From contig JAPFDX010000005.1 of the NCBI GenBank assembly GCA_026168605.1, positions 1 to 64,000 of the forward strand: a DNA stretch of 64,000 nt. Reading direction: 5' to 3'. Made by a program: the position numbers and the translations under genes. The notes beneath the pieces were generated by a model. That model had not been told where the DNA came from, ran no database searches, and saw only the letters and a program-made list of their open reading frames with translations. The stretch's first letter is position 1, and every line of letters begins with the position of its first letter. This DNA comes from Roseburia sp. (lineage in GTDB: Bacteria; Bacillota; Clostridia; Lachnospirales; Lachnospiraceae). Shown in pieces: positions 1 to 64,000 of the stretch.

Positions 1-203
1 CGGTACCTCTGCCGACAAAGAAAGAGGTTGTTACGATCTTAAGAGCTACTCACAAGTACAAGGACTCCCGCGAGCAGTTTGAGCAGAGAACTCATAAGAG
101 ACTTATCGATATTGTAACACCGCCCCAGAAGACGGTTGATGCATTATCCCGTTTAGAAATTCCGGCAGGTGTTTATATCGACATCAAAATGAATAATAAA
201 TAA
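1..203 (+). CDS. rpsJ: 30S ribosomal protein S10, 3' part
   Basis: Only the last 66 codons are inside the window; the first complete codon is at position 3 and the stop is TAA at 201-203. The visible protein carries the S10 signature VPLPTKK, the [19 protein letters not shown] loop region and the closing VYIDIKM strand, so identity is secure. S10 sits in the head of the 30S subunit and, as NusE, also works in transcription antitermination. It is the first gene of the classical S10 operon and is followed by an unusually long 247-base gap before rplC. Confidence 0.97.
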
Positions 204-217
204 GAGTCTTCATTTCC

Positions 218-241
218 CTGAAAAACAAACAGGTTTTTCAG
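218..241 (+). promoter_or_regulatory. Perfect 9-bp hairpin in the rpsJ-rplC gap
   Basis: CTGAAAAAC (218-226) pairs exactly with GTTTTTCAG (233-241) around a 6-base loop. No T-run follows, so it looks more like a processing or leader structure than an intrinsic terminator. A second small hairpin, ATGTGG (340-345) with CCACAT (352-357), lies further down the same gap. The 204-450 gap holds no reading frame. Confidence 0.5.
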
Positions 242-450
242 AAAAGCTTAATTAGTGAATATCCTGAAGGGTTTTATATAGAAGTAAAGAATGTTCGGCA
301 GAAGCCTCCATTCTTGGAAGGGTGTAAAAGCATCTTTCTATGTGGTTTGTTCCACATCCACTTATATGGACTTTCTAGGATGAACGGTTCCGCTGCCCCA
401 CAAGAATGGGCATGAAGCGTTCCGCTGTAGAGAAAACAGGAGGTAAAAGT

Positions 451-1134
451 ATGAAGAAAGCTATTTTAGCAACAAAAGTCGGAATGACTCAGATCTTCGA
501 TGCAGACGGTGTGTTAGTACCGGTAACTGTATTGGAGGCAGGTCCGTGTTTCGTGACACAGATTAAGACTGTGGACAACGACGGATACAGTGCAGTGCAG
601 GTTGCATTCGTTGACAAGAAGGAAAGAGTTGTCAACAAGGATGCGAACGGCAAGAAGACGATCGCCCGCAGACATGGCGTGAACAAAGCTGAGATGGGAC
701 ATTTTGCAAAGGCTGGTGTTTCCGGAAAGAGATTTGTACGCGAGTTCAAGTTTGAGAACGCAGACGAGTACAACTTAGGCGATGTGATCAAGGCTGATAT
801 TTTTGCAGAGGGCGACAAGATTGACGCAAGTGCAATCTCCAAAGGTAAAGGTTTCCAGGGCGCGATCAAGAGATTAGGACAGCACAGAGGTCCTATGGCT
901 CACGGTTCCAAGTTCCATCGTCATCAGGGTTCCAACGGTGCCTGCTCTTCACCGAGCCGCGTATTCAAGGGCAAGGGAATGCCTGGACATATGGGAAGCG
1001 TTAAGGTTACAACCCAGAATCTTGAGGTGGTAAGAGTTGACGCAGAGAACAACCTGCTTTTAGTAAAAGGCTCTGTACCGGGTCCGAAGAAGTGCCTGGT
1101 AACGATCAGAGAGACTGTAAAAGCCGGTAAATAG
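451..1134 (+). CDS. rplC: 50S ribosomal protein L3
   Basis: A 227-residue L3 protein, one of the first proteins to bind 23S rRNA. The start chosen is ATG 451 because AGGAGGT lies at 438-444, and the protein then opens [16 protein letters not shown], the standard L3 N-terminus. An in-frame upstream ATG at 406 would add 15 unconserved residues. The central HRHQGSNG segment, the family's usual glutamine-methylation neighbourhood, and the GKGMPGHMG loop are intact. It is second in the S10 operon, 30 bases ahead of rplD. Confidence 0.98.
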
Positions 1135-1164
1135 TGCTTAGAATAGGAAAGGAGGAACTTAACA

Positions 1165-1785
1165 ATGGCTAACGTAGCTGTTTATAATATGGAAGGCAAA
1201 GAAGTTGGCAGCCTGGAGTTGAACGATGCAGTGTTCGGTGTGGAAGTAAACGAGCATCTGGTACACATGGCTGTGCTTCAGCAGTTGGCAAACAACCGTC
1301 AGGGAACACAGAAAGCTAAGACTCGTTCCGAAGTAAGCGGTGGTGGTAGAAAACCGTGGAGACAGAAGGGAACCGGACACGCAAGACAGGGTTCCACAAG
1401 ATCTCCGCAGTGGACACATGGTGGCGTGGTATTTGCTCCGACACCGAGAGATTACTCTTTCAAGCTCAACAAGAAAGAGAAGAGGGCTGCTCTTAAGTCT
1501 GCTCTGACATCCAGAGTGGCAGAAAACAAGTTCATTGTTTTGGATGAGCTGAAGCTTGACGAGATCAAGACAAAGAAGTTCGTAGAGGTTTTAAACAACT
1601 TAAAGCTTGAGAAAGCGCTTGTTGTATTAAACAGCATGGACACCAATGTGATCATGTCTGCAAGCAACCTTCCGACTGTGAAGACTGCACAGACAAACGA
1701 ACTGAATGTGTTTGATGTATTAAAATATGATACAGTTGTCGTGACAAAGGACGCTGTGAAGACGATCGAGGAGGTGTATGCATAA
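1165..1785 (+). CDS. rplD: 50S ribosomal protein L4
   Basis: A 206-residue L4. The conserved extended loop that lines the peptide exit tunnel is visible as [17 protein letters not shown] (about residues 59-75). A strong AGGAGG precedes ATG 1165. The stop TAA overlaps the rplW start by one base (TAATG), so the two are translationally coupled. In gamma-proteobacteria L4 represses its own operon. No matching leader is recognised here, although the rpsJ-rplC gap is a candidate place to look. Confidence 0.98.
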
Positions 1786-2084
1786 TGGCAAACGTACAGT
1801 ATTATGATGTAATCCTCAAACCGGTAGTGACAGAGAAGAGCATGGCTGCAATGGCTGAGAAGAAATACACTTTTCTGGTTCATCCGGAAGCAAACAAGAC
1901 CATGATCAAAGAAGCAGTTGAAAAAATGTTCGAGGGAACAAAGGTTGCAAGCGTCAACACCATGAACATGGATGGGAAGAAAAAGAGACGCGGCATGGTA
2001 GTTGGAAAGACTGCTAAGACAAAGAAGGCTATCGTTACACTGACAGAGGACAGCAAGGACATTGAGATTTTTGCAGGTCTCTAA
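1785..2084 (+). CDS. rplW: 50S ribosomal protein L23
   Basis: A 99-residue L23, which sits at the tunnel exit and docks signal recognition particle and trigger factor. The N-terminal [12 protein letters not shown] motif and the GKKKRRG basic loop are typical. Translation is coupled to rplD through the one-base stop/start overlap at 1785. Length matches the bacterial family and nothing is unusual. Confidence 0.97.
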
Positions 2085-2147
2085 AATAAAAAGATAGCAG
2101 ACTAGGCGCAGCGATGCGCGATAACAAACATCGAAAGGAGAACAACA

Positions 2148-2993
2148 ATGGGAATTAAGACATATAACCCATATACACCTTCCAGAAGAAATATGACTGG
2201 CTCTGATTTCTCCGAGATTACGAAGAAGACTCCGGAGAAGTCCCTTACGACTTCTTTAAAGAAGAACGCCGGCCGTAACAATCAGGGGAAGATCACAGTA
2301 AGACACCACGGTGGCGGAAACAGAAGAAAATACAGAATCATCGACTTCAAGAGAAATAAGAAGGACGGTATCCCGGCAAAGGTGATCGGTATCGAGTACG
2401 ATCCGAACAGAACAGCCAACATCGCACTGATCTGCTATGTAGACGGCGAGAAGTCATACATCCTTGCTCCGGCTGGTCTGACAGACGGCATGACTGTTAT
2501 GAGCGGCGCACAGGCAGAGGTTCGTGTTGGAAACTGCCTGCCGCTTGAGAACATTCCGGTTGGTACGCAGGTACACAACATTGAGCTTTATGCAGGAAAG
2601 GGTGGACAGCTTGTCCGTTCCGCAGGTATGTCTGCACAGCTTATGGCAAAGGAAGGCAAGTATGCAACACTTCGTCTTCCGTCCGGTGAGATGCGTATGG
2701 TTCCGTTGAACTGCCGCGCGACCATCGGTGTTGTAGGAAACGGTGATCACAGCCTGATCAACATCGGTAAGGCAGGACGTAAGCGTCACATGGGTATCCG
2801 CCCGACAGTTCGCGGTTCTGTCATGAACCCGAATGACCATCCACATGGTGGTGGTGAGGGACGTGCACCGATCGGACGTCCGGGTCCATGTACACCGTGG
2901 GGCAAGCCTGCTCTTGGTCTTAAGACAAGAAAGAAGAACAAGGCTTCCAATAAGCTGATCGTAAGAAGACGTGATGGAAAAGCATTAAAATAA
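2148..2993 (+). CDS. rplB: 50S ribosomal protein L2
   Basis: A 281-residue L2, which joins the subunits and is close to the peptidyl transferase centre. The conserved [16 protein letters not shown] region (about residues 43-58) and the C-terminal [19 protein letters not shown] loop are complete. AAGGAG precedes ATG 2148. The last ten bases of the coding sequence (2981-2990) form the left arm of a long hairpin that runs past the stop codon, so the 3' end is structurally coupled to the unusual gap that follows. Confidence 0.98.
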
Positions 2994-3019
2994 TTTGCTT
3001 TGCAAATCGTTTTAATGCT
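2981..3019 (+). terminator. Hairpin spanning the rplB stop codon
   Basis: AGCATTAAAA (2981-2990) pairs with TTTTAATGCT (3010-3019), and inside it ATTTGC (2993-2998) pairs with GCAAAT (3002-3007). This gives about 16 pairs across the stop codon. There is no T-run after the stem, so it may be an RNase barrier or partial terminator. It is the first of three consecutive hairpins before the promoter at 3150. Confidence 0.5.
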
Positions 3020-3020
3020 C

Positions 3021-3067
3021 GGAAGAATTGTCTGCGACAATTCTTCCCGCTGGCGGAGATTTCCGCC
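3021..3067 (+). promoter_or_regulatory. Two further hairpins between rplB and rpsS
   Basis: GGAAGAATTGTC (3021-3032) pairs perfectly with GACAATTCTTCC (3036-3047), a 12-bp stem with a 3-base loop. Next, GGCGGA (3052-3057) pairs with TCCGCC (3062-3067). Both lie between the rplB 3' hairpin and a vegetative promoter. The 2994-3249 gap has no reading frame; its content is these hairpins plus the promoter. Confidence 0.5.
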
Positions 3068-3149
3068 GGGCGGTCACACATAAAAGAGCGATCCGGAAAA
3101 CAGAATCAGGCTCTGGTTACTTCCTTTGAAAAAGGAAAAGGATTAGGGC

Positions 3150-3178
3150 TTGATTCTTTCGGAAAACTCTGTTATAAT
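3150..3178 (+). promoter_or_regulatory. Sigma-A promoter inside the ribosomal cluster (before rpsS)
   Basis: TTGATT (3150-3155), a 17-base spacer and TATAAT (3173-3178) make a near-consensus vegetative promoter. It lies about 70 bases ahead of the rpsS start. It would let rpsS and everything downstream be expressed independently of the distal S10 promoter, and it follows three hairpins that could stop or trim read-through. Confidence 0.7.
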
Positions 3179-3249
3179 AGCAAAGATGTTTCGGGTTCTA
3201 TGAAACACGCGGTTGCGTGTGAAGGACTGATAATATTAGGAGGTAAATT

Positions 3250-3531
3250 ATGGCTCGTTCATTAAAAAAAGGACCATTCGCAGATGCAAGCTTACTGAAA
3301 AAAGTAAACGCTATGAACGCATCCGGTGATAAATCTGTTATTAAGACATGGTCACGTCGCTCTACAATCTTCCCACAGTTTGTTGGTCATACCATCGCTG
3401 TTCATGACGGAAGAAAGCACGTGCCGGTATACGTGACAGAGGATATGGTTGGACACAAGCTCGGTGAGTTCGTTGCGACAAGAACTTACAGAGGACATGG
3501 AAAAGACGAAAAGAAATCAGGCGTTAGATAA
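3250..3531 (+). CDS. rpsS: 30S ribosomal protein S19
   Basis: A 93-residue S19, which forms a complex with S13 in the 30S head. [10 protein letters not shown] at the N-terminus and [14 protein letters not shown] at the C-terminus are family hallmarks. ATTAGGAGG precedes ATG 3250. It is the first gene after an internal promoter and three hairpins, an arrangement that splits the S10 operon into an rpsJ-rplB block and an rpsS-onward block. Confidence 0.98.
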
Positions 3532-3556
3532 GATATTTTGAAAGGAGGTTTCATCC

Positions 3557-3943
3557 ATGGCTAAGGGACATAGAAGTCAGATTAAGAGAGAGAGAAATGA
3601 AGTAAAAGATACCAGACCTTCCGCTAAGTTATCTTATGCAAGAGTGTCTGTTCAGAAAGCTTGTTTCGTATTAGATGCAATCCGTGGAAAGGACGTTGAG
3701 ACGGCGCTTGCCATCGTGACATACAATCCGCGTTACGCTTCAAGCCTTGTAAAGAAGCTGCTGGAGTCAGCGATCGCAAATGCTGAGAACAACAACGGAA
3801 TGAAGAGAGAGAACCTTTACGTTGCAGAGTGCTATGCAAACAAGGGACCGACAATGAAGAGAATCAAACCGAGAGCACAGGGAAGGGCTTACAGAATCGA
3901 GAAGAGAATGAGCCACATTACAATCGTGCTGGATGAGAAATAA
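3557..3943 (+). CDS. rplV: 50S ribosomal protein L22
   Basis: A 128-residue L22, whose long beta-hairpin lines the exit tunnel near macrolide sites. The conserved C-terminal region [18 protein letters not shown] is complete. The N-terminus is about 15 residues longer than the shortest bacterial forms ([14 protein letters not shown]). AAGGAGG precedes ATG 3557, and rpsC follows after 14 bases. Confidence 0.97.
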
Positions 3944-3957
3944 TAAGGAGGTCAAAT

Positions 3958-4614
3958 ATGGGACAGAAAGTTAATCCACATGGCTTAAGAGTCGGCATTA
4001 TCAAAGACTGGGACTCTAAATGGTATGCGGAAGCAGATTTTGCAGATTTCTTGGTGGAAGACTACAATATCAGAACATATCTTAAGAAGAAGTTGTATGC
4101 AGCAGGTGTTTCCAAGATCGAGATCGAGAGAGCATCTGACCGTGTGAAGGTTATCATCTACACTGCAAAGCCGGGCGTAGTGATCGGCAAGGGCGGCGCT
4201 GAGATCGAGAAGCTTAAGGGCGAAGTTCAGAAACTTACAGACAAGAAGCTGGTTGTAGATATCAAAGAAGTAAAGAGACCGGACCGTGATGCACAGTTAG
4301 TGGCTGAGAACATTGCGCTTCAGTTAGAGAACCGTGTGTCCTTCCGTAGAGCGATGAAGTCATGCATGGGCAGAACCATGAAGGCTGGCGCAAAGGGAAT
4401 CAAGACTTCCTGCTCTGGACGTCTTGGCGGTGCTGATATGGCTCGCACAGAGTTTTATAGCGAGGGTACGATCCCGCTTCAGACATTGAGAGCAGACATC
4501 GACTATGGATTTGCTGAGGCAGATACCACTTACGGTAAGGTTGGTGTTAAGGTTTGGATCTACAAAGGCGAGGTACTTCCAGTGAAAGGAAATAAGGAAG
4601 GGGGAGCTAACTAA
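3958..4614 (+). CDS. rpsC: 30S ribosomal protein S3
   Basis: A 218-residue S3, part of the mRNA entry channel and its helicase activity. The type II KH domain is visible, with the GKGG loop in [13 protein letters not shown] near residue 80. The C-terminal domain contains [20 protein letters not shown] lies just ahead of ATG 3958. The stop overlaps the rplP start (TAATG), so the two are coupled. Confidence 0.98.
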
Positions 4615-5051
4615 TGTTAATGCCAAAGAGAGTAAAACATAGAAAGCAGTTCCGTGGTTCCATGACAGGAAAGGCAACCAGAGGAAACACAATCAGCAAT
4701 GGTGAATATGGTATTGTGGCTATGGAGCCATGCTGGATTCGTTCCAACCAGATCGAGGCAGCCCGTATCGCCATGACACGTTACGTAAAGCGTGGCGGTA
4801 AGATCTGGATCAAGATTTTCCCGGATAAGCCGGTAACAGCAAAGCCTGCCGAGACACGTATGGGTTCCGGTAAGGGTTCTCTGGAGTACTGGGTAGCAGT
4901 TGTAAAACCGGGTCGTGTATTATTTGAAATCTCCGGAGTTCCGGAAGACGTTGCGAGAGAAGCGTTACGTCTTGCTACACATAAATTACCTTGTAAATGT
5001 AAAGTAGTTTCACGTGCAGATTTAGAAGGCGGTGTATCAAATGAAAACTAG
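4614..5051 (+). CDS. rplP: 50S ribosomal protein L16
   Basis: A 145-residue L16, which contacts the A-site tRNA elbow. The start at 4614 gives [11 protein letters not shown], the usual Firmicute form; an internal ATG at 4620 is possible but would drop two residues. [18 protein letters not shown] and MGSGKG (around residues 58-85) are the conserved core. It overlaps rpsC by one base and rpmC by eleven bases. Confidence 0.97.
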
Positions 5052-5250
5052 TAAATATTTAGAAGAATTAAAGGGAAAGACTGTTGCAGATCTGAATGCG
5101 CAGCTCGTAGAAGCCAAAAAAGAACTTTTCAATCTGAGATTCCAGAACGCAACGAATCAGTTAGATAATACAAGCAGAATCAAGGAAGTCAGAAAGAACA
5201 TTGCCAGAATTCAGACTATCATCACTGAGAAAGAAAAAGTTGCGCAGTAG
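5041..5250 (+). CDS. rpmC: 50S ribosomal protein L29
   Basis: A 69-residue L29, located at the tunnel exit beside L23. The start taken is ATG 5041 ([14 protein letters not shown]), which overlaps the rplP end by 11 bases, with GAAGGCGGTG acting as the ribosome binding site. An ATG nine bases upstream would add MYQ and is not conserved. The two-helix motif [15 protein letters not shown] and [10 protein letters not shown] identifies the family. Confidence 0.96.
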
Positions 5251-5272
5251 ACTCTAGAAAGGAGAATGGATC

Positions 5273-5527
5273 GTGGAAAGAAATCTTAGAAAAACACGTG
5301 TTGGTGTTGTTGTTAGCGACAAGATGGATAAGACAATCGTTGTTGCAATTCAGGATAACGTAAGACATCCGCTTTACAACAAGATCGTTAAGAAAACTTA
5401 TAAATTAAAAGCTCATGACGAGAACAATGAGTGCCGCATCGGCGACAAAGTCAGAGTAATGGAGACAAGACCTTTATCCAAAGACAAGAGATGGAGACTT
5501 GTAGAAATCATGGAGAGAGCAAAATAG
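5273..5527 (+). CDS. rpsQ: 30S ribosomal protein S17
   Basis: An 84-residue OB-fold S17 that binds 16S rRNA early in assembly. It starts at GTG 5273 after AAAGGAG; a nearby ATG (5266) is out of frame. [19 protein letters not shown] is the diagnostic N-terminal strand pair, and the C-terminus has [15 protein letters not shown]. It is 22 bases after rpmC and 18 before rplN. Confidence 0.97.
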
Positions 5528-5545
5528 TTAAAGGAGGCTACAAGC

Positions 5546-5914
5546 ATGGTACAGCAGGAAAGTAGACTTAGAGTAGCCGATAACACAGGGGCAAAGGAAT
5601 TGCTCGTGATCCGTGTTATGGGTGGTTCTACTAGAAGATATGCGAATATTGGTGACGTTATTGTTGCTACGGTCAAAGATGCAACACCAGGCGGTGTTGT
5701 GAAAAAAGGTGACGTTGTAAAAGCTGTTGTTGTTCGTTCCGTAAAGGGAGCACGTCGTAAAGACGGTTCTTACATCAGATTTGACGAGAACGCAGCGGTT
5801 ATTATAAAGGATGACAAGACACCGAGAGGAACCCGTATTTTTGGACCAGTAGCAAGAGAGCTTCGTGAGAAACAGTTTATGAAGATTGTTTCCTTAGCTC
5901 CGGAAGTATTGTAG
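5546..5914 (+). CDS. rplN: 50S ribosomal protein L14
   Basis: A 122-residue L14, which lies at the subunit interface and is the docking site for the silencing factor Rsf[20 protein letters not shown] and the closing [10 protein letters not shown] are the standard termini. AAAGGAGG precedes ATG 5546. First gene of the classical spc operon, but here it is simply continuous with the S10 block. Confidence 0.98.
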
Positions 5915-5926
5915 GAGGACTAAGAT

Positions 5927-6238
5927 ATGGCAACCATGAAAATTAAAACAGGTGATATGGTAAAGGTTATCGCCGGCAAAGATGTCAACAGCGAGGGTAA
6001 GGTGATCGCTGTCAATAAGAAGAATCATACAGTCCTTGTAGAAGGTGTCAACATGGTGACAAAGCACACAAAGCCAAGCATGGCGAACCAGCAGGGCGGC
6101 ATCGTTCATCAGGAAGGACCTATCGATATTTCAAACGTAATGTATCTTCACAAGGGAAAACCTACCCGCGTAGGCTTCAAGATGGATGGAGATAAGAAAG
6201 TACGTTTCGCAAAGACAACAGGCGAAGTGATCGACTAA
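5927..6238 (+). CDS. rplX: 50S ribosomal protein L24
   Basis: A 103-residue L24, one of the two initiators of 50S assembly. The KOW motif is visible near residues 8-30 ([19 protein letters not shown]). GTAGGAGG precedes ATG 5927, which is 12 bases after rplN. Length and motif are normal. Confidence 0.97.
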
Positions 6239-6259
6239 TTTAGAGAGGAGGCCAATCAG

Positions 6260-6799
6260 TTGAGCAGACTTAAAGAACAGTATAAGAATGAGATCGTAGA
6301 CGCTATGATCAAAAAGTTCGGATATAAAAATATTATGGAAGTGCCAAAGCTTGACAAGATCGTCGTAAACATGGGCGTTGGCGAGGCCAAGGAAAATGCA
6401 AAATTATTGGAAGCTGCCATCAAGGACATGGAGACAATCACAGGTCAGAAGGCAGTTGCAACCAAGGCAAAGAATTCTGTTGCTAACTTCAAAATCAGAG
6501 AAGGTATGGCAATCGGATGTAAGACAACTTTACGCGGCGAGAAGATGTACGAGTTTTTGGATCGTCTGGTAAACCTCGCACTGCCTCGTGTACGTGACTT
6601 CAGAGGTGTAAATCCTAACGCATTCGACGGACGCGGTAACTATGCCCTTGGTATCAAAGAGCAGTTAATCTTCCCGGAGATCGAGTACGATAAGGTTGAC
6701 AAGGTACGCGGTATGGATATTATCTTCGTTACCACTGCCAAGACAGACGAGGAAGCACGTGAGTTATTGACACTGTTCAATATGCCATTTGCAAAATAA
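6260..6799 (+). CDS. rplE: 50S ribosomal protein L5
   Basis: A 179-residue L5, a 5S rRNA-binding protein of the central protuberance. The start is TTG at 6260 (read as Met: [13 protein letters not shown]), supported by AGGAGG at 6246-6251; no suitable ATG is nearby. Conserved segments include [23 protein letters not shown] and [20 protein letters not shown]. Rare start codon but otherwise ordinary. Confidence 0.97.
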
Positions 6800-6815
6800 G
6801 TAGGAGGGAATTTTA

Positions 6816-7001
6816 ATGGCTAAGACAAGTATGAAAATAAAACAGCAGCGCAAACCAAAGTTCTCTACCAGAGCTTATACACGTTGCAAAATTTGTGGTC
6901 GTCCACATTCTGTTTTAAGAAAATACGGAATCTGCAGAGTATGTTTCCGTGAGTTGGCATACAAGGGTCAGATACCGGGTGTTAAGAAGGCAAGCTGGTA
7001 A
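6816..7001 (+). CDS. rpsN: 30S ribosomal protein S14, zinc type
   Basis: A 61-residue short S14 of the zinc-binding (type Z) class. The ribbon is formed by C24-x2-C27 and C40-x2-C43. This operon-borne zinc form implies zinc demand for 30S assembly; any zinc-free paralogue would be elsewhere in the genome. GTAGGAGG precedes ATG 6816, between rplE and rpsH as in most Gram-positives. Confidence 0.97.
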
Positions 7002-7049
7002 GAGACCGGACTGCGCATGAACGCAGAACTTAAAAAGGAGGAAATATAC

Positions 7050-7454
7050 ATGTTGACAACAAGTGATCCAATTGCAGATATGCTTACAAGAATCCGTAAC
7101 GCAAATACTGCGAAACATGATACAGTTGACGTTCCGGCATCTAAAATGAAAATTGCGATTGCAGATATTCTTGTAGATGAGGGATATATCACAAAATATG
7201 ATATCGTTGAAGACGGTAACTTCAAGACCATCCGCATCACCTTAAAATATGGTGCAGATAAGAACGAGAAGATCATCACAGGACTCAAGAGAATTTCCAA
7301 GCCGGGACTTCGTGTTTATGCCGGCAAGGATGAGCTTCCGAGAGTACTTGGCGGATTAGGTATCGCAATTCTTTCCACAAACCAGGGGATCATCACCGAC
7401 AGAGAGGCAAGAAAGCTTCAGGTTGGCGGGGAAGTATTAGCTTTCGTTTGGTAA
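7050..7454 (+). CDS. rpsH: 30S ribosomal protein S8
   Basis: A 134-residue S8, an early 16S rRNA binder. The start is ATG 7050 ([18 protein letters not shown]), preceded by AAAAAGGAGG; an upstream ATG at 7017 would add 11 residues that sit over the ribosome binding site and are not conserved. The C-terminal [21 protein letters not shown] is diagnostic. Confidence 0.97.
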
Positions 7455-7488
7455 AAAATAATCACATATATAATTAGGAGGTACGGGC

Positions 7489-8028
7489 ATGTCACGTATA
7501 GGAAGAATGCCAATCGCAGTTCCGGCTGGCGTTACAGTTGAGATTGCAGAAAATAATCATGTGACTGTAAAAGGTCCTAAGGGAACTCTTGAGAGAACCC
7601 TTCCATCTGAGATGGAGATCAAATTAGAGGGCGACGAGATCATCGTTACAAGACCGAATGATTTGAAGAAAATGAAATCCTTACATGGATTGACCAGAAC
7701 ACTGATCAACAACATGGTTGTGGGTGTAACCCAGGGATATGAGAAAGTGCTTGAGGTAAACGGCGTTGGTTACAGAGCATCCAAGTCCGGCAAGGTGCTG
7801 ACTCTGAACTTAGGATATTCCCATCCGGTTGAGATGAACGATCCGGAAGGAATCGAGTCCAAGGTTGACGGAAACAAAATTGTTGTATCAGGTATCGATA
7901 AAGAGAAGGTTGGCCAGTACGCAGCTGAAATCAGAGATAAGAGAAGACCTGAACCTTACAAAGGAAAAGGTATCAAATATGCTGATGAGGTTATTAGACG
8001 TAAGGTTGGTAAGACTGGTAAGAAATAA
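7489..8028 (+). CDS. rplF: 50S ribosomal protein L6
   Basis: A 179-residue L6 with two related beta-sheet domains, close to the factor-binding centre. MSRIGRMPI opens the protein, and the C-terminal [27 protein letters not shown] is the family signature region. TTAGGAGG precedes ATG 7489, 34 bases after rpsH. Confidence 0.98.
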
Positions 8029-8046
8029 TTAAAGGAGTGACGAAAA

Positions 8047-8415
8047 ATGGTTAGTAAGAAATCAAGAACAGCAGTTCGCGAAAATAAGCATAGAAGAATG
8101 CGTCATCATCTTGCAGGCACTGCAGTGAGACCACGTTTGGCTGTGTTCAGAAGTAATAATCATATGTACGCTCAGATTATTGACGATACAGTTGGAAATA
8201 CACTTGTTTCTGCATCTACTCTTGAGAAAGAGGTTAAGGATGCAGTAGAGAAGACTAATAACGTCGAAGCAGCAGCACATCTTGGTACTGTCATTGCAAA
8301 GAAGGCATTAGACAAGGGTATTACAACAGTTGTCTTTGATCGCGGCGGATTCATATATCAGGGAAAAGTTAAGGCATTAGCCGAAGCAGCAAGAGAAGCT
8401 GGATTAGAGTTCTAA
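8047..8415 (+). CDS. rplR: 50S ribosomal protein L18
   Basis: A 122-residue L18, a 5S rRNA-binding protein. The basic N-terminus [18 protein letters not shown] and the C-terminal [24 protein letters not shown] are conserved. TAAAGGAG precedes ATG 8047. The gene lies between rplF and rpsE, the canonical order. Confidence 0.98.
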
Positions 8416-8432
8416 AAGGAGGAAACGAAAAC

Positions 8433-8942
8433 ATGAGACGTGAAATCATTGATGCTAGCCAGTTAGAGTTAAATGAAAAAGTAGTGTCAATCAAACGTGT
8501 AACAAAAGTTGTTAAAGGTGGACGTAACTTCCGTTTTACAGCTTTAGTTGTTGTCGGCGACGGCAAAGGCCATGTTGGTGCTGGACTTGGCAAAGCATCT
8601 GAGATTCCTGAGGCAATTCGCAAGGGAAAAGAGGACGCGATGAAGAAACTCATCACAGTTAAGATGGATGATGTTGACAGTATCACACATGATGTTACAG
8701 GAAAGCATACAGGTGCTTCTGTATTATTAAAGAAATCCCCGGAAGGTACCGGTGTTATCGCCGGAGGTCCTGCGCGTAACGTTTGCGAGCTTGCAGGTAT
8801 CCGCAACATCCGTACCAAATCTTTGGGTTCCAATAATAAGCAGAACGTTGTTCTTGCAACAATCAATGCGTTAAGTCAGTTAAAGTCCCCGGAAGAAGTG
8901 GCGAAGCTTCGCGGTAAATCCGTAGAAGAGATCGTAGGTTAA
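8433..8942 (+). CDS. rpsE: 30S ribosomal protein S5
   Basis: A 169-residue S5, involved in decoding accuracy and the mRNA entry helicase. The [19 protein letters not shown] loop, where spectinomycin resistance changes arise in other species, shows the usual wild-type pattern, and [19 protein letters not shown] follows. AAAAGGAGG precedes ATG 8433. Confidence 0.98.
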
Positions 8943-8955
8943 GGAGGAATTTAAG

Positions 8956-9141
8956 ATGGCAGAGAAGAAACTGAAAGTTACACTTATAAAATCAACGATC
9001 GGTGCAGTTCCGAAGAACAAAAAGACCATCGAGGCTCTCGGCTTAAACAAGCTTTACAAGACTGTTGAGCTTCCGGACAACGCGGCTACCGCAGGCGCGC
9101 TCCGCAAGGTTGCACCATATGTAAAAGTAGAAGAAGCATAA
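8956..9141 (+). CDS. rpmD: 50S ribosomal protein L30
   Basis: A 61-residue bacterial-type L30. [25 protein letters not shown] is the characteristic first strand and helix. TTAAGGAGG lies between the rpsE stop and ATG 8956, so spacing is only 13 bases. Nothing unusual. Confidence 0.97.
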
Positions 9142-9167
9142 AATAACAAGATAAGGAGGTGTCAGGA

Positions 9168-9608
9168 ATGGACTTATCAAATTTACACGCAGCAGAAGGT
9201 TCTGTACAGAGTGATAATTTTAGAAGAGGACGTGGACACGGATCAGGAAATGGTAAGACTGCTGGTAAGGGCCATAAGGGACAGAAGGCTCGTTCCGGAG
9301 CTCCGAGACCGGGCTTTGAAGGTGGCCAGATGCCATTATACAGAAGATTGCCGAAGAGAGGTTTCAAGTGCAGAAACTCTAAGACAATCGTTGGTATTAA
9401 CCTTTCTGCTCTTGAGGTATTCGAGAACGACGCAGTTGTTTCTGTTGAGACATTGATGGAGGCAGGTATCGTTAAGAATCCGAAGGACGGAGTTAAGATC
9501 CTTGGTAATGGCGAACTTACTAAGAAACTCACGGTTCAGGCAAATGCATTCAGCGCAAGCGCGAAAGAGAAAATCGAGGCTCTTGGTGGAAAAGCAGAGG
9601 TGATCTAA
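9168..9608 (+). CDS. rplO: 50S ribosomal protein L15
   Basis: A 146-residue L15. The start is ATG 9168 ([12 protein letters not shown]), because AAGGAGGT occupies 9153-9160; the in-frame GTG at 9159 overlaps that site and cannot be the start. The glycine-rich arginine/lysine stretch [20 protein letters not shown] is typical. The stop overlaps secY by one base (TAATG). Confidence 0.97.
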
Positions 9609-10936
9609 TGCTAGAGACACTCCGTAATGCATTTAAGATTAAAGATATTCGTGACAGAATTATTTTTACATTTTTAATGTTAATCGTCATCCGAATCGGA
9701 AGTCAGCTTCCGATTCCGGGTGTAAATACTGAAGTATTTGCAAGCTGGTTTGCAAGTCAGACCGCGGATGGAATGGGTTTCTTTGATGCCATCACGGGTG
9801 GTTCGTTCAACAATATGGCGATTTTCGCACTGAATATTACGCCGTACATCACATCGTCCATCATCATGCAGCTTCTTACCATTGCGATTCCAAAGCTGGA
9901 GGATATGCAGCGCGACGGTGAGGATGGTCGTAAAAAGATTGCAAAAATCACCAGATACTTAACGGTAGGTCTGGCTCTTGTTGAGTCAACAGCCATGACG
10001 ATCGGATTTAAGAGAGGCGGTTACCTGGAGTTTGATGCAGGCTTCAACGGCGTGCTCGACATCATCATGGTGATCTTCACACTGACAGCAGGTTCTGCGG
10101 TATTGATGTGGATCGGAGAGCGTATTACGGAAAGAGGCGTTGGAAACGGTATTTCTATCGTGCTTACGATCAATATTATCTCCCGTATTCCGAGTGATAT
10201 CAGCACACTGTACCAGCAGTTTATTGCAGGCAAGGATATTCCAAAGGCAATCCTTGCGGCAGTGATCATCATCGCGATCATTGTTGGAATGGTAATCTTT
10301 GTTGTACTGCTTCAGGGCGGTGAACGCAGAATACCGGTGCAATATTCCAAGAAGATCCAGGGGCGCAAGCAGGTTGGCGGACAGTCAAGCAGTATGCCGT
10401 TAAAGGTAAATACCGGCGGCGTGGTTCCGGTAATCTTTGCACAGTCACTGTTGCAGACGCCGGTGATCATTGCAGGTCTGCTTGGAAAAGGAAACGGTAC
10501 GGGAATCGGCAGCAAGATCTTAAAGGGTATGTCCCAGTCGAACTGGTGTAATCCGGATGAACCGATTTACTCGATCGGTCTGGTGGTATATATCGTACTG
10601 ATCATTGCATTTGCTTATTTCTATACGTCAGTTACGTTCAATCCGTTAGAGATTGCAAATAACATGAAAAAAGCGGGAGGTTTTATTCCGGGGATCAGAC
10701 CGGGCAAGCCGACCAGCGATTATCTGAATCGGATTTTGAATTACGTTGTCTTTATAGGAGCGGTAGCGCTTGCGTTTATAGCATTTGTTCCGATTTTCTT
10801 CAACGGAGTGTTTGGTGCGAATGTTTCCTTTGGCGGAACATCCATCATCATTATCGTAGGTGTGATCATCGAAACCTTAAAGCAGATCGAATCGCAGATG
10901 CGCGTACGTTACTATAAGGGATTTTTGAATGACTGA
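9608..10936 (+). CDS. secY: Preprotein translocase channel subunit SecY
   Basis: A 442-residue SecY, the pore of the Sec translocon that works with SecE, SecG and the SecA motor encoded at 56942. Ten hydrophobic segments can be followed, from ITFLMLIVIRIGSQLPIPG near the N-terminus to the last at about residues 395-415. The cytoplasmic loop GGERRIPVQYSKKIQGRKQ (about 237-255) is the SecA/ribosome contact. Translationally coupled to rplO. A 150-base gap without a gene follows before adk. Confidence 0.98.
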   Translation: MLETLRNAFKIKDIRDRIIFTFLMLIVIRIGSQLPIPGVNTEVFASWFASQTADGMGFFDAITGGSFNNMAIFALNITPYITSSIIMQLLTIAIPKLEDMQRDGEDGRKKIAKITRYLTVGLALVESTAMTIGFKRGGYLEFDAGFNGVLDIIMVIFTLTAGSAVLMWIGERITERGVGNGISIVLTINIISRIPSDISTLYQQFIAGKDIPKAILAAVIIIAIIVGMVIFVVLLQGGERRIPVQYSKKIQGRKQVGGQSSSMPLKVNTGGVVPVIFAQSLLQTPVIIAGLLGKGNGTGIGSKILKGMSQSNWCNPDEPIYSIGLVVYIVLIIAFAYFYTSVTFNPLEIANNMKKAGGFIPGIRPGKPTSDYLNRILNYVVFIGAVALAFIAFVPIFFNGVFGANVSFGGTSIIIIVGVIIETLKQIESQMRVRYYKGFLND

Positions 10937-11086
10937 TCCGGCAGAAATGTTGGGTTTTAGGGAGCAACGCTGGGCTTGTCATAAGTTCAGCGTTACTTTC
11001 GATTTTGCGGGAAAGTGTGAAGCTTTGACGCAGGAAACATACAAAAGGCGAAAAGAAGGTTGTCGCAGAAAGGCATGGGTGGATTT

Positions 11087-11731
11087 ATGAAAATTATAAT
11101 GTTAGGGGCTCCGGGAGCCGGAAAAGGAACACAGGCAAAACAGATTGCGGATAAGTATAGCATTCCGCACATTTCCACGGGAGATATTTTCCGTGCAAAT
11201 ATCAAAAATGGAACAGAACTGGGACAGAAGGCAAAGCAGTACATGGATCAGGGACTGCTGGTGCCGGATGAACTGACCTGCGACCTCGTGATGGACAGAA
11301 TCCAGCAGGAGGACTGCGCGAACGGTTTTGTACTGGATGGCTTCCCGCGCACAATTCCACAGGCAGAAGCACTGACTGCGGCACTTGATCATATAAATCA
11401 GAGCATGGACTATGCCATTGACGTCGATGTTCCGGATGAGAACATCGTAAACCGCATGAGCGGCAGACGCGCGTGCTTAAACTGCGGCGCTACATACCAC
11501 ATCGTATCCATCCCGACAAAGGTGGAGGGAATCTGTGACAGATGTGGAAGTGAGGTTGTGCTTAGAGAGGATGACAAGCCGGAGACGGTACAGAAGCGTC
11601 TTACGGTATATCATGAGCAGACACAGCCGCTGATTGATTATTATAAAAAACAGAATATCTTAAAGACTGTCGACGGCACACAGCCGATGGAGAAAGTCTT
11701 TGCAGATATTGTGGCAATTTTGGGAGAATAA
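11087..11731 (+). CDS. adk: Adenylate kinase
   Basis: A 214-residue adenylate kinase (AMP + ATP to 2 ADP). The P-loop GAPGAGKGT is at residues 7-15 and the AMP-binding DGFPRT segment at about 84-89. The LID domain carries a zinc-type tetracysteine set, C130-x2-C133 and C150-x2-C153, typical of Gram-positive long-form enzymes. The start is taken at ATG 11087 (MKIIMLG), with GGGTGG upstream. Three bases separate it from map. Confidence 0.98.
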
Positions 11732-11733
11732 GA

Positions 11734-12510
<777 letters not shown>

Positions 12511-12519
12511 GAATAGAAT

Positions 12520-12786
12520 ATGAAGATAGAATTTGCAAAATCCCTGTCGGGACATGACGCCGGTCAGATTTATCTGATCGCAGACAGCGATGAAAAGTTT
12601 GTATATCTGGCGAATGGAACGACAAAGCCAAAGAGCGCTCCCAAAAAAAAGAGCAGAAAGCACGTACAGGTGATAAAGAATCTTCCCGGTGAGGTGACGG
12701 AGTGTCTCGTACCGGAAGTGACCGATCTTACAATCAAACGTGCGATCAGGCTGTACTGCCGCATCAAGGATATAAATCATAAATAA
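12520..12786 (+). CDS. KOW-type RNA-binding protein, L14e-like
   Basis: An 88-residue small basic protein with a KOW-like start (AGQIYLIADSDEKFVYLANG, residues 14-33), a lysine-rich loop (KPKSAPKKKSRKH) and a C-terminal helix. It resembles the L14e/L6e/L27e-like KOW proteins annotated beside infA in Clostridia. It sits between map and infA, 9 bases after map, so it belongs to the translation operon and probably touches the ribosome or rRNA. Its exact role is not known to me. No strong Shine-Dalgarno is seen (GGAATAGAAT). Confidence 0.75.
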   Translation: MKIEFAKSLSGHDAGQIYLIADSDEKFVYLANGTTKPKSAPKKKSRKHVQVIKNLPGEVTECLVPEVTDLTIKRAIRLYCRIKDINHK

Positions 12787-12801
12787 TAGGAGGATTTTAG
12801 A

Positions 12802-13020
12802 ATGTCAAAAGCAGATGTAATCGAAGTAGAAGGAAAAGTTGTGGAGAAGCTTCCGAACGCCTATTTTAAGGTAGAGTTGGAGAACGGTCACCAGATCCTG
12901 GCAACCATCAGCGGGAAGCTGCGTATGAACTTTATCCGCATTCTTCCGGGAGACAAGGTAACGATCGAGATGTCTCCGTACGATCTGACAAAGGGAAGAA
13001 TTATCTGGAGAGATAAGTAA
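12802..13020 (+). CDS. infA: Translation initiation factor IF-1
   Basis: A 72-residue S1-type OB-fold protein that binds the 30S A site during initiation. [20 protein letters not shown] and the closing GRIIWRDK are the textbook IF-1 termini. ATAGGAGG precedes ATG 12802. Immediately after the stop is a strong promoter for the next block, so infA ends the first translation unit. Confidence 0.98.
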
Positions 13021-13026
13021 AAGATA

Positions 13027-13056
13027 TTGACTTCTAATAAGTGTGCGTGCTATAAT
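13027..13056 (+). promoter_or_regulatory. Sigma-A promoter before rpmJ
   Basis: TTGACT (13027-13032), an 18-base spacer and TATAAT (13051-13056) match the vegetative consensus in eleven of twelve positions. Transcription would start near 13063, giving a leader of about 95 bases before rpmJ and making rpmJ-rpsM-rpsK-rpsD-rpoA-rplQ a separately driven alpha operon. Confidence 0.75.
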
Positions 13057-13157
13057 GTTAAGCGGACACTTTTGGATAGTGCCTTTTTGCGTGTCTAAAC
13101 GCAGGAAGAGCTCTAAATAGTAGCCTTGTATGGTTACATGAGAAAGGAGGATTTGCT

Positions 13158-13271
13158 GTGAAGGTAAGATCATCAGTTAAACCTATTTGCGAGAAATGCA
13201 AAGTCATCAAGAGAAAAGGAAGCATCAGAATTATCTGTGAGAATCCGAAACACAAACAGAGACAGGGTTAA
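13158..13271 (+). CDS. rpmJ: 50S ribosomal protein L36
   Basis: A 37-residue L36 starting at GTG 13158 after AAAGGAGG. It reads [21 protein letters not shown] and so on, with the zinc ribbon C11-x2-C14, C27 and H32. This zinc-type form pairs with the zinc-type S14 above. It lies between infA and the long rpsM leader and has its own upstream promoter. Confidence 0.97.
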
Positions 13272-13620
13272 TTCCTGCCGGATTTTGTGTACCATTTTAT
13301 GTGCGGCTGCAGTGAAACACCAGGTTGAGTGTACACTGTTATCATAAGAACAGCAGGGATAGCTGCTTTTCTGCGTTTACATACCGAGAGCGCAGGAGAG
13401 ATTCATCCAAAATAGGAAGAAAACAGCGAGGGCACACATTTCAGGCCGGAGGACAACGGAGCTGCCGGAGTATGTTTTCGGATCAAAGTCATGACGTCAA
13501 GTGGCTTGTACTTGAAACGGGAAACCGTATGCGACCGTGCGAAGAGGGCGGTCAACTGAATCAGAAAACAACAGATGCCGCACAGCGGCGTCATACGAAA
13601 TTTATGGAGGTTCAAAACAC
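13272..13620 (+). promoter_or_regulatory. Long rpmJ-rpsM gap, possible ribosomal-protein leader
   Basis: This is 349 bases without a convincing gene. It contains possible stems such as GACCG (13521-13525) with CGGTC (13548-13552), and a GCCGC-ACA-GCGGC hairpin near 13578, then GGAGG for rpsM. The position corresponds to the E. coli alpha-operon leader bound by S4, but I cannot show homology to that leader. Confidence 0.35.
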
Positions 13621-13989
13621 ATGGCTCGTATTGCAGGTGTAGATTTACCAAGAGAAAAACGTGTGGAGATCGGTTTGACTTATATCTACGGAATTGGTAG
13701 AACAAGCTCCAACCGCATCCTTGCAGAGGCAAAAGTAGATCCTAATACTCGTGTTAGGGACTTAACAGACGATGAAGTTAAGAGGATCAGCGCAGTGATC
13801 GACGAGACTCAGACCGTAGAGGGTGACCTGAGAAGAGAGATCGCCATGAACATCAAGAGACTTCAGGAGATCGGATGCTATCGTGGAATCCGTCACAGAA
13901 AGGGTCTTCCGGTTCGTGGACAGAAGACAAAGACAAACGCAAGAACCCGCAAAGGTCCGAAACGTACCGTGGCAAATAAGAAGAAATAA
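13621..13989 (+). CDS. rpsM: 30S ribosomal protein S13
   Basis: A 122-residue S13, which forms intersubunit bridges and touches P-site tRNA. The start is ATG 13621 ([22 protein letters not shown]), with TGGAGG upstream; in-frame sequence further up is the leader and not conserved. The C-terminal [19 protein letters not shown]-type basic tail is present. First gene of the alpha block after a 349-base gap. Confidence 0.97.
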
Positions 13990-14040
13990 AATTCGTAACA
14001 GATTAAATATTGATTTCAGAGAAAGTAGGTTAGTTTAGAT

Positions 14041-14433
14041 ATGGCTAAAGTTACAAAAAAAGTGACAAAAAAGCGTGTAAAGAAAAACGTTGAACGCGGA
14101 CAGGCACATATTCAGGCATCTTTCAACAACACGATCGTGACGATCACAGATGCAGAGGGTAATGCTTTATCATGGGCAAGTGCCGGTGGTCTTGGATTCA
14201 GAGGTTCAAGGAAATCTACTCCATACGCTGCACAGATGGCAGCAGAGACAGCTACCAAGGCAGCATTAGTACACGGATTAAAAACAGTTGACGTTATGGT
14301 AAAAGGACCGGGTTCAGGAAGAGAAGCAGCGATCCGTGCGCTTTCCGCCTGCGGTCTTGAAGTTACAAGCATCAAGGATGTAACTCCAGTACCTCACAAC
14401 GGATGCCGTCCACCAAAACGCAGAAGAGTTTAA
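14041..14433 (+). CDS. rpsK: 30S ribosomal protein S11
   Basis: A 130-residue S11 of the 30S platform. Conserved [15 protein letters not shown] and the C-terminal [17 protein letters not shown] are complete. The ribosome binding site is weak (AAGTAGGTTAG), and a 51-base spacer separates it from rpsM. Gene order rpsM-rpsK-rpsD-rpoA-rplQ is the classical alpha operon. Confidence 0.98.
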
Positions 14434-14451
14434 TTAGGAGGTAGAGACGAA

Positions 14452-15045
14452 ATGGCAGTAAATAAAGTTCCTGTTCTGAAGAGATGTAGATCACTTGGTT
14501 TAGAGCCGAGTTATTTAGGATATGACAAGAAATCCAAGAGAGAGTTAAAGAGAAGCAGCAGAAAGATGTCTGAGTACGGTCTGCAGTTGAGAGAGAAGCA
14601 GAAAGCAAAATTCATCTATGGCGTACTGGAGAAGCCTTTCCACAACTACTATGTAAAGGCTGATAAGATGAAGGGCATGACCGGTACAAACTTAATGACC
14701 ATGTTAGAGTCCAGACTGGACAACGTGGTATTCCGTATGGGATTTGCCAGAACAAGAAAAGAGGCAAGACAGATTGTTGACCACAAGTTCGTTTTGGTAA
14801 ACGGCAAGCAGGTAAACATTCCGTCCTACTTAGTAAAAGCCGGTGATGTGATCGAGATCAAGGAGAAGAACAAAGGTCTTCAGAGAATGAAAGACATCCT
14901 TGAGGTGACTGGCGGAAGATTAGTTCCGGACTGGTTAGAGGTTGACGCTGAGAAATTACAGGGAACTGTAAAAGAATTACCTTCCAGAGAGCAGATCGAC
15001 GTACCTGTGGACGAGATGCTCATTGTCGAGTTATATTCTAAGTAA
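14452..15045 (+). CDS. rpsD: 30S ribosomal protein S4, cysteine-poor form
   Basis: A 197-residue S4, an assembly initiator. The N-terminal zinc-knuckle cysteines of the C+ form are absent (only C12 remains), so this is the zinc-free C- type. The S4 RNA-binding motif lies around residues 88-150 (ESRLDNVVFRMGFARTRKEARQIVDHKFVLVNGK). TTAGGAGG precedes ATG 14452. A zinc-free S4 contrasts with the zinc-type S14 and L36 in the same cluster. Confidence 0.97.
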   Translation: MAVNKVPVLKRCRSLGLEPSYLGYDKKSKRELKRSSRKMSEYGLQLREKQKAKFIYGVLEKPFHNYYVKADKMKGMTGTNLMTMLESRLDNVVFRMGFARTRKEARQIVDHKFVLVNGKQVNIPSYLVKAGDVIEIKEKNKGLQRMKDILEVTGGRLVPDWLEVDAEKLQGTVKELPSREQIDVPVDEMLIVELYSK

Positions 15046-15082
15046 TCGCTGAACAAACTACCCGAGAAGGAGGGATTTTGTA

Positions 15083-16042
15083 GTGTTCGATTTTCAAAAA
15101 CCAAAAATTGAGATCGCGGAAATTTCAGAAGACAAGAAATATGGCAAGTTTGTGGTAGAACCATTGGAGAGAGGCTATGGTACGACGCTCGGCAACTCCT
15201 TGAGAAGAATCATGCTTTCTTCTCTTCCGGGTGCGGCTGTCAGCCAGGTTAAGATTGATGGTGTCTTACATGAGTTCAGTTCGATTCCGGGTGTCAAGGA
15301 AGACGTGACTGAAATTATTATGAATATCAAAAATCTTGCTATTCGCAATACCAGCTCTACAAATGAACCGAAGGTTGCTTACATTGAATTTGAAGGCGAA
15401 GGCGTAGTTACAGCAGCAGATATTCAGGTAGACTCCGATATTCAGATTTTAAATCCGGATTTGGTAATTGCCAACTTAAATGGCGGTGCAGATTCCAAGT
15501 TGTACATGGAGCTTACCATTACAAAAGGAAGAGGATATGTCAGCTCAGACAAGAACAAGACAGAGGATATTCCGATCGGCGTGATCGCAGTGGATTCTAT
15601 TTACACACCGGTAGAGCGTGTCAATCTTCTGGTTGAGAATACGCGTGTTGGTCAGATTACGGATTATGATAAGCTTACATTAGATGTGTATACGAACGGA
15701 ACCCTGGAGCCGGATGAGGCGGTCAGCCTCGCCGCAAAGGTTCTGAGCGAGCATTTAAGTCTGTTTATCGATCTGTCCGAGGCTGCACAGCAGGCGGATG
15801 TCATGATGGAGAAAGAGGACAACGCGAAGGAGAAGGTTCTTGAGATGAACATCGATGAACTGGAGCTGTCTGTCCGTTCTTATAACTGTCTGAAGAGAGC
15901 CGGGATCAACACCGTTGAGGAGTTGACTAACCGTACACCGGAAGACATGATGAAGGTTCGTAACCTGGGACGCAAGTCTTTAGAGGAAGTTCTCGCCAAG
16001 TTAAAGGAGCTGGGACTTCAGCTAAATCAGGGAGAAGAGTAG
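15083..16042 (+). CDS. rpoA: RNA polymerase alpha subunit
   Basis: A 319-residue alpha subunit starting at GTG 15083 after AAGGAGGG. The N-terminal dimerisation/assembly domain (about 1-230) includes [24 protein letters not shown]. The C-terminal DNA-contacting domain (about 250-312) includes [27 protein letters not shown]. Complete and normal in length. Followed by a 169-base gap rich in hairpins before rplQ. Confidence 0.98.
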
Positions 16043-16106
16043 GCAGAAACAGTAAGTCCGAAGAGCATGGAGTATGTCGTAGCCAGTGAAACAAGAATAA
16101 AAGCGG

Positions 16107-16150
16107 AAATAAACCGGAAACGGTTTATTTTCACGCGAATTTATTCGCGT
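16107..16150 (+). promoter_or_regulatory. Paired hairpins between rpoA and rplQ
   Basis: AAATAAACCG (16107-16116) pairs with CGGTTTATTT (16121-16130) around a GAAA tetraloop. Immediately after, ACGCGAAT (16133-16140) pairs with ATTCGCGT (16143-16150). The pair is flanked by a 16-base imperfect direct repeat, AGTAAGTCCRAAGAGC, at 16051-16066 and 16162-16177. It could attenuate or process the mRNA before rplQ, or be the remains of a small insertion. Confidence 0.5.
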
Positions 16151-16211
16151 TGCATCCAGTAAGTAAGTCCAAAGAGCGTGCCGGATGTACCACAGAATGG
16201 AGGAAAAAGAA

Positions 16212-16748
16212 ATGGCAAAGTATCGTAAATTAGGAAGAACCTCTAGCCAGAGAAAGGCTTTATTAAGAGGTCAGGTAACAGCGCTTATCAACAACGGTAA
16301 GATCGTTACAACAGAGGCAAAGGCGAAAGAAGTTCGCAAGATCGCCGAGGGACTTATTGCAAAGGCAGTAAAAGAGAAGGATAACTTCGAAGAGGTTACT
16401 GTAAAGGCAAAAGTTGCCCGCAAGGATAAGGATGGCAAGAGAGTAAAGGAAGTTGTAGACGGCAAGAGAGTTACCGTATACGACGAGGTAGAGAAAACGA
16501 TCAAGAAGGATCTTCCTTCCCGTCTTCATGCCCGCAGAGAGATGTTAAAAGTTCTTTACTCTGTAAAGGAAGTTCCGGCAGAGGCTGCTGGAAGAAAGAG
16601 AAATACCAAAGAGGTAGATCTTGTTGCAAAGTTATTTGATGAGATCGCACCGAAGTACGAGAACCGCAACGGTGGTTACACAAGAATCGTTAAGATTGGC
16701 CAGCGTAAGGGTGACGGCGCTTTAGAGGTATTACTTGAGTTAGTATAA
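16212..16748 (+). CDS. rplQ: 50S ribosomal protein L17, long form
   Basis: A 178-residue L17. The start is ATG 16212 ([20 protein letters not shown]), with GGAGG upstream; an ATG 27 bases earlier lies before the ribosome binding site. The usual bacterial protein is about 115-130 residues. Here an internal charged insertion of roughly 50 residues (about 55-105, rich in Lys/Asp/Glu) separates the N-terminal core from the conserved C-terminus [18 protein letters not shown]. Similar long forms occur in Clostridia. Last gene of the cluster. Confidence 0.96.
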
Positions 16749-16755
16749 TTCAGAA

Positions 16756-16810
16756 AATAGAAAAAGAAGCAGGTTTGTTGTGAAATGACAAATCTGCTTC
16801 TTTTTCTATT
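16756..16810. terminator. Bidirectional terminator, rplQ and kinase
   Basis: A 23-bp stem (16756-16778 with 16788-16810) has a 9-base loop, an A-rich left foot and a T-rich right foot, so it can stop transcription on both strands. It ends the ribosomal cluster on the plus strand and overlaps the stop codon (16806-16808) of the convergent sensor kinase. Confidence 0.85.
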
Positions 16811-18218
16811 TCTCCCGCGCAAGCGGAAGCGTAAAGATAAATTCCGTTCCGACGCCCTCCGTGCTGATGCAGGTGATGTTTTCGTCGTGTGCCTGAATGA
16901 TCTCTTTTACGATGGCAAGTCCAAGTCCCGTGCCTTTTTTGTCCTTTCCGCGGGAGAGATCTGTTTTGTAGAAACGCTCCCAGATCTTCTGGACGCTGTC
17001 CTTGGGAATACCGATTCCGGTGTCCTTGACCGATACGAAAATCTTATCGTTTTTTTCCGTGGTCTCGATCGTGATGGAGGAATCGGAGTGGCTGAACTTG
17101 AGAGCATTGTCAATCAGGTTGTAGAGCACCTGCTGGATCTTGCTCATGTCGGCGGAGACGTAGAGTTTTTCTCCGGTTAGGATCAGATTGAACGAAATAC
17201 GTTTTTCCTTACAGATACCCTCAAATGTCTGTGCCGTCATGCGGATCGTGTAGTTGATATCGAAATCGGTGATGTCGAGCATCACGCCGTGGGAGCCGAA
17301 TTTGTTGAGCTCCAGAAGGCTTTTGGTCAGCTTGTTTAAGCGCTCTGTCTCAAAGAGGATGATATTTAAGTACTTGTCCTGCATTTCCACGGGGATCGTT
17401 CCGTCCAGCATCGCCTCCACATAGCCCTTGATCGAGGTCAGTGGTGAGCGGAAGTCGTGCGACACATTGGAAATGAATTTCCGCTGGTCGTTTTCCAGTG
17501 TGTTCAGCTCGTTCGCCATATAATTTAACGAGGCGGCGAGATAGCCGATCTCATCGCCGGAGTGGAGATCGATCTTCGTCTCAAAATTTCCCTGCGCATA
17601 ATTGTCGGCGGCTTTTGTGATCTTCCGGATCGGTATGTACACGATGTAGGTGAACAGGATCAGGACGACAAAAGCGGCGAGAAAAAGGAGCGCGAGCGTT
17701 TCGTAGGAAATCATGATCAGCCCGTTCGCATAATTTACAAGGGTGGCGGTTGGCTTGTGGATGAGAACGTAGCCGCGCACTTTATAATTTACAGTGATCG
17801 GAGAAAAAACCGTCAGGGTCTCACCTGCGAACTGATCATAAAAATTTCCGGTCTGGTAATAGCGGTTGCCAAAGTCGGTAATGTCAAAATCGGGAATCGG
17901 TCTGTTGGCGTCCAGCGTTTGATCTGCCGTGTTCAAAATGATGTTTCCATGCGGATCTATGATCCAGATGTCGCTCGCGAGATAATCGCCGAGCGTCACA
18001 AGCTGGGTCTCTATCTCTTCCAGTGTCACGGATTTGGAAAAGTAATTTTCCGCGTAGTTGGAGGAGATCAGTGCGGATGCGCGGTAGAGGTTGGCCGCAT
18101 CGCGCCGCTCCACAAACTGAAAGGTCAGATGATAGGTGAACGTCGTGATGATGAGGAAGCCGATCACACCGTAGAGGACATAGCCAAACAGCAGCTTCGG
18201 GTAGAGTGTTCGCTTCAT
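16806..18218 (-). CDS. Two-component sensor histidine kinase
   Basis: A 470-residue membrane kinase. One transmembrane helix at about 9-30, an extracytoplasmic sensor of about 140 residues, a second helix at about 175-200 and a HAMP linker come first. The HisKA dimerisation box SHDFRSPLTS follows, with the phospho-acceptor histidine near 254. The ATPase domain has NLIDNALKFS (N box), DTGIGIP and GTGLGLAIV (G boxes). It overlaps the upstream regulator gene by 4 bases, so the pair is coupled. The stimulus is unknown; the layout is like WalK/PhoR-type kinases. Confidence 0.93.
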   Translation of the reverse strand: MKRTLYPKLLFGYVLYGVIGFLIITTFTYHLTFQFVERRDAANLYRASALISSNYAENYFSKSVTLEEIETQLVTLGDYLASDIWIIDPHGNIILNTADQTLDANRPIPDFDITDFGNRYYQTGNFYDQFAGETLTVFSPITVNYKVRGYVLIHKPTATLVNYANGLIMISYETLALLFLAAFVVLILFTYIVYIPIRKITKAADNYAQGNFETKIDLHSGDEIGYLAASLNYMANELNTLENDQRKFISNVSHDFRSPLTSIKGYVEAMLDGTIPVEMQDKYLNIILFETERLNKLTKSLLELNKFGSHGVMLDITDFDINYTIRMTAQTFEGICKEKRISFNLILTGEKLYVSADMSKIQQVLYNLIDNALKFSHSDSSITIETTEKNDKIFVSVKDTGIGIPKDSVQKIWERFYKTDLSRGKDKKGTGLGLAIVKEIIQAHDENITCISTEGVGTEFIFTLPLAREK

Positions 18219-18919
18219 GATTCGCGAACCTCAAATTTGTAGCCAATGCCCCAGACCGTCGCGAGACTCCAGTTGGCGTGATCCTTGATTTTTTCGCGGA
18301 GACGCTTGACATGGACGTCCACCGTCCGCGTGTCCCCAATGTATTCATAGCCCCAGATGTGGTCTAAAAGCTGCTCTCTGGTAAATACCTGATTGGGGGA
18401 GGAGGCGAGGAAGTAGAGAAGCTCCAGTTCCTTTGGCGGCATATCGATCGCCTGCCCGCGGTATACAACGGAATAATTCGAGAGATTTACGATCAGATCA
18501 GGGTATTTCACACACTTTAAGTCCGGGGTGCTCTCCTCCGCGCGCACCGGCTGATAGCGTCTCAAAACCGCCTTGACGCGCGCGACAAGCTCTTTGGAGT
18601 CAAAGGGCTTGATCATATAGTCGTCTGCGCCGAGTTCAAGTCCGAGTACTTTGTCAAAAATCTCGCCCTTCGCGGAGAGCATGATGATCGGGACATTTGC
18701 TTTTGCCCGCACTTCACGGCAGACCTGATAGCCGTCGATGCCCGGGAGCATCAGATCGAGCAGGATCAGGTTCGGCGCATACTGCTCAAATGCCGCAAGC
18801 GCCTCCTCGCCGTCGTTGACGATTTTCGTGTCGAAACACTCCTTTGTCAGGTAAAGGGAGATCAGTTCTGCGATGTTGTTGTCATCGTCTACAATGAGTA
18901 TTTTCTGTTTTGCTGCCAT
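18215..18919 (-). CDS. OmpR/PhoB-family response regulator
   Basis: A 234-residue regulator. The receiver domain (1-120) has the acidic pocket D11-D13, the phosphorylation site D55 (LLDLMLPG) and the K of the MIKPF motif near 105. The winged-helix DNA-binding domain (about 135-232) contains PKELELLYFLASSPNQVFTR and GDTRTVDVHVKRLREK. Partner of the kinase downstream. No regulon can be inferred. It is followed on the same strand by the kinase and preceded by mutS2. Confidence 0.95.
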   Translation of the reverse strand: MAAKQKILIVDDDNNIAELISLYLTKECFDTKIVNDGEEALAAFEQYAPNLILLDLMLPGIDGYQVCREVRAKANVPIIMLSAKGEIFDKVLGLELGADDYMIKPFDSKELVARVKAVLRRYQPVRAEESTPDLKCVKYPDLIVNLSNYSVVYRGQAIDMPPKELELLYFLASSPNQVFTREQLLDHIWGYEYIGDTRTVDVHVKRLREKIKDHANWSLATVWGIGYKFEVRES

Positions 18920-18945
18920 AGGGTATCGTCTCCTCCTTGTGAAAA

Positions 18946-21333
18946 TTATTTAAACTCTGCGATCGTAACGCCGGCGTCCCCCTCGCCAAATTCACCGAGG
19001 TGGAAGGACTTGATATATTTTAAACGTCTTAAATGTGCCTGCACCGCGTTGCGGAGCGCGCCCGTGCCCTTGCCATGTACAATGCGCACAGAGGGCAGAT
19101 GAGCCAGATAGGCGTCGTCCAGATACTTGTCGAGCAGGGAGATCGCCTCGTCGGTGGTCTTGCCGATCAGATTGATCTCGGCGGAGACGGAAGCGGATTT
19201 GCTCATTTTCAGTTTCCCGGCACTTGTTTTCTGGAACTTTTTGCCCGCCGGCGAACTGTCATCCGAGAGCAGGATCAGATCTTTTACATTCACGAGCGAG
19301 CGGAGAATCCCCATCTGTACATAGAGATCGCCTTTGGCGTTCGGCAGTGTGTGCACGGTTCCGTTCAGGTTCATGCTGAGAACTTTCACACTGTCGCCGA
19401 TGCGCAGATTTTTGGGCACCTTGTGGGAAGGCGTGGACGCTTTTTTACGGTCAGACATCTTTCCGGCGGCGGCGTCCATCTTTCCACGGAGCTTCGCGCG
19501 CTCTTTTTCCATCTCGCTGACAGGCGCGCCCGCTTTTCCGTATTTGTTGAAGTTGCGGATCGTCTCATCGGCGAGGTCTTTCGCCTCCTTGATGATGCGG
19601 TACGCCTCCTCGTTTGCCTCGCGCAGGATTTTGTCGCGGCTCTGGTCCAGACGTTCCTGCTTCTGCTCGAGTTTTTCCTTGAGCGAGCGGATTTCCTGCT
19701 TGTACTGGTTGATCTCTAACTCCTCGCGCTCGATGGTGAGACGGCTCTTTTCAAGGTCCGCGAGCAGATCCTCAAAATTCTCGTCGGTCTCGCTGATGCG
19801 CTCCCTGGCGTCGGCGATCAGGTCGTCCGTCAGCCCTAATTTGGAGGAAATCGCAAACGCGTTGCTTTTTCCGGGGATTCCGATGAGCAGACGGTAGGTT
19901 GGGCTTAAGGTCTCGACGTCAAACTCACAGCAGGCATTCTCAACGCCCGGCGTGGAGAGCGCGTAGACTTTCAGCTCGCTGTAATGGGTCGTCGCCATGA
20001 TGCGCGCCCCGTACAGGTGCAGCTTTGCGAGAATTGAAATGGCAAGCGCGGCGCCCTCGGTCGGATCGGTCCCGGCACAGAGCTCGTCAAACAGCACGAG
20101 CGAGCGGTCGTTGACCTGATCTAAGATGCGGATGATGTTGGTCATGTGCGAGGAGAAGGTGCTGAGCGACTGCTCGATGCTCTGCTCGTCGCCGATGTCC
20201 GCAAACACCTCCTCGAAAATCCCGAGCTCCGAGCGTTCGGAAGCCGGAATGTGAAGCCCTGCCTGTCCCATGAGGGTGAGAAGTCCCACGGTTTTTAAGG
20301 AAACGGTCTTGCCTCCGGTGTTCGGTCCGGTGACGATGAGGAGATTGAAATCCTCGCCGAGCCGGACGTCGATCGGAACAACTTTTTTCCTGTCGAGAAG
20401 CGGGTGACGTCCCTTGCGGATGTGGATGCGCCCCTCGGCGTTAAATGTCGGGGCGACGCCGTTGTAATCTCTGGCAAACGCTGCCTTTGCAAAAATAAAG
20501 TCGAGTTCGGTCAAAATCTGGTAGTCCGTCAGAAGCTGCACGGAGTATTCCGCAGTCAGATTGCTCAAGTTCGCAAGAATGGCGTCAATCTCATCCTGCT
20601 CTTTTAATAAAAGTTCCTTGTATTCGTTGTTTAAATTGACCACTGCCATCGGCTCGATAAAAAGCGTGGAACCGGAGGAGGACTGGTCGTGTACCATGCC
20701 GGGAATCTGGGATTTCGCCTCCGCCTTCACCGGAAGGCAGTAGCGTCCGTCGCGCATTGTGATCACGGTGTCCTGCAGATAGCTGCGCGTTGTCGTGTTG
20801 TTGATCATCGCATTCATCTGTGCGCGGATTTTGTCATTCATGCCGCGCATGGAGCGGCGGATGGAGCGCAGCGCGGGACTGGCGTCGTCGGCGATCTCGT
20901 CCTCCGACAGAATACAGCGCCGGATCTCTTCGCAGAGTGGCGTCAGGGGTTCGATCTGCGCGAAAAGTCCTGCGAGGGAATCGCTGGCGACCGGATCGTC
21001 CTCCGTGGCGGTGCGGGAAAATGACTTGGCGCGTTTTGCCGCCTCCAGCAGGGAGCAGATGCGCAGCAGCTCGAGGATGCCGAGGGATCCTCCGATTTCC
21101 AGGCGCTTTAAGGATCCGGTGATGTTGCTGACGCCGGAGAAGGAGAGAGCGCCGCTCTTAAAAATCCTTGTCAGTGCGTCACGGGTCTGTAACTGCAGCA
21201 GATTGATCTGTGCGAGGTCTGTGATCGGACGGAGCGCAAGGCAGCGTGCCTTTGCGTCGTCGCTGTGCGCGTATTCCGCAAGCTGTGCGGTAATTTTATG
21301 ATATTCTAAGGTTTTTAATACTTTTTCGTTCAT
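18946..21333 (-). CDS. mutS2: Endonuclease MutS2
   Basis: A 795-residue MutS2. It lacks the MutS mismatch-recognition domain and begins with the core/clamp region. The ATPase has a Walker A motif GPNTGGKT near 335-342 and Walker B/Q-loop sequences including LVLFDELCAGTDPTEGAA. A long coiled coil (about 510-620) and a C-terminal Smr nuclease domain (about 720-795, HGKGTGALR) follow. In other species MutS2 limits recombination or rescues collided ribosomes. The stop is 26 bases before the response-regulator gene, so the three genes may share a transcript. Confidence 0.97.
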   Translation of the reverse strand: MNEKVLKTLEYHKITAQLAEYAHSDDAKARCLALRPITDLAQINLLQLQTRDALTRIFKSGALSFSGVSNITGSLKRLEIGGSLGILELLRICSLLEAAKRAKSFSRTATEDDPVASDSLAGLFAQIEPLTPLCEEIRRCILSEDEIADDASPALRSIRRSMRGMNDKIRAQMNAMINNTTTRSYLQDTVITMRDGRYCLPVKAEAKSQIPGMVHDQSSSGSTLFIEPMAVVNLNNEYKELLLKEQDEIDAILANLSNLTAEYSVQLLTDYQILTELDFIFAKAAFARDYNGVAPTFNAEGRIHIRKGRHPLLDRKKVVPIDVRLGEDFNLLIVTGPNTGGKTVSLKTVGLLTLMGQAGLHIPASERSELGIFEEVFADIGDEQSIEQSLSTFSSHMTNIIRILDQVNDRSLVLFDELCAGTDPTEGAALAISILAKLHLYGARIMATTHYSELKVYALSTPGVENACCEFDVETLSPTYRLLIGIPGKSNAFAISSKLGLTDDLIADARERISETDENFEDLLADLEKSRLTIEREELEINQYKQEIRSLKEKLEQKQERLDQSRDKILREANEEAYRIIKEAKDLADETIRNFNKYGKAGAPVSEMEKERAKLRGKMDAAAGKMSDRKKASTPSHKVPKNLRIGDSVKVLSMNLNGTVHTLPNAKGDLYVQMGILRSLVNVKDLILLSDDSSPAGKKFQKTSAGKLKMSKSASVSAEINLIGKTTDEAISLLDKYLDDAYLAHLPSVRIVHGKGTGALRNAVQAHLRRLKYIKSFHLGEFGEGDAGVTIAEFK

Positions 21334-21380
21334 GATGTAAGTCCTTGTGTTATAAGTGGTTGTGCATTGCTTTCGTGTAC

Positions 21381-21386
21381 ATTATA
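21381..21386 (-). promoter_or_regulatory. Possible -10 element for mutS2
   Basis: On the minus strand GAGATATAATG places TATAAT at 21386-21381, about 50 bases ahead of the mutS2 start. The -35 region is poor (TTTCTT at 16 bases), so this is a tentative promoter. Confidence 0.35.
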
Positions 21387-21438
21387 TCTCATTCGGAGGG
21401 GTAAGAAAAGCGGAATTGAAAAGATTTCAATAATACTA

Positions 21439-21467
21439 TTGCAAGCATATGGGATTCATTTTATAAT
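21439..21467 (+). promoter_or_regulatory. Sigma-A promoter for the HtrA-like gene
   Basis: TTGCAA (21439-21444), 17 bases, then TATAAT (21462-21467). It lies 57 bases ahead of the start codon and is divergent from mutS2. AAAAGGGGAAG gives the ribosome binding site. Confidence 0.65.
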
Positions 21468-21523
21468 AAACAATGATACAATTCTGGGGTTTTGCATGAG
21501 AAGTACATAGAAAAGGGGAAGTC

Positions 21524-22822
21524 ATGCAGGAAAAGGACAATGAGAAATTTTCCTTCATCCATGAGAAGATCAAGGAAAAGCCATTGAATAAAAGAAAACT
21601 TTTGCTGTATCTGGGATATGCTGCCGGGCTTGCGGTGGTATTCGGACTGGTGGCAAGTCTGGTGTTTGCTTTTTTCCAGCCGAAGTTTTCGTCGCTGCTC
21701 CATCCGGAGGACGAGCCGGTAGTCACGATCCCAAAGGATGATACGGAGGAGACGGAGACAGAGGAGACCGCAGAGACGGAATCTGAAGCTGTCCCGGAGA
21801 CGGAGACAGAGACGGGCACAGAGTCATCCGAAGTTCCGGCAGCGGGCATTGCGATCTCCGACTTTCAGAAGCTGCAAAATGAGCTGTATGCAGTCGGACG
21901 GGAGGCAAATAAGTTTATCGTCACGGTCACGGGCGTCAAGAGCGATACGGACTGGTTTAACAATTCCTATGAGAGCAAGGGGCAGGCGTCCGGCGTTATC
22001 ATCGCGGACAACGGGCAGGAGCTTCTGGTCCTGACGGAGCGCAAGGTGATCACGGACGCGCAGGAGATGTATGTGACATTTATCAACGGTGTGACAGCGC
22101 CTGCGTCCATGAAGAAATATGACGGCAATACGGGCATCGCGGTGTTGAGCGTACCGCTGGAGAATATCGATCAGGGGACGTTGCAGGCGATTTCCGTTGC
22201 GGAGCTTGGAAATTCTCTGGTGACGACGCAGGGCATGATCGCCATTGCGGTCGGAAGTCCGCTTGGAACAAATTATTCGGTTCTGACCGGAAATATCACA
22301 TCGACGACGAACAGTATCTCAACAATAGACAGGAACTACACCGTGTTTACGACGGACATTGTCGGGAGCAGCAGGGGAAGCGGCGTGCTGATCAATACCT
22401 CCGGGCAGGTGATCGGTCTGGTGATGCAGGATTACAGCAATGAGGGCGAGAGAAATACGCTGACAGCGATCTCGATCTCGGAGCTTAAGTCTGTGATAGA
22501 GATGTTGTCGAACGGTCAGGATATTCCGTATATCGGGCTGGAGCTCACGACGGTGACCAACGATATTGCAAATGAATACGAGATTCCCAAGGGCGCATAT
22601 ATTAAAGAGGTGCGCATGGATTCCCCGGCGATGGCGGCAGGTTTGCAAAAGGGTGACGTCATCACGAAAATGGCAGGGGAGACAATCTTTAATGTGGACA
22701 CTTATGAGAAGAAGCTGATGGAGTTTGCGCCGGGCGAACAGGTGGAGATCGTCGTGGAGCGTCAGAACGCCGGAAGGTACAAGGAGGTTACCTGCACGGT
22801 CGAGGTAAATATTTTACAGTGA
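21524..22822 (+). CDS. HtrA/DegP-like membrane protein, catalytic triad lost
   Basis: A 432-residue protein with a short cytoplasmic N-terminus, one membrane helix (about 25-48), an acidic Thr/Glu linker (about 66-108), a trypsin-like domain (about 115-325) and a PDZ domain (about 335-430, with GAYIKEVRMDSPAMAAGLQKGDVI). HtrA catalytic positions are altered. The usual TNNHVI region reads LTERKVI (no His), the usual TDLAVLK reads NTGIAVLS (no Asp), and the GNSGGPL serine loop reads SSRGSGVL, with Gly at the nucleophile position. It is probably a non-proteolytic binding or scaffold protein at the membrane. Confidence 0.85.
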   Translation: MQEKDNEKFSFIHEKIKEKPLNKRKLLLYLGYAAGLAVVFGLVASLVFAFFQPKFSSLLHPEDEPVVTIPKDDTEETETEETAETESEAVPETETETGTESSEVPAAGIAISDFQKLQNELYAVGREANKFIVTVTGVKSDTDWFNNSYESKGQASGVIIADNGQELLVLTERKVITDAQEMYVTFINGVTAPASMKKYDGNTGIAVLSVPLENIDQGTLQAISVAELGNSLVTTQGMIAIAVGSPLGTNYSVLTGNITSTTNSISTIDRNYTVFTTDIVGSSRGSGVLINTSGQVIGLVMQDYSNEGERNTLTAISISELKSVIEMLSNGQDIPYIGLELTTVTNDIANEYEIPKGAYIKEVRMDSPAMAAGLQKGDVITKMAGETIFNVDTYEKKLMEFAPGEQVEIVVERQNAGRYKEVTCTVEVNILQ

Positions 22823-22826
22823 ATGA

Positions 22827-22848
22827 GGCGGTGCCATCAGGCACCGCC
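22827..22848 (+). terminator. Hairpin after the HtrA-like gene
   Basis: GGCGGTGCC (22827-22835) pairs perfectly with GGCACCGCC (22840-22848) around ATCA. There is no T-run after it, so it may be a partial terminator or an mRNA 3' stabiliser rather than a full stop before yhaM. Confidence 0.5.
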
Positions 22849-22872
22849 CTGTGATAGAAATGGAGATTTGTT

Positions 22873-23826
22873 ATGAAGTATATTGAGAGCCTTCGCGAGG
22901 GAGAGCGTTTAAATGAGATTTATTTGTGCAAGGTAAAGCAGTCGGCACTGACAAAGGCGGGGAAGCCGTATGACAACCTGATCCTTCAGGACAAGACGGG
23001 CACGCTGGATGCGAAAATCTGGGATCCGGGTTCTGTCGGGATCGACGAGTTCGATTCGTTGGACTATATTGCCGTCATGGGAGACGTCACGAGCTTTCAG
23101 GGAAATCTGCAGTTGAATGTCAAGCGTGTGCGCAAGGTGTCGGAGGGCGAGTATGATCCGAAAGACTATCTTCCGGTGAGTGAAAAAAATATTGACGAGA
23201 TGTATGCGGAGCTGCTGGCGCTGATCGCTTCCATCAAGCAGCCGTATCTGAAAAAGCTTCTGGAGAGTTTTTTTGTGGAGGATGCGGACTTTGCGAAGCG
23301 TTTTCAGTTCCATTCCGCCGCGAAATCCGTGCACCACGGATTTGTGGGGGGACTGCTTGAGCACACGCTCTCGGTTGCGAAGAACTGCGACTATTTTTCA
23401 AAGGCGTATCCGATGCTAAACCGCGATCTTCTGCTTGCGTCCGGTATGCTGCATGATATTGGAAAGCTCGATGAGTTATCGGTATTTCCGGCAAATGACT
23501 ATACCGACGAGGGGCAGCTTCTGGGTCATATCGTGATCGGTGTGGAGGAGATCGGCGTCCATATGCGGGCAATCCCGGGCTTTCCGCGCGGGCTTGGCAA
23601 TGAATTAAAGCACTGTATTCTGGCGCATCACGGGGAGCTTGAGTACGGCTCGCCGAAAAAGCCGGCACTGCCGGAGGCGCTGGCGCTTAGCTTTGCAGAT
23701 AATCTGGATGCAAAGATGGAGACATTTCGTGAGATTCTGGCAAATGTGCCGGAGAATAACCTGGAATGGCAGGGATATAACCGTCTGTTTGAAACCAATG
23801 TCAGACGTTCGGGAAGAGAATCATAA
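22873..23826 (+). CDS. yhaM: 3'-5' exoribonuclease of the YhaM family
   Basis: A 317-residue protein with an N-terminal OB-fold (about 1-100, KTGTLDAKIWDP) and a C-terminal HD phosphohydrolase domain (about 155-290). Metal-binding motifs are visible as HHGFVGGLLEHT, the HD pair in GMLHDIGKLDEL, and LAHHGELEYGSP. The YhaM family degrades RNA and single-stranded DNA from the 3' end with Mn or Co. GAGATTTGTT separates the weak ribosome binding site from ATG 22873. A terminator-like hairpin follows. Confidence 0.92.
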   Translation: MKYIESLREGERLNEIYLCKVKQSALTKAGKPYDNLILQDKTGTLDAKIWDPGSVGIDEFDSLDYIAVMGDVTSFQGNLQLNVKRVRKVSEGEYDPKDYLPVSEKNIDEMYAELLALIASIKQPYLKKLLESFFVEDADFAKRFQFHSAAKSVHHGFVGGLLEHTLSVAKNCDYFSKAYPMLNRDLLLASGMLHDIGKLDELSVFPANDYTDEGQLLGHIVIGVEEIGVHMRAIPGFPRGLGNELKHCILAHHGELEYGSPKKPALPEALALSFADNLDAKMETFREILANVPENNLEWQGYNRLFETNVRRSGRES

Positions 23827-23836
23827 AAAAACAGGG

Positions 23837-23870
23837 ATAAGCAGCTTCAGGGGCGAGGCTGCTTATTTTA
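23837..23870 (+). terminator. Intrinsic terminator after yhaM
   Basis: ATAAGCAGC (23837-23845) pairs with GCTGCTTAT (23858-23866), followed by a short T-run (TTTTA). It lies just after the yhaM stop and 14 bases before the next start. Confidence 0.6.
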
Positions 23871-23883
23871 GATAGGAGACGGT

Positions 23884-25326
23884 ATGTTAAAGAAAAATGA
23901 CGTGATGGAATTGAAAATTGAGGATATGGGCGTTTCGGGAGAGGGCATCGGAAAATTCGACGGAATGACGTTTTTCATCAAGGATGCGCTGCCGGGGGAC
24001 AGAGTTCTCGCCCGCGTTACAAAGCTGAAGAAAAATTACGGCTACGCGCGGGTGGAGGAGATTCTGGAGGCGTCCGAATGCCGGACGAGCCCGCTGTGCC
24101 CGCTGCACAGACGCTGCGGCGGATGTCAGATCCAGGCGATGGACTACGGGGCACAGCTTGCCTATAAGCAGAAGAAGGTGCGTGAAAATCTGATCCGTAT
24201 CGGGGGATTTTCTCCGGAGCTTCTGGATAGGGTGATGCTCCCGATCGTCGGGATGGAAAACCCGTATCGCTACCGCAATAAGGCGCAGTTTCCCGTCGGA
24301 AGGGACAAGGGTGGGAAACTTGTTGCCGGGTTCTACGCGTCCCGCACGCATCAGATCATTCCGGTGGAGGACTGTGTGCTCGGTGTGGAGGAAAACCACA
24401 CTGTGCTGGAGCGTGTGCTTTCCTACATGGAGGAGAATGGGGTTTCGCCTTATGATGAGACGACGGGGCAGGGGCTGGTGCGTCATGTGCTGATCCGCTA
24501 TGGTTTTACGACGAAGGAGATCATGGTCTGTCTGATCGTCAATGGGACAACTCTCCCGGCGCAGGAGCGCCTCATCGAAAAGCTGCGTGGCGTCGAGGGG
24601 ATGACGAGCATTTCTGTGAACCGGAATACAGAGAACACGAATGTGATCCTCGGGGATGTGACGGAGACGATCTGGGGACAGCCGTATATCACGGACTATA
24701 TCCATCTGCGTGCGTGCGGCACGGATGCGTTTCCCAAAACCGGGGATGCGATTGCCTACCACATTTCTCCGCAGTCTTTTTATCAGGTGAATCCGGTGCA
24801 GACGGAAAAGCTGTACAGTCTGGCGCTCGACTATGCGGGGCTGACCGGGAAGGAGACCATCTGGGATCTGTACTGTGGGATCGGTACGATCTCGCTGTTT
24901 CTGGCGCAGAAGGCGGGGAAGGTTTACGGCGTGGAAATCGTGCCGCAGGCAGTCATGGATGCGCGCAGTAATGCAGAGTTAAACGGCATCACGAACGCGG
25001 AGTTTTTTGTTGGAAAGGCGGAGGAGATCCTGCCTGAGTTTTACGAGAGAGAGAGCCGCGTGGCGGCGCGGGAGGATATGCTGCATCCGGATGTGATCGT
25101 GGTGGACCCGCCGCGCAAGGGCTGTGACGAAAAATGCCTGGAGACGATGCTTAAGATGCAGCCGGAGCGCATCGTGTATGTGAGCTGTGACTCTGCAACG
25201 CTCGCGAGGGATCTGCGCGTGCTCTGTGATGGTGGGTATGAGGTGAGAAAGGTGCGGGCAGTGGATCAGTTCGGGCAGACGGTGCATGTGGAGACAGTCT
25301 GCCTTCTGACGTATGGAGGAACATGA
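23884..25326 (+). CDS. rlmD: 23S rRNA (uracil-C5)-methyltransferase, RlmD/RumA type
   Basis: A 480-residue enzyme. An N-terminal TRAM RNA-binding domain (about 8-60) precedes an iron-sulfur cysteine cluster (CPLHRRCGGC near 75-85). The Rossmann methyltransferase domain has DLYCGIGTISLFLAQ for SAM binding, DPPRKG, and the catalytic cysteine in VYVSCDSATLARDL. In Gram-positives one such enzyme can modify both U747 and U1939 (RlmCD), so the exact target is uncertain. It is the last GC-typical gene before the AT-rich island. Confidence 0.93.
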   Translation: MLKKNDVMELKIEDMGVSGEGIGKFDGMTFFIKDALPGDRVLARVTKLKKNYGYARVEEILEASECRTSPLCPLHRRCGGCQIQAMDYGAQLAYKQKKVRENLIRIGGFSPELLDRVMLPIVGMENPYRYRNKAQFPVGRDKGGKLVAGFYASRTHQIIPVEDCVLGVEENHTVLERVLSYMEENGVSPYDETTGQGLVRHVLIRYGFTTKEIMVCLIVNGTTLPAQERLIEKLRGVEGMTSISVNRNTENTNVILGDVTETIWGQPYITDYIHLRACGTDAFPKTGDAIAYHISPQSFYQVNPVQTEKLYSLALDYAGLTGKETIWDLYCGIGTISLFLAQKAGKVYGVEIVPQAVMDARSNAELNGITNAEFFVGKAEEILPEFYERESRVAAREDMLHPDVIVVDPPRKGCDEKCLETMLKMQPERIVYVSCDSATLARDLRVLCDGGYEVRKVRAVDQFGQTVHVETVCLLTYGGT

Positions 25327-25348
25327 CTGAATTGTAAGGGAAACATAG

Positions 25349-26083
25349 ATGAGCAGAGAAGAAATTGTCATTGGAATATGTGATGATAATCCTGAGGATG
25401 TGAAGCAAATCCAGCAGGAAATCAAGCAATGTGTGAAGATGTTAGGGGAGAAAGAGCCAATCGTTATAGTTTATGAAAACGGCAAAAATTTGCTGCAATA
25501 TTGCAGAAAACAAAAAATAGACTTGATGTTTTTAGATTTAGAGATGCCCGAGTGGAATGGATTTGAATTGGCAAAACGATTATATGGACAAAATTCGGAA
25601 ATAAAAATTATTTTTGTTTCAAACCACGAAAATATGGTATTCGATTCTTACGAATATACACCATTGTGGTTTGTAAGAAAGAGTTCTATCGGGCGGGACA
25701 TGTTAAAAGCTATCCAGAAATATTATCAAATAGAGACAAAAGTGCAGGTGCGGTGTAAAGACAGGCAGGGCGCAAGGGATTTATGGATTTATGTCAATGA
25801 GATATTATACATAGAAGGCAGTGGACATACCATCTTGATGCAGATGGCAAATAAGGAATGTCATCAGTTGTATGGTTCGCTAAAGTCATTAGAGGAACGG
25901 CTTTCTCCCCTTGGCTTTGTCCGTATTCATAAGAATTATCTGGTAAATGCAAAATGTGTAAAAGAGATTGGAAACCGGACGGCTCTTTTGTGGAATGGAA
26001 CGGAGCTTGATATTGGAAAAAATAGAAGAAAAGAAATAAGGGAGCTAATAGAAAAACGTCAGCAGGGAAGGAGACTGTGTTAG
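25349..26083 (+). CDS. LytTR-type response regulator (AgrA-like)
   Basis: A 244-residue regulator with a receiver domain (1-125; D12, D13 and phosphorylation site D63 in FLDLEMP) and a C-terminal LytTR DNA-binding domain (about 140-235), including IEGSGHTILMQM and FVRIHKNYLVNAKCVKEI. It is one base from the AgrC-like kinase downstream. The codon usage and base composition are clearly more AT-rich than rlmD on its left. No autoinducer peptide or AgrB-type processing gene is next to it. Confidence 0.93.
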   Translation: MSREEIVIGICDDNPEDVKQIQQEIKQCVKMLGEKEPIVIVYENGKNLLQYCRKQKIDLMFLDLEMPEWNGFELAKRLYGQNSEIKIIFVSNHENMVFDSYEYTPLWFVRKSSIGRDMLKAIQKYYQIETKVQVRCKDRQGARDLWIYVNEILYIEGSGHTILMQMANKECHQLYGSLKSLEERLSPLGFVRIHKNYLVNAKCVKEIGNRTALLWNGTELDIGKNRRKEIRELIEKRQQGRRLC

Positions 26084-26084
26084 T

Positions 26085-27386
26085 ATGGCCGATCATTTAA
26101 TCAATGGTTTATCGGCTGTGATCGCGTTAGAATATATCAGTCATGGATTAAAACCGAAGTATAAAGATTATCGTGGTGCGATATTGTTTTTGACGGGCTG
26201 TACAGCATATTTTTTGATTGTGACAGCACTCAATCACTATACGTCATTTGAGGGAATCATGGGAGTCAGCTATGGGATTGTTCTGTATGTTTACTGTCTT
26301 TTGGGAGCGGAAGGGAAAAAGTCAGATTTCTTTTTGCTAAGCGTTGTGTGGGTTTTGATTGCATTTATCAGTGCATACATCATGTTTGCAGTATGGGGGA
26401 TGCTCACAGGGGAAAAATTGGTAGAACTGATTGAGACAAAAAATCAGACACATATATATTTTTCGCTTGCGGCCGGAGCGCTGCGTTTTTCTCTTGGCAG
26501 AATGGTGCTCACCGTATATCGGAGGAGAAGACAGAAGAAGCTGCTTGCAGAAGACTGGATGATGGCACTGATTTTTTTTATTTTCTTTTTATTGATATTG
26601 TTGATGTTTCGGTTGGAAAGGTGGGGACTTGCACAAAGAGAACGGTATTATTTGTCCTTATGGATATTGTCGGGAATCTTTCTCATCATTCTTTTATTAG
26701 GTGGCTTTTATCAGCTTCTTGGTAAATACCGGATAGAAAAAATAGCAGAAGAATATGAAAAAGAAAACCAGAGACTGCGTGAGGAGCAAATTCATAATCT
26801 GTACCAGATTGGACGTGAGGCAAATCGGCTGCGGCATGATATGGGTTCAAAAATCAATGTGGTGTATGGACAGATGAAAAAGAAAGCATATCAGGAAGCA
26901 GAAGAAAATTTAAAAAAGATGGGGGCAGAATGGAACGATTATTTGGAAATCCCGGAGGATACGGGGAATGAGGGGCTAAACGCAGCGCTTATTAAAGCAA
27001 GTCATGCATGTAGGGAGAAAAATATCCGGTTCCATTATGCAGTGCTGGGAAATGTTAATGGGATTGACAGTCTGGATATGGGAAATCTGATACATAACCT
27101 TTTGAAAAATGGAATCGAAGCATGCGAGCAAGTACAGAGTCAGAGGGAGCTTGAGCTTGTAATCAGACGTGACAGAGAACTGGTAGAAATTGAAATTGAT
27201 AATACGATTCAAGGGTCTATAATGAAGTTTAACCCTTTGTTTCAGACCTCAAAAAAAGAAAAAGAAAAGCATGGGTTTGGAATGGAGACGATCAGAGAAA
27301 TTGTGGAGCGTTATCATGGAAACTATACATTATGGGAGGAAGGAACACGGCTGCTTCAAAGAATTATACTGGAAGTGGAACTATAG
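26085..27386 (+). CDS. AgrC-like sensor kinase (GHKL)
   Basis: A 433-residue membrane kinase. About six hydrophobic segments cover residues 1-215, followed by a coiled coil (about 218-250) and an atypical dimerisation box RLRHDMGSKINVV (His near 256). A GHKL ATPase has NLIHNLLKNGIEAC and EKHGFGMETIREIV. Architecture matches quorum-sensing kinases such as AgrC and VirS. It pairs with the LytTR regulator one base upstream. The ligand is unknown, because no AgrB or AgrD-like gene is seen nearby. Confidence 0.9.
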   Translation: MADHLINGLSAVIALEYISHGLKPKYKDYRGAILFLTGCTAYFLIVTALNHYTSFEGIMGVSYGIVLYVYCLLGAEGKKSDFFLLSVVWVLIAFISAYIMFAVWGMLTGEKLVELIETKNQTHIYFSLAAGALRFSLGRMVLTVYRRRRQKKLLAEDWMMALIFFIFFLLILLMFRLERWGLAQRERYYLSLWILSGIFLIILLLGGFYQLLGKYRIEKIAEEYEKENQRLREEQIHNLYQIGREANRLRHDMGSKINVVYGQMKKKAYQEAEENLKKMGAEWNDYLEIPEDTGNEGLNAALIKASHACREKNIRFHYAVLGNVNGIDSLDMGNLIHNLLKNGIEACEQVQSQRELELVIRRDRELVEIEIDNTIQGSIMKFNPLFQTSKKEKEKHGFGMETIREIVERYHGNYTLWEEGTRLLQRIILEVEL

Positions 27387-28411
27387 GGGAAAGAACAATC
27401 GAAAGTGTACGTTCAGACACACTCGTAAATATAATTGTAGCAGCGTTGATTCCAAAGGAAACTTTTGAAGATATTGATGACAAAATTAGTGTAAGCTCTT
27501 ATGTTTGACATCGTGATCCATATGATTTCCATACCTCAAAATTTACTGATTACACCCAAAATTTTTCCTTAAATTAGAATTATTTGATATGTGTGTTGCC
27601 GATTTTTCAAAAATAATGTTTTAGTGTAAAATTAATTTTCCAGAAGAACATAGCTACTACATCGAAAAAATGATTGACGATGATGGAATCAGATGTATTC
27701 GGAAAAGGAAGAAGTTGAAAATTCATCTGAAGATCACCTTTTGATATAAAGCGATGAGAAAGAACTTAGGCTATGTTGGTCATTGCTGCAGACTGTGCGA
27801 ATAGTGGTGAAGCAGATTTACACATGCTATCTTCACATAAGATTCAGTTGGTAACAACAAATTTTGTTGGACGTAAATCGGATGAAAGGTATGCGGATTT
27901 TAAATTTTCTGCTGACAGTCATTTTTTAATGGAATGCATTAACGCGTGTATTCTGGAAAACAAGAGTCCGTAGGGAAGTTTCATGGAACTCTGTAGTGGA
28001 GCAAAACAACTGCAAATTTGTCAAAGCCGAAGAATTGAGTAAGTATCCTTGATTCCGAAATGGAGTGGAAGAAAATGTCATGTAGATAATCTTCCTATAC
28101 ACAGCCAGAAGCGAACCTGATTTTACGTTGGGTTTAAAATAGCAGCATTAAATTTTGAAAGTAAAAATAAAATTACATTTTATAGAAGTGTCTTTGGACA
28201 CCCTAAGATTATCGGGCAAAATTTTCTGGAGATTGCATTGCGGCGGTATATTGTAGATTCATTGTTTTTGTATTTTGAATTCCCTTAAATTGCAAAAATT
28301 TTACCGTTTATGTTGAAAAAATACCGATAGTGATAAAATGGTTGTTTTTAAAAGGCTACTTGTGATATAGATGAATAAGAGAAACATAAGAGAAAGGGAG
28401 GTATAAAGGTT
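27387..28411 (+). other. AT-rich decayed stretch after the AgrC-like gene
   Basis: There is no intact gene here. The first 100 bases keep an open frame in phase 3 reading ESVRSDTLVNIIVAALIPKE before a stop near 27507; I do not recognise it. From about 27640 to 28165 fragments of a transposase appear. The remaining sequence to 28411 is very AT-rich and shows only weak promoter-like patches ahead of the small ORF at 28412. Confidence 0.5.
27773..28163 (+). pseudogene. Remnant of a DDE transposase (IS1182-like)
   Basis: A 66-codon open segment (27773-27970) contains IAADCANSGEADLHML and QLVTTNFVGRKSDERYADF. It is followed after stops and frame changes by a FRNGVEE segment (28052-28072) and, in other frames, CHVDNLPIHSQKR and VGFKIAALNFES (28076-28160). 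In order, these resemble the C-terminal half of DDE_Tnp_1_6-type transposases of Clostridia. Several stop codons and shifts make it non-functional. No terminal repeats were identified. Confidence 0.55.
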
Positions 28412-28507
28412 ATGTATGATACAGTAAAAATCATTGTAGATATAGCATTTTTGGTAATAGCGGCATACTACATCTATAAGATCGTAAAAAAGAAAAAAGA
28501 GAAATAG
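28412..28507 (+). CDS. 31-residue single-span membrane peptide
   Basis: MYDTVKIIVDIAFLVIAAYY begins a 31-residue peptide with one hydrophobic helix (about 6-24) and a strongly basic tail (KIVKKKKEK). GGGAGG at 28396-28401 and a second AAAGG closer to ATG support translation. The form is that of membrane-active or type I toxin-like peptides, but it could equally be a small accessory protein. A 9-bp terminator-like hairpin follows at 28648. I do not recognise a named family. Confidence 0.5.
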   Translation: MYDTVKIIVDIAFLVIAAYYIYKIVKKKKEK

Positions 28508-28647
28508 GGCACGGTATAGGTAAGTGGAGGAGAGGGACTTATGGGGATGTATGCTTTTTCAGAGCTATATTTTGGGGAGCCTCTGGGGACCCATTGATTG
28601 CTTGGAAGGATAGGAGACTGGGGAAAACTGAGGTAAGAAATTTTTGT

Positions 28648-28675
28648 GGACAGCAGAGAGGACTGCTGTCCTATT
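28648..28675 (+). terminator. Hairpin downstream of the small peptide gene
   Basis: GGACAGCAG (28648-28656) pairs perfectly with CTGCTGTCC (28663-28671), followed by TATTTTGGTTT. It would plausibly end the transcript of the 31-residue ORF. Confidence 0.55.
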
Positions 28676-28705
28676 TTGGTTTGGAAAAATATTTTGGAAT
28701 ACGGG

Positions 28706-28734
28706 CTGACGAATTTAGGCGGATGCGTTATAAT
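28706..28734 (+). promoter_or_regulatory. Possible promoter ahead of the helicase
   Basis: CTGACG (28706-28711), 17 bases, TATAAT (28729-28734). The -10 is perfect and the -35 matches four of six. The next clear gene starts 352 bases further, so the assignment is tentative. Confidence 0.35.
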
Positions 28735-29085
28735 AAGCACAAGCAATTTTTGGGAATGTTAATTGCATGAAGTTTTTGGATTAGCAAAAATGAGATGGAA
28801 GAGATATATGAAATCAAGATCAGGGATGCCAGCAATCAGCAAAACAGAAGTAATTATCGGGAGATGAGAGGAGAATAGCACTGCTTAATGAAGAGTAATA
28901 TCAAGCGTTTGCCGCATTTACCCATAACACACAAATATCCGCTTTAGAACGCTGCCCAAATTAGAACAGTATGCAAAAGTGCCGGAACGAGATCAAGGCT
29001 GTATTGCAGTCATGGCTTTTATAGCCAGTAAGCAAAATAAATATTTCTATCAACCAATCTTAACACGAATGAAAAGGAGCACCCT

Positions 29086-32000
29086 ATGAATCCCATTGCC
29101 CGTGATATTTTCCGTGCCATTCACGAGGGAAAATGGCTGAGCATCGAATACCGCAACAAAGACGATCAGATCACAAAATACTGGATCGGAATCCGGGACT
29201 TAAACAGCGTCAAGCGCACGCTGTCTGTGGACGGGCTGCACTTAGGCCAGTATACCGTAGCGGAATTGGATCATATCAGGATCGAGGGTATTTTATCCTC
29301 CAGAGTGATCGAAGGTTCATACTGTCCGGTCAATAGGGAACTGGTGCAGGATATTTATGAGAATCCGAAGAAGTATGCCGCCCTCTTTGAGCATACGGCA
29401 AATCTAAAAATTTTAACCTATCTGGAAATGTGCAACCGCATGGACACAGTACCGTATGTCTCTGATTTTGCCCTGATCCGCTATATGGACAGGGAGCAGA
29501 TGCAGGGGGAGCGCTATGCGCTGAGCGAGGAGCAGTTTCAGACGATCGTCAGAAATTTTCAATATCATGCAGACAAGACGGAGCAGACGGGCGGAGCGCT
29601 GCGTATCAGGCAGCTTGCGATGAATGTGCTGAGCGTTCATACAGCGAGAGGCTTGTATGTCATGGCATACCGCAAGCTGCATCTGGATGTGAAGCACCGG
29701 GAATTAAAGCCGGATGAGGAGATTACGATCTGTACGGAATTTACGCTGGATGGCGCGCAGCAGAGCATCCGGCGTTTTTTGGATGCGGAAGAATATGAGC
29801 TGCTGGAACATTTTGAGAGAAATCAGGAGAAGATCAAGGACTGTATTCTGCGGCGTCTGCCGGGGCGGGGAGAAGCCATTGACGATATGCCCTACATCAT
29901 AGGGCTTGGCATGGATATACCGCTCGACCTGCACAAGGAATATGGTTCGATCATGAAGCTGTATCAAAAGGGGGAAGTGCCGGTACCGCTGAAAGCATTT
30001 TTCGGGGATTTACTGGAGCGTCCCAGAAAAACCGGCGCTTATCCGATCGCGCTGATTCATCCGCGCATCAATATGGATCAGCTTCTTGCAATCCATAATG
30101 CGATGAAATACCCGGTTGCATACATTCAGGGGCCGCCGGGCACGGGAAAGACAAACACGATCATCAACACGATCGTCACCGCATTTTTTAATGAGCGCAC
30201 GGTGCTGTTTGCATCTTATAACAATCATCCGATCAACGGTGTGTATGAAAAGCTGTCACAGATGCAGTATCGCGGAAAGACGATCCCGTTTCCGATTCTG
30301 CGCCTCGGCAACCATGACAAAGTAAAAGAGGCACTTGTGACGATCGGAAAACTCTATGACAGTGTCAAAAATGTGAAAGTGTTTGAGGGAACGTTAGACC
30401 GGAATAAGGACGACCGGAAAAAGCGCGCCAGACGGTTATCGGAGCTGTTAAAACGCTATGAGGAGCTTCTCGATCTGAAGGAGCGGCAGGAGACGATGGA
30501 GCGTCTGGTCGATTATGAGCGGAAAAACGGGCTTTCGGCACAGATGCTGCCATTTGAAGCGGACTTAAGCGGGAGACAGCGCAGGCAGTTGGAGAAAAAG
30601 ATGGCGCAGGCGGGAACGGTGTCGGAGGAGGAGGCGATCGCCCTGCTCGATGACGATACCGAAGAATTGAAAAAATATCTGTACTATACATCCGCGCGCT
30701 ATATTCAGAAAATAAACAGTCCGAGAAATGCCGGGCTGCGCGAGATTTTGGAGATGGAGGACGAGGAAAAACGTGTGGACGCTTTTTCCAAATACCTCTC
30801 GAAAAAAGAAAATATCGCAAGGCTGCAAAAGATTTTTCCGGTGATTGCGACGACCTGCATTTCTGCGCATCGTCTTGGCGAGCCGGAGCCGATGTTTGAC
30901 ATGGTGATCATGGACGAGGCGAGTCAGTGCAACACGGCGGTTTCTCTCGTGCCGGTGGTGCGCGGAGAGAGCCTGATGCTGGTGGGAGATCCGCAGCAGC
31001 TAAATCCCGTTATTTTGCTGAGCGAGGCGGTCAATGAAAAATTAAAAAAGCGTTATTCCGTAGCGGACGAGTACGACTACCGCAAAAATTCGATCTATAA
31101 AACATACCTTGCCTGCGACGCGGTCAGTGATGAAATCCTGCTCCACAATCATTACCGCTGTCATAAGAGTATTATCGAATTTAACAACCGTAAATATTAC
31201 AATTCCAAATTAAAGATAAAATCCGAGAGCACGGGGGACGAGCCGCTCTCCTATGTGGATATGACGGATGCGTTTACCAATTACAAAAATACAGCGCCTG
31301 CGGAGGCGAGGGAAATCGCCAGATACGCGGCGGAGCATCCCGATAAAAGCATCGGCGTCATCACACCGTTTGTCAATCAAAAAAAGCTGATCGAGGAGGA
31401 GTTAAAGAGTACGGGTGTCACGGGAGTGACCTGCGGAACGGTTCACGCCTTTCAGGGGGACGAGAAGGACGTCGTTTTATTTTCCACGGCGATTACAGAC
31501 CAGACGCAGGCGGGAACGTACGAGTGGCTGAAAAATAATAAGGAGCTCATCAACGTGGCGACCTCAAGGGCAAAGGAGCAGTTGATCCTTCTCTCGAGCG
31601 CCAGAAATCTGGAACGTCTCCATACGTCGGAGGGGGAAGACGATCTGTACGAGCTTGCGGCTTATGTCAGGTCCAACGGCAGGACGACCGTCACGCCCAA
31701 GCAGGCAAATTCAAGGGCACTCGGCGTCAAGCCGTACAGCAGCGCGACGGAGGAGGCGTTCCTAAAAAACCTCACCCATGCGCTTGAAAATATCTGGATG
31801 ACGCAGAGCCGATACGCAGTGCACAAGGAAGTGCCGATTTCCCATGTATTTTCCGAAAATGAGACGGGCAGCGATCTGTTTTACAACGGCAGATTTGACT
31901 TTGTTGTATACGAGAAACAAGGCGGACAGGAGCTGCCGATTCTCGCCATTGAACTGGACGGCAAGGAGCATTTTGAGGATGAGGTCGTAAAGAAACGCGA

Positions 32001-32124
32001 TAAAAAGAAAAATGAGATCTGCAAGGCGCATGATCTGCAGATTATCCGTGTAGAAAATTCCTATGCCAGAAGATACAACCACATGAAAGAAATCCTGCTG
32101 AATTACTTTTCGACGATACACTGA
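29086..32124 (+). CDS. SF1 helicase fused to WYL-like and PD-(D/E)XK nuclease domains
   Basis: A 1012-residue protein. The N-terminus (about 1-65: IHEGKWLSIEYRN, RTLSVDGL) looks like a WYL/Sm-type ligand-sensing fold. A DNA2/NAM7-type SF1 helicase follows, with GPPGTGKT at 349-356, a long charged coiled insertion (about 430-560), DEASQ at 610-614, and late motifs such as NVATSRAKEQLILLSS. The C-terminal 130 residues form a DUF2726/Vsr-like nuclease, with D938 (GRFDFVV) and E956-L-D958-G-K960. Probably a nucleic-acid-processing or defence enzyme. It borders the AT-rich island with transposase debris. Confidence 0.8.
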   Translation: MNPIARDIFRAIHEGKWLSIEYRNKDDQITKYWIGIRDLNSVKRTLSVDGLHLGQYTVAELDHIRIEGILSSRVIEGSYCPVNRELVQDIYENPKKYAALFEHTANLKILTYLEMCNRMDTVPYVSDFALIRYMDREQMQGERYALSEEQFQTIVRNFQYHADKTEQTGGALRIRQLAMNVLSVHTARGLYVMAYRKLHLDVKHRELKPDEEITICTEFTLDGAQQSIRRFLDAEEYELLEHFERNQEKIKDCILRRLPGRGEAIDDMPYIIGLGMDIPLDLHKEYGSIMKLYQKGEVPVPLKAFFGDLLERPRKTGAYPIALIHPRINMDQLLAIHNAMKYPVAYIQGPPGTGKTNTIINTIVTAFFNERTVLFASYNNHPINGVYEKLSQMQYRGKTIPFPILRLGNHDKVKEALVTIGKLYDSVKNVKVFEGTLDRNKDDRKKRARRLSELLKRYEELLDLKERQETMERLVDYERKNGLSAQMLPFEADLSGRQRRQLEKKMAQAGTVSEEEAIALLDDDTEELKKYLYYTSARYIQKINSPRNAGLREILEMEDEEKRVDAFSKYLSKKENIARLQKIFPVIATTCISAHRLGEPEPMFDMVIMDEASQCNTAVSLVPVVRGESLMLVGDPQQLNPVILLSEAVNEKLKKRYSVADEYDYRKNSIYKTYLACDAVSDEILLHNHYRCHKSIIEFNNRKYYNSKLKIKSESTGDEPLSYVDMTDAFTNYKNTAPAEAREIARYAAEHPDKSIGVITPFVNQKKLIEEELKSTGVTGVTCGTVHAFQGDEKDVVLFSTAITDQTQAGTYEWLKNNKELINVATSRAKEQLILLSSARNLERLHTSEGEDDLYELAAYVRSNGRTTVTPKQANSRALGVKPYSSATEEAFLKNLTHALENIWMTQSRYAVHKEVPISHVFSENETGSDLFYNGRFDFVVYEKQGGQELPILAIELDGKEHFEDEVVKKRDKKKNEICKAHDLQIIRVENSYARRYNHMKEILLNYFSTIH

Positions 32125-32183
32125 TAGGGAGAAAGAAAGTCCAAAATATAATTTCCTGCATATATTGTATAAAATAATAAGAT

Positions 32184-35100
32184 ATGAGGAAAATGATGGA
32201 ATTATGCCAATATCCCTGCAATGGCAGGAAACGTTCTTTTACAATAGAAGCAATACAGATTCCGATCGTATATAACCGGTACGGGGATTATGACCCCGAC
32301 GGACTTTTGTATGTGCTAAAGGAGGATGCACAGCGGATTCAGGAGGAGGCAGTCCGCAGATTTCAGCAGACACCGCCGCAGCCCTGCGAGGAGGTACAGC
32401 CACTGGTGCTCCGTGTGAATCTTGGCGACACGGTAAACGTGCACTTTCACAATCCGCTGGACCGCAGGTTGTCGATCCATGTGCAGGGGCTGTCCTACGA
32501 TGTCACGACCTCGGATGGCACAAGTACAGGATTTAACCCGGACAGCACGACAAAACATGAGACAGAATACACATGGTACGCCGGTACGGAGGGGGTTTTT
32601 CTGTTCCATGACATGGCGGATGCGAGAAGTAGTGAAGACGCCACAAATATTCATGGACTTTTTGGGGCAGTGATCGTAGAGCCGCCGGAGGCAAAATGGT
32701 TCCACCCGCAGACCGGGGAGGAGATCAAGAGCGGACTGATGGCAGATATTTACCAGCCGGGAAAGCCGGCTTTTCGGGAATACACGGTATTTTTCCACGA
32801 TGAGCTTGAGATCCTGGATAAAGACGGAAAACTTCCGGTTGACCACCGGACGGGATTGCCATCCTCCACGACGGCGATCAGTTACCGCTCTGAGCCGATG
32901 AGAAACCGGATGCCGCTGAATCATGATCCGGCGGATTCGGGGGAGGAAATCTCGATGAGCTCCTGGGTGTATGGAGACCCGGCGCCTCCGATTCTGCGGG
33001 CATATGTGGGAGATCCCGCGAAAATACGACTGGTTCACGGAGGGATTAAGGAAACGCACGTGTTCCACCTCCACAATCATCAGTGGAGACTGGAACCGGA
33101 AAACCCCGTCTCTACGATTATTGACTCCATTACGATCAGCCCGCAGGAATGTTATACGCTGGATATTTTGTATGGAGCGGGAAGCAGAAACAGGGTGATC
33201 GGCGATGTGATTTTTCACTGTCATCTGTATCCGCATTTTCATGAGGGGATGTGGACATTGTGGAGAATCCATGACCGGCTGGAGGACGGGAGTGGAAAAC
33301 TGCCGGACGGGACGCCTGTGCCTGCCCTTCTGCCGTTAAAAGACCGCAAGCTGCCGCCGAAAAAGGACGCGCTTCACCCGGGCTATCCGAATTTTATCTG
33401 TGGGGAGGTCGGAATGCCGCCGCGCCAGCCGCCATGCGGAGTGCTGGACGCAGAGGGGAATGTTGTGGTATGCCCGACGCCGTTGGAGGAGGCGAACTTT
33501 GTGGAGAGAGCAGCCCCCGGGGCGCTGTACACAGATACCTGCCCTTGTCATGCGACCGGAGAATGCAGTAATCAGGATGCTTTGAAGGTATTTGAGATTG
33601 CCATTGTGCAGGCAAAGCTGACATACAATTCATACGGCTGGCATGATCCGGAAGGACGCTTTTTTGTCCTGAAAGAAGATCTGGAGCGTTACGGTGGTCT
33701 GGAATCGTACATCCGCATGGTGGAGGAGCAGAAAATTGAGGTGGAGCCGCTGGTGATACGCGCCAACGCGGGAGACTGCATTGAACTGCGTACCACGAAT
33801 CTGCTGCCGGAATTTCTGGAGGCAAACGCGTTCCAGCTCAGGACGAAAACCGACATTGTGGGACATCATGTGCATCTGGTCAAATTTGATACGATCACCT
33901 CTGACGGGGCGGCGAATGGCTGGAATAATATTGCGGGGGCGAGAAAATACGAGACGCTGGTCGAGCGTTTTTTTGCAGACGAGGAATTGCGGACCGTCTT
34001 TTTCCATGACCATCTGTTTGCAAATGCACATCAGTTGCACGGAGTGTTTGGTGCGCTGGTGATCGAGGAGGCAGGTGCGACCTTCCACGACATCCGCAAT
34101 GGAGAGGAGCTGCGGTCGGGGACGCAGGCGGTGATCCGGAGACGGGACGGATCCTCCTTCCGGGAGTTCGCGCTCTTTGTGCATGATTTTGCGTTTTTAT
34201 TTGATAAAGACGGGGAACCGCTGAATCCTCCGGCAGTTCCCGGATCTCATGACGATCCGGGCGTGATGGGGATCAATTACCGTGCCGAACCAATGCCAGA
34301 AAGGCTAAAAAGAGAGGGCGACCCGGCGTATATTTTCAGTTCCTTCGTACACGGCGATCCGGCAACGCCCGTTCTGGAAACGTATCCCGGCGATGAGCTG
34401 ATGATCCGGCTGATCGATGGAGCGCATGAGGAACAGCACGTGTTTAATGTCACCGGAATGTCATGGAGAAAAGAGGTGGCGGATCAGAAGTCTCCGCTGG
34501 CGGCTTCACAGACAGTCGGGGTTTCAGAGGCGTTCAATTTAAACATCACAGAACCCTATCAGGCAGGCGATTACCTGTACTATTTTGGAGGAACGGATGA
34601 TGTGTGGCTTGGTTTGTGGGGAATCATTCGCGCCTATGATAAGTATCAGGACTGTCTAAAACCGCTCTGCAAAGGAAAAGATATGATCCTGCCGCTTCCG
34701 CCGTGCCCGGGTAAGGATGATGTGGTGAGACGCTATGAGGTGGCGGCGGTTCAGACCAGACTGGTCTATAATAAATATGGAGATCACGACCCGGACGGAC
34801 TGATTTTTGTTCCGCTGGAGGATGTGGATCTTGTATTTGCCGGAAAATATAAGCCAAAGCCTTTGATACTCCGTGCAAATGTCGGGGACTGGCTGGAAGT
34901 CACACTGCATAATTTGTGGGATCGCCCCGTGCCATATTTTGACTATCCGAGAGTACCGCTTGATCTGAAACATCAGCCGTCATGCAGGGTTTCACTGAAT
35001 CCGCAGTTTCTGCAATATGATCCGGTCTGTGATTCGGGAATCAATGTGGGGTATAATCCAAAAGAGCAGACGGTTGGAATTGGCGAGAGCAAACGCTATT

Positions 35101-35864
35101 TGTGGAAGGCAGATCGTGCGTATGGGTCGTGCCTGCTGCAATCGTTCGGAGATATGCGGAATCATAGGTATCACGGACTGTTCGGAGCGGTGATCGTAGA
35201 GCCGGCGGGGGCAGAATGGTATCAGAATTTCACGAAAAAGCGGAATCCGTTTGCGGAGCAGGCGGTGATAACGGCGCCGGGAGTGGAGACATTCCGGGAA
35301 TATGTACTGTTTATTCAGAATGGCATCCGGCTTTTGGATGAGCAGGGAAAACTGATCGAGACTGCGGCGGCGGGGAGCGAGGAGCCGGTCGATCCGGAGG
35401 ACACGGGAGAGAAAGGTTATAATTACCGTTCGGAGCGGTTTGCAAACCGCCTTGCGAGGGATGCGCGGGTGTGGAAGGTGTTTAGCAGCAAAGTGCACGG
35501 AGATCCGGCAACGCCTATATGGAAGGCTTATGCGGGAGACCGGGTGATTTTCCGGACGATGATGCCGGCGGATAAACCCAGAAATGTGTCGTTGACGATC
35601 CACGGACATTTATGGAGAGAGCAGCCGGATGACGCCCTTTCCAGAGAAATCTCGCTCCAGGGTGGCATCAGTGTCGGCAACCGGTTTGATATGGAGCTTG
35701 AGGGCGGAGCTGCCTGCCCGGGAGATTATCTGTACCGTTCCGGGAGCTTTGGATGGGATGTGGAATCCGGTATGTGGGGGATATTCCGTGTGATGAAACA
35801 CTCGGTCGGATGCAGATGCAAAGAAATGTGCGGAAGAATTTTAAGCTGTATCAGGCACAAGTAG
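32184..35864 (+). CDS. MnxG-like multicopper oxidase with six cupredoxin domains
   Basis: A 1226-residue protein with no signal peptide, built of three repeats that open with a Y-N-x-Y-G-x-x-D-P-x-G motif (near residues 30, 482 and 862). Each repeat carries two cupredoxin folds. A full copper-ligand set exists but is spread and permuted: H292-x2-H295-x-H297 and H345-C346-H347...H351...M356 in repeat 1, H562-x-H564 and H608-x-H610 in repeat 2. Repeat 3 has lost its ligands. Size and layout recall the manganese oxidase MnxG of Bacillus spores. Start could be ATG 32184 or 32196; GAGGA favours the latter. Confidence 0.85.
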   Translation: MRKMMELCQYPCNGRKRSFTIEAIQIPIVYNRYGDYDPDGLLYVLKEDAQRIQEEAVRRFQQTPPQPCEEVQPLVLRVNLGDTVNVHFHNPLDRRLSIHVQGLSYDVTTSDGTSTGFNPDSTTKHETEYTWYAGTEGVFLFHDMADARSSEDATNIHGLFGAVIVEPPEAKWFHPQTGEEIKSGLMADIYQPGKPAFREYTVFFHDELEILDKDGKLPVDHRTGLPSSTTAISYRSEPMRNRMPLNHDPADSGEEISMSSWVYGDPAPPILRAYVGDPAKIRLVHGGIKETHVFHLHNHQWRLEPENPVSTIIDSITISPQECYTLDILYGAGSRNRVIGDVIFHCHLYPHFHEGMWTLWRIHDRLEDGSGKLPDGTPVPALLPLKDRKLPPKKDALHPGYPNFICGEVGMPPRQPPCGVLDAEGNVVVCPTPLEEANFVERAAPGALYTDTCPCHATGECSNQDALKVFEIAIVQAKLTYNSYGWHDPEGRFFVLKEDLERYGGLESYIRMVEEQKIEVEPLVIRANAGDCIELRTTNLLPEFLEANAFQLRTKTDIVGHHVHLVKFDTITSDGAANGWNNIAGARKYETLVERFFADEELRTVFFHDHLFANAHQLHGVFGALVIEEAGATFHDIRNGEELRSGTQAVIRRRDGSSFREFALFVHDFAFLFDKDGEPLNPPAVPGSHDDPGVMGINYRAEPMPERLKREGDPAYIFSSFVHGDPATPVLETYPGDELMIRLIDGAHEEQHVFNVTGMSWRKEVADQKSPLAASQTVGVSEAFNLNITEPYQAGDYLYYFGGTDDVWLGLWGIIRAYDKYQDCLKPLCKGKDMILPLPPCPGKDDVVRRYEVAAVQTRLVYNKYGDHDPDGLIFVPLEDVDLVFAGKYKPKPLILRANVGDWLEVTLHNLWDRPVPYFDYPRVPLDLKHQPSCRVSLNPQFLQYDPVCDSGINVGYNPKEQTVGIGESKRYLWKADRAYGSCLLQSFGDMRNHRYHGLFGAVIVEPAGAEWYQNFTKKRNPFAEQAVITAPGVETFREYVLFIQNGIRLLDEQGKLIETAAAGSEEPVDPEDTGEKGYNYRSERFANRLARDARVWKVFSSKVHGDPATPIWKAYAGDRVIFRTMMPADKPRNVSLTIHGHLWREQPDDALSREISLQGGISVGNRFDMELEGGAACPGDYLYRSGSFGWDVESGMWGIFRVMKHSVGCRCKEMCGRILSCIRHK

Positions 35865-35997
35865 AAGAAAAACAGATTGTTATAAGATAGCTCTTTTGGT
35901 AGAATTAAGACAAAAGTAACCGCCTCCAATCGTTAGATTTTGGTCTAACTTTTGGGGGTTGGTACATAGTTCATTGTGTATGAAAGAAGGATAGGAA

Positions 35998-36378
35998 ATG
36001 AAAAAAGAACGAAGGCAGATTTTGCTGATAGGAATTTTTTTGCTGGCAGGCTGTGTACTGGGCTATTTCGTGGCGGTGACGCAGGAAAACCAGATGCAGG
36101 ATCCTGCATACATTGCATTTTGGACGAGTCAGAATATGCCCGTTCCGGAACCGGGAGGCTTTGCAAAAAATATCGTTGCAATGGGACTGCTGTTTTCGGG
36201 GATACCTACGGGACTGATATTTTTTCGGCACATTGCAGAAAAATGGCTGACCTCTGCAGCGCCTAAAATTTGCATTGGTTTTCTCACTTTTCCCATCTAT
36301 ACGTGCATAGGTATCGTTTGCTCCATTCCGTTCATGATTTATCTGGCACTGATCCTGGCAAGAGGAAAGAGGCGCTAA
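35998..36378 (+). CDS. Small integral membrane protein, unknown family
   Basis: A 126-residue protein with three hydrophobic segments (about 8-27, 57-76 and 88-118) and a basic C-terminus (ARGKRR). GAAGGATAGGAA precedes ATG 35998. A 133-base gap with an imperfect hairpin separates it from the multicopper oxidase. A LAGC sequence near residue 19 resembles a lipobox but is followed by more hydrophobic residues, so it is probably membrane-spanning. Function unknown. Confidence 0.6.
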   Translation: MKKERRQILLIGIFLLAGCVLGYFVAVTQENQMQDPAYIAFWTSQNMPVPEPGGFAKNIVAMGLLFSGIPTGLIFFRHIAEKWLTSAAPKICIGFLTFPIYTCIGIVCSIPFMIYLALILARGKRR

Positions 36379-36396
36379 ACAAAAGCCGCCTCTTTC
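36365..36396. terminator. Shared terminator-like hairpin (convergent genes)
   Basis: GAAAGAGGCG (36365-36374) pairs with CGCCTCTTTC (36387-36396) around a 12-base A-rich loop. It overlaps the end of the small membrane protein gene and lies 13 bases from the stop of the convergent YeiH gene. T-tracts are weak on both sides. Confidence 0.55.
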
Positions 36397-36409
36397 TCTC
36401 CAACCGTAT

Positions 36410-37441
36410 CTACCATATTCCCATCACTCTCTGGAGCACCAGGCTCACCGCAGTGATGCCGCCCCAGCAGCACGCGCCGAGAAGCAGAGGTTTCCCACCG
36501 GTTTTGATCAATTTCACAATATTGCTGTTTAAGCCGATGGCAGCCATCGCCATCACGATAAAAAATTTGCTCAGTTCCTTAAAAGGCTGGAACACGTCAG
36601 CCGGAACGCCTGAGTTGACGGCGATCGTGGTAATGATGGAGGCGGCGACAAAGTAAAGGATAAAGAATGGAAATACCTTGCCGAGCTTTATTTTTTCTCC
36701 GTCGGAGCTTTGCGCCGTGTTCCGGCGGGTGCGGATCAGCGCAAGCGCCAGGGTGATCGGGATGATGGCGAGCGTGCGGGTGAGCTTGACGGTCACTGCC
36801 TTATCAAGCGTCTGGCTTCCGAGTCCCCACATACTGTCCCACGTTGCAGCGGCAGCAGTCACGGATGAGGTGTCGTTGACCGCAGTTCCTGCAAAAATGC
36901 CAAATGCCTCGCCGCTTGTCGTGTCAAAACCGATGACGCGTCCCAAAATGGGAAAAAGAATGGCTGCGAGTACATTGAAGAAGAAAATGACAGAAATTGC
37001 CTGCGCAACCTCGTCATCGTCCGCGTCAATGACCGGAGCGGTCGCAGCGATCGCCGAGCCACCGCAGATTGAAGAGCCGACGCCGACCAGTGTGGAGATA
37101 TTGGACGGGATGTGCAGTGCCTTATGCAGAGTGAAAGCGATGAGCAGGGAGGTGGCAATCGTGCAGAGGATGATCGGAAGCGACTGCTTCCCCGTCATCA
37201 GGATCACATTCAGGTTTAAGCCAAAACCGAGCAGGACGACAGCCGCCTGCAAAATGATCTTGGAGGTGAACTTAATGCCGGACTCCGCTGCGCCCTTATC
37301 TGCCCAGAACATGGTGATGACCATGCCTGCAAGAATGGCGATCACAGCGCCGCCGATCAGGGGAAACAGTTTTCCGAGATACCAGGACGGCACAGCGATG
37401 GCAAGACATACCAGGATGCCAGGTAAATTTTTCTTTTTCAT
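36410..37441 (-). CDS. YeiH-family putative anion (sulfate) exporter
   Basis: A 343-residue membrane protein with about ten hydrophobic segments. Conserved YeiH/UPF0324 segments include [21 protein letters not shown] and [19 protein letters not shown]. Members are described as putative sulfate exporters (Psh family), but transport has rarely been tested. ATG 37441 follows AGGAG on the minus strand, with a promoter just upstream. It is convergent with the small membrane protein and divergent from deoB. Confidence 0.88.
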
Positions 37442-37482
37442 ATGTATTGATCTCCTAAGTAAAAAATATATTGCAGTTCTCC

Positions 37483-37511
37483 ATTATACAACAGCGGATA
37501 CGGGCAGGCAA
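37483..37511 (-). promoter_or_regulatory. Sigma-A promoter for the YeiH gene
   Basis: On the minus strand TTGCCT (37511-37506), 17 bases, TATAAT (37488-37483), with an extended TG just before the -10. About 42 bases ahead of the start codon. Confidence 0.6.
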
Positions 37512-37606
37512 TGAAAAAGAAGAAACTTCATATATTTAGTGGAATTACAGGGGCAATCTGTGATAAAGTAAAGAAAAGAGATTTGTTTTAAAGGGGGAGT
37601 AAAACC

Positions 37607-38797
37607 ATGAGAAAATATAAGCGCATTTTTGTGATCGTTGTGGATTCGCTCGGCGTGGGGGCAATGCCGGACTCTGAGCGGTTTGGGGATGTCGGCGTCA
37701 ACACGCTGGGACACATTGCAGAGACAGTCGGGGAGCTTGCGATCCCGCATCTGCAGAAGCTTGGCATGGCAAATATCATACCGCTGAAAGGGGTCTCGCC
37801 CGCAGAAGCGCCACTGGCATATTACGGAAAGCTTCGGGAAAAGAGCAACGGCAAGGACACCATGACCGGACACTGGGAGATGATGGGACTTGAGATCACA
37901 AAGCCGTTCCAGACCTTTACTGACACGGGATTTCCGCCGGAGCTGATCGAGGAGCTTGAGAAGCGCACCGGGCGCACGGTCATCGGAAATAAGAGTGCGA
38001 GCGGCACGGAGATACTCGATGAGCTTGCCGAGGAGGAGATTGCGACGGGGCATATGATCGTCTACACTTCTGCGGATTCCGTGCTCCAGATCTGTGGAAA
38101 TGAGGAGACGTTCGGACTGGACGAACTTTACCGCTGCTGTGAGATCGCCCGTGAACTCACGATGCGCGACGAGTGGAAGGTCGGGCGCGTCATTGCAAGA
38201 CCGTATGTCGGAAAGAAAAAAGGTGAGTTTCAGCGGACGAGCAACCGCCATGACTATGCGTTAAAACCATATGGAAGAACAGCTTTAAATGCGTTGAAGG
38301 ACGCCGGACTTGACGTGATCTCCATCGGAAAGATCAACGACATTTTTGACGGCGAGGGAATCACGCGCGCCTTGAAATCAAAGAGCTCCGTACATGGCAT
38401 GGAGCAGACCATCGACGTGGCGGGAGAGGACTTCCGGGGGCTTTGCTTTGTGAATCTGGTTGATTTTGACGCCCTGTGGGGACACAGACGCAATCCGCAG
38501 GGGTATGCGAAGGAGATCGAGATGTTTGACGAGAAGCTGGGACAGCTTCTTCCGCTCCTGGGCGAGGATGACCTTCTGCTGATCACGGCGGATCACGGCA
38601 ACGACCCGACCTACACCGGAACGGACCACACGCGGGAGAAAGTGCCGTTTCTGGCATATTCTAAGGCGCTGGCGCATGGAGGGGAGCTGCCGGAGCAGGA
38701 GACCTTTGCAGTGATCGGCGCAACCGTGGCGCAGAATTTTGACGTGGCGATGCCCGAGGGGACGATTGGACATTCGCTTTTGGAGGAATTGGACTAA
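37607..38797 (+). CDS. deoB: Phosphopentomutase
   Basis: A 396-residue alkaline-phosphatase-superfamily enzyme that interconverts (deoxy)ribose 1- and 5-phosphate in nucleoside catabolism. Manganese-binding motifs are visible: [13 protein letters not shown] with the metal Asp near residue 10, the phospho-acceptor Thr in [13 protein letters not shown] near 86, and the C-terminal TADHGNDPT and [19 protein letters not shown] precedes ATG 37607. Alone here; other deo genes are not in the window. Confidence 0.97.
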
Positions 38798-38890
38798 AAA
38801 ATGAATGTGACTAACTCACAGATAAAATAAAAAAAATGGGTAAAATACATCTTAGATAAAAAAGAAAAACAACCAAAAGGAGATAAAATT

Positions 38891-39202
38891 ATGGCAGCAT
38901 TACACATTACAAAGGAAAATTTTGAGACGGAGGTATTACAGTCCGAGAAGCCGGTACTCGTGGATTTCTGGGCAGAGTGGTGCGGTCCGTGCCAGATGCT
39001 TTTACCGACGATCGAGGAGCTGGCGGGAGAGGTTACCGACGCGAAAATCTGCAAGGTCAATGTGGACGAGCAGCCGGAGCTTGCCGGACAGTTCGGCGTG
39101 ATGACGATACCGACCCTGATCGTCTTTAAGGGCGGCAAGGTGGTCAACACTTCCATCGGAGTGAAGGCAAAGAGCGAGATCCTCAAGATGCTTCAGGTAT
39201 AG
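38891..39202 (+). CDS. trxA: Thioredoxin
   Basis: A 103-residue thioredoxin with the active site WCGPC (C31 and C34) and the cis-proline loop TIPT near 74. The residue after the second cysteine is Gln rather than the usual Lys. AAAGGAG precedes ATG 38891. No trxB is adjacent. A strong terminator at 39233 separates it from the CcdA-TlpA gene, so the two thiol-redox genes are neighbours but separately terminated. Confidence 0.96.
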   Translation: MAALHITKENFETEVLQSEKPVLVDFWAEWCGPCQMLLPTIEELAGEVTDAKICKVNVDEQPELAGQFGVMTIPTLIVFKGGKVVNTSIGVKAKSEILKMLQV

Positions 39203-39232
39203 GAATGAAGTTTCCTATAAAATAAAAATAGC

Positions 39233-39272
39233 GCCAGCGATAGACAATGATGCCTACCGGCTGGCGTTTTTT
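39233..39272 (+). terminator. Intrinsic terminator after trxA
   Basis: CGCCAGC (39233-39239) pairs with GCTGGCG (39260-39266), extended inward by ATAG/CTAC-type pairs, and is followed by six T. A second small hairpin (ATAGGAA with TTCCTAT, 39200-39219) covers the trxA stop. Confidence 0.85.
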
Positions 39273-39303
39273 CACTCAAAATGGATTTGAAATGGAGGAT
39301 ACT

Positions 39304-40641
39304 ATGGGATTTTCACTGGATGTCAGCGTCCCTGTGATCACTGTATTTTTGCAGGGGCTGCTCAGCTTTTTTTCACCGTGCGTTCTGCCGCTTCTGCCGC
39401 TCTACATCGGCTATCTGTCGGGAGGAACGGCGCAGATGGGAGAGGACGGCAGAGTCACCTACGCGCGCAGAAAGGTGCTGGTCAACACGATCTTTTTTGT
39501 GCTCGGCACAAGCTTTGCGTTTTTCCTGCTGGGAATCGGCGTTTCTGCGCTCGGCAGCTTTTTCCGCAGCAACCAGTTACTGTTTACAAGAATCGGCGCG
39601 ATCCTGATCATTTTATTTGGATTGTACCAGCTTGGGATTTTTGGAAAATCCAAGTTCCTTGGAAAAGAGCGCCGTTTTCTGCCGCCGCTTGCAAAAATGA
39701 CGATGTCGCCCATCACGGCGCTGATCATGGGCTTTACGTTCAGCTTTGCGTGGACGCCGTGCGTTGGCCCGGCGCTCACCAGCGTGCTGCTGATGACGGC
39801 GACGGCGGAATCACAGCTTGCGGGAATGGCGCTGATCGGCGTGTATACACTTGGATTTGTCTTGCCGTTTCTCGCGGTCGGAATGTTCACGACAAAGCTT
39901 CTGGAGTTATTTAAAAAGCACAGAAACGTGGTGCAGTACACGGTCAAGATCGGCGCGGTGCTGATGATCCTGATGGGTGTGCTGATGTTCACCGGAAAAA
40001 TGAACGCCATCAGCGGCTACCTCTCCGGTATTTCCGTGCAGGAGGAGACAACGGACGGGGACGCCGGTGCGGGAGCACAGAAAGAAAACGGATCGTCTGC
40101 GGATGAAAATACGGATGCAGACGGCGGAAGTGAGCCCGGGGCTGCGGACGGTGCAGGAGCTTCCAATGACGGGGAGGCACAGCCGGAGACAGAGCTGCCC
40201 CCGGCGATCGATTTCACGCTGACCGACCAGTATGGAAATACACATACCCTTTCCGATTATAAAGGAAAGACTGTGTTCTTAAACTTCTGGGCGACCTGGT
40301 GTCCGCCGTGCCGTGCGGAGATGCCGGACATCCAGAAGCTTTACGAGGAATATGAGGAGGCGGGTGACGACTCGGTTGTGATCCTTGGAGTTGCGGCGCC
40401 GGGCTACGGCGGAGAGAAGTCTGAGGAGGAGATCACCGCATTTTTGGAGGAGAACGGCTACACCTATCCGGTTGTGATGGATGAGGGCGGAGAGATGTTT
40501 ATGCAGTACGGAGTATTCTCTTATCCGACGACCTTTATGATCAATGAGGACGGCGACGTTTACGGCTATGCGAGCGGACAGCTCACCGAGGACATCATGA
40601 GGGATATCATCCGCCAGACCGTGGAGAGTGTGGAACAGTAA
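39304..40641 (+). CDS. CcdA-TlpA fusion: membrane thiol transporter with thioredoxin domain
   Basis: A 445-residue protein. The start is ATG 39304 with GGAGG at 39294-39298; an earlier in-frame ATG at 39247 lies inside the trxA terminator. The first 235 residues are a six-helix CcdA/DsbD-beta domain (SFFSPCVLPLLPLYIGYL; FAWTPCVGPALTSVL), carrying the two membrane cysteines. A low-complexity Glu/Asp/Gly/Ala linker follows. The last 150 residues are a ResA/TlpA thioredoxin fold with WCPPC (C333, C336). It should carry reducing power from the cytoplasm to extracytoplasmic proteins. Confidence 0.92.
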   Translation: MGFSLDVSVPVITVFLQGLLSFFSPCVLPLLPLYIGYLSGGTAQMGEDGRVTYARRKVLVNTIFFVLGTSFAFFLLGIGVSALGSFFRSNQLLFTRIGAILIILFGLYQLGIFGKSKFLGKERRFLPPLAKMTMSPITALIMGFTFSFAWTPCVGPALTSVLLMTATAESQLAGMALIGVYTLGFVLPFLAVGMFTTKLLELFKKHRNVVQYTVKIGAVLMILMGVLMFTGKMNAISGYLSGISVQEETTDGDAGAGAQKENGSSADENTDADGGSEPGAADGAGASNDGEAQPETELPPAIDFTLTDQYGNTHTLSDYKGKTVFLNFWATWCPPCRAEMPDIQKLYEEYEEAGDDSVVILGVAAPGYGGEKSEEEITAFLEENGYTYPVVMDEGGEMFMQYGVFSYPTTFMINEDGDVYGYASGQLTEDIMRDIIRQTVESVEQ

Positions 40642-40665
40642 GAAAGATTTTACTCTGCTGCTACA

Positions 40666-40694
40666 TTAACTTGCACAACCCGCAGATTTATAGT
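40666..40694 (+). promoter_or_regulatory. Possible sigma-A promoter before the VanZ-like gene
   Basis: TTAACT (40666-40671), 17 bases, TATAGT (40689-40694), about 90 bases before the start codon at 40784. An 8-bp hairpin (GTATCTTC/GAAGATAC, about 40725-40752) lies in the would-be leader. Confidence 0.45.
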
Positions 40695-40783
40695 AATCTG
40701 TTCTGAGAAACTTTGGGGAAATGTATCTTCTGTGAAGGAAGATACCCGGACGGCAGAGATGCCGGAGAAGAGCAGGAGGGCGC

Positions 40784-41215
40784 ATGAAAGAGCTGTTGTA
40801 CTGGATCGTCGGATGGATTACGCGGATACACAATTACATTCTGCGGCTCAACGATGCGTTTGAATACAATTTCACGGACAAGGAACTGCATTTTCTCGTG
40901 ATAGGTGTTCTTGGAATGGCGCTGATCTTTATGGTCTATCCGGTGTTCCGCTGGCTTGCAAAGCGTGACCATGTGATGACGATCGCGTGGATCTATGTGT
41001 TTACGCTCATCATCGTCATCACATTTGCGATCGAGATCGGGCAGCAGGCGACCAATTCCGGAAACATGGAATTTGCCGATATTATGACGGGTGTGTTTGG
41101 CTTTGTGCTCATGTTTCTGGTCTTTTCCGCGGTACGGGCAGTCTGCAAGCTGATTTACGGATTATTTTCCCACAAAAATAAAACAGATGAGGATGAGTGG
41201 GATCGCGATGAATAA
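40784..41215 (+). CDS. Small membrane protein, VanZ-like
   Basis: A 143-residue protein with three or four hydrophobic segments and an acidic C-terminal tail (KTDEDEWDRDE). The segment IEIGQQATNSGNMEFADIM resembles the E-x2-Q...D core seen in VanZ-like proteins, but the match is partial. AGGAGG precedes ATG 40784. It overlaps the next gene by 8 bases, suggesting coupled translation with the YitT-type protein. Function unknown. Confidence 0.6.
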   Translation: MKELLYWIVGWITRIHNYILRLNDAFEYNFTDKELHFLVIGVLGMALIFMVYPVFRWLAKRDHVMTIAWIYVFTLIIVITFAIEIGQQATNSGNMEFADIMTGVFGFVLMFLVFSAVRAVCKLIYGLFSHKNKTDEDEWDRDE

Positions 41216-42080
41216 GTTTTTGAAACGGGTGGCGGAGACGCTTCTTGTAATACTGGGAAATTGCCTTTACGCATTTGGCGTGGCAATGTTTATCATACCG
41301 GGCGGGCTGATCACGGGAGGCACGACCGGTATCGGTCTGTTTGTGGCGGATGTGACGGGACTTCCGGTGACGGCGTTTGTGTTTGCGTTTAATATACTGA
41401 TGTTTCTGATCGGATTCTTTGTGTTTGGCAAAAAATTTGCGGCAAATACGATCGTGAGCACGCTCAGCTATCCGGTGGCTTTAGAGATCATCACAAGGCT
41501 GCTTGGCACATACCGACTGACGGACGACATGATTTTGTGTATGATTTTCGGCGGTATCTGCATCGGGGCGGCGATTGGCATCGTGATACGGATGGGCGCG
41601 TCGACGGGCGGTATGGATATTCCGCCGCTGGTGTTAAACCGCTATTTTAAAATACCGGTTTCCGCGTCGATCTATGTATTCGATATGATGATCCTTTTGC
41701 TTCAGGCGTCGCGCAGCAGCGGCGAGCAGATTTTGTACGGAATCCTGCTGGTGATCGTGTACAGCACCGTTCTGGACAAATGTCTGATGGTCGGGACGGC
41801 AAAGATGCAGATCAAAGTGGTGAGCGACAAGATCGAGGATATCCGTCACGCGATCCTGATGGATATTGACCGTGGAGTGACGATGATAAACAGCGAGACA
41901 GGATACATGAAGCAGGAGACCCAGATGCTTCTCACCGTGGTATCCATGCGCGAGCTGTCGCGGACGGAAAAGCTGATCCACTCCGTGGACGCGGACGCGT
42001 TTGTCATTATCAACAGGGTGAGCGAGGTGTCCGGCAGAGGTTTTTCCAGCAAAAAGCGGTATCTGGAAAAGGAACAGTAA
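41208..42080 (+). CDS. YitT-family membrane protein (DUF161/DUF2179)
   Basis: A 290-residue protein starting at ATG 41208 (MNKFLKRVAETLLV), inside the end of the preceding gene; ATG 41187 is a less likely longer start. Five or six hydrophobic segments cover about 1-200, with GGLITGGTTGIGLFV and RMGASTGGMDIPPLVLNRYF typical of YitT. The C-terminal cytoplasmic DUF2179 region (about 210-290) resembles PII-like small-molecule sensors. Transport role presumed, substrate unknown. Confidence 0.88.
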   Translation: MNKFLKRVAETLLVILGNCLYAFGVAMFIIPGGLITGGTTGIGLFVADVTGLPVTAFVFAFNILMFLIGFFVFGKKFAANTIVSTLSYPVALEIITRLLGTYRLTDDMILCMIFGGICIGAAIGIVIRMGASTGGMDIPPLVLNRYFKIPVSASIYVFDMMILLLQASRSSGEQILYGILLVIVYSTVLDKCLMVGTAKMQIKVVSDKIEDIRHAILMDIDRGVTMINSETGYMKQETQMLLTVVSMRELSRTEKLIHSVDADAFVIINRVSEVSGRGFSSKKRYLEKEQ

Positions 42081-42101
42081 AGGAAAGGGAGAGGTGTTTC
42101 C

Positions 42102-43007
42102 ATGACGCTCCAGCAGTTAAAATATGCACTTACGATTGCCGACTGCGGCTCGATGAACGAGGCGGCAAAGCGGCTCTTTCTGTCGCAGCCGAGTCTGTCC
42201 GAGACGATGAAGGAGCTCGAGCGGGAGATCGGTATGCAGATCTTCCAGCGCTCCAACCGCGGTATCGTGATCACGCCGGAGGGAGAAGAATTTTTGGGAT
42301 ACGCCAGACAGGTGACGGAGCAGTTTGGGCTGCTGCAGTCCCGGTATGTGGAAAAGCGCACAAGGGAGAAATTCAGCGTTTCCATGCAGCACTATACCTT
42401 TGCGGTCAACGCGTTTGTGGAGACGGTCCGGCGTGTCGGAATCGACAGCTACGAGTTTGCGGCGAACGAGACGACGACCTACGATGTCATGGAGAACGTG
42501 CGCAACTTCAAGAGCGAGATTGGTGTGCTCTATCTCAATGACTTCAACGAGAAGGTCATGACGAAGATCATCCACGAAAAAGGACTGGAATTTATCGAGC
42601 TGTTCGACTGTGATACCTATGTGTATCTGTGGAATAAGCACCCGCTGGCAGAGAAGGCGGTCATTTCGATGGCGGAGCTGGACGAGTACCCGTGCCTTTC
42701 ATTTGACCAGGGTAAAAACCATTCACTCTATCTGGCGGAGGAGATGAAAAGCACCTACGAGTACAAACGGCTGATCAAGGCGACAGACCGTGCGACACTT
42801 CTGAACTTCATGAAAGGGCTCAACGCCTACACGCTTTGTTCCGGCATTATCTGTGAGGAGTTAAACGGCAGCGAATATATCGCCGTGCCCCTTGCCGAGA
42901 CGGAGAAAATGCGCATCGGCTATGTCCGGCGCAAGGGCGCAGCCATCAGCCATATCGGAGAAATGTATATCGAGGAACTGAAAAAATATAAAGATAAGAT
43001 CATGTAG
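42102..43007 (+). CDS. LysR-family transcriptional regulator
   Basis: A 301-residue LysR regulator. The winged helix-turn-helix covers residues 1-60 (LQQLKYALTIADCGSMNEAAKRLFLSQPSLSETMKELE), followed by the linker helix and a periplasmic-binding-like effector domain (about 90-295). It lies directly upstream of metNIQ on the same strand, so it may control methionine uptake in the way MtaR-type LysR proteins do; this is inference from position. The promoter for metN starts 60 bases after its stop. Confidence 0.9.
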   Translation: MTLQQLKYALTIADCGSMNEAAKRLFLSQPSLSETMKELEREIGMQIFQRSNRGIVITPEGEEFLGYARQVTEQFGLLQSRYVEKRTREKFSVSMQHYTFAVNAFVETVRRVGIDSYEFAANETTTYDVMENVRNFKSEIGVLYLNDFNEKVMTKIIHEKGLEFIELFDCDTYVYLWNKHPLAEKAVISMAELDEYPCLSFDQGKNHSLYLAEEMKSTYEYKRLIKATDRATLLNFMKGLNAYTLCSGIICEELNGSEYIAVPLAETEKMRIGYVRRKGAAISHIGEMYIEELKKYKDKIM

Positions 43008-43013
43008 CACAAG

Positions 43014-43061
43014 GAAGCCGGTAGTTGATATAGGATTTACCTATAACTAACTATCGGCTTC
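43014..43061 (+). terminator. Long stem-loop after the LysR gene
   Basis: GAAGCCGGTAGTT (43014-43026) pairs with AACTATCGGCTTC (43049-43061) with one wobble, and ATAGG (43030-43034) pairs with CCTAT (43040-43044) inside. No long T-run follows. It may terminate the LysR transcript. Because it lies just upstream of the metN -35 and is dyad-symmetric, it could alternatively be the LysR binding site. Confidence 0.55.
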
Positions 43062-43066
43062 TCGTA

Positions 43067-43096
43067 TTAACACATTTTTACTGCGGTTGCTATAAT
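43067..43096 (+). promoter_or_regulatory. Sigma-A promoter for metNIQ
   Basis: TTAACA (43067-43072), 18 bases, TATAAT (43091-43096). The predicted leader is about 345 bases and is filled almost entirely by the repeat element at 43121-43428. No S-box (SAM-I) motif is present. Confidence 0.65.
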
Positions 43097-43120
43097 AACT
43101 ATTGTGAATTTACCGGATAG

Positions 43121-43428
43121 GATTCGGGTGTCAAAAGGGGTTTTTCAAAAGTGGGATTATCAAAATGCACAAATGGTATTCTGATTTGTGAATATGGAGA
43201 AGGTTAGAACTTCTTAATGTTCTCCAGGTTCCAGCAATTCGACGGCAGGGAAGCCGGCGAAAGCCCGAACTGCGCTATGGATGGCGCATAGAGGGCGGTT
43301 GCGTTCCTGCACATGAACGATATTTAAGAACATTTTAGAAGTTCTTAGCTTCGGAATCCTGAACAAAAAGAATATCATTTGTGTGTGTTGCCAGTTGCAA
43401 TTTGAAAACCCCCTTTGACACCCGAATC
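43121..43428 (+). repeat. Structured dispersed element, copy 1 (metN leader)
   Basis: A 308-bp element with terminal inverted arms (GATTCGGGTGTCAAA 43121-43135 against 43414-43428) and a 210-bp core (43171-43380) that recurs at 56516. Nested stems include 43168-43182/43369-43383 and AGAACTTCT (43206-43214)/AGAAGTTCT (43337-43345). The centre carries an A/U-free G/C-rich domain (about 43240-43317) with GCCGGCGAAAGCCCG. A 10-base direct repeat CCGGATAGGA (43113-43122, 43428-43437) overlaps both ends and may be a target duplication. It ends just before the metN ribosome binding site. Confidence 0.8.
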
Positions 43429-43445
43429 CGGATAGGAGAAAACAT

Positions 43446-44504
43446 ATGTCAATGATCGAAGTACGTCATTTATATAAAAGCTTTGAACAGAAGGGCAGCA
43501 CCGTGGAGGCGCTGCGGGACGTCTCGCTTCAGATCGGGGCGGGCGACATTTACGGCATCATCGGAATGTCCGGCGCAGGTAAAAGTACGCTGGTGCGGTG
43601 TCTGAACTTTCTGGAACGCCCGACGGGCGGCGAGGTGCTGATCGAGGGGAAAAGCCTTGCGGATCTGACCGAAAAGCAGCTCCGGGCACAGCGCAGCGAC
43701 ATCGCGATGATTTTTCAGCATTTCAATCTTCTGATGCAGAAAAACGTGATCGACAACATCTGCTTTCCGATGCATATACAGGGGAAAAAGGATGCAAAGG
43801 CGAAGGAAAGAGCCTTAGAGCTCCTGCGTATGGTGGGGCTGGAGGAAAAGGCGACGGCGTACCCGGCGCAGCTATCCGGCGGACAGAAACAGAGGGTAGC
43901 GATCGCGCGGGCGCTCGCGAGCGACCCGAAAATCCTTCTCTGCGATGAGGCGACCAGTGCCCTTGACCCGCAGACGACAGCGTCGATCCTTTCCTTATTA
44001 AAAGACATCAACCGCAGGCTTGGCATCACGATCGTGATCATTACGCATCAGATGTCGGTGATCCGTGAGATCTGCAGCCATGTGGCGATCATAGAGCGGG
44101 GAGAACTTGCGGAGCAGGGACTGGTGGAGGACATCTTTAACCACCCGCGCTCGCGGGCGGCAAGAGAGCTGATCTTAAAGGACCGCCCGGAGGGAAGCTG
44201 GGAAGGAAACCGGAGCGGATGGGACGGAGACGGGCGCCAGGCGGAGCGCATCGCGGGCGGCAGAAAGCTGCGCATCGTCTTTTCGGAGAATTCCGCATTT
44301 GAGCCGGTGATCGCAAATATGGTGTTAAAGTTTGGCACGCCGGTCAATATCCTGCGCGCCGACACAAAGAATGTCGGCGGCTTTGCCAAAGGAGAGATGA
44401 TACTCGGGCTTCCGTCAGACGAGACGCTGGCGGATGAGATGGAGCAGTATCTGAAAGAGAAAGGACTGGAAATCGAGGAGGTGACAGAAGATGTGGACGA
44501 ATGA
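43446..44504 (+). CDS. metN: Methionine ABC transporter ATPase
   Basis: A 352-residue ATPase. Walker A GMSGAGKST is at residues 40-48, then the signature LSGGQKQR, Walker B ILLCDEATSALDP and H-loop ITHQMS. A C-terminal NIL domain (about 275-350) is the methionine-binding, transinhibition module of MetN. AGGAG at 43434-43438 lies right after the repeat element. It overlaps metI by 14 bases. With MetI and MetQ it should import D/L-methionine. Confidence 0.96.
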   Translation: MSMIEVRHLYKSFEQKGSTVEALRDVSLQIGAGDIYGIIGMSGAGKSTLVRCLNFLERPTGGEVLIEGKSLADLTEKQLRAQRSDIAMIFQHFNLLMQKNVIDNICFPMHIQGKKDAKAKERALELLRMVGLEEKATAYPAQLSGGQKQRVAIARALASDPKILLCDEATSALDPQTTASILSLLKDINRRLGITIVIITHQMSVIREICSHVAIIERGELAEQGLVEDIFNHPRSRAARELILKDRPEGSWEGNRSGWDGDGRQAERIAGGRKLRIVFSENSAFEPVIANMVLKFGTPVNILRADTKNVGGFAKGEMILGLPSDETLADEMEQYLKEKGLEIEEVTEDVDE

Positions 44505-45150
44505 AGTGATGATGATGCTGGTGCGGGGAACCGCAGAGACTCTTTATATGACGATCGTTTCGACGGTGCTCGGCTATCTGCTCGGGCTCCCGATGGGGAT
44601 CCTGCTCGCAGTGACTGACAAGGACGGCATCCGACCGAACGCGGTGTGTTACAAGATCCTTGACGTGATCGCAAACATTGTGCGGAGTATTCCGTTTTTG
44701 ATCCTTTTGATCCTTCTGATCCCGTTCACCCGGTTTTTGATCGGAAAGACCTATGGGTCTACGGCGACGATCGTCTCGCTGGTGATCGCGGCAGCGCCGT
44801 TTATCGGGCGTATGGTGGAGTCCTCCCTAAAAGAAGTGGACGCGGGCGTGATCGAAGCGGCGCGCTCGATGGGGGCGGACGATTTTACGATCGTCACAAA
44901 GGTGATGCTGGTGGAGGCGCGCACCTCGCTGATCACCGGAAGCACGATCGCCATCGGCACGATCCTGGGATATTCCGCGATGGCGGGCAGTGTCGGCGGC
45001 GGCGGTCTCGGCGACATCGCCATCCGCTACGGATACCACCGCTATGAGATGGACATTATGATCGTGACGGTGATCCTGCTGATTGTTCTGGTGCAGATTT
45101 TCCAGACGGTCGGAATGAAGATCGCGGCAAAGCTTGACAAGCGCAGATAA
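44491..45150 (+). CDS. metI: Methionine ABC transporter permease
   Basis: A 219-residue permease with five membrane helices. The ATPase-contact EAA loop is visible as EAARSMGADDFTIVTKVMLVEA-like sequence around residues 130-150. It starts inside the 3' end of metN (14-base overlap) with GAGGAGG upstream, so translation is coupled. Followed by metQ after 37 bases. Confidence 0.96.
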   Translation: MWTNEVMMMLVRGTAETLYMTIVSTVLGYLLGLPMGILLAVTDKDGIRPNAVCYKILDVIANIVRSIPFLILLILLIPFTRFLIGKTYGSTATIVSLVIAAAPFIGRMVESSLKEVDAGVIEAARSMGADDFTIVTKVMLVEARTSLITGSTIAIGTILGYSAMAGSVGGGGLGDIAIRYGYHRYEMDIMIVTVILLIVLVQIFQTVGMKIAAKLDKRR

Positions 45151-45187
45151 AAGTGGTACAGATACAGTTTTGGAAATGGAGGAAATT

Positions 45188-46003
45188 ATGAAAAAGAAAG
45201 TTTTGGCAGGAATTTTAACGGGAGTGCTGGCAGTCGGCGCACTGGCGGGATGCGGGGGCACACAGGGCGGCAATACGATCACCGTGGCGGCGTCCGCCAC
45301 ACCGCACGCAGAGATCTTAGAGCAGGCGAAGCCGATTCTGGCAGAGCAGGGCTGGGAGCTGGAGGTGACCGTCTTTGACGATTATCCGCTGCAAAATGAG
45401 GTCGTTGAGAGCGGGGAATTTGATGCAAACTATTTCCAGCATATCCCTTACCTTGAGGACTACAATGCGACGAAGGGAACGCATCTGGTCAATGCGGGTG
45501 GCATCCATTACGAGCCGTACGGCATCTATCCGGGCACAAAGAGCGACCTCTCCGAGCTGGCAGCGGGGGATGTGATCGCAGTGCCAAACGACGCGACAAA
45601 TGAGGCGCGGGCATTGCTTTTACTGCAGGATAACGGTATTATTAAAATAAGGGATGGCGCAGGGCTTCAGGCGACGGTGAACGACATCGTGGAGAATCCG
45701 TACAACATCACGATCAAGGAGCTGGATGCGGCGCAGATCGCGCGTGTGATCCCGGAGATGGCATTTGTTGTGTTAAACGGGAACTATGCGCTTGCGGCAG
45801 ACTACTCCGTCGCGGAGGATGCGATCGCCTATGAGAAGTCTGACTCCGAGGCTGCAAAGACCTATGTGAATGTCATCGCGGTAAAGGAAGGAAACGAGAC
45901 GGGCGACGGCATCAGGGCGCTGGTGGAGGCGTTAAAGTCGGAGGAGATCGCACAGTATATCAACGACACTTATGACGGCGCGGTCATCCCGTTTACCGAA
46001 TAA
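45188..46003 (+). CDS. metQ: Methionine-binding lipoprotein
   Basis: A 271-residue NlpA-family substrate-binding protein. The start is ATG 45188 with TGGAGG upstream. The signal peptide MKKKVLAGILTGVLAVGALAGC ends in the lipobox LAGC, so Cys22 would be lipidated and anchor it outside the membrane. NlpA-family segments such as FDANYFQHIPYLEDYN and the GNYALAADY region match MetQ. Third gene of the metNIQ operon. Confidence 0.96.
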   Translation: MKKKVLAGILTGVLAVGALAGCGGTQGGNTITVAASATPHAEILEQAKPILAEQGWELEVTVFDDYPLQNEVVESGEFDANYFQHIPYLEDYNATKGTHLVNAGGIHYEPYGIYPGTKSDLSELAAGDVIAVPNDATNEARALLLLQDNGIIKIRDGAGLQATVNDIVENPYNITIKELDAAQIARVIPEMAFVVLNGNYALAADYSVAEDAIAYEKSDSEAAKTYVNVIAVKEGNETGDGIRALVEALKSEEIAQYINDTYDGAVIPFTE

Positions 46004-46025
46004 AACGGAACCGGAGAGGAACAGG

Positions 46026-46688
46026 ATGTTTCAGGATTTACATGAGATTTCAGACGGAAAAATATATACCGAAAACGATATGGTGCGCGTGGCAAGCCGG
46101 GACTGTGAGGGCTGCCACGCGTGCTGCGTGGGAATGGGAAATTCTATCGTATTAGACCCGCTGGATGTGTGGCGGCTTTGCACTGTGACGGGGAAAACCT
46201 TTGAGGAGCTTTTGCAAAGGGAGATCGAGCTTCATGCGGTGGACGGTCTGATCCTGCCAAATCTGGCAATGACCGGGGAGGATGAGCGGTGCGCCTTTTT
46301 AAATGAGGCGGGCAGATGCGAAATCCATGCCAGCCGTCCGGGACTCTGCCGGACATTTCCGCTGGGCAGGATCTATGAGGAAGATACGATCCGCTACTTT
46401 TTACAGACCGGTGCGTGCAAAAAGTCCGACCGCACCAAGATCAAGGTCAGCCGTTGGCTGGATGTGCCGGAGCCGAAGAAAAACAGACAGTTTCTTCTGG
46501 AATGGCACTCCCTGCGCAGGCGCCTGGAGGAGGCGCTTGCCGCAGAGGAGAGCGAGGAGACAAAGAAAGCGGTGAATATGTATCTCCTCCGCCTGTTTTT
46601 TGTGACGCCGTACCAGGCGCAGGGCGATTTCTACGAGGAGTTCGGTCAGCGCATGGCGCAGGCGAAAAAGCTGGTGCAGGGGCGTTAG
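46026..46688 (+). CDS. YkgJ-type cysteine-cluster protein
   Basis: A 220-residue soluble protein. The YkgJ/CxxCxxxCC-like cluster shows as SRDCEGCHACCVGMGNSI (near 24-41), with further cysteines in RCAFLNEAGRCEIHASRPGLCRTFP (about 80-104) and GACKK. The family is annotated as a putative Fe-S or zinc-binding oxidoreductase without known reaction. The start is ATG 46026 with GGAGAGG upstream. It lies 22 bases after metQ and may be co-transcribed. Convergent with degV with a one-base gap. Confidence 0.85.
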   Translation: MFQDLHEISDGKIYTENDMVRVASRDCEGCHACCVGMGNSIVLDPLDVWRLCTVTGKTFEELLQREIELHAVDGLILPNLAMTGEDERCAFLNEAGRCEIHASRPGLCRTFPLGRIYEEDTIRYFLQTGACKKSDRTKIKVSRWLDVPEPKKNRQFLLEWHSLRRRLEEALAAEESEETKKAVNMYLLRLFFVTPYQAQGDFYEEFGQRMAQAKKLVQGR

Positions 46689-46689
46689 T

Positions 46690-47556
46690 CTACTGCGCCT
46701 GTTTGACATTTTGGGCAAAAAATGCAACCGCGATCGCTCCCGGACCGACGTGTGTCCCGATCGTGCTTCCGATGGTGCTGATGGGGAGTTCATCGACATA
46801 ATATTTCCAGAGGGATTCGCTGTCTGCGATATATTTTTGCAGGAGCGAGTCGTCCAGACCGCTGTAAGCCAGCGTGTACGGCAGGGTAAAGTCGATGCCG
46901 CCGCATTTTGCGGTCTCCTCGCGCAGCATATTGCTGCCGTTTTTGGAGCCTCTGGCTTTTCCGAGGACATTGACTTCACCGTCAGTCACTGCGATCACCG
47001 GCTTGATGGAGAGCAGACTTCCGGCGAGAGCAGCCGCACCCGAGATGCGTCCGCCGCGTTTTAAGTACTCCAGAGTGTCGAGCAGCGCGATCACACGGAC
47101 GTCTTTTTTGCGCCATTCGAGGACGTCGGCGATCTCCGCTGCGGACATTCCGGCGTCGCGCAGACGGCAGGCGTAGAGGACGAGGATCTGCTCGCCGATG
47201 CAGACATTTTCACTGTCCACGATGTGGATGCAGTCCTCGTAGCCGTCGAGCGCGATATGCGCGCTCTGGCAGGTGCCGGAAAGCTTGGAGGAGAGGGTGA
47301 TGACAACTGCAGTGTCCCCCGCATCCTTCACCTCTTTAAATACCGCTTCGTATTCGTGCGGCGGGATCTGGCTGGTCGTCGGCATACAGTCGCTCTCGAT
47401 CAGCTTTTCAAAAAATTCTCTGTGGGTCAGTGTGATACCGTCTAAAAATTCTTCTTCCCCCAAAATCGTCTTTAACGGGAGAAATGTGATATGCAGTCTG
47501 TCCGCCTGCTCTTTCGTCAGATCGCAGGCGGAATCCGTGATAATTCTTACGCTCAT
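46690..47556 (-). CDS. DegV family protein, FakB-type fatty acid carrier
   Basis: A 288-residue DegV protein. The start is at 47556 (MSVRIITDSACDLTKEQA) with AAGGAG upstream on the minus strand. DegV hallmarks include ITDSACDL, a TSQIPPHEYEAVF lipid-pocket loop and a conserved ITLSSKLSGTCQSA. DegV proteins that bind fatty acids for the FakA kinase are called FakB. Two FabT-like operators frame its promoter, supporting a role in exogenous fatty acid use. No fakA is adjacent. Confidence 0.88.
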   Translation of the reverse strand: MSVRIITDSACDLTKEQADRLHITFLPLKTILGEEEFLDGITLTHREFFEKLIESDCMPTTSQIPPHEYEAVFKEVKDAGDTAVVITLSSKLSGTCQSAHIALDGYEDCIHIVDSENVCIGEQILVLYACRLRDAGMSAAEIADVLEWRKKDVRVIALLDTLEYLKRGGRISGAAALAGSLLSIKPVIAVTDGEVNVLGKARGSKNGSNMLREETAKCGGIDFTLPYTLAYSGLDDSLLQKYIADSESLWKYYVDELPISTIGSTIGTHVGPGAIAVAFFAQNVKQAQ

Positions 47557-47574
47557 ATGATAACTCCTTTTCAA

Positions 47575-47591
47575 ATAGTTTGATAATCAAA
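47575..47591. promoter_or_regulatory. FabT-like operator, downstream copy
   Basis: The 17-base site ATAGTTTGATAATCAAA has the 13-base palindrome TTTGAT-A-ATCAAA at its core, and extended on the plus strand reads AGTTTGATAATCAAATT. This resembles the FabT operator of Gram-positive fatty acid genes. It lies between the degV -10 (47605-47600) and the degV start, where a repressor would block transcription. Confidence 0.7.
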
Positions 47592-47599
47592 TTAAATGC

Positions 47600-47628
47600 A
47601 TCATACAGCGAAAACCGGATGCTGTCAA
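47600..47628 (-). promoter_or_regulatory. Sigma-A promoter of degV
   Basis: On the minus strand TTGACA (47628-47623), 17 bases, TATGAT (47605-47600). This near-perfect promoter is bracketed on both sides by identical 17-base operators. Confidence 0.8.
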
Positions 47629-47629
47629 G

Positions 47630-47646
47630 ATAGTTTGATAATCAAA
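47630..47646. promoter_or_regulatory. FabT-like operator, upstream copy
   Basis: A second ATAGTTTGATAATCAAA, identical over 17 bases to the copy at 47575 and 55 bases away. It abuts the degV -35 box and lies about 40 bases upstream of the lrgA -10, so it could also affect the divergent lrgAB promoter. Confidence 0.7.
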
Positions 47647-47681
47647 GTATATAAAAGTGATTCTTTTCTTTTCGGGATAAC

Positions 47682-47691
47682 GTGCTATAAT
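47682..47691 (+). promoter_or_regulatory. Extended -10 promoter for lrgAB
   Basis: GTGCTATAAT places TATAAT at 47686-47691 with an upstream TG at the extended -10 position; no good -35 exists. It would start transcription about 55 bases before lrgA. Confidence 0.5.
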
Positions 47692-47751
47692 GGGATTTGC
47701 AAAATTCAGGATTCGGATGGAAGCGTACGCGCTTTAGAATGAGAGGAAATT

Positions 47752-48117
47752 ATGAAATATATGAGACAGCTTTTGCTGATATTAGGGATATCTTTTCTGG
47801 GGGAAGAGTTGAAGCAGCTTCTCCCGCTGCCGGTTCCCGCGAGCATCTACGGACTGGTGATTTTGTTTGCGGCGCTGGAACTGCATATCATCCGCATTGA
47901 GGCGGTGCGCGACGTGGGACGGTTTCTCATCGAGATCATGCCGATGATGTTCATTCCGGCGGCGGTGGGGCTGATCGAGTCGTGGGGCGATCTCAAAGGG
48001 ATCTTTGTCCCGGTGGTGGTCATTATGGTCGTATCGACCGTCGTTGTGATGGCGGTGTCGGGGCGTGTCACCCAGTTTGTAATCAGAAGGAGCAAGAAGG
48101 AGAGCGGAAATGAGTGA
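47752..48117 (+). CDS. lrgA: LrgA/CidA-type holin-like protein
   Basis: A 121-residue protein with four hydrophobic segments, including the conserved LPLPVPASIYGLVILFAAL and MPMMFIPAAVGLIE. LrgA/CidA proteins affect murein hydrolase activity, autolysis or pyruvate/overflow-metabolite transport in other species. It overlaps lrgB by 8 bases. It is divergent from degV. Which of the cid or lrg subgroups it belongs to cannot be told from sequence alone. Confidence 0.88.
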   Translation: MKYMRQLLLILGISFLGEELKQLLPLPVPASIYGLVILFAALELHIIRIEAVRDVGRFLIEIMPMMFIPAAVGLIESWGDLKGIFVPVVVIMVVSTVVVMAVSGRVTQFVIRRSKKESGNE

Positions 48118-48802
48118 ATTTGTGCAGCAGTCGCTGTTTTTTGGCGTGGTCGTGAGCGTGCTGGGCTATGAACTGGGACTGTTTTTGAAAAAGAAATTAA
48201 AGTGGGCTGTCTGCAATCCGCTGCTGATCTCCATTGTGGCGGTGATCGTATTTTTGCTGATCTTTGATATTCCCTATGAGGCTTATAACCGCGGGGCGGA
48301 GTACCTGAGCTATCTGCTGACGCCGGCGACCGTGTGTCTGGCGATCCCGCTCTATGAGCAGGTGGAGCTTCTGAAAAAACATTCGGGGGCGATCCTCGCC
48401 GGACTGCTCTCGGGGGTGCTTACGAGTATCGCGTGCGTCTTTGTGCTCGCCCTTTTGTTCGGACTTGACCATGCGGAATATGTGACGTTTCTCCCGAAGT
48501 CCATCACGACGGCGATCGGAATGGGCGTTTCGGAGGAGCTTGGCGGATATGTGACGATCACGGTAGCGGTGATCATCGTGACTGGGATCCTTGGAAATGT
48601 GATCGCGGAGACGGTCTGCCGTATCTTCCGGATTGACGATCCGGTGGCGAAGGGGATCGCGATCGGCTCTGCAGCGCACGCGGTCGGCACGGCGAAAGCG
48701 ATGGAACTGGGCGAGATCGAGGGGGCGATGAGCAGCCTCTCGATCGCGGTTGCGGGGATTCTGACGGTGATCTTAGCGCCGCTTTTTGCAAATCTGATCT
48801 GA
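48110..48802 (+). CDS. lrgB: LrgB/CidB-type membrane protein
   Basis: A 230-residue membrane protein with six or seven hydrophobic segments. Conserved LrgB motifs include [20 protein letters not shown] and [17 protein letters not shown]. It starts 8 bases inside lrgA with AGAAGGAG upstream, so the two are translated together. A sigma-K-type promoter for the next operon begins right after its stop. Confidence 0.9.
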
Positions 48803-48803
48803 C

Positions 48804-48832
48804 GAACCAAAGCGGTATTCCGACATATGATA
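48804..48832 (+). promoter_or_regulatory. Sigma-K-type promoter of the LysM operon
   Basis: GAACC (48804-48808), 15 bases, CATATGATA (48824-48832). This fits the sigma-K consensus (AC at -35, CATAnnnTA at -10) and is identical in boxes and spacing to the element before dpaA at 54499. Start of transcription would be near 48840, 20 bases ahead of the LysM start codon. Confidence 0.65.
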
Positions 48833-48860
48833 TAGAGAAAACAAAAATGTTGGAATATTT

Positions 48861-49739
48861 ATGTATTGTCAAAATAGAATTGTGCACACCATAGAGCAGG
48901 GGGATTCGCTGTATCGTCTGGCGAGACAGTATGATACGACGGTCACGGAACTGATCCTCGGAAATCCGGGGGTGAATCCGTATAACTTACAGGTTGGAAT
49001 GAAACTTCAGATCTGCCCGGGGCAGGACTATGACGGACCGTTGCCGAATACGCCGGGCGTTGTCATCCCTATTCTGCCGGGAAACCCGAACCGACCAGGG
49101 CAAAGTACGCCGAGTATGCCGGGGATGCCGGGACCAAGTACGCCGAGTACGCCGGGAATGCCGGGCCCGAGTATGCCAAGTATGCCGGGCGGAAATGCAC
49201 AGACGCCGGGTGAGCAGGAGAATGCTGTGGAAAATCTCAGAAACGATATGCGCATGGCATGGATGAACCTGATCTTCTGGACGCGTATGTATCTCATGAG
49301 CGTCGACGCGGACGGGAAAGACCAGCAGGAGGTTGGCGAGCGCGCGCTTCAGGCGGCGGATGAGATCACCGATGTTTTTGCCAACCATCTTCCGATCGCT
49401 GCGACCAGACAGTTGCGCAACCTGCTGGCAAGGCATATGGAACTGACGGAGGAGCTGATCCGCACACAGAAATCCGGAAACATGGAAAACTACGATGCGC
49501 TCATCAAAAACTGGTATGGAAACGCAAACCAGATCGCCGCGCTGATCGGTGAAATAAATCCGTATTTCGGCGGGAGAGAGACGAGAAATATGCTGTTAAA
49601 TTATCTGGATATGACACGGGAATCCATCGAGCAGCAGTTGAACGGCGAGTATGGGCTGAGTATCGACACATTCCGCGATCTGCAGAATCATGTGCTTGAA
49701 ATGGCAGATTTCTTTGCGAGGGGTCTGCTGGCACGATGA
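48861..49739 (+). CDS. LysM-domain protein, probable spore coat component
   Basis: A 292-residue protein without a signal peptide. An N-terminal LysM domain (about 8-54: HTIEQGDSLYRLARQYDTTVTELI) is followed by a Pro/Met/Gly/Ser-rich linker made of short TPSMPGMPG-like repeats (about 72-113) and a helical C-terminal domain (about 125-292). A cytoplasmic LysM at the extreme N-terminus is the design of spore proteins such as SafA. The sigma-K-like promoter just upstream supports mother-cell expression. It overlaps the DUF4474 gene by 4 bases. Weak ribosome binding site. Confidence 0.8.
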   Translation: MYCQNRIVHTIEQGDSLYRLARQYDTTVTELILGNPGVNPYNLQVGMKLQICPGQDYDGPLPNTPGVVIPILPGNPNRPGQSTPSMPGMPGPSTPSTPGMPGPSMPSMPGGNAQTPGEQENAVENLRNDMRMAWMNLIFWTRMYLMSVDADGKDQQEVGERALQAADEITDVFANHLPIAATRQLRNLLARHMELTEELIRTQKSGNMENYDALIKNWYGNANQIAALIGEINPYFGGRETRNMLLNYLDMTRESIEQQLNGEYGLSIDTFRDLQNHVLEMADFFARGLLAR

Positions 49740-50656
49740 CCGCGCAGGATCTGGCGCTCCTGCTGCTTTTTGCGGGGGCGTTGCCATGTCTGGCAGTCCT
49801 TTGCGGCGTCTTTGCCGCGCGCAGAAGGAAGAGCAGGAAGAAAATAAGTCAGATGGAATTGCCGCAAAAGATAGCGCTCTTAGATGAGCTGGCAAAACCG
49901 TTTGGCTTTTTTTATGATGAGGCTGCGGACGTTATCTCCTCCCGCACGGATGCGTGGCAGAGAAAAAGCGGTTACACGGCGGCGTTCGACCGCGCGGCGG
50001 CGGGCGCAGGCATCGTGATCGACGCGCTTCCGGTCTATTTTGACTATGGCGGGAAAACATGGCTGGTCGAGTTCTGGAAGGGACAGTACGGCGTCACCAC
50101 GGGCGGCGAGGTCGGCGTCTACCATACGGACGAGGTGATCCCGGCGTATTTTTATCCGGCAGCGCACTATGCGGCGGTGGAGGATCATGAGATGCCGGAA
50201 ATCTGCTGCCGTCTGGAGCACAGAGGACAGACGGTGTATGAAAACTGCGGGACGCACTGGTGGCTGACCGGATTTCGCCTGGGACAGTTTTCAGAGACGA
50301 GGGATCTGGCGCTCTCTGCAACGGTGCGGTTTTCGGAGACCGGGATGGCGCGCGCGATGCTTCAGGGGCTGCGCAGAAGTGGAATACCGCGTGAAAAATA
50401 CCGTCTGTGCGGGTCGGAAATCTGTGTCTGCATGGATTTTTGCCAGAAGTATGCGCTTATCGCGCGCGTATTCCGGTTTCTCGTGCAGCGCATCAATCAC
50501 TTAAACTGCCGGATCTATCGTCTGGTCACAAGGCCATTTTGCAGTACGCCGGATCGTCTGCTGTTTTTGTATTACCAGCTTCCGGGCAGCTTCAGGAGAG
50601 CGCTCGTGCTGGCGGGCAGGCATGGCAGGGCGGGGAAGGATTTGCATGGGGTGTAG
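49736..50656 (+). CDS. DUF4474 domain protein
   Basis: A 306-residue protein with one N-terminal membrane helix (about 6-27), a basic stretch (RRRKSRKK) and a DUF4474 domain (about 45-240): AKPFGFFYDEAADVISS, DAWQRKSGYTAAFD, VYFDYGGKTWLVEFWKGQYGVTTGGEVGVYH. The biochemical function of DUF4474 is unknown to me. It is coupled to the LysM gene upstream (4-base overlap) and the phosphoesterase downstream (11-base overlap), so it is probably part of the same sporulation-linked operon. Confidence 0.85.
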   Translation: MTAQDLALLLLFAGALPCLAVLCGVFAARRRKSRKKISQMELPQKIALLDELAKPFGFFYDEAADVISSRTDAWQRKSGYTAAFDRAAAGAGIVIDALPVYFDYGGKTWLVEFWKGQYGVTTGGEVGVYHTDEVIPAYFYPAAHYAAVEDHEMPEICCRLEHRGQTVYENCGTHWWLTGFRLGQFSETRDLALSATVRFSETGMARAMLQGLRRSGIPREKYRLCGSEICVCMDFCQKYALIARVFRFLVQRINHLNCRIYRLVTRPFCSTPDRLLFLYYQLPGSFRRALVLAGRHGRAGKDLHGV

Positions 50657-51452
50657 AAAGAGGATTGACAGGGCATTGGAAAATGCCCTGCATCTTCCCC
50701 TGAATATGTGCAGCCGGTATGTGATCATGAGCGACTGCCACAGAGGTGAGGGGACGATGAACGACAACTTTTTGAAAAACCAGAACCTGTATTATGCCGC
50801 GCTGGAATCTTATTACCGGAACGGTTTTTGCTATCTGGAACTTGGGGACGGCGAGGAACTCTGGGAAAACCGCAGCGTTTCGCGCATCCGGGAATGTTAC
50901 GGGGAAATTTACCGCCTGTTTGACTGCATGGAACGGGAAAACCGCATGGTGCGGCTGTACGGAAACCATGACATGGAGCTTGCGGATGCTCTGCCGGAGG
51001 CGCTCATTCTCATGAATCAGGAGGGCGGAAAAAATATCTGCATGATACACGGGCATCAGGCGGATTTTTTTAATTCCGTCTGCTGGCGGCTCGCCCGTTT
51101 TCTGGTGCGCTGGCTGTGGAAACCGCTGGAGCGCTTCGGAGTGTCAGACCCGACGAGCGCGGCGCGCAATTACAAAAAGGCGGTGCGTTATGAGCGCTGC
51201 CTTGCAAGGTGGGCGACGGAGCGCGGGGAGTATCTTGTGGCGGGACACTCGCACCGCCCGCGCATTGTGCAAAGCGGGGAGCGGGAGAGCCGTTACCTGA
51301 ATGCGGGGAGCTGCGTGCACCCGGGCGGGGTCACGGCGATCGAGATCGAACAGATGCAGATGACGCTCGTGCGCTGGCGTCTGGCGACGCGCCCGGATCT
51401 GTCGCTCTGTGTGATGCGGGAGGTAGTAGATGGGCCTGCTTTGGTCGAATAG
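50646..51452 (+). CDS. Calcineurin-like metallophosphoesterase
   Basis: A 268-residue enzyme starting at ATG 50646 with GGGAAGGA upstream. The metal-site motifs occur in order: MSDCHRG (near 30), ELGDGEEL, YGNHDME, IHGHQ and GHSHRP. The arrangement is close to UDP-2,3-diacylglucosamine diphosphatase-like enzymes, but Firmicutes lack lipid A, so the substrate must differ. Third gene of the LysM-DUF4474 cluster, overlapping it by 11 bases. Confidence 0.85.
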   Translation: MGCRKRIDRALENALHLPLNMCSRYVIMSDCHRGEGTMNDNFLKNQNLYYAALESYYRNGFCYLELGDGEELWENRSVSRIRECYGEIYRLFDCMERENRMVRLYGNHDMELADALPEALILMNQEGGKNICMIHGHQADFFNSVCWRLARFLVRWLWKPLERFGVSDPTSAARNYKKAVRYERCLARWATERGEYLVAGHSHRPRIVQSGERESRYLNAGSCVHPGGVTAIEIEQMQMTLVRWRLATRPDLSLCVMREVVDGPALVE

Positions 51453-51492
51453 GACAAAAAAGTCCATAAATCGGTGTTTTTTCAAAAATCAT

Positions 51493-51521
51493 TTGACGGA
51501 ATCGCAATTTAATATTATATT
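51493..51521 (+). promoter_or_regulatory. Sigma-A promoter for aspartokinase
   Basis: TTGACG (51493-51498), 17 bases, TATATT (51516-51521), 83 bases before ATG 51604. The leader is short and no lysine riboswitch is visible. Confidence 0.6.
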
Positions 51522-51603
51522 ACGTTATAGTAAGTCGTGAAAGTAACGCGTAAAAGTGATAATAGAAAACTTTGACGATGATGGTAATTGGAGGAGCAGA
51601 GAG

Positions 51604-52923
51604 ATGATAAAGGTTGTGAAATTTGGCGGCAGTTCTCTGGCAAGCGCGGAGCAGTTTGCGAAGGTCGGAAAGATCATCCAGTCGGATAAGGAGAGGAAAT
51701 ACGTGGTTCCGAGCGCGCCCGGAAAGCGCAATGCAAAGGACACAAAGGTGACGGATATGCTTTACGCCTGCTATGAGCTGGTGGAGGCGGACGAGGAATT
51801 CCGTATTCCCCTGATGAAGATCAAGGACCGCTATGACACGATCATCAACGGGCTGAACCTGAAGCTGTCCTTAGAGGACGAGTTCCGCAGGATCACGGAG
51901 AATTTTAAAAATAAAGCTGGCGTGGATTATGCGGCGTCCCGCGGCGAATACTTAAACGGTATTATCATGGCAAACTACCTGGGCTATGAGTTTATTGATG
52001 CGGCGGAGGTCATCTTTTTCAATGAAAAAGGAGAGTTCGACGCGGAGAAGACAAACGAGGTGTTGTCTGCGCGTCTGGCAAAGTGCGACAGAGCGGTAAT
52101 ACCGGGCTTTTACGGTTCGCTGCCGGACGGCACGGTCAGGACCTTTTCCAGAGGCGGCTCCGACATCACCGGATCCATCGTGGCGCGCGCGGTGCAGGCG
52201 GGCTGCTATGAGAACTGGACGGACGTATCGGGATTTCTGATCGCAGACCCGAGGATCATCGAGAACCCGAAGACGATCAAGACGATCACCTACCGTGAGC
52301 TGCGCGAGCTCTCCTACATGGGGGCGAGCGTGCTGCACGAGGAGGCGGTATTCCCGGTGCGAAAGGCGGGAATACCGATCAATATCCGCAACACCAATGC
52401 GCCGGAGGATGAGGGCACATGGATCGTGGAGAGCACCTGCCACCAGTCGAAATACACGATCACCGGGATTGCCGGAAAAAAGGGCTTTGTGTCCGTCAAT
52501 ATCGACAAGGATATGATGAACGGCGAGGTTGGCTTTGGCAGGAAGGTCTTAAGCGCCTTTGAGGAGAACCACATTTCCTTTGAGCATATGCCGTCCGGTA
52601 TCGATACGATGACGATTTTTGTCCATCAGCCGGAGTTTGAGGGCAAGGAGCAGGCGGTCATCTCCTCGATCCACCGTCTGGCAAAGCCGGACAGCATTGA
52701 GCTGGAGGGAGATCTCGCCCTGATCGCGGTGGTGGGACGCGGTATGCGCTCGACCAGAGGGACGGCGGGAAGGATTTTCTCTGCGCTTGCGCACGCGAAC
52801 GTCAATGTAAAAATGATCGACCAGGGTTCCTCGGAACTCAACATCATCATCGGTGTCAGCAATGCGGATTTTGAAAATGCCATCCGTGCCATCTACGATA
52901 TTTTCGTGGAGACACAGTTGTAA
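51604..52923 (+). CDS. Aspartate kinase
   Basis: A 439-residue monofunctional aspartokinase, first step of the Lys/Thr/Met pathway. The start is ATG 51604 after GGAGGAG. KFGGSSLAS opens the kinase domain, SRGGSDITGSIVARAV binds the substrates, and two ACT domains (about 300-435; SVNIDKDMMNGEVGFGRKVL, IAVVGRGMRSTRGTAGRIFSAL) provide allosteric control. The absence of a homoserine dehydrogenase fusion is normal for Firmicutes. Neighbours are unrelated. Confidence 0.95.
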   Translation: MIKVVKFGGSSLASAEQFAKVGKIIQSDKERKYVVPSAPGKRNAKDTKVTDMLYACYELVEADEEFRIPLMKIKDRYDTIINGLNLKLSLEDEFRRITENFKNKAGVDYAASRGEYLNGIIMANYLGYEFIDAAEVIFFNEKGEFDAEKTNEVLSARLAKCDRAVIPGFYGSLPDGTVRTFSRGGSDITGSIVARAVQAGCYENWTDVSGFLIADPRIIENPKTIKTITYRELRELSYMGASVLHEEAVFPVRKAGIPINIRNTNAPEDEGTWIVESTCHQSKYTITGIAGKKGFVSVNIDKDMMNGEVGFGRKVLSAFEENHISFEHMPSGIDTMTIFVHQPEFEGKEQAVISSIHRLAKPDSIELEGDLALIAVVGRGMRSTRGTAGRIFSALAHANVNVKMIDQGSSELNIIIGVSNADFENAIRAIYDIFVETQL

Positions 52924-52944
52924 AAACGATTAGAAGAGTGGATT

Positions 52945-53943
52945 ATGGAAAAACAGGTTTCCGATAAAAACTTGATACGACGGATATTGGAGGGCAGGGC
53001 TGTACGCATTTTTGTGGGTACAGCCACTGCCTTTTTGTGCGTGCTCACACTGCTTGAATTTGCCGCGCTGCGCTTTGAGTGGAACATTCCGGCGCTCCAT
53101 GCGTTCAGCAGCGGGGATGGCTTCTGGAGCGAGGGCTATCAGAGGGAGGAGCTGGCGCTGGACGACAGCACGGAAAATGAGATTTTGGAAGAACCGGAAC
53201 CCGGAGAAGCGGAGGGGCAGCAGGACGCAGGAGAAAGCGGACAGCCGGATGTGCAGCAGCGGGAAGAATCTGCGGCAGATGGGCTGCAGACTGCGGGGAA
53301 GCCGGGAGAGACAGAAGAAAACGGGCAGCCGGAGGGGGAAGAACCGGAAGCGGGAGAAAGTGGACAGCCGGAGACGGAGGAGGATGAGGAGGGAGAGGAG
53401 TTTCCCTACTATATCCGCATCAACCGGCAGCAGAACTGCATCACGGTCTACACGATGGACGCCGCGGGGGAGTACACGGTGCCGTACAAAGCCATGATCT
53501 GTTCGACGGGACTTTACAATGCGACGCCGCGCGGCGTCTACCAGATTTCAACAAAATACCGCTGGCGGGAGCTATATGGTCATGTGTACGGACAGTATGC
53601 CACGCGGATCCACGGCGGTATCCTGTTTCACTCCGTGCCCTATTACAGAAAGGCGGAGGACACACTCTGCACGGACAAGTACAACAAGCTGGGAGAGCAG
53701 GCGTCGATGGGATGTGTGCGGCTGACCGTGGAGGATGCGAAATGGATCGCAGAGAACTGTCCCGAGGGGACGACGGTGGAGATTTATGAGGATGCCAATC
53801 CGGGACCGCTCGGCAAGCCGGAGGCGGCGAAGATCGACACCGGGAGTCCGAACAAGGGATGGGATCCGACAGACCCGAGTGAGGAGAATCCGTGGCGGGA
53901 TCCGCAGACGCAGGAGGCAGACGGGCAGCGGGAGATGAATTAG
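52945..53943 (+). CDS. L,D-transpeptidase (YkuD) with acidic linker
   Basis: A 332-residue cell-wall enzyme. A cytoplasmic N-terminus and one membrane helix (about 25-42) lead to a long Glu/Gly/Pro/Gln-rich linker (about 65-150), then a YkuD catalytic domain (about 155-280). The active site is H229 (FHSVPY) and C257 (SMGCVRL). It should form 3-3 peptidoglycan cross-links or attach proteins on the outside. A strong bidirectional terminator follows at 53957. Confidence 0.92.
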   Translation: MEKQVSDKNLIRRILEGRAVRIFVGTATAFLCVLTLLEFAALRFEWNIPALHAFSSGDGFWSEGYQREELALDDSTENEILEEPEPGEAEGQQDAGESGQPDVQQREESAADGLQTAGKPGETEENGQPEGEEPEAGESGQPETEEDEEGEEFPYYIRINRQQNCITVYTMDAAGEYTVPYKAMICSTGLYNATPRGVYQISTKYRWRELYGHVYGQYATRIHGGILFHSVPYYRKAEDTLCTDKYNKLGEQASMGCVRLTVEDAKWIAENCPEGTTVEIYEDANPGPLGKPEAAKIDTGSPNKGWDPTDPSEENPWRDPQTQEADGQREMN

Positions 53944-53956
53944 GAAAAAGACATAT

Positions 53957-53997
53957 AAAAAGGCGACATCAACATTTTTTGTTTGATGCCGCCTTTT
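53957..53997. terminator. Bidirectional terminator
   Basis: GGCG-A-CATCAA (about 53962-53972) pairs with TTGATG-C-CGCC (about 53983-53993) with one A/C mismatch, and is flanked by A-runs on the left and T-runs on the right. It ends the L,D-transpeptidase transcript on the plus strand. On the minus strand it would end the ORF-less transcript starting near 54345. Confidence 0.85.
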
Positions 53998-54345
53998 AAA
54001 CTATCTCGTCCATGGGACTGTACCTCTCTTTTCTTTTTATTTTCTTTTTTGGACTTCTTCGCTTCTTCGTTCTCCGGAATCTATCGTTTTCTTATGACCT
54101 TTGAAATTGTACCATATATGAAAAATTCTTATCTGATACTAATTTCTGCTTTCCATGATGTGGAATGTCACGTTATCTTCTCTGGAAGAATGAAAAATCG
54201 AATGCAATTACGTTTTCGGTGGTCTGTACCTCCTTTATTAGATTCTGTCTGGGTAAATCGTTATGTTTCTGGTGGTCTGTACCTTCCTTTCTGATTGGCT
54301 TCCTTCAATCGTATTTGTTTTTTCTTTTCTCTCTTGTTTCTTTGT
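53957..54345 (-). ncRNA. Candidate ncRNA, about 390 nt
   Basis: A perfect sigma-A promoter on the minus strand fires into sequence with no credible gene and ends at a terminator with TTTTT. The RNA would be A/G-rich and carries GGTACAGACCACC twice (minus-strand reading; plus 54271-54283 and 54218-54230) and GGTACAGTCCC once (54014-54024). Each is preceded by a Shine-Dalgarno-like purine run. Possible tiny ORFs (MESRN, MVQFQRS) look accidental. It matches no RNA class I recognise. Confidence 0.6.
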
Positions 54346-54351
54346 AAGTTC

Positions 54352-54380
54352 ATTATATCTGTTAAAAATAGAAATGTCAA
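54352..54380 (-). promoter_or_regulatory. Perfect consensus sigma-A promoter of the candidate ncRNA
   Basis: Minus strand TTGACA (54380-54375), 17 bases, TATAAT (54357-54352). All twelve consensus bases match with ideal spacing, the best promoter in the window. There is no gene on that strand before the terminator at 53957. Confidence 0.8.
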
Positions 54381-54498
54381 GCATTATTTTGAAAAAATTA
54401 AAAATAAATTTTAAGTAATAAGATAATTGTAGAAATATAATAAAAAATACTGAAAATTAAAATAAGATATTCAAATCAGAAAAAGAAAAGGTGGGAGT

Positions 54499-54527
54499 GA
54501 ACCACGGCGCGTTTTTTTCATATGATA
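54499..54527 (+). promoter_or_regulatory. Sigma-K-type promoter of dpaAB
   Basis: GAACC (54499-54503), 15 bases, CATATGATA (54519-54527), identical in both boxes and spacing to the promoter of the LysM operon. The predicted start is about 15 bases before ATG 54549, close to the ribosome binding site GGAAGGGAG (54531-54539). Known dpa (spoVF) operons are sigma-K-dependent in the mother cell. The rest of the 54385-54498 stretch is AT-rich with no gene. Confidence 0.65.
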
Positions 54528-54548
54528 AATGGAAGGGAGCGTAATCTT

Positions 54549-55391
54549 ATGAACAGACAGACAATACTTCTTATTAGTGATATGCGTCAGGTCTATCTGG
54601 CGGAGCTGCTGACCAAGAAAGGGATCAATGTGCGCTGTCTGGATGTCAGAAACATTGAGACGGTCAGGGAGCAGTTAGAAAAGCTAAAGACATTTCTTGC
54701 GGATGCGGATATGCTGATCCTTCCGATTCCGGTGGCAAAAATCGCGGAGCAGGAGATGTTAAACGATATATTGAATAAAAATCTGGTGAACGGCACGCGG
54801 GTGCTTGGCGGCTGTTTCTCAGCAGAACAGACGGAAATTTTAAAACGGAGGGACATTCCTTATCTGGATTTTATGGAGGATAGGATTGTGACGGAGGAAA
54901 ACGCGGTGGCGACGGCTGAGGGAGTCATTGCGGAGCTGGTAAATAAGAGCCCCTATAATATAGATGAAGCAAAAATAATCGTGACGGGGTACGGCTGCTG
55001 CGGAAAAGCGGTCGCGGAGCGCTTGGCGGCGCTTGGCGCGCGGGTGACGGTGCTCGCAAGGCGCAGGGAAGTGCGCAAGGCGGCGAAAAAGGATGGCTTC
55101 TATGCCGTGGACTTCGCCTTTGGGGCGGAGGAAGCGATGGGGGCGGCGATGCTTGTCAACACCGTTCCGGCGCCGGTTGTGACGAGAACGATCATCCGTG
55201 AGCTTCCGCGGGACGCCTATATCCTCGATATCGCTTCAAAGCCGGGCGGAACAGACTTTGCGTGTGCGAAGGAATACGGCATACGCGCGGATCTGGTGCT
55301 TGGGATCCCGGGGAAATATGCGCCCAAGGAGAGCGCGTATATTCTCGGTCGGGCGATCGAACGGTTTATGCTTCGGGAGGGAATGAACTGA
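54549..55391 (+). CDS. dpaA: Dipicolinate synthase subunit A
   Basis: A 280-residue subunit of the enzyme that makes dipicolinic acid for the spore core. The start is ATG 54549 (MNRQTILLISDMRQVYLAELL), with GGAAGGGAG upstream. An N-terminal domain is followed by a Rossmann NAD(P) fold (about 140-270) with VTGYGCCGKAVAERLAALG. The stop overlaps dpaB by one base (TGATG). Its presence shows the organism makes endospores. Confidence 0.95.
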   Translation: MNRQTILLISDMRQVYLAELLTKKGINVRCLDVRNIETVREQLEKLKTFLADADMLILPIPVAKIAEQEMLNDILNKNLVNGTRVLGGCFSAEQTEILKRRDIPYLDFMEDRIVTEENAVATAEGVIAELVNKSPYNIDEAKIIVTGYGCCGKAVAERLAALGARVTVLARRREVRKAAKKDGFYAVDFAFGAEEAMGAAMLVNTVPAPVVTRTIIRELPRDAYILDIASKPGGTDFACAKEYGIRADLVLGIPGKYAPKESAYILGRAIERFMLREGMN

Positions 55392-55978
55392 TGGATTTTT
55401 CAAATTATAATATAGGTCTGGGGATCACCGGATCTTTCTGTACCTTTGCGAAGGCGCGAAAGGAGATCCAGCGTCTGTGCGATATGGGGGCGAACGTAGT
55501 GCCGATTTTTTCCTTTAACGCGCAGACCTGCGATACGCGCTTTGGCAGCGCCAAGGAATATGTGGACGGCATCTGTGAGATCACGGGAAATGAGGGGATT
55601 AAGAGCATCTGTGCGGCGGAGCCGATCGGACCGAACAACTTTCTGGATATCATGGTGATCGCCCCGTGTACGGGAAACACGGCGGCAAAGCTCTGCAACG
55701 GTATCACGGACACTCCGGTGCTCATGGCGACGAAGGCGCATATGCGCAACGGAAAGCCGCTGGTTGTCGCGATCTCCACGAACGACGCGCTCGGCGCGAG
55801 CTTTAAGAACATCGGTATGCTGATGAATATGAAAAATATTTATTTTGTACCGTTTGGACAGGATAACTGTAAGAGTAAGCCAAATTCGATGATCGCGAAG
55901 ATGGAGCTGATCCCGGAAACGATCGAGGCTGCGATGAACGGAAAGCAGTTGCAGCCGGTGATCCAGACTCCGGTGTGA
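55391..55978 (+). CDS. dpaB: Dipicolinate synthase subunit B
   Basis: A 195-residue flavoprotein-like subunit. The start is ATG 55391, overlapping the dpaA stop. Conserved flavoprotein features include GLGITGSFCTFAKARKEIQ, the CTGNTAAKLCNGITDTPV phosphate loop and the VPFGQDNCKSKPNSM end motif. With DpaA it converts the dihydrodipicolinate-pathway precursor into dipicolinate during spore maturation. Confidence 0.95.
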   Translation: MDFSNYNIGLGITGSFCTFAKARKEIQRLCDMGANVVPIFSFNAQTCDTRFGSAKEYVDGICEITGNEGIKSICAAEPIGPNNFLDIMVIAPCTGNTAAKLCNGITDTPVLMATKAHMRNGKPLVVAISTNDALGASFKNIGMLMNMKNIYFVPFGQDNCKSKPNSMIAKMELIPETIEAAMNGKQLQPVIQTPV

Positions 55979-56038
55979 GCACTGCGGCGGAATGGAACTG
56001 TGTCGCTGATGCGCCCCGTTGCTTTGAATTGCAAATAG

Positions 56039-56083
56039 AGACAGCCGCACAGCGGGGCGTTTATGCCCGCTGTGCGGCTGTCT
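56039..56083. terminator. Strong stem-loop between dpaB and the TSCPD gene
   Basis: AGACAGCCGCACAGCGGG (56039-56056) pairs with its complement at 56066-56083, an 18-bp GC-rich stem. It separates convergent genes. T-runs are weak on both sides, so termination may be incomplete. Confidence 0.65.
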
Positions 56084-56096
56084 GCGTAAAAGGCTT

Positions 56097-56357
56097 TTAT
56101 GCGTTTTTGGAAGCCTCGTATGCCTCGCGGCAGGCTCTTGCAAGCTGGTCGCCGCAGGAGGTCGGGCGTCCGTTGCAGGAGATGCCGCCGATCTTCTCCT
56201 CGACCTGCTCGACGGTCAGACCCTCCACCAGCTTTGGGATCGCCTGAAGGTTGCCGTTGCAGCCGCCCGTGAATCTCACGTTGTGCACGACATTGCCCTC
56301 TAGTTCCAGCTCGATTTTGGTCGCACAGGTACCGCGTGTCTTGTATGTATAGGTCAT
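56097..56357 (-). CDS. TSCPD domain protein
   Basis: An 86-residue protein made of a single TSCPD domain, with cysteines in RGTCATKIE, TGGCNGN, ISCNGRPTSCGDQ and ARACREA. Stand-alone TSCPD proteins (TIGR03905-like) are common in Clostridia; the domain otherwise ends some ribonucleotide reductases, where it binds metal. AAAGGAGG precedes the start on the minus strand. Function unknown. Confidence 0.85.
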   Translation of the reverse strand: MTYTYKTRGTCATKIELELEGNVVHNVRFTGGCNGNLQAIPKLVEGLTVEQVEEKIGGISCNGRPTSCGDQLARACREAYEASKNA

Positions 56358-56375
56358 AGTTCTCTTTCCTCCTTT

Positions 56376-56403
56376 AATATATAAAAATATGACTGCTTTT
56401 CAA
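56376..56403 (-). promoter_or_regulatory. Possible promoter of the TSCPD gene
   Basis: Minus strand TTGAAA (56403-56398), 16 bases, TATATT (56381-56376), placing the start of transcription very close to AAAGGAGG. Reasonable boxes but tight spacing to the gene. Confidence 0.4.
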
Positions 56404-56469
56404 GTATAAGCACAAGCGCCGGAGGATGCAAGAGTTTTTGTGCGAAGCACACTTTTGATCCGGAAACGG

Positions 56470-56769
56470 TACCGGTGCCAAAAAGATTTTGGAGCATGAG
56501 GCTGGCAGACCGCAGAAATGGTATTCTGATTTGTGAATGTGGAGAATCTTAGAGCTTCTTAATGTTCTGTAAATGTTCAGCAATTCGACGGCAGGGATGC
56601 CGGCGAAAGTCCGAACTGCGTCATGGATGGCGCATAGAGGACGGTTGCGTCCGTAAACGATACCGATCCCGGAACATTTTAGAAGCTCTTGGATTCGGAA
56701 CCCTGAACAAAAAGAATACCATTTCTGCGGTCTGCCATACTCAGATCTGAAAATTTTTTGTCTCCGGTA
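56470..56769 (+). repeat. Structured dispersed element, copy 2 (upstream of secA)
   Basis: A 300-bp element related to 43121-43428. The 209-bp core (56516-56724) aligns along its length, while arms differ. A perfect 24-bp stem pairs 56504-56527 with 56713-56736, and outer pairs TACCGG (56470-56475)/CCGGTA (56764-56769) close it. Inside, AGAGCTTCT (56551-56559) pairs with AGAAGCTCT (56681-56689), and GAATC (56544-56548) with GATTC (56692-56696). Same orientation as copy 1, but here it lies upstream of the secA promoter. The 56358-56941 gap holds no gene. Confidence 0.8.
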
Positions 56770-56816
56770 TCTGAAAAGTTAATAAAAAGTTTACAAATCA
56801 TTTGATGCGGTTGCTG

Positions 56817-56845
56817 TTGTGGTGGCGCCCAAAAAGTGGTACAAT
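56817..56845 (+). promoter_or_regulatory. Sigma-A promoter for secA
   Basis: TTGTGG (56817-56822), 17 bases, TACAAT (56840-56845), about 97 bases before ATG 56942 and 48 bases after the end of repeat copy 2. Confidence 0.55.
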
Positions 56846-56941
56846 ACTGATATTGTGCGGGAAATCTGCCTTTACGGAGAGGCTCGCAGGAGAATGAAAT
56901 GCGCTTTCCGGACGGGGGTGCAGAGACAGATAGGAGTTTTT

Positions 56942-59512
56942 ATGGGTGCATTAACCAAAATTTTCGGAACTCACAGTGAGCGGGAACTTAAGAGGATCTA
57001 CCCGATCGTCGACAAGGTGGAGTCTTACCGCGACGCTATGGGAGCGCTTTCCGATGAAGAATTGAAGAATAAGACAAAAGAATTTAAGGAGCGTCTGGAC
57101 AAGGGCGAGACGCTGGACGATCTGCTGCCGGAGGCATATGCGACTGTCCGCGAGGCGGCGAGACGTGTGCTCGGTATGGAGCATTACCGCGTACAGATCA
57201 TCGGTGGCGTGATCCTGCATCAGGGACGTATCGCGGAGATGCGTACCGGTGAGGGTAAGACGCTGGTGTCTACCCTTCCGGCATACTTAAATGCGCTGGA
57301 GGGCAAGGGCGTGTGCATCGTCACCGTCAATGATTATCTGGCAAAGCGAGACGCCGAGTGGATGGGGCAGGTACATGAGTTCCTCGGCTTAAAGGTCGGT
57401 GTGGTGTTAAACTCCATGACCAACGACGAGAGAAGAGAGGCGTATAACTGCGATATTACCTATATCACTAACAACGAGCTCGGATTTGATTATCTGCGCG
57501 ACAATATGGTGATCTACAAGGAGCAGCTTGTGCAGCGCGGACTGCATTATGCGATCATCGATGAGGTGGACTCCGTACTGATCGATGAGGCGCGCACACC
57601 GCTGATCATTTCCGGACAGAGCGGCAAATCGACAAAGCTGTACGAGGCGTGCGATATTCTTGCCCGCCAGATGCAGCGCGGTGAGGATATGCCGGAGTAT
57701 TCCAAGATGGACGCCATCATGGGGCTTGAGCAGGAGGAGACGGGGGATTTTATTGTCAATGAGAAGGACAAGGTTGTCACGCTGACGCAGGAGGGTGTGA
57801 AGCGTGTCGAGCAGTTCTTTAAGATCGAGAACCTCGCAGACCCGGAGAATCTGGAGATCCAGCACAACATTATTCTGGCGCTGCGCGCGCATAACCTGAT
57901 GTTCCGCGACCAGGACTACGTCGTGAAGGATGACGAGGTCATGATCGTTGATGAGTTTACCGGACGCATCATGCCGGGACGCCGTTATTCGGACGGTCTG
58001 CATCAGGCGATCGAGGCGAAGGAGCACGTGAAGGTGAAGCGCGAGAGCAAGACCCTTGCGACGATCACCTTCCAGAATTTCTTTAATAAGTTTGAGAAGA
58101 AATCCGGAATGACAGGTACGGCGCTCACGGAGGAAAAAGAGTTCCGCGATATCTACGGCATGGACGTGATCGAGATCCCGACGAACCGTCCGGTAGCGCG
58201 CGTGGATAAGCAGGACGTGGTATATAAGACAAAGAAAGAGAAGTTCCGCGCGGTGGTGGAAGCCGTGCGGGAAGCGCATGAGAAGGGACAGCCGGTTCTG
58301 GTGGGCACGATCACGATCGAGACGTCGGAGACGGTCAGCGCTATGTTAAAGAGGGAGGGGATTCCTCACACCGTACTGAATGCAAAGTTCCATGAGATGG
58401 AGGCGGAGATCGTGGCGGGCGCAGGCGCGCACGGTGCGGTTACGATCGCGACCAACATGGCGGGACGTGGTACGGATATCAAGCTGGACGACGAGGCGAA
58501 GGCAGCAGGAGGTCTTAAGATCATCGGCACGGAACGCCATGAGTCCAGACGTATTGACAATCAGCTCCGCGGCCGTTCCGGACGTCAGGGAGATCCGGGT
58601 GAATCCCAGTTCTTCATTTCCCTGGAGGACGACCTGATGCGTCTGTTTGGTTCGGAGAGACTGATGTCAGCGTTTAATGCACTCGGCGTGCCGGAGAATG
58701 AGCAGATCCAGCACAAGATGCTGACCTCCGCGATTGAGAAGGCGCAGATGAAGATCGAGTCGAACAACTACGGCATCCGAAAGAATCTGCTGGAATACGA
58801 CCAGGTGATGAATGATCAGAGAGAGATCATCTACAAGGAGCGTCTGCGCGTACTCAACGGTGAGAATATGCGCGATGCGATCTTTAAGATGATCACGGAC
58901 CGCGTGGAGAACAGTGTTGACACCTGTATTTCTGCGGATATTCCGAAGGAGGAGTGGGATCTGAACGAGTTAAACCAGCTTTTGATCCCGATCATTCCGA
59001 TGGAGCCGGTGGATGCGGACGACGTTGATGGCGTGAAGAACAACAAGGAGTTAAAGCATCTGTTAAAGGAGCGTGCGGTGAAACTCTATGAGGCGAAGGA
59101 GACGGAGTTCCCGAATCCGGAGCAGTTCCGTGAGTTGGAGCGCGTGGTGCTGTTAAAGGTGATCGACCGCAAGTGGATGGATCACATCGACGATATGGAT
59201 CAGCTTCGCCAGGGGATCGGCTTACAGTCCTACGGACAGAAGGATCCGCTTGTCGAGTACAAGATGGCAGGCTTTGATATGTTTGACGATATGACGGCAA
59301 GTATTCAGGAGGATACCATCCGTCTGCTGTACCATGTCAAGATCGAGCAGAAGGTGGAACGCGAGCAGGTGGCGAAGGTGACCGGAACGAACAAGGATGA
59401 TTCGGCTACTAACGCGCCGAAGCGCCGTGCGGCAGCCAAGGTATATCCGAACGACCCGTGTCCATGCGGCAGCGGCAAGAAATACAAGCAGTGCTGCGGA
59501 AGAACAGTATAA
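56942..59512 (+). CDS. secA: Preprotein translocase ATPase SecA
   Basis: An 856-residue SecA, the motor that pushes preproteins through SecYEG. The start is ATG 56942 ([19 protein letters not shown]) with TAGGAG upstream. DEAD-motor motifs include MRTGEGKT (near 99-106) and the [15 protein letters not shown] Walker B region; later [11 protein letters not shown] and the [13 protein letters not shown] arginine-finger region follow. It ends in a zinc-binding SEC-C motif, [15 protein letters not shown], used for SecB-like or ribosome contacts. Confidence 0.98.
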
Positions 59513-59517
59513 AAATG

Positions 59518-59566
59518 ACAGCCTTGCATCGGTACCTTATAAAGGGTACGAGTGATGCAAGGCTGT
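59518..59566 (+). terminator. Stem-loop after secA
   Basis: ACAGCCTTGCATC (59518-59530) pairs with GATGCAAGGCTGT (59554-59566), and GGTACC/GGGTAC pair inside. No T-run follows, so it is probably a partial terminator or 3' stabiliser. Confidence 0.55.
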
Positions 59567-59602
59567 TGTGGGTAAGATAGAAAGTAGCAGGAGGAACATA
59601 AA

Positions 59603-60805
59603 ATGTACAATGTAAGAAACGTGACGAGAGATATTGTGTGGATTGGCGCGAGCGAACGCAGACTGGCACTGTTTGAAAATATTTTCCCGATCCCAAGAGG
59701 AGTATCCTATAATTCATATGTGCTTCTGGACGAGAAAACAGTCCTTTTTGATACTGTGGATGCGAGCGTGGCAGGACAGTTTTTTGAAAACCTGGAGTAT
59801 GTGCTGGGAGAGCGTGTGCTCGACTATCTGGTAGTCAATCATATGGAGCCGGATCACTGTGCCATGATCGGTGACATCGTGCGCAGATACCCGGAGGTTC
59901 AGATCGTCGGCAATGCCAAGACATTTGGCATGATGCAGCAGTTTTTCGGCACGTCTTTTGCGGAGCGTGCGGTTACGGTGAAGGAGGGGGAGACCTTAAA
60001 TACTGGAAACCATACGCTTCATTTTATGATGGCGCCGATGGTGCACTGGCCGGAGACGATGGTGAGCTACGACGAGACGGACAAGGTGCTTTTTTCCGCA
60101 GACGGTTTCGGTACATTCGGGGCGCTAAACGGCAACATTTTTGCGGACGAGCTGGAGTTTGACCGCGAGTGGCTGGCGGATGCGAGACGCTATTATACCA
60201 ATATTGTCGGAAAATACGGCGCGTCCGTGCAGGCGCTGTTAAAGAAAGCCGCAGGGCTGGAGATCGCGGTGATCTGTCCGCTGCACGGTCCGGTATGGAG
60301 AGAGGATCTGGACTATATTCTGGAGAAATACCAGAAATGGAGCACCTACGAGGCGGAGGAGCAGGCGGTGGCGATCTTATATGCGTCCATGTATGGAAAC
60401 ACGGCTTCCGCAGCGGATGCGCTGGCGGGTGCACTGGCAGAGAGGGGCGTGCGGAATATCGCAGTTTATGACGTTTCCAATATGCACGTATCGGAGCTAA
60501 TCAGCGAGATCTTCCGTGTCAGCCATCTGGTGTTTGCGACGCCGACCTATAATGGCGGCATCTATCCGGTGATGGAGAATCTGTTTGCGGATATGAAGGC
60601 GCTGAATGTGCAGAAAAAGACGGTCGCGCTGATGGAGAACGGTACATGGGCGGCGGCAACGGTGAAGCAGATGCGCGAGAAGCTTGCCGAGATGAAGGAC
60701 ATGACAGTTCTGGATGCGCAGGTGACGGTGAAGTCTGCCATGCTTTCTGACCAGAGCGCGGAGCTTCTGGCGCTTGCGGATGCAGTTGCAGAGAGCTTGA
60801 AATAA
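59603..60805 (+). CDS. Flavodiiron protein (FprA type)
   Basis: A 400-residue class A flavodiiron protein that reduces O2 to water or NO to N2O in anaerobes. The N-terminal metallo-beta-lactamase domain (1-245) has diiron ligands in NHMEPDH (H80, E82, D84, H85), HWPET, ADGFG and PLHGPVW. The C-terminal flavodoxin domain (about 250-400) binds FMN through YASMYGNTASAAD and TPTYNGG. It lacks fused rubredoxin or flavin reductase domains, so electrons come from separate partners. AGCAGGAGG precedes ATG 59603. Confidence 0.95.
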   Translation: MYNVRNVTRDIVWIGASERRLALFENIFPIPRGVSYNSYVLLDEKTVLFDTVDASVAGQFFENLEYVLGERVLDYLVVNHMEPDHCAMIGDIVRRYPEVQIVGNAKTFGMMQQFFGTSFAERAVTVKEGETLNTGNHTLHFMMAPMVHWPETMVSYDETDKVLFSADGFGTFGALNGNIFADELEFDREWLADARRYYTNIVGKYGASVQALLKKAAGLEIAVICPLHGPVWREDLDYILEKYQKWSTYEAEEQAVAILYASMYGNTASAADALAGALAERGVRNIAVYDVSNMHVSELISEIFRVSHLVFATPTYNGGIYPVMENLFADMKALNVQKKTVALMENGTWAAATVKQMREKLAEMKDMTVLDAQVTVKSAMLSDQSAELLALADAVAESLK

Positions 60806-60811
60806 AGGCGG

Positions 60812-61480
60812 ATGAGAGCGAAGATTTTAATTATTGAGGACGACCCTGTGATCCGCAAGGAATTGCAGACACTTTTGGAGGGAAATGGCTATGAGACGTC
60901 TGCGATCGAAGATTTTGCGGACGTCGTGGCGCAGGTGAGGCGGATCCAGCCCCATCTGATCCTATTGGATATCAAACTGCCGCAGGAGAGCGGCTTTGCG
61001 ATCTGTTCCGGGATCCGGAGCTTTTCGGATGCGCCGATCATTTTCGTCACGAGTTGCGGCACGGATATGGATGAATTAAACAGTATCATGCTTGGCGGTG
61101 ACGCATTTCTCACAAAGCCGTACCACACCGCGATCCTGCTGGCAAAAATCGCGTCTCTGTTAAAGCGCGCTTACCCGAAGGAGCAGGAGCGCAGACTTTC
61201 GCACGGCGGCGTGTCGCTGTGTCTGGAAAATGGAACGGTGGAGGCGAACGGAGCGACGGCGGAGCTGACAAAAAATGAGACGAAGATCATGTATTATCTC
61301 CTGACGCACGCGGGGAAAATCTGCACAAGAGCCGATCTGATCGAGTATCTGTGGGATAACCGGCTTTATGTCGACGACAATGCGCTCAGTGTCAACATCG
61401 GCAGAATCAGGGAAAAGCTGGCGAAGCTTGGTGTGACGGATTTTATCAAAACAAAGCACAGGCAGGGGTATCTGATATGA
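60812..61480 (+). CDS. Response regulator, BceR-like
   Basis: A 222-residue OmpR-family regulator: receiver domain with D10, D11 and D53 (LLDIKLP), K in LTKPY near 103, and a winged-helix domain (about 128-222; TKNETKIMYYLLTHAGKICTR, NIGRIREKL). It overlaps the kinase gene by 4 bases. Followed by a BceAB-type ABC transporter, it belongs to the Bce family of antimicrobial-peptide detoxification regulators. Confidence 0.92.
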   Translation: MRAKILIIEDDPVIRKELQTLLEGNGYETSAIEDFADVVAQVRRIQPHLILLDIKLPQESGFAICSGIRSFSDAPIIFVTSCGTDMDELNSIMLGGDAFLTKPYHTAILLAKIASLLKRAYPKEQERRLSHGGVSLCLENGTVEANGATAELTKNETKIMYYLLTHAGKICTRADLIEYLWDNRLYVDDNALSVNIGRIREKLAKLGVTDFIKTKHRQGYLI

Positions 61481-62493
61481 ACGGGAGACGGTACTGGAGG
61501 GAGCGGACGTCGGTTCTGCTCCTGAATGTGGCAGGGATGGTTTTACTTGGCGCATTTCTTCTGCTGACAGAAAACAGTGTGGATATGGTTGTGCTGATCG
61601 CTGCGGTGTGGAGTCTGACATTGGCGGGAGTACTGCTGTTTTCCTATTACCGGAAGAAAAAGAGGCTGGGGCGGCTGAAAAAGCTGTCGGAAGGGTTAAA
61701 GGAGCGGTATCTTCTGGCAGAGTTGCTGCCCGCGCCGGAGGATGCGGAGGAGGAAGTTTATTTTTCTCTCCTGCGGCAGGCGTTTAAGTCGATGCTGGAG
61801 CAGAAGAACGCCGTGGAGAGGGAACGGCAGGAATACAGGGAATATATTGAGCAGTGGATCCACGAGATCAAGACGCCGATCACTGCGATGAAGCTTTTGT
61901 GTGAAAACCACCCGGCGCCGTTTGCCAGAGAGCTGATGACGGAGCTTGAGAAAACGGATCGTTTTACCGAGCAGGCGCTCTACTATGCGAGGAGCGAGCA
62001 CACGGAAAAGGATTATTCCATCCGGGAGCTGCGGCTTTTTGATGTGGTGCATCAGGCGATTGCGGACAACAAATATCTTCTGCTGCAAAACGGTGTTTCG
62101 CTTGTGATGGAGGAGAGCGATGTGACCGTGTATTCCGATGATAAGTGGATCCGCTTTATTCTGGATCAACTGATCGTCAATTCGGTAAAATACAGAGGGA
62201 GCAAGCCGGAGCTTCATTTTTATGCGCAGACCGAGGGGGATAAAATATATCTGTTCGTGGAGGATTCGGGGATTGGAATCCCTGCCGGCGACCTGCCGCG
62301 CATTTTTGAAAAGGGATTTACCGGACAAAACGGCAGGAGCAGACAAAACTCCACCGGTATCGGGCTGTATCTGTGCAAACGCCTTTGCGATAAGCTTGGC
62401 ATTGGGATCTGCGCCGAGTCCGGAGGCGCAGGGACAAGGATCCGGCTCGATTTTCAAATCAATCATTTTATTCATCAGGTGCAGAGCCGGTAG
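61477..62493 (+). CDS. Intramembrane-sensing histidine kinase, BceS-like
   Basis: A 338-residue kinase. Two membrane helices (about 12-30 and 37-57) are joined by only a handful of residues, so it has almost no outside domain; such kinases sense flux through their partner ABC transporter. The dimerisation box IHEIKTPITAMK has the phospho-acceptor H129, and the ATPase has NSVKYRG, DSGIGIPAGDL and STGIGLYLCKRL. Its stop lies in the loop of the terminator at 62480. Confidence 0.93.
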   Translation: MNGRRYWRERTSVLLLNVAGMVLLGAFLLLTENSVDMVVLIAAVWSLTLAGVLLFSYYRKKKRLGRLKKLSEGLKERYLLAELLPAPEDAEEEVYFSLLRQAFKSMLEQKNAVERERQEYREYIEQWIHEIKTPITAMKLLCENHPAPFARELMTELEKTDRFTEQALYYARSEHTEKDYSIRELRLFDVVHQAIADNKYLLLQNGVSLVMEESDVTVYSDDKWIRFILDQLIVNSVKYRGSKPELHFYAQTEGDKIYLFVEDSGIGIPAGDLPRIFEKGFTGQNGRSRQNSTGIGLYLCKRLCDKLGIGICAESGGAGTRIRLDFQINHFIHQVQSR

Positions 62494-62506
62494 GCTCTGC
62501 ATTTTT
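62480..62506 (+). terminator. Intrinsic terminator after the BceS-like kinase
   Basis: TGCAGAGCC (62480-62488) pairs with GGCTCTGCA (62493-62501), followed by five T. The loop GGTA contains the start of the kinase stop codon. Confidence 0.85.
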
Positions 62507-62517
62507 CTGTGGAACAA

Positions 62518-62539
62518 GTTCTAACAATATTGTTAGAAC
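62518..62539. promoter_or_regulatory. Perfect 22-bp palindrome, probable operator of the ABC genes
   Basis: GTTCTAACAATATTGTTAGAAC is perfectly self-complementary, with a further half-site TTTGTTAGAA just after it (62540-62549). It lies between the kinase terminator and a TACAAT -10 element at 62580-62585, the expected place for the BceR-like regulator to bind. Confidence 0.65.
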
Positions 62540-62579
62540 TTTGTTAGAAAAAACGATACAAACAGCGGGCTGTTTCTTT

Positions 62580-62585
62580 TACAAT
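62580..62585 (+). promoter_or_regulatory. Probable -10 of the bceAB-like promoter
   Basis: TACAAT at 62580-62585 lies 28 bases before ATG 62614. No good -35 box exists at the right distance, consistent with a promoter that needs an activator bound at the palindrome 41 bases upstream. Confidence 0.5.
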
Positions 62586-62613
62586 GAGGGTATCAAAAGA
62601 AGGAGGTGGGAGG

Positions 62614-63396
62614 ATGAAGGAGATTTTAAAGCTGGATCACATCCAGAAATTTTACGGAAACGAAGGAAACATCACGCAGGCGATCAAGGACATCAGCTTT
62701 TGTGTGCAGGAGGGAGAATTTCTCGGGATCATGGGGGCATCGGGCTCTGGAAAGACGACGATGCTAAACTGCATTTCGACAATCGATACGGTGAGCGCGG
62801 GGCACATTTATCTGGACGGGACCGATGTGACGGAGCTTAAGGAGAAAGCGATCGCAAAATTCCGCAGGGAAAATCTGGGGTTTATTTTTCAGGATTTTAA
62901 TCTGCTGGATACACTGACGATCTCGGAAAATATCGCTCTGGCGCTGACGATCAACCATGTTCCGGTGAAGGAGATCGAGGCGCGGGTGGAGGAGATTGCC
63001 GCAAGCTTAAATATCACGGATATTCTGGAAAAATATCCGTATGAGGTTTCGGGCGGACAAAAACAGCGCTGCGCCTGCGCGAGGGCAATCGTCAATCACC
63101 CGAAGCTGATTCTGGCGGATGAGCCGACCGGGGCACTCGACAGCCATTCCTCGCAGATGCTTTTGGCGACGATGCAGGGCATGAACGATATGCTGGGGGC
63201 AACGATCCTCATGGTGACGCACGATGCGTTTTCGGCGAGCTATGCAAAGCGCATTTTGTTTTTGCGGGACGGTGCGGTCTTTACCGAGATCGTGCGGGGA
63301 GATGATTCGAGGCAGGCGTTTTTTGAAAAGATCTTAAACGTCCTGACCATGATGGGAGGGGGTGTGTCCGATGTACACCAGACTGGTTTGGAATAA
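62614..63396 (+). CDS. ABC transporter ATPase, BceA-like
   Basis: A 260-residue ATPase starting at ATG 62614 with AGGAGGTGGGAGG just upstream. Walker A GASGSGKTT is at 41-49, then signature VSGGQKQR, Walker B LILADEPTGALD and H-loop VTHDA. It belongs to the MacB/LolD-like group that pairs with FtsX-type permeases. It overlaps the permease gene by 26 bases and should power removal of peptide antibiotics from their lipid targets. Confidence 0.94.
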   Translation: MKEILKLDHIQKFYGNEGNITQAIKDISFCVQEGEFLGIMGASGSGKTTMLNCISTIDTVSAGHIYLDGTDVTELKEKAIAKFRRENLGFIFQDFNLLDTLTISENIALALTINHVPVKEIEARVEEIAASLNITDILEKYPYEVSGGQKQRCACARAIVNHPKLILADEPTGALDSHSSQMLLATMQGMNDMLGATILMVTHDAFSASYAKRILFLRDGAVFTEIVRGDDSRQAFFEKILNVLTMMGGGVSDVHQTGLE

Positions 63397-64000
63397 TATC
63401 AGGCGCGCGGCAAGAGACTATGTCGTCTACGTTGTGACACTGACGGTCTGCGTCATGCTGTTTTATGCGTTTCTGTCGATCTCCAGCAACTGGTATCATC
63501 CTGACCTCGGCATGGAGTATGACTTTACGCTTTTAAGCGACGGGATGAAGCTGGCGATCGGGGTGGTTTCCCTGCTGCTGTTGTTTCTCATCTGTCATGT
63601 CAACCGCTATATGCTGCGTGCAAGACAGCGGGATTTTGCGGTTTTGGCAGTGATGGGCATGGAGCAGCGCGTCATTGCGTGGCTCTTTTTTGCGGAAACC
63701 TTTTTTGTGGGAATGATCGCGGTGGCGGGGGGAATCCTCGGCGGGGCGGTCGTCTCACAGTTTATCACAGCCATGCTGATGCGGATCTATGAGCGCGCGT
63801 ATCAGTTTCAGTGGATGCTGTTTCCCGATACGGTCGGATGGACGTTTCTGTTTTTCGGGGTCTGCTTTCTCGTGGTGGGGTTGTCCGATGTGCGCACGAT
63901 CCGGCGAACCGCGATCATCGAGATGCTGACGGCGAACCGCCGCAACGAGCCGGAACTGAAAAAGAGCCGCTGGATGCCGGCGGTCACTGCCTGCTATCTC
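63371..64000 (+). CDS. FtsX-type ABC permease, BceB-like (5' part)
   Basis: Reads open from ATG 63371 (MYTRLVWNNIRRAARDYVVY) to the window end, 210 codons, with GGGAGGGGG upstream. The first helix (about 17-36) and three further helices (about 57-75, 105-125 and 150-175) are visible, in the pattern of BceB-type permeases before their large extracellular domain. The missing 3' part should contain that domain and the remaining helices. It overlaps the ATPase by 26 bases, so the two are translated together. Confidence 0.93.
   Translation, partial: MYTRLVWNNIRRAARDYVVYVVTLTVCVMLFYAFLSISSNWYHPDLGMEYDFTLLSDGMKLAIGVVSLLLLFLICHVNRYMLRARQRDFAVLAVMGMEQRVIAWLFFAETFFVGMIAVAGGILGGAVVSQFITAMLMRIYERAYQFQWMLFPDTVGWTFLFFGVCFLVVGLSDVRTIRRTAIIEMLTANRRNEPELKKSRWMPAVTACYL

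Follow-up and report, generated by a model that had tools for sequence, protein, structure and literature searches.

A TwoAYGGAY RNA core as the very probable cargo of non-autonomous transposable elements in the metN leader and 5' of secA in Roseburia

Two copies of a structured element occur in the stretch of Roseburia sp. DNA analysed here (the window: 64,000 nucleotides, positions 1 to 64,000 of contig JAPFDX010000005.1, assembly GCA_026168605.1), one in the leader of metN (copy 1) and one 5' of secA (copy 2). Both carry the TwoAYGGAY RNA (Rfam RF01731), and sequence comparison makes it very probable that they are non-autonomous transposable elements (MITEs) with this RNA as cargo. The whole explanation, in which such MITEs would be moved by an IS1182-like mobiliser and would provide CsrA-binding leaders, is one that we hold with moderate confidence.

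Results

Both copies belong to the TwoAYGGAY RNA family

G000 designates the genome under study (2.73 Mb), and all other G numbers designate comparison genomes. The two copies, their parts and their neighbours are:

43067-43096, plus strand: promoter-like TTAACA-N18-TATAAT 5' of copy 1, found likewise at the empty site of G047
43114-43120, no strand: left copy of the 7-bp target duplication (TSD) of copy 1, CGGATAG (sequence, TSD statistics)
43121-43428, plus strand: copy 1 (W1), complete MITE-like element of 308 bp in the metN leader; the coordinates are the exact element ends
43121-43137, plus strand: left terminal inverted repeat of copy 1, GATTCGGGTGTCAAAAG (end-repeat search)
43193-43359, plus strand: TwoAYGGAY RNA core of copy 1 (96.0 bits)
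43238-43261, plus strand: hairpin 1 of copy 1, loop AGGGAA at 43247-43252, C-G closing pair
43271-43288, plus strand: hairpin 2 of copy 1, loop ATGGAT at 43277-43282, T-G closing pair
43412-43428, minus strand: right terminal inverted repeat of copy 1, one mismatch (end-repeat search)
43429-43435, no strand: right TSD copy of copy 1, CGGATAG (sequence, TSD statistics)
43446-44504, plus strand: metN-like ABC transporter gene 3' of copy 1 (named by eye and in an earlier reading of the window)
56468-56771, plus strand: copy 2 (W2), diverged subfamily-B element 5' of secA; ends set by eye
56537-56703, plus strand: TwoAYGGAY RNA core of copy 2 (113.5 bits)
56584-56607, plus strand: hairpin 1 of copy 2, loop AGGGAT at 56593-56598
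56617-56634, plus strand: hairpin 2 of copy 2, loop ATGGAT at 56623-56628
56942-59512, plus strand: secA 3' of copy 2 (identified by eye; 58 of the 60 genus genomes have homologues)

Both copies were aligned over positions 1-168 of the RF01731 model and scored well above its curated gathering cut-off of 43 bits, with E-values of 1.3e-15 for copy 1 (96.0 bits) and 1.4e-19 for copy 2 (113.5 bits). The earlier, sequence-only reading had been unable to match the element to any named RNA, which was incorrect, and it had itself named an Rfam assignment as the result that would speak against it; RF01731 is such an assignment. The motif AYGGAY that gives the family its name fits loop 2 of both copies, but not loop 1. 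Therefore, their membership rests on the model score. The RNA family as such is known already, as an orphan. In their treatment of this motif, Gardner and colleagues 2014 (PMC4333381) described its external stem as poorly conserved and predicted, from motif matches, a CsrA-binding sRNA; two additional covarying pairs are given for it in the Rfam 15 paper (PMC11701678). We found no description of TwoAYGGAY as a mobile element in the open-access papers searched.

The earlier reading had placed both copies correctly, and its limits for copy 1 coincide with the element ends. The coordinated differences that it listed between the copies could be found again: AGAACTTCT/AGAAGTTCT in copy 1 is replaced by AGAGCTTCT/AGAAGCTCT in copy 2, GAAG/CTTC is replaced by GAATC/GATTC, and copy 2 has a perfect 24-bp arm (TGGCAGACCGCAGAAATGGTATTC and its complement). 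The change of GCCC/GGGC to GTCC/GGAC is also present, but the left GCCC is located at 43263-43266, one base away from its reported place. The description of the element as two-copy is true within the window, whereas the whole genome contains 39 copies and shortened derivatives.

The RNA fold of copy 1 has a z-score of -9.8, with none of 100 shuffles as good, although any long inverted repeat folds well. The metN start lies more than 150 nt 3' of the copy 1 hairpins, and the ORF list of the window contains no ORF of at least 80 aa inside either copy. A match to mir-1990 at 43013-43062 was dropped (20.6 bits against a cut-off of 63). This strong, terminator-like hairpin follows the LysR-type gene, is conserved in G047 and is likely a terminator.

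Ends, target duplications and an empty site

In each copy the Rfam core is flanked by inverted arms, and unrelated sequence follows beyond them. The commonest end, GATTCGGGTGTCAAAAG, was found at 24 forward and 25 reverse sites in G000 with up to three mismatches, compared to 3 + 3 sites for a reversed-pattern control. The ends of copy 2 differ from this consensus by more than three mismatches. Target duplications were sought in 72 copies from five genomes, and both ends were recognisable in 36 of them. Identity between the 7-bp flanks was 0.591, versus 0.348 with the right flanks re-dealt, and 0 of 2000 shuffles were as high, the length of 7 and the register having been picked from 21 combinations. 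Perfect 7-bp duplications were present in only 7 of the 36 copies, and the inner five bases alone matched in 10. The duplication of copy 1 is perfect (CGGATAG/CGGATAG), and no clear target duplication was found for copy 2.

Among the 60 genus genomes searched, G047 is the nearest (its SecA fragment is 97% identical). Its LysR-metN site contains no element and keeps the same promoter and start codon, and thus represents an empty site for copy 1. Copy 2 is also absent at its counterpart site in G047, yet the junction there is not clean. Self-complementary arms outside the core were furthermore observed across the phylum, with a mean self score of 18.9 versus 6.8 for mismatched pairs (28 of the 29 fetched loci). 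Copy 1 shows four features by which a MITE is recognised, namely terminal inverted repeats, a TSD, no transposase gene inside and an empty site in G047. Copy 2 is counted among the MITEs because it shares core and arms; its ends have diverged.

A candidate mobiliser in related genomes

A search with the IS1182-like transposase described below (E <= 0.001) gave no match in G000 and matches, some of them weak, in 8 of the 60 genus genomes. Therefore, the mobiliser was inferred from relatives. G020 contains an intact IS of 1844 bp with perfect 17-bp ends (GATGTTGGGGTCAAAAG), a TSD (TTGGAAT/TTGGAAT) and a transposase of ~540 aa, which matches PF13751 and PF05598 above their cut-offs. Its score against NCBIfam NF033551 (IS1182) is 146.3 bits, below the cut-off of 270, and it is therefore labelled 'IS1182-like'. 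A second copy of this IS in G045 has an open transposase frame and ends with 0 and 1 mismatch, its right flank being cut by the contig end. One-ended remnants, consisting of a near-identical end next to a disrupted transposase, are found in G034 and G035 (GATTAGGGTGTCAAAAG and GATTGGGGTGTCAAAAG, one base from the G000 end). One base separates the A-type ends from the nearest IS-type end, and four of 17 separate them from the intact IS, while the end of the G020 IS resembles subfamily-B ends such as GATGTTGGGGGCAAA in G052. These similarities suggest that the elements are probably mobilised in trans by the DDE transposase of an IS1182-like element with a similar end repeat. A 1.8-kb end-repeat pair in G048 (L287) was rejected, since no gene was called between the repeats.

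The long arms behave as DNA, the inner hairpins lean towards RNA

To separate the two levels of covariation, we compared mismatches: a stem kept as RNA should contain more G-U than A-C mismatches, and a stem kept as DNA equal numbers of both, given that an A-C mismatch reads as G-T on the opposite strand. The genus set comprised 94 copies from eight genomes, 39 from G000 and 55 from a screen of 98 genomes. Its outer 60-nt arms contained 202 G-U versus 231 A-C mismatches (p = 0.18; by copy, 33 versus 43), and the basal stem of the core contained 46 and 50. For the phylum set of 28 genomes, the corresponding values were 34:36 for the outer arms and 14:5 for the basal stem (p = 0.06). Single genomes departed in both directions (G016 27:11, G052 22:48), and longer arms reaching into the core gave 324:336 overall and 33:9 in G016 alone (p = 0.0003). 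RNA-type wobble had been expected in subfamily-B arms, but this was not borne out (32:30). With neither mismatch type in excess, the long arms behave like an inverted repeat of DNA, and this speaks against selection for an RNA stem in that part. Arm covariation, as reported in the sequence-only reading, is real, but the selection on an RNA fold suggested from it is not supported for the long arms, where most of the listed changes lie. DNA-level correction had rightly been raised there as an alternative, and the interpretation as a whole is partly supported.

The inner hairpins of the 94 genus copies gave 39:15 (p = 0.0015) and differ from the arms at p = 4.6e-4. With identical hairpin stems counted once, the ratio was 26:15 (p = 0.12; versus arms, p = 0.049), and the phylum-set hairpins gave 27:17 with a crude hairpin picker (p = 0.17). 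The inner hairpins thus lean towards RNA, without proof.

Arms were also compared with their own partner and with the same arm of other copies. In G014, G016, G054 and G004, the match to the partner (0.76-0.81) exceeded that to other copies (0.62-0.69). The same was observed for G000 subfamily B and two G047 copies, and both values were equal in G052. The opposite was found for G000 subfamily A (0.79 for other copies' arms versus 0.74 for the partner) and G050 (0.80 versus 0.72), as would be expected of young copies. Among the 9 copies of G014 and 11 of G016, inspection by eye revealed coupled double changes in the pairs L166/L176 and L167/L163 and one-sided changes in L158/L159 and L168/L169. 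Two of five orthologous pairs (G014_L161/G016_L165 and G014_L167/G016_L163) are inverted in place, with flanks 98.2-98.5% identical. Recombination between the arms could lead to such inversions.

The inversions, the self-complementary arms beyond the core across the phylum and the missing G-U bias of the arms in both genus and phylum would also suit a pure DNA repeat, the core of which is kept solely as hairpin or cruciform DNA for transposition or replication and has no RNA role. We consider this doubtful in view of the G-U excess of the hairpins before de-duplication, the association with CsrA described below, and the conservation of the loop letters A and GGA against a background of variable stems and variable other loop positions.

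Copy number, subfamilies and genomic position

G000 contains 39 TwoAYGGAY copies. Six extra end-repeat sites were read; five are shortened derivatives, down to a bare end-repeat hairpin, and the sixth lies inside a gene. In the 98-genome screen, TwoAYGGAY was detected at E <= 0.001 in 25 genomes, 24 of the 60 in the genus (including G000) and 1 of the 38 outside. Scoring in this screen was capped at 25 candidates per genome and used strict filters, so that copy counts, such as at least six in G047, are lower bounds. Searches of plasmid and phage collections gave no match to copy 1. The exact pattern of the G000 subfamily was not found in a named-genome contig collection, from which G000 records were possibly left out, and a pattern built from relatives matched eight contigs, all from uncultured Lachnospiraceae RUG297.

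By eye, the G000 copies were split into subfamilies A (n=27) and B (n=12). According to a simple gene caller, the gene following a subfamily-B copy is co-oriented in all 12 cases, whereas subfamily-A copies are followed by 14 sense genes, 12 antisense genes and one by none (12/12 versus 14/26, counting only copies for which a gene was called; p = 0.0065). A promoter-like site is located 0-30 nt 5' of 11/12 B copies versus 3/27 A copies (p = 2e-6; the promoters were noticed before the test), and B-type copies of G052 are in sense in only 3/5 cases. For these two reasons, the sense-leader position of B copies is only a lead. By eye, the genes downstream of the G000 copies are unrelated.

Divergent inverted TwoAYGGAY pairs, ~0.2-0.6 kb apart, were seen in G052 (L068-L072), G014/G016 (L073/L077), G050 (L074) and G004 (L075-L076). 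By eye, the spacers of several G052 pairs are alike and lack genes, and such an inverted pair may move as one unit. The LysR-metN intergenic space is a recurrent target, containing copy 1 in G000 and the divergent pair L075 in G004 (C217). Other dispersed repeats (TTTCCTATAAA, CCGCCGCAGTGCGATCCC) were noticed by eye near L006, L015, L022, L026, c21_11663 and c14_11458.

Hairpin loops and CsrA

Both loops have the sequence ANGGAN in 81 of the 94 genus copies, including copies 1 and 2, and GGA in 88. The hairpins are closed by a C-G pair in 89/94 and 82/94 copies, respectively, and the loops are spaced by 29-30 nt in 89/94. The second letter of loop 1 can be any base (G30 T27 A15 C22), so that ANGGAN fits the genus better than AYGGAY. 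At the phylum loci, for which hairpins were picked crudely, ANGGAN occurs in both loops in 13/28 and GGA in 17/28, and some of the others have a five-base AGGAY loop (by eye). A hairpin with an ANGGAN hexaloop is the binding site described for CsrA/RsmE (PMC7652899; PMC3791407), and a distance of 10 to 63 nt between two sites is spanned by a single dimer (PMC7652899).

CsrA is encoded in 56 of the 60 genus genomes, and its presence therefore discriminates nothing within the genus; G000 has five PF02599 matches. In the phylum, TwoAYGGAY was detected at E <= 0.001 in 51 of 398 genomes, in 34 above the Rfam cut-off. CsrA is present in 49 of these 51 genomes versus 236 of the 347 others (p = 4e-6, uncorrected for phylogeny). 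A second look at the remaining two again gave no CsrA above cut-off (G278, 94% complete, with TwoAYGGAY above cut-off; G332, 75% complete). Judging from the motif and its spacing, we predict that CsrA binds the two-hairpin core, and regard the chances for and against this as evenly balanced.

In all six Eubacterium and Roseburia genomes covered by one study, csrA is reported to lie at the flagellar locus (PMC3720852). On G000 contig C15, a csrA adjoins a fliW-like gene (by eye), and four extra csrA-like genes encoding 79-96 aa are found on C26, C38, C9 and C47 (L213-L216). By eye, two of these have flagellin genes as neighbours and three have tyrosine-recombinase-like genes, an arrangement suggestive of CsrA paralogues that are linked to flagellin and have a recombination switch.

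Given dozens of copies with a pair of ANGGAN hairpins each, the elements could jointly act in trans as a CsrB-like decoy, that is, a CsrA sponge maintained for the host with incidental mobility, in agreement with the prediction in Gardner and colleagues (PMC4333381). But subfamily A is random in orientation and includes decay derivatives, the copy number varies (39 in G000, at least six in G047), and 36 of the 60 genus genomes, the majority of these with a csrA gene, have no TwoAYGGAY match (at most 25 candidates scored per genome). Such a sponge is therefore unlikely.

An ordinary cis-regulatory RNA leader, riboswitch-like and conserved 5' of the genes that it controls, would agree with the Rfam type label 'Cis-reg' of RF01731 and with the sense orientation and upstream promoter-like sites of the G000 B copies (12/12 and 11/12), but this reading is largely refuted for copies 1 and 2 and highly improbable, since no TwoAYGGAY above cut-off occurs at the secA loci of 20/20 relatives searched (29 fetched), no relationship among the downstream genes is seen by eye, G047 has an empty LysR-metN site, subfamily A is random in orientation, B-type copies of G052 are in sense in 3/5 cases, and the table of the paper in which the motif was discovered, Weinberg et al. 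2010 (PMC2864571), lists TwoAYGGAY as a probable RNA scored 'cis-reg n, switch n'.

Discussion

The MITE reading suggests how such an element could affect a gene. Insertion between a promoter and a start codon, exemplified by copy 1 at metN, would turn the element into a 5' leader. The transcribed core would then offer two ANGGAN hexaloop hairpins ~30 nt apart, which one CsrA dimer could bridge, and the insertion might place the gene under the influence of CsrA or add a CsrA decoy. The long arms would serve the DNA element rather than the RNA fold. An actual regulatory effect on metN or secA is a tentative prediction that we regard as rather doubtful.

It is also conceivable, though unlikely, that TwoAYGGAY transposons with CsrA-binding RNA as their main cargo seed CsrA sites in unrelated leaders and rewire the CsrA regulon of motile Lachnospiraceae species by species. 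Insertion would occur at TATA-like sites, for some subfamilies just 3' of promoters, and in-place inversion would switch a CsrA site on or off. The leaders seeded in this way here would include those of secA, greA, pcrA, purL and others (names assigned by eye).

Our analysis adds to this RNA family the mobile-element identity, the candidate mobiliser, the in-place inversion and a group of 12 copies all in sense leaders. Since an orphan RNA family labelled cis-regulatory travels as a transposable element in this genus, its places in the genome should not be taken as evidence of conserved regulation. Should CsrA bind the hairpins, transposition would give a global RNA-binding regulator a direct way to gain new targets. 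The pairs G000/G047 and G014/G016 are ready natural comparisons, and the comparison of G-U with A-C mismatches is a simple and general way to tell whether covariation in long inverted repeats arises at the RNA or at the DNA level.

Compared to the Rfam family RF01731, copies 1 and 2 match the covariance model over its full length and have the same two-hairpin core, but their loop 1 reads AGGGAN instead of AYGGAY, and any base is found at its second position across the 94 copies. Relative to the accounts of the family in the publications cited above, the transposon ends and the target duplication are extra features of these copies. With RNAs of the CsrB/RsmY/RsmZ type, TwoAYGGAY shares the GGA hexaloops, the C-G closing pairs and a spacing that a dimer could bridge. 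In contrast to these RNAs, each copy has two sites rather than many, is transposon-borne and in some cases located in an mRNA leader, and its binding is a prediction. The closest resemblance in architecture to mobile DNA is to MITEs of IS1182-like transposons, which likewise have inverted-repeat ends, a 7-bp target duplication, no internal gene, many copies, internal-deletion derivatives and a related full IS in relatives. Unlike those MITEs, the elements described here contain a conserved structured RNA core, which is found far more widely than its end repeat.
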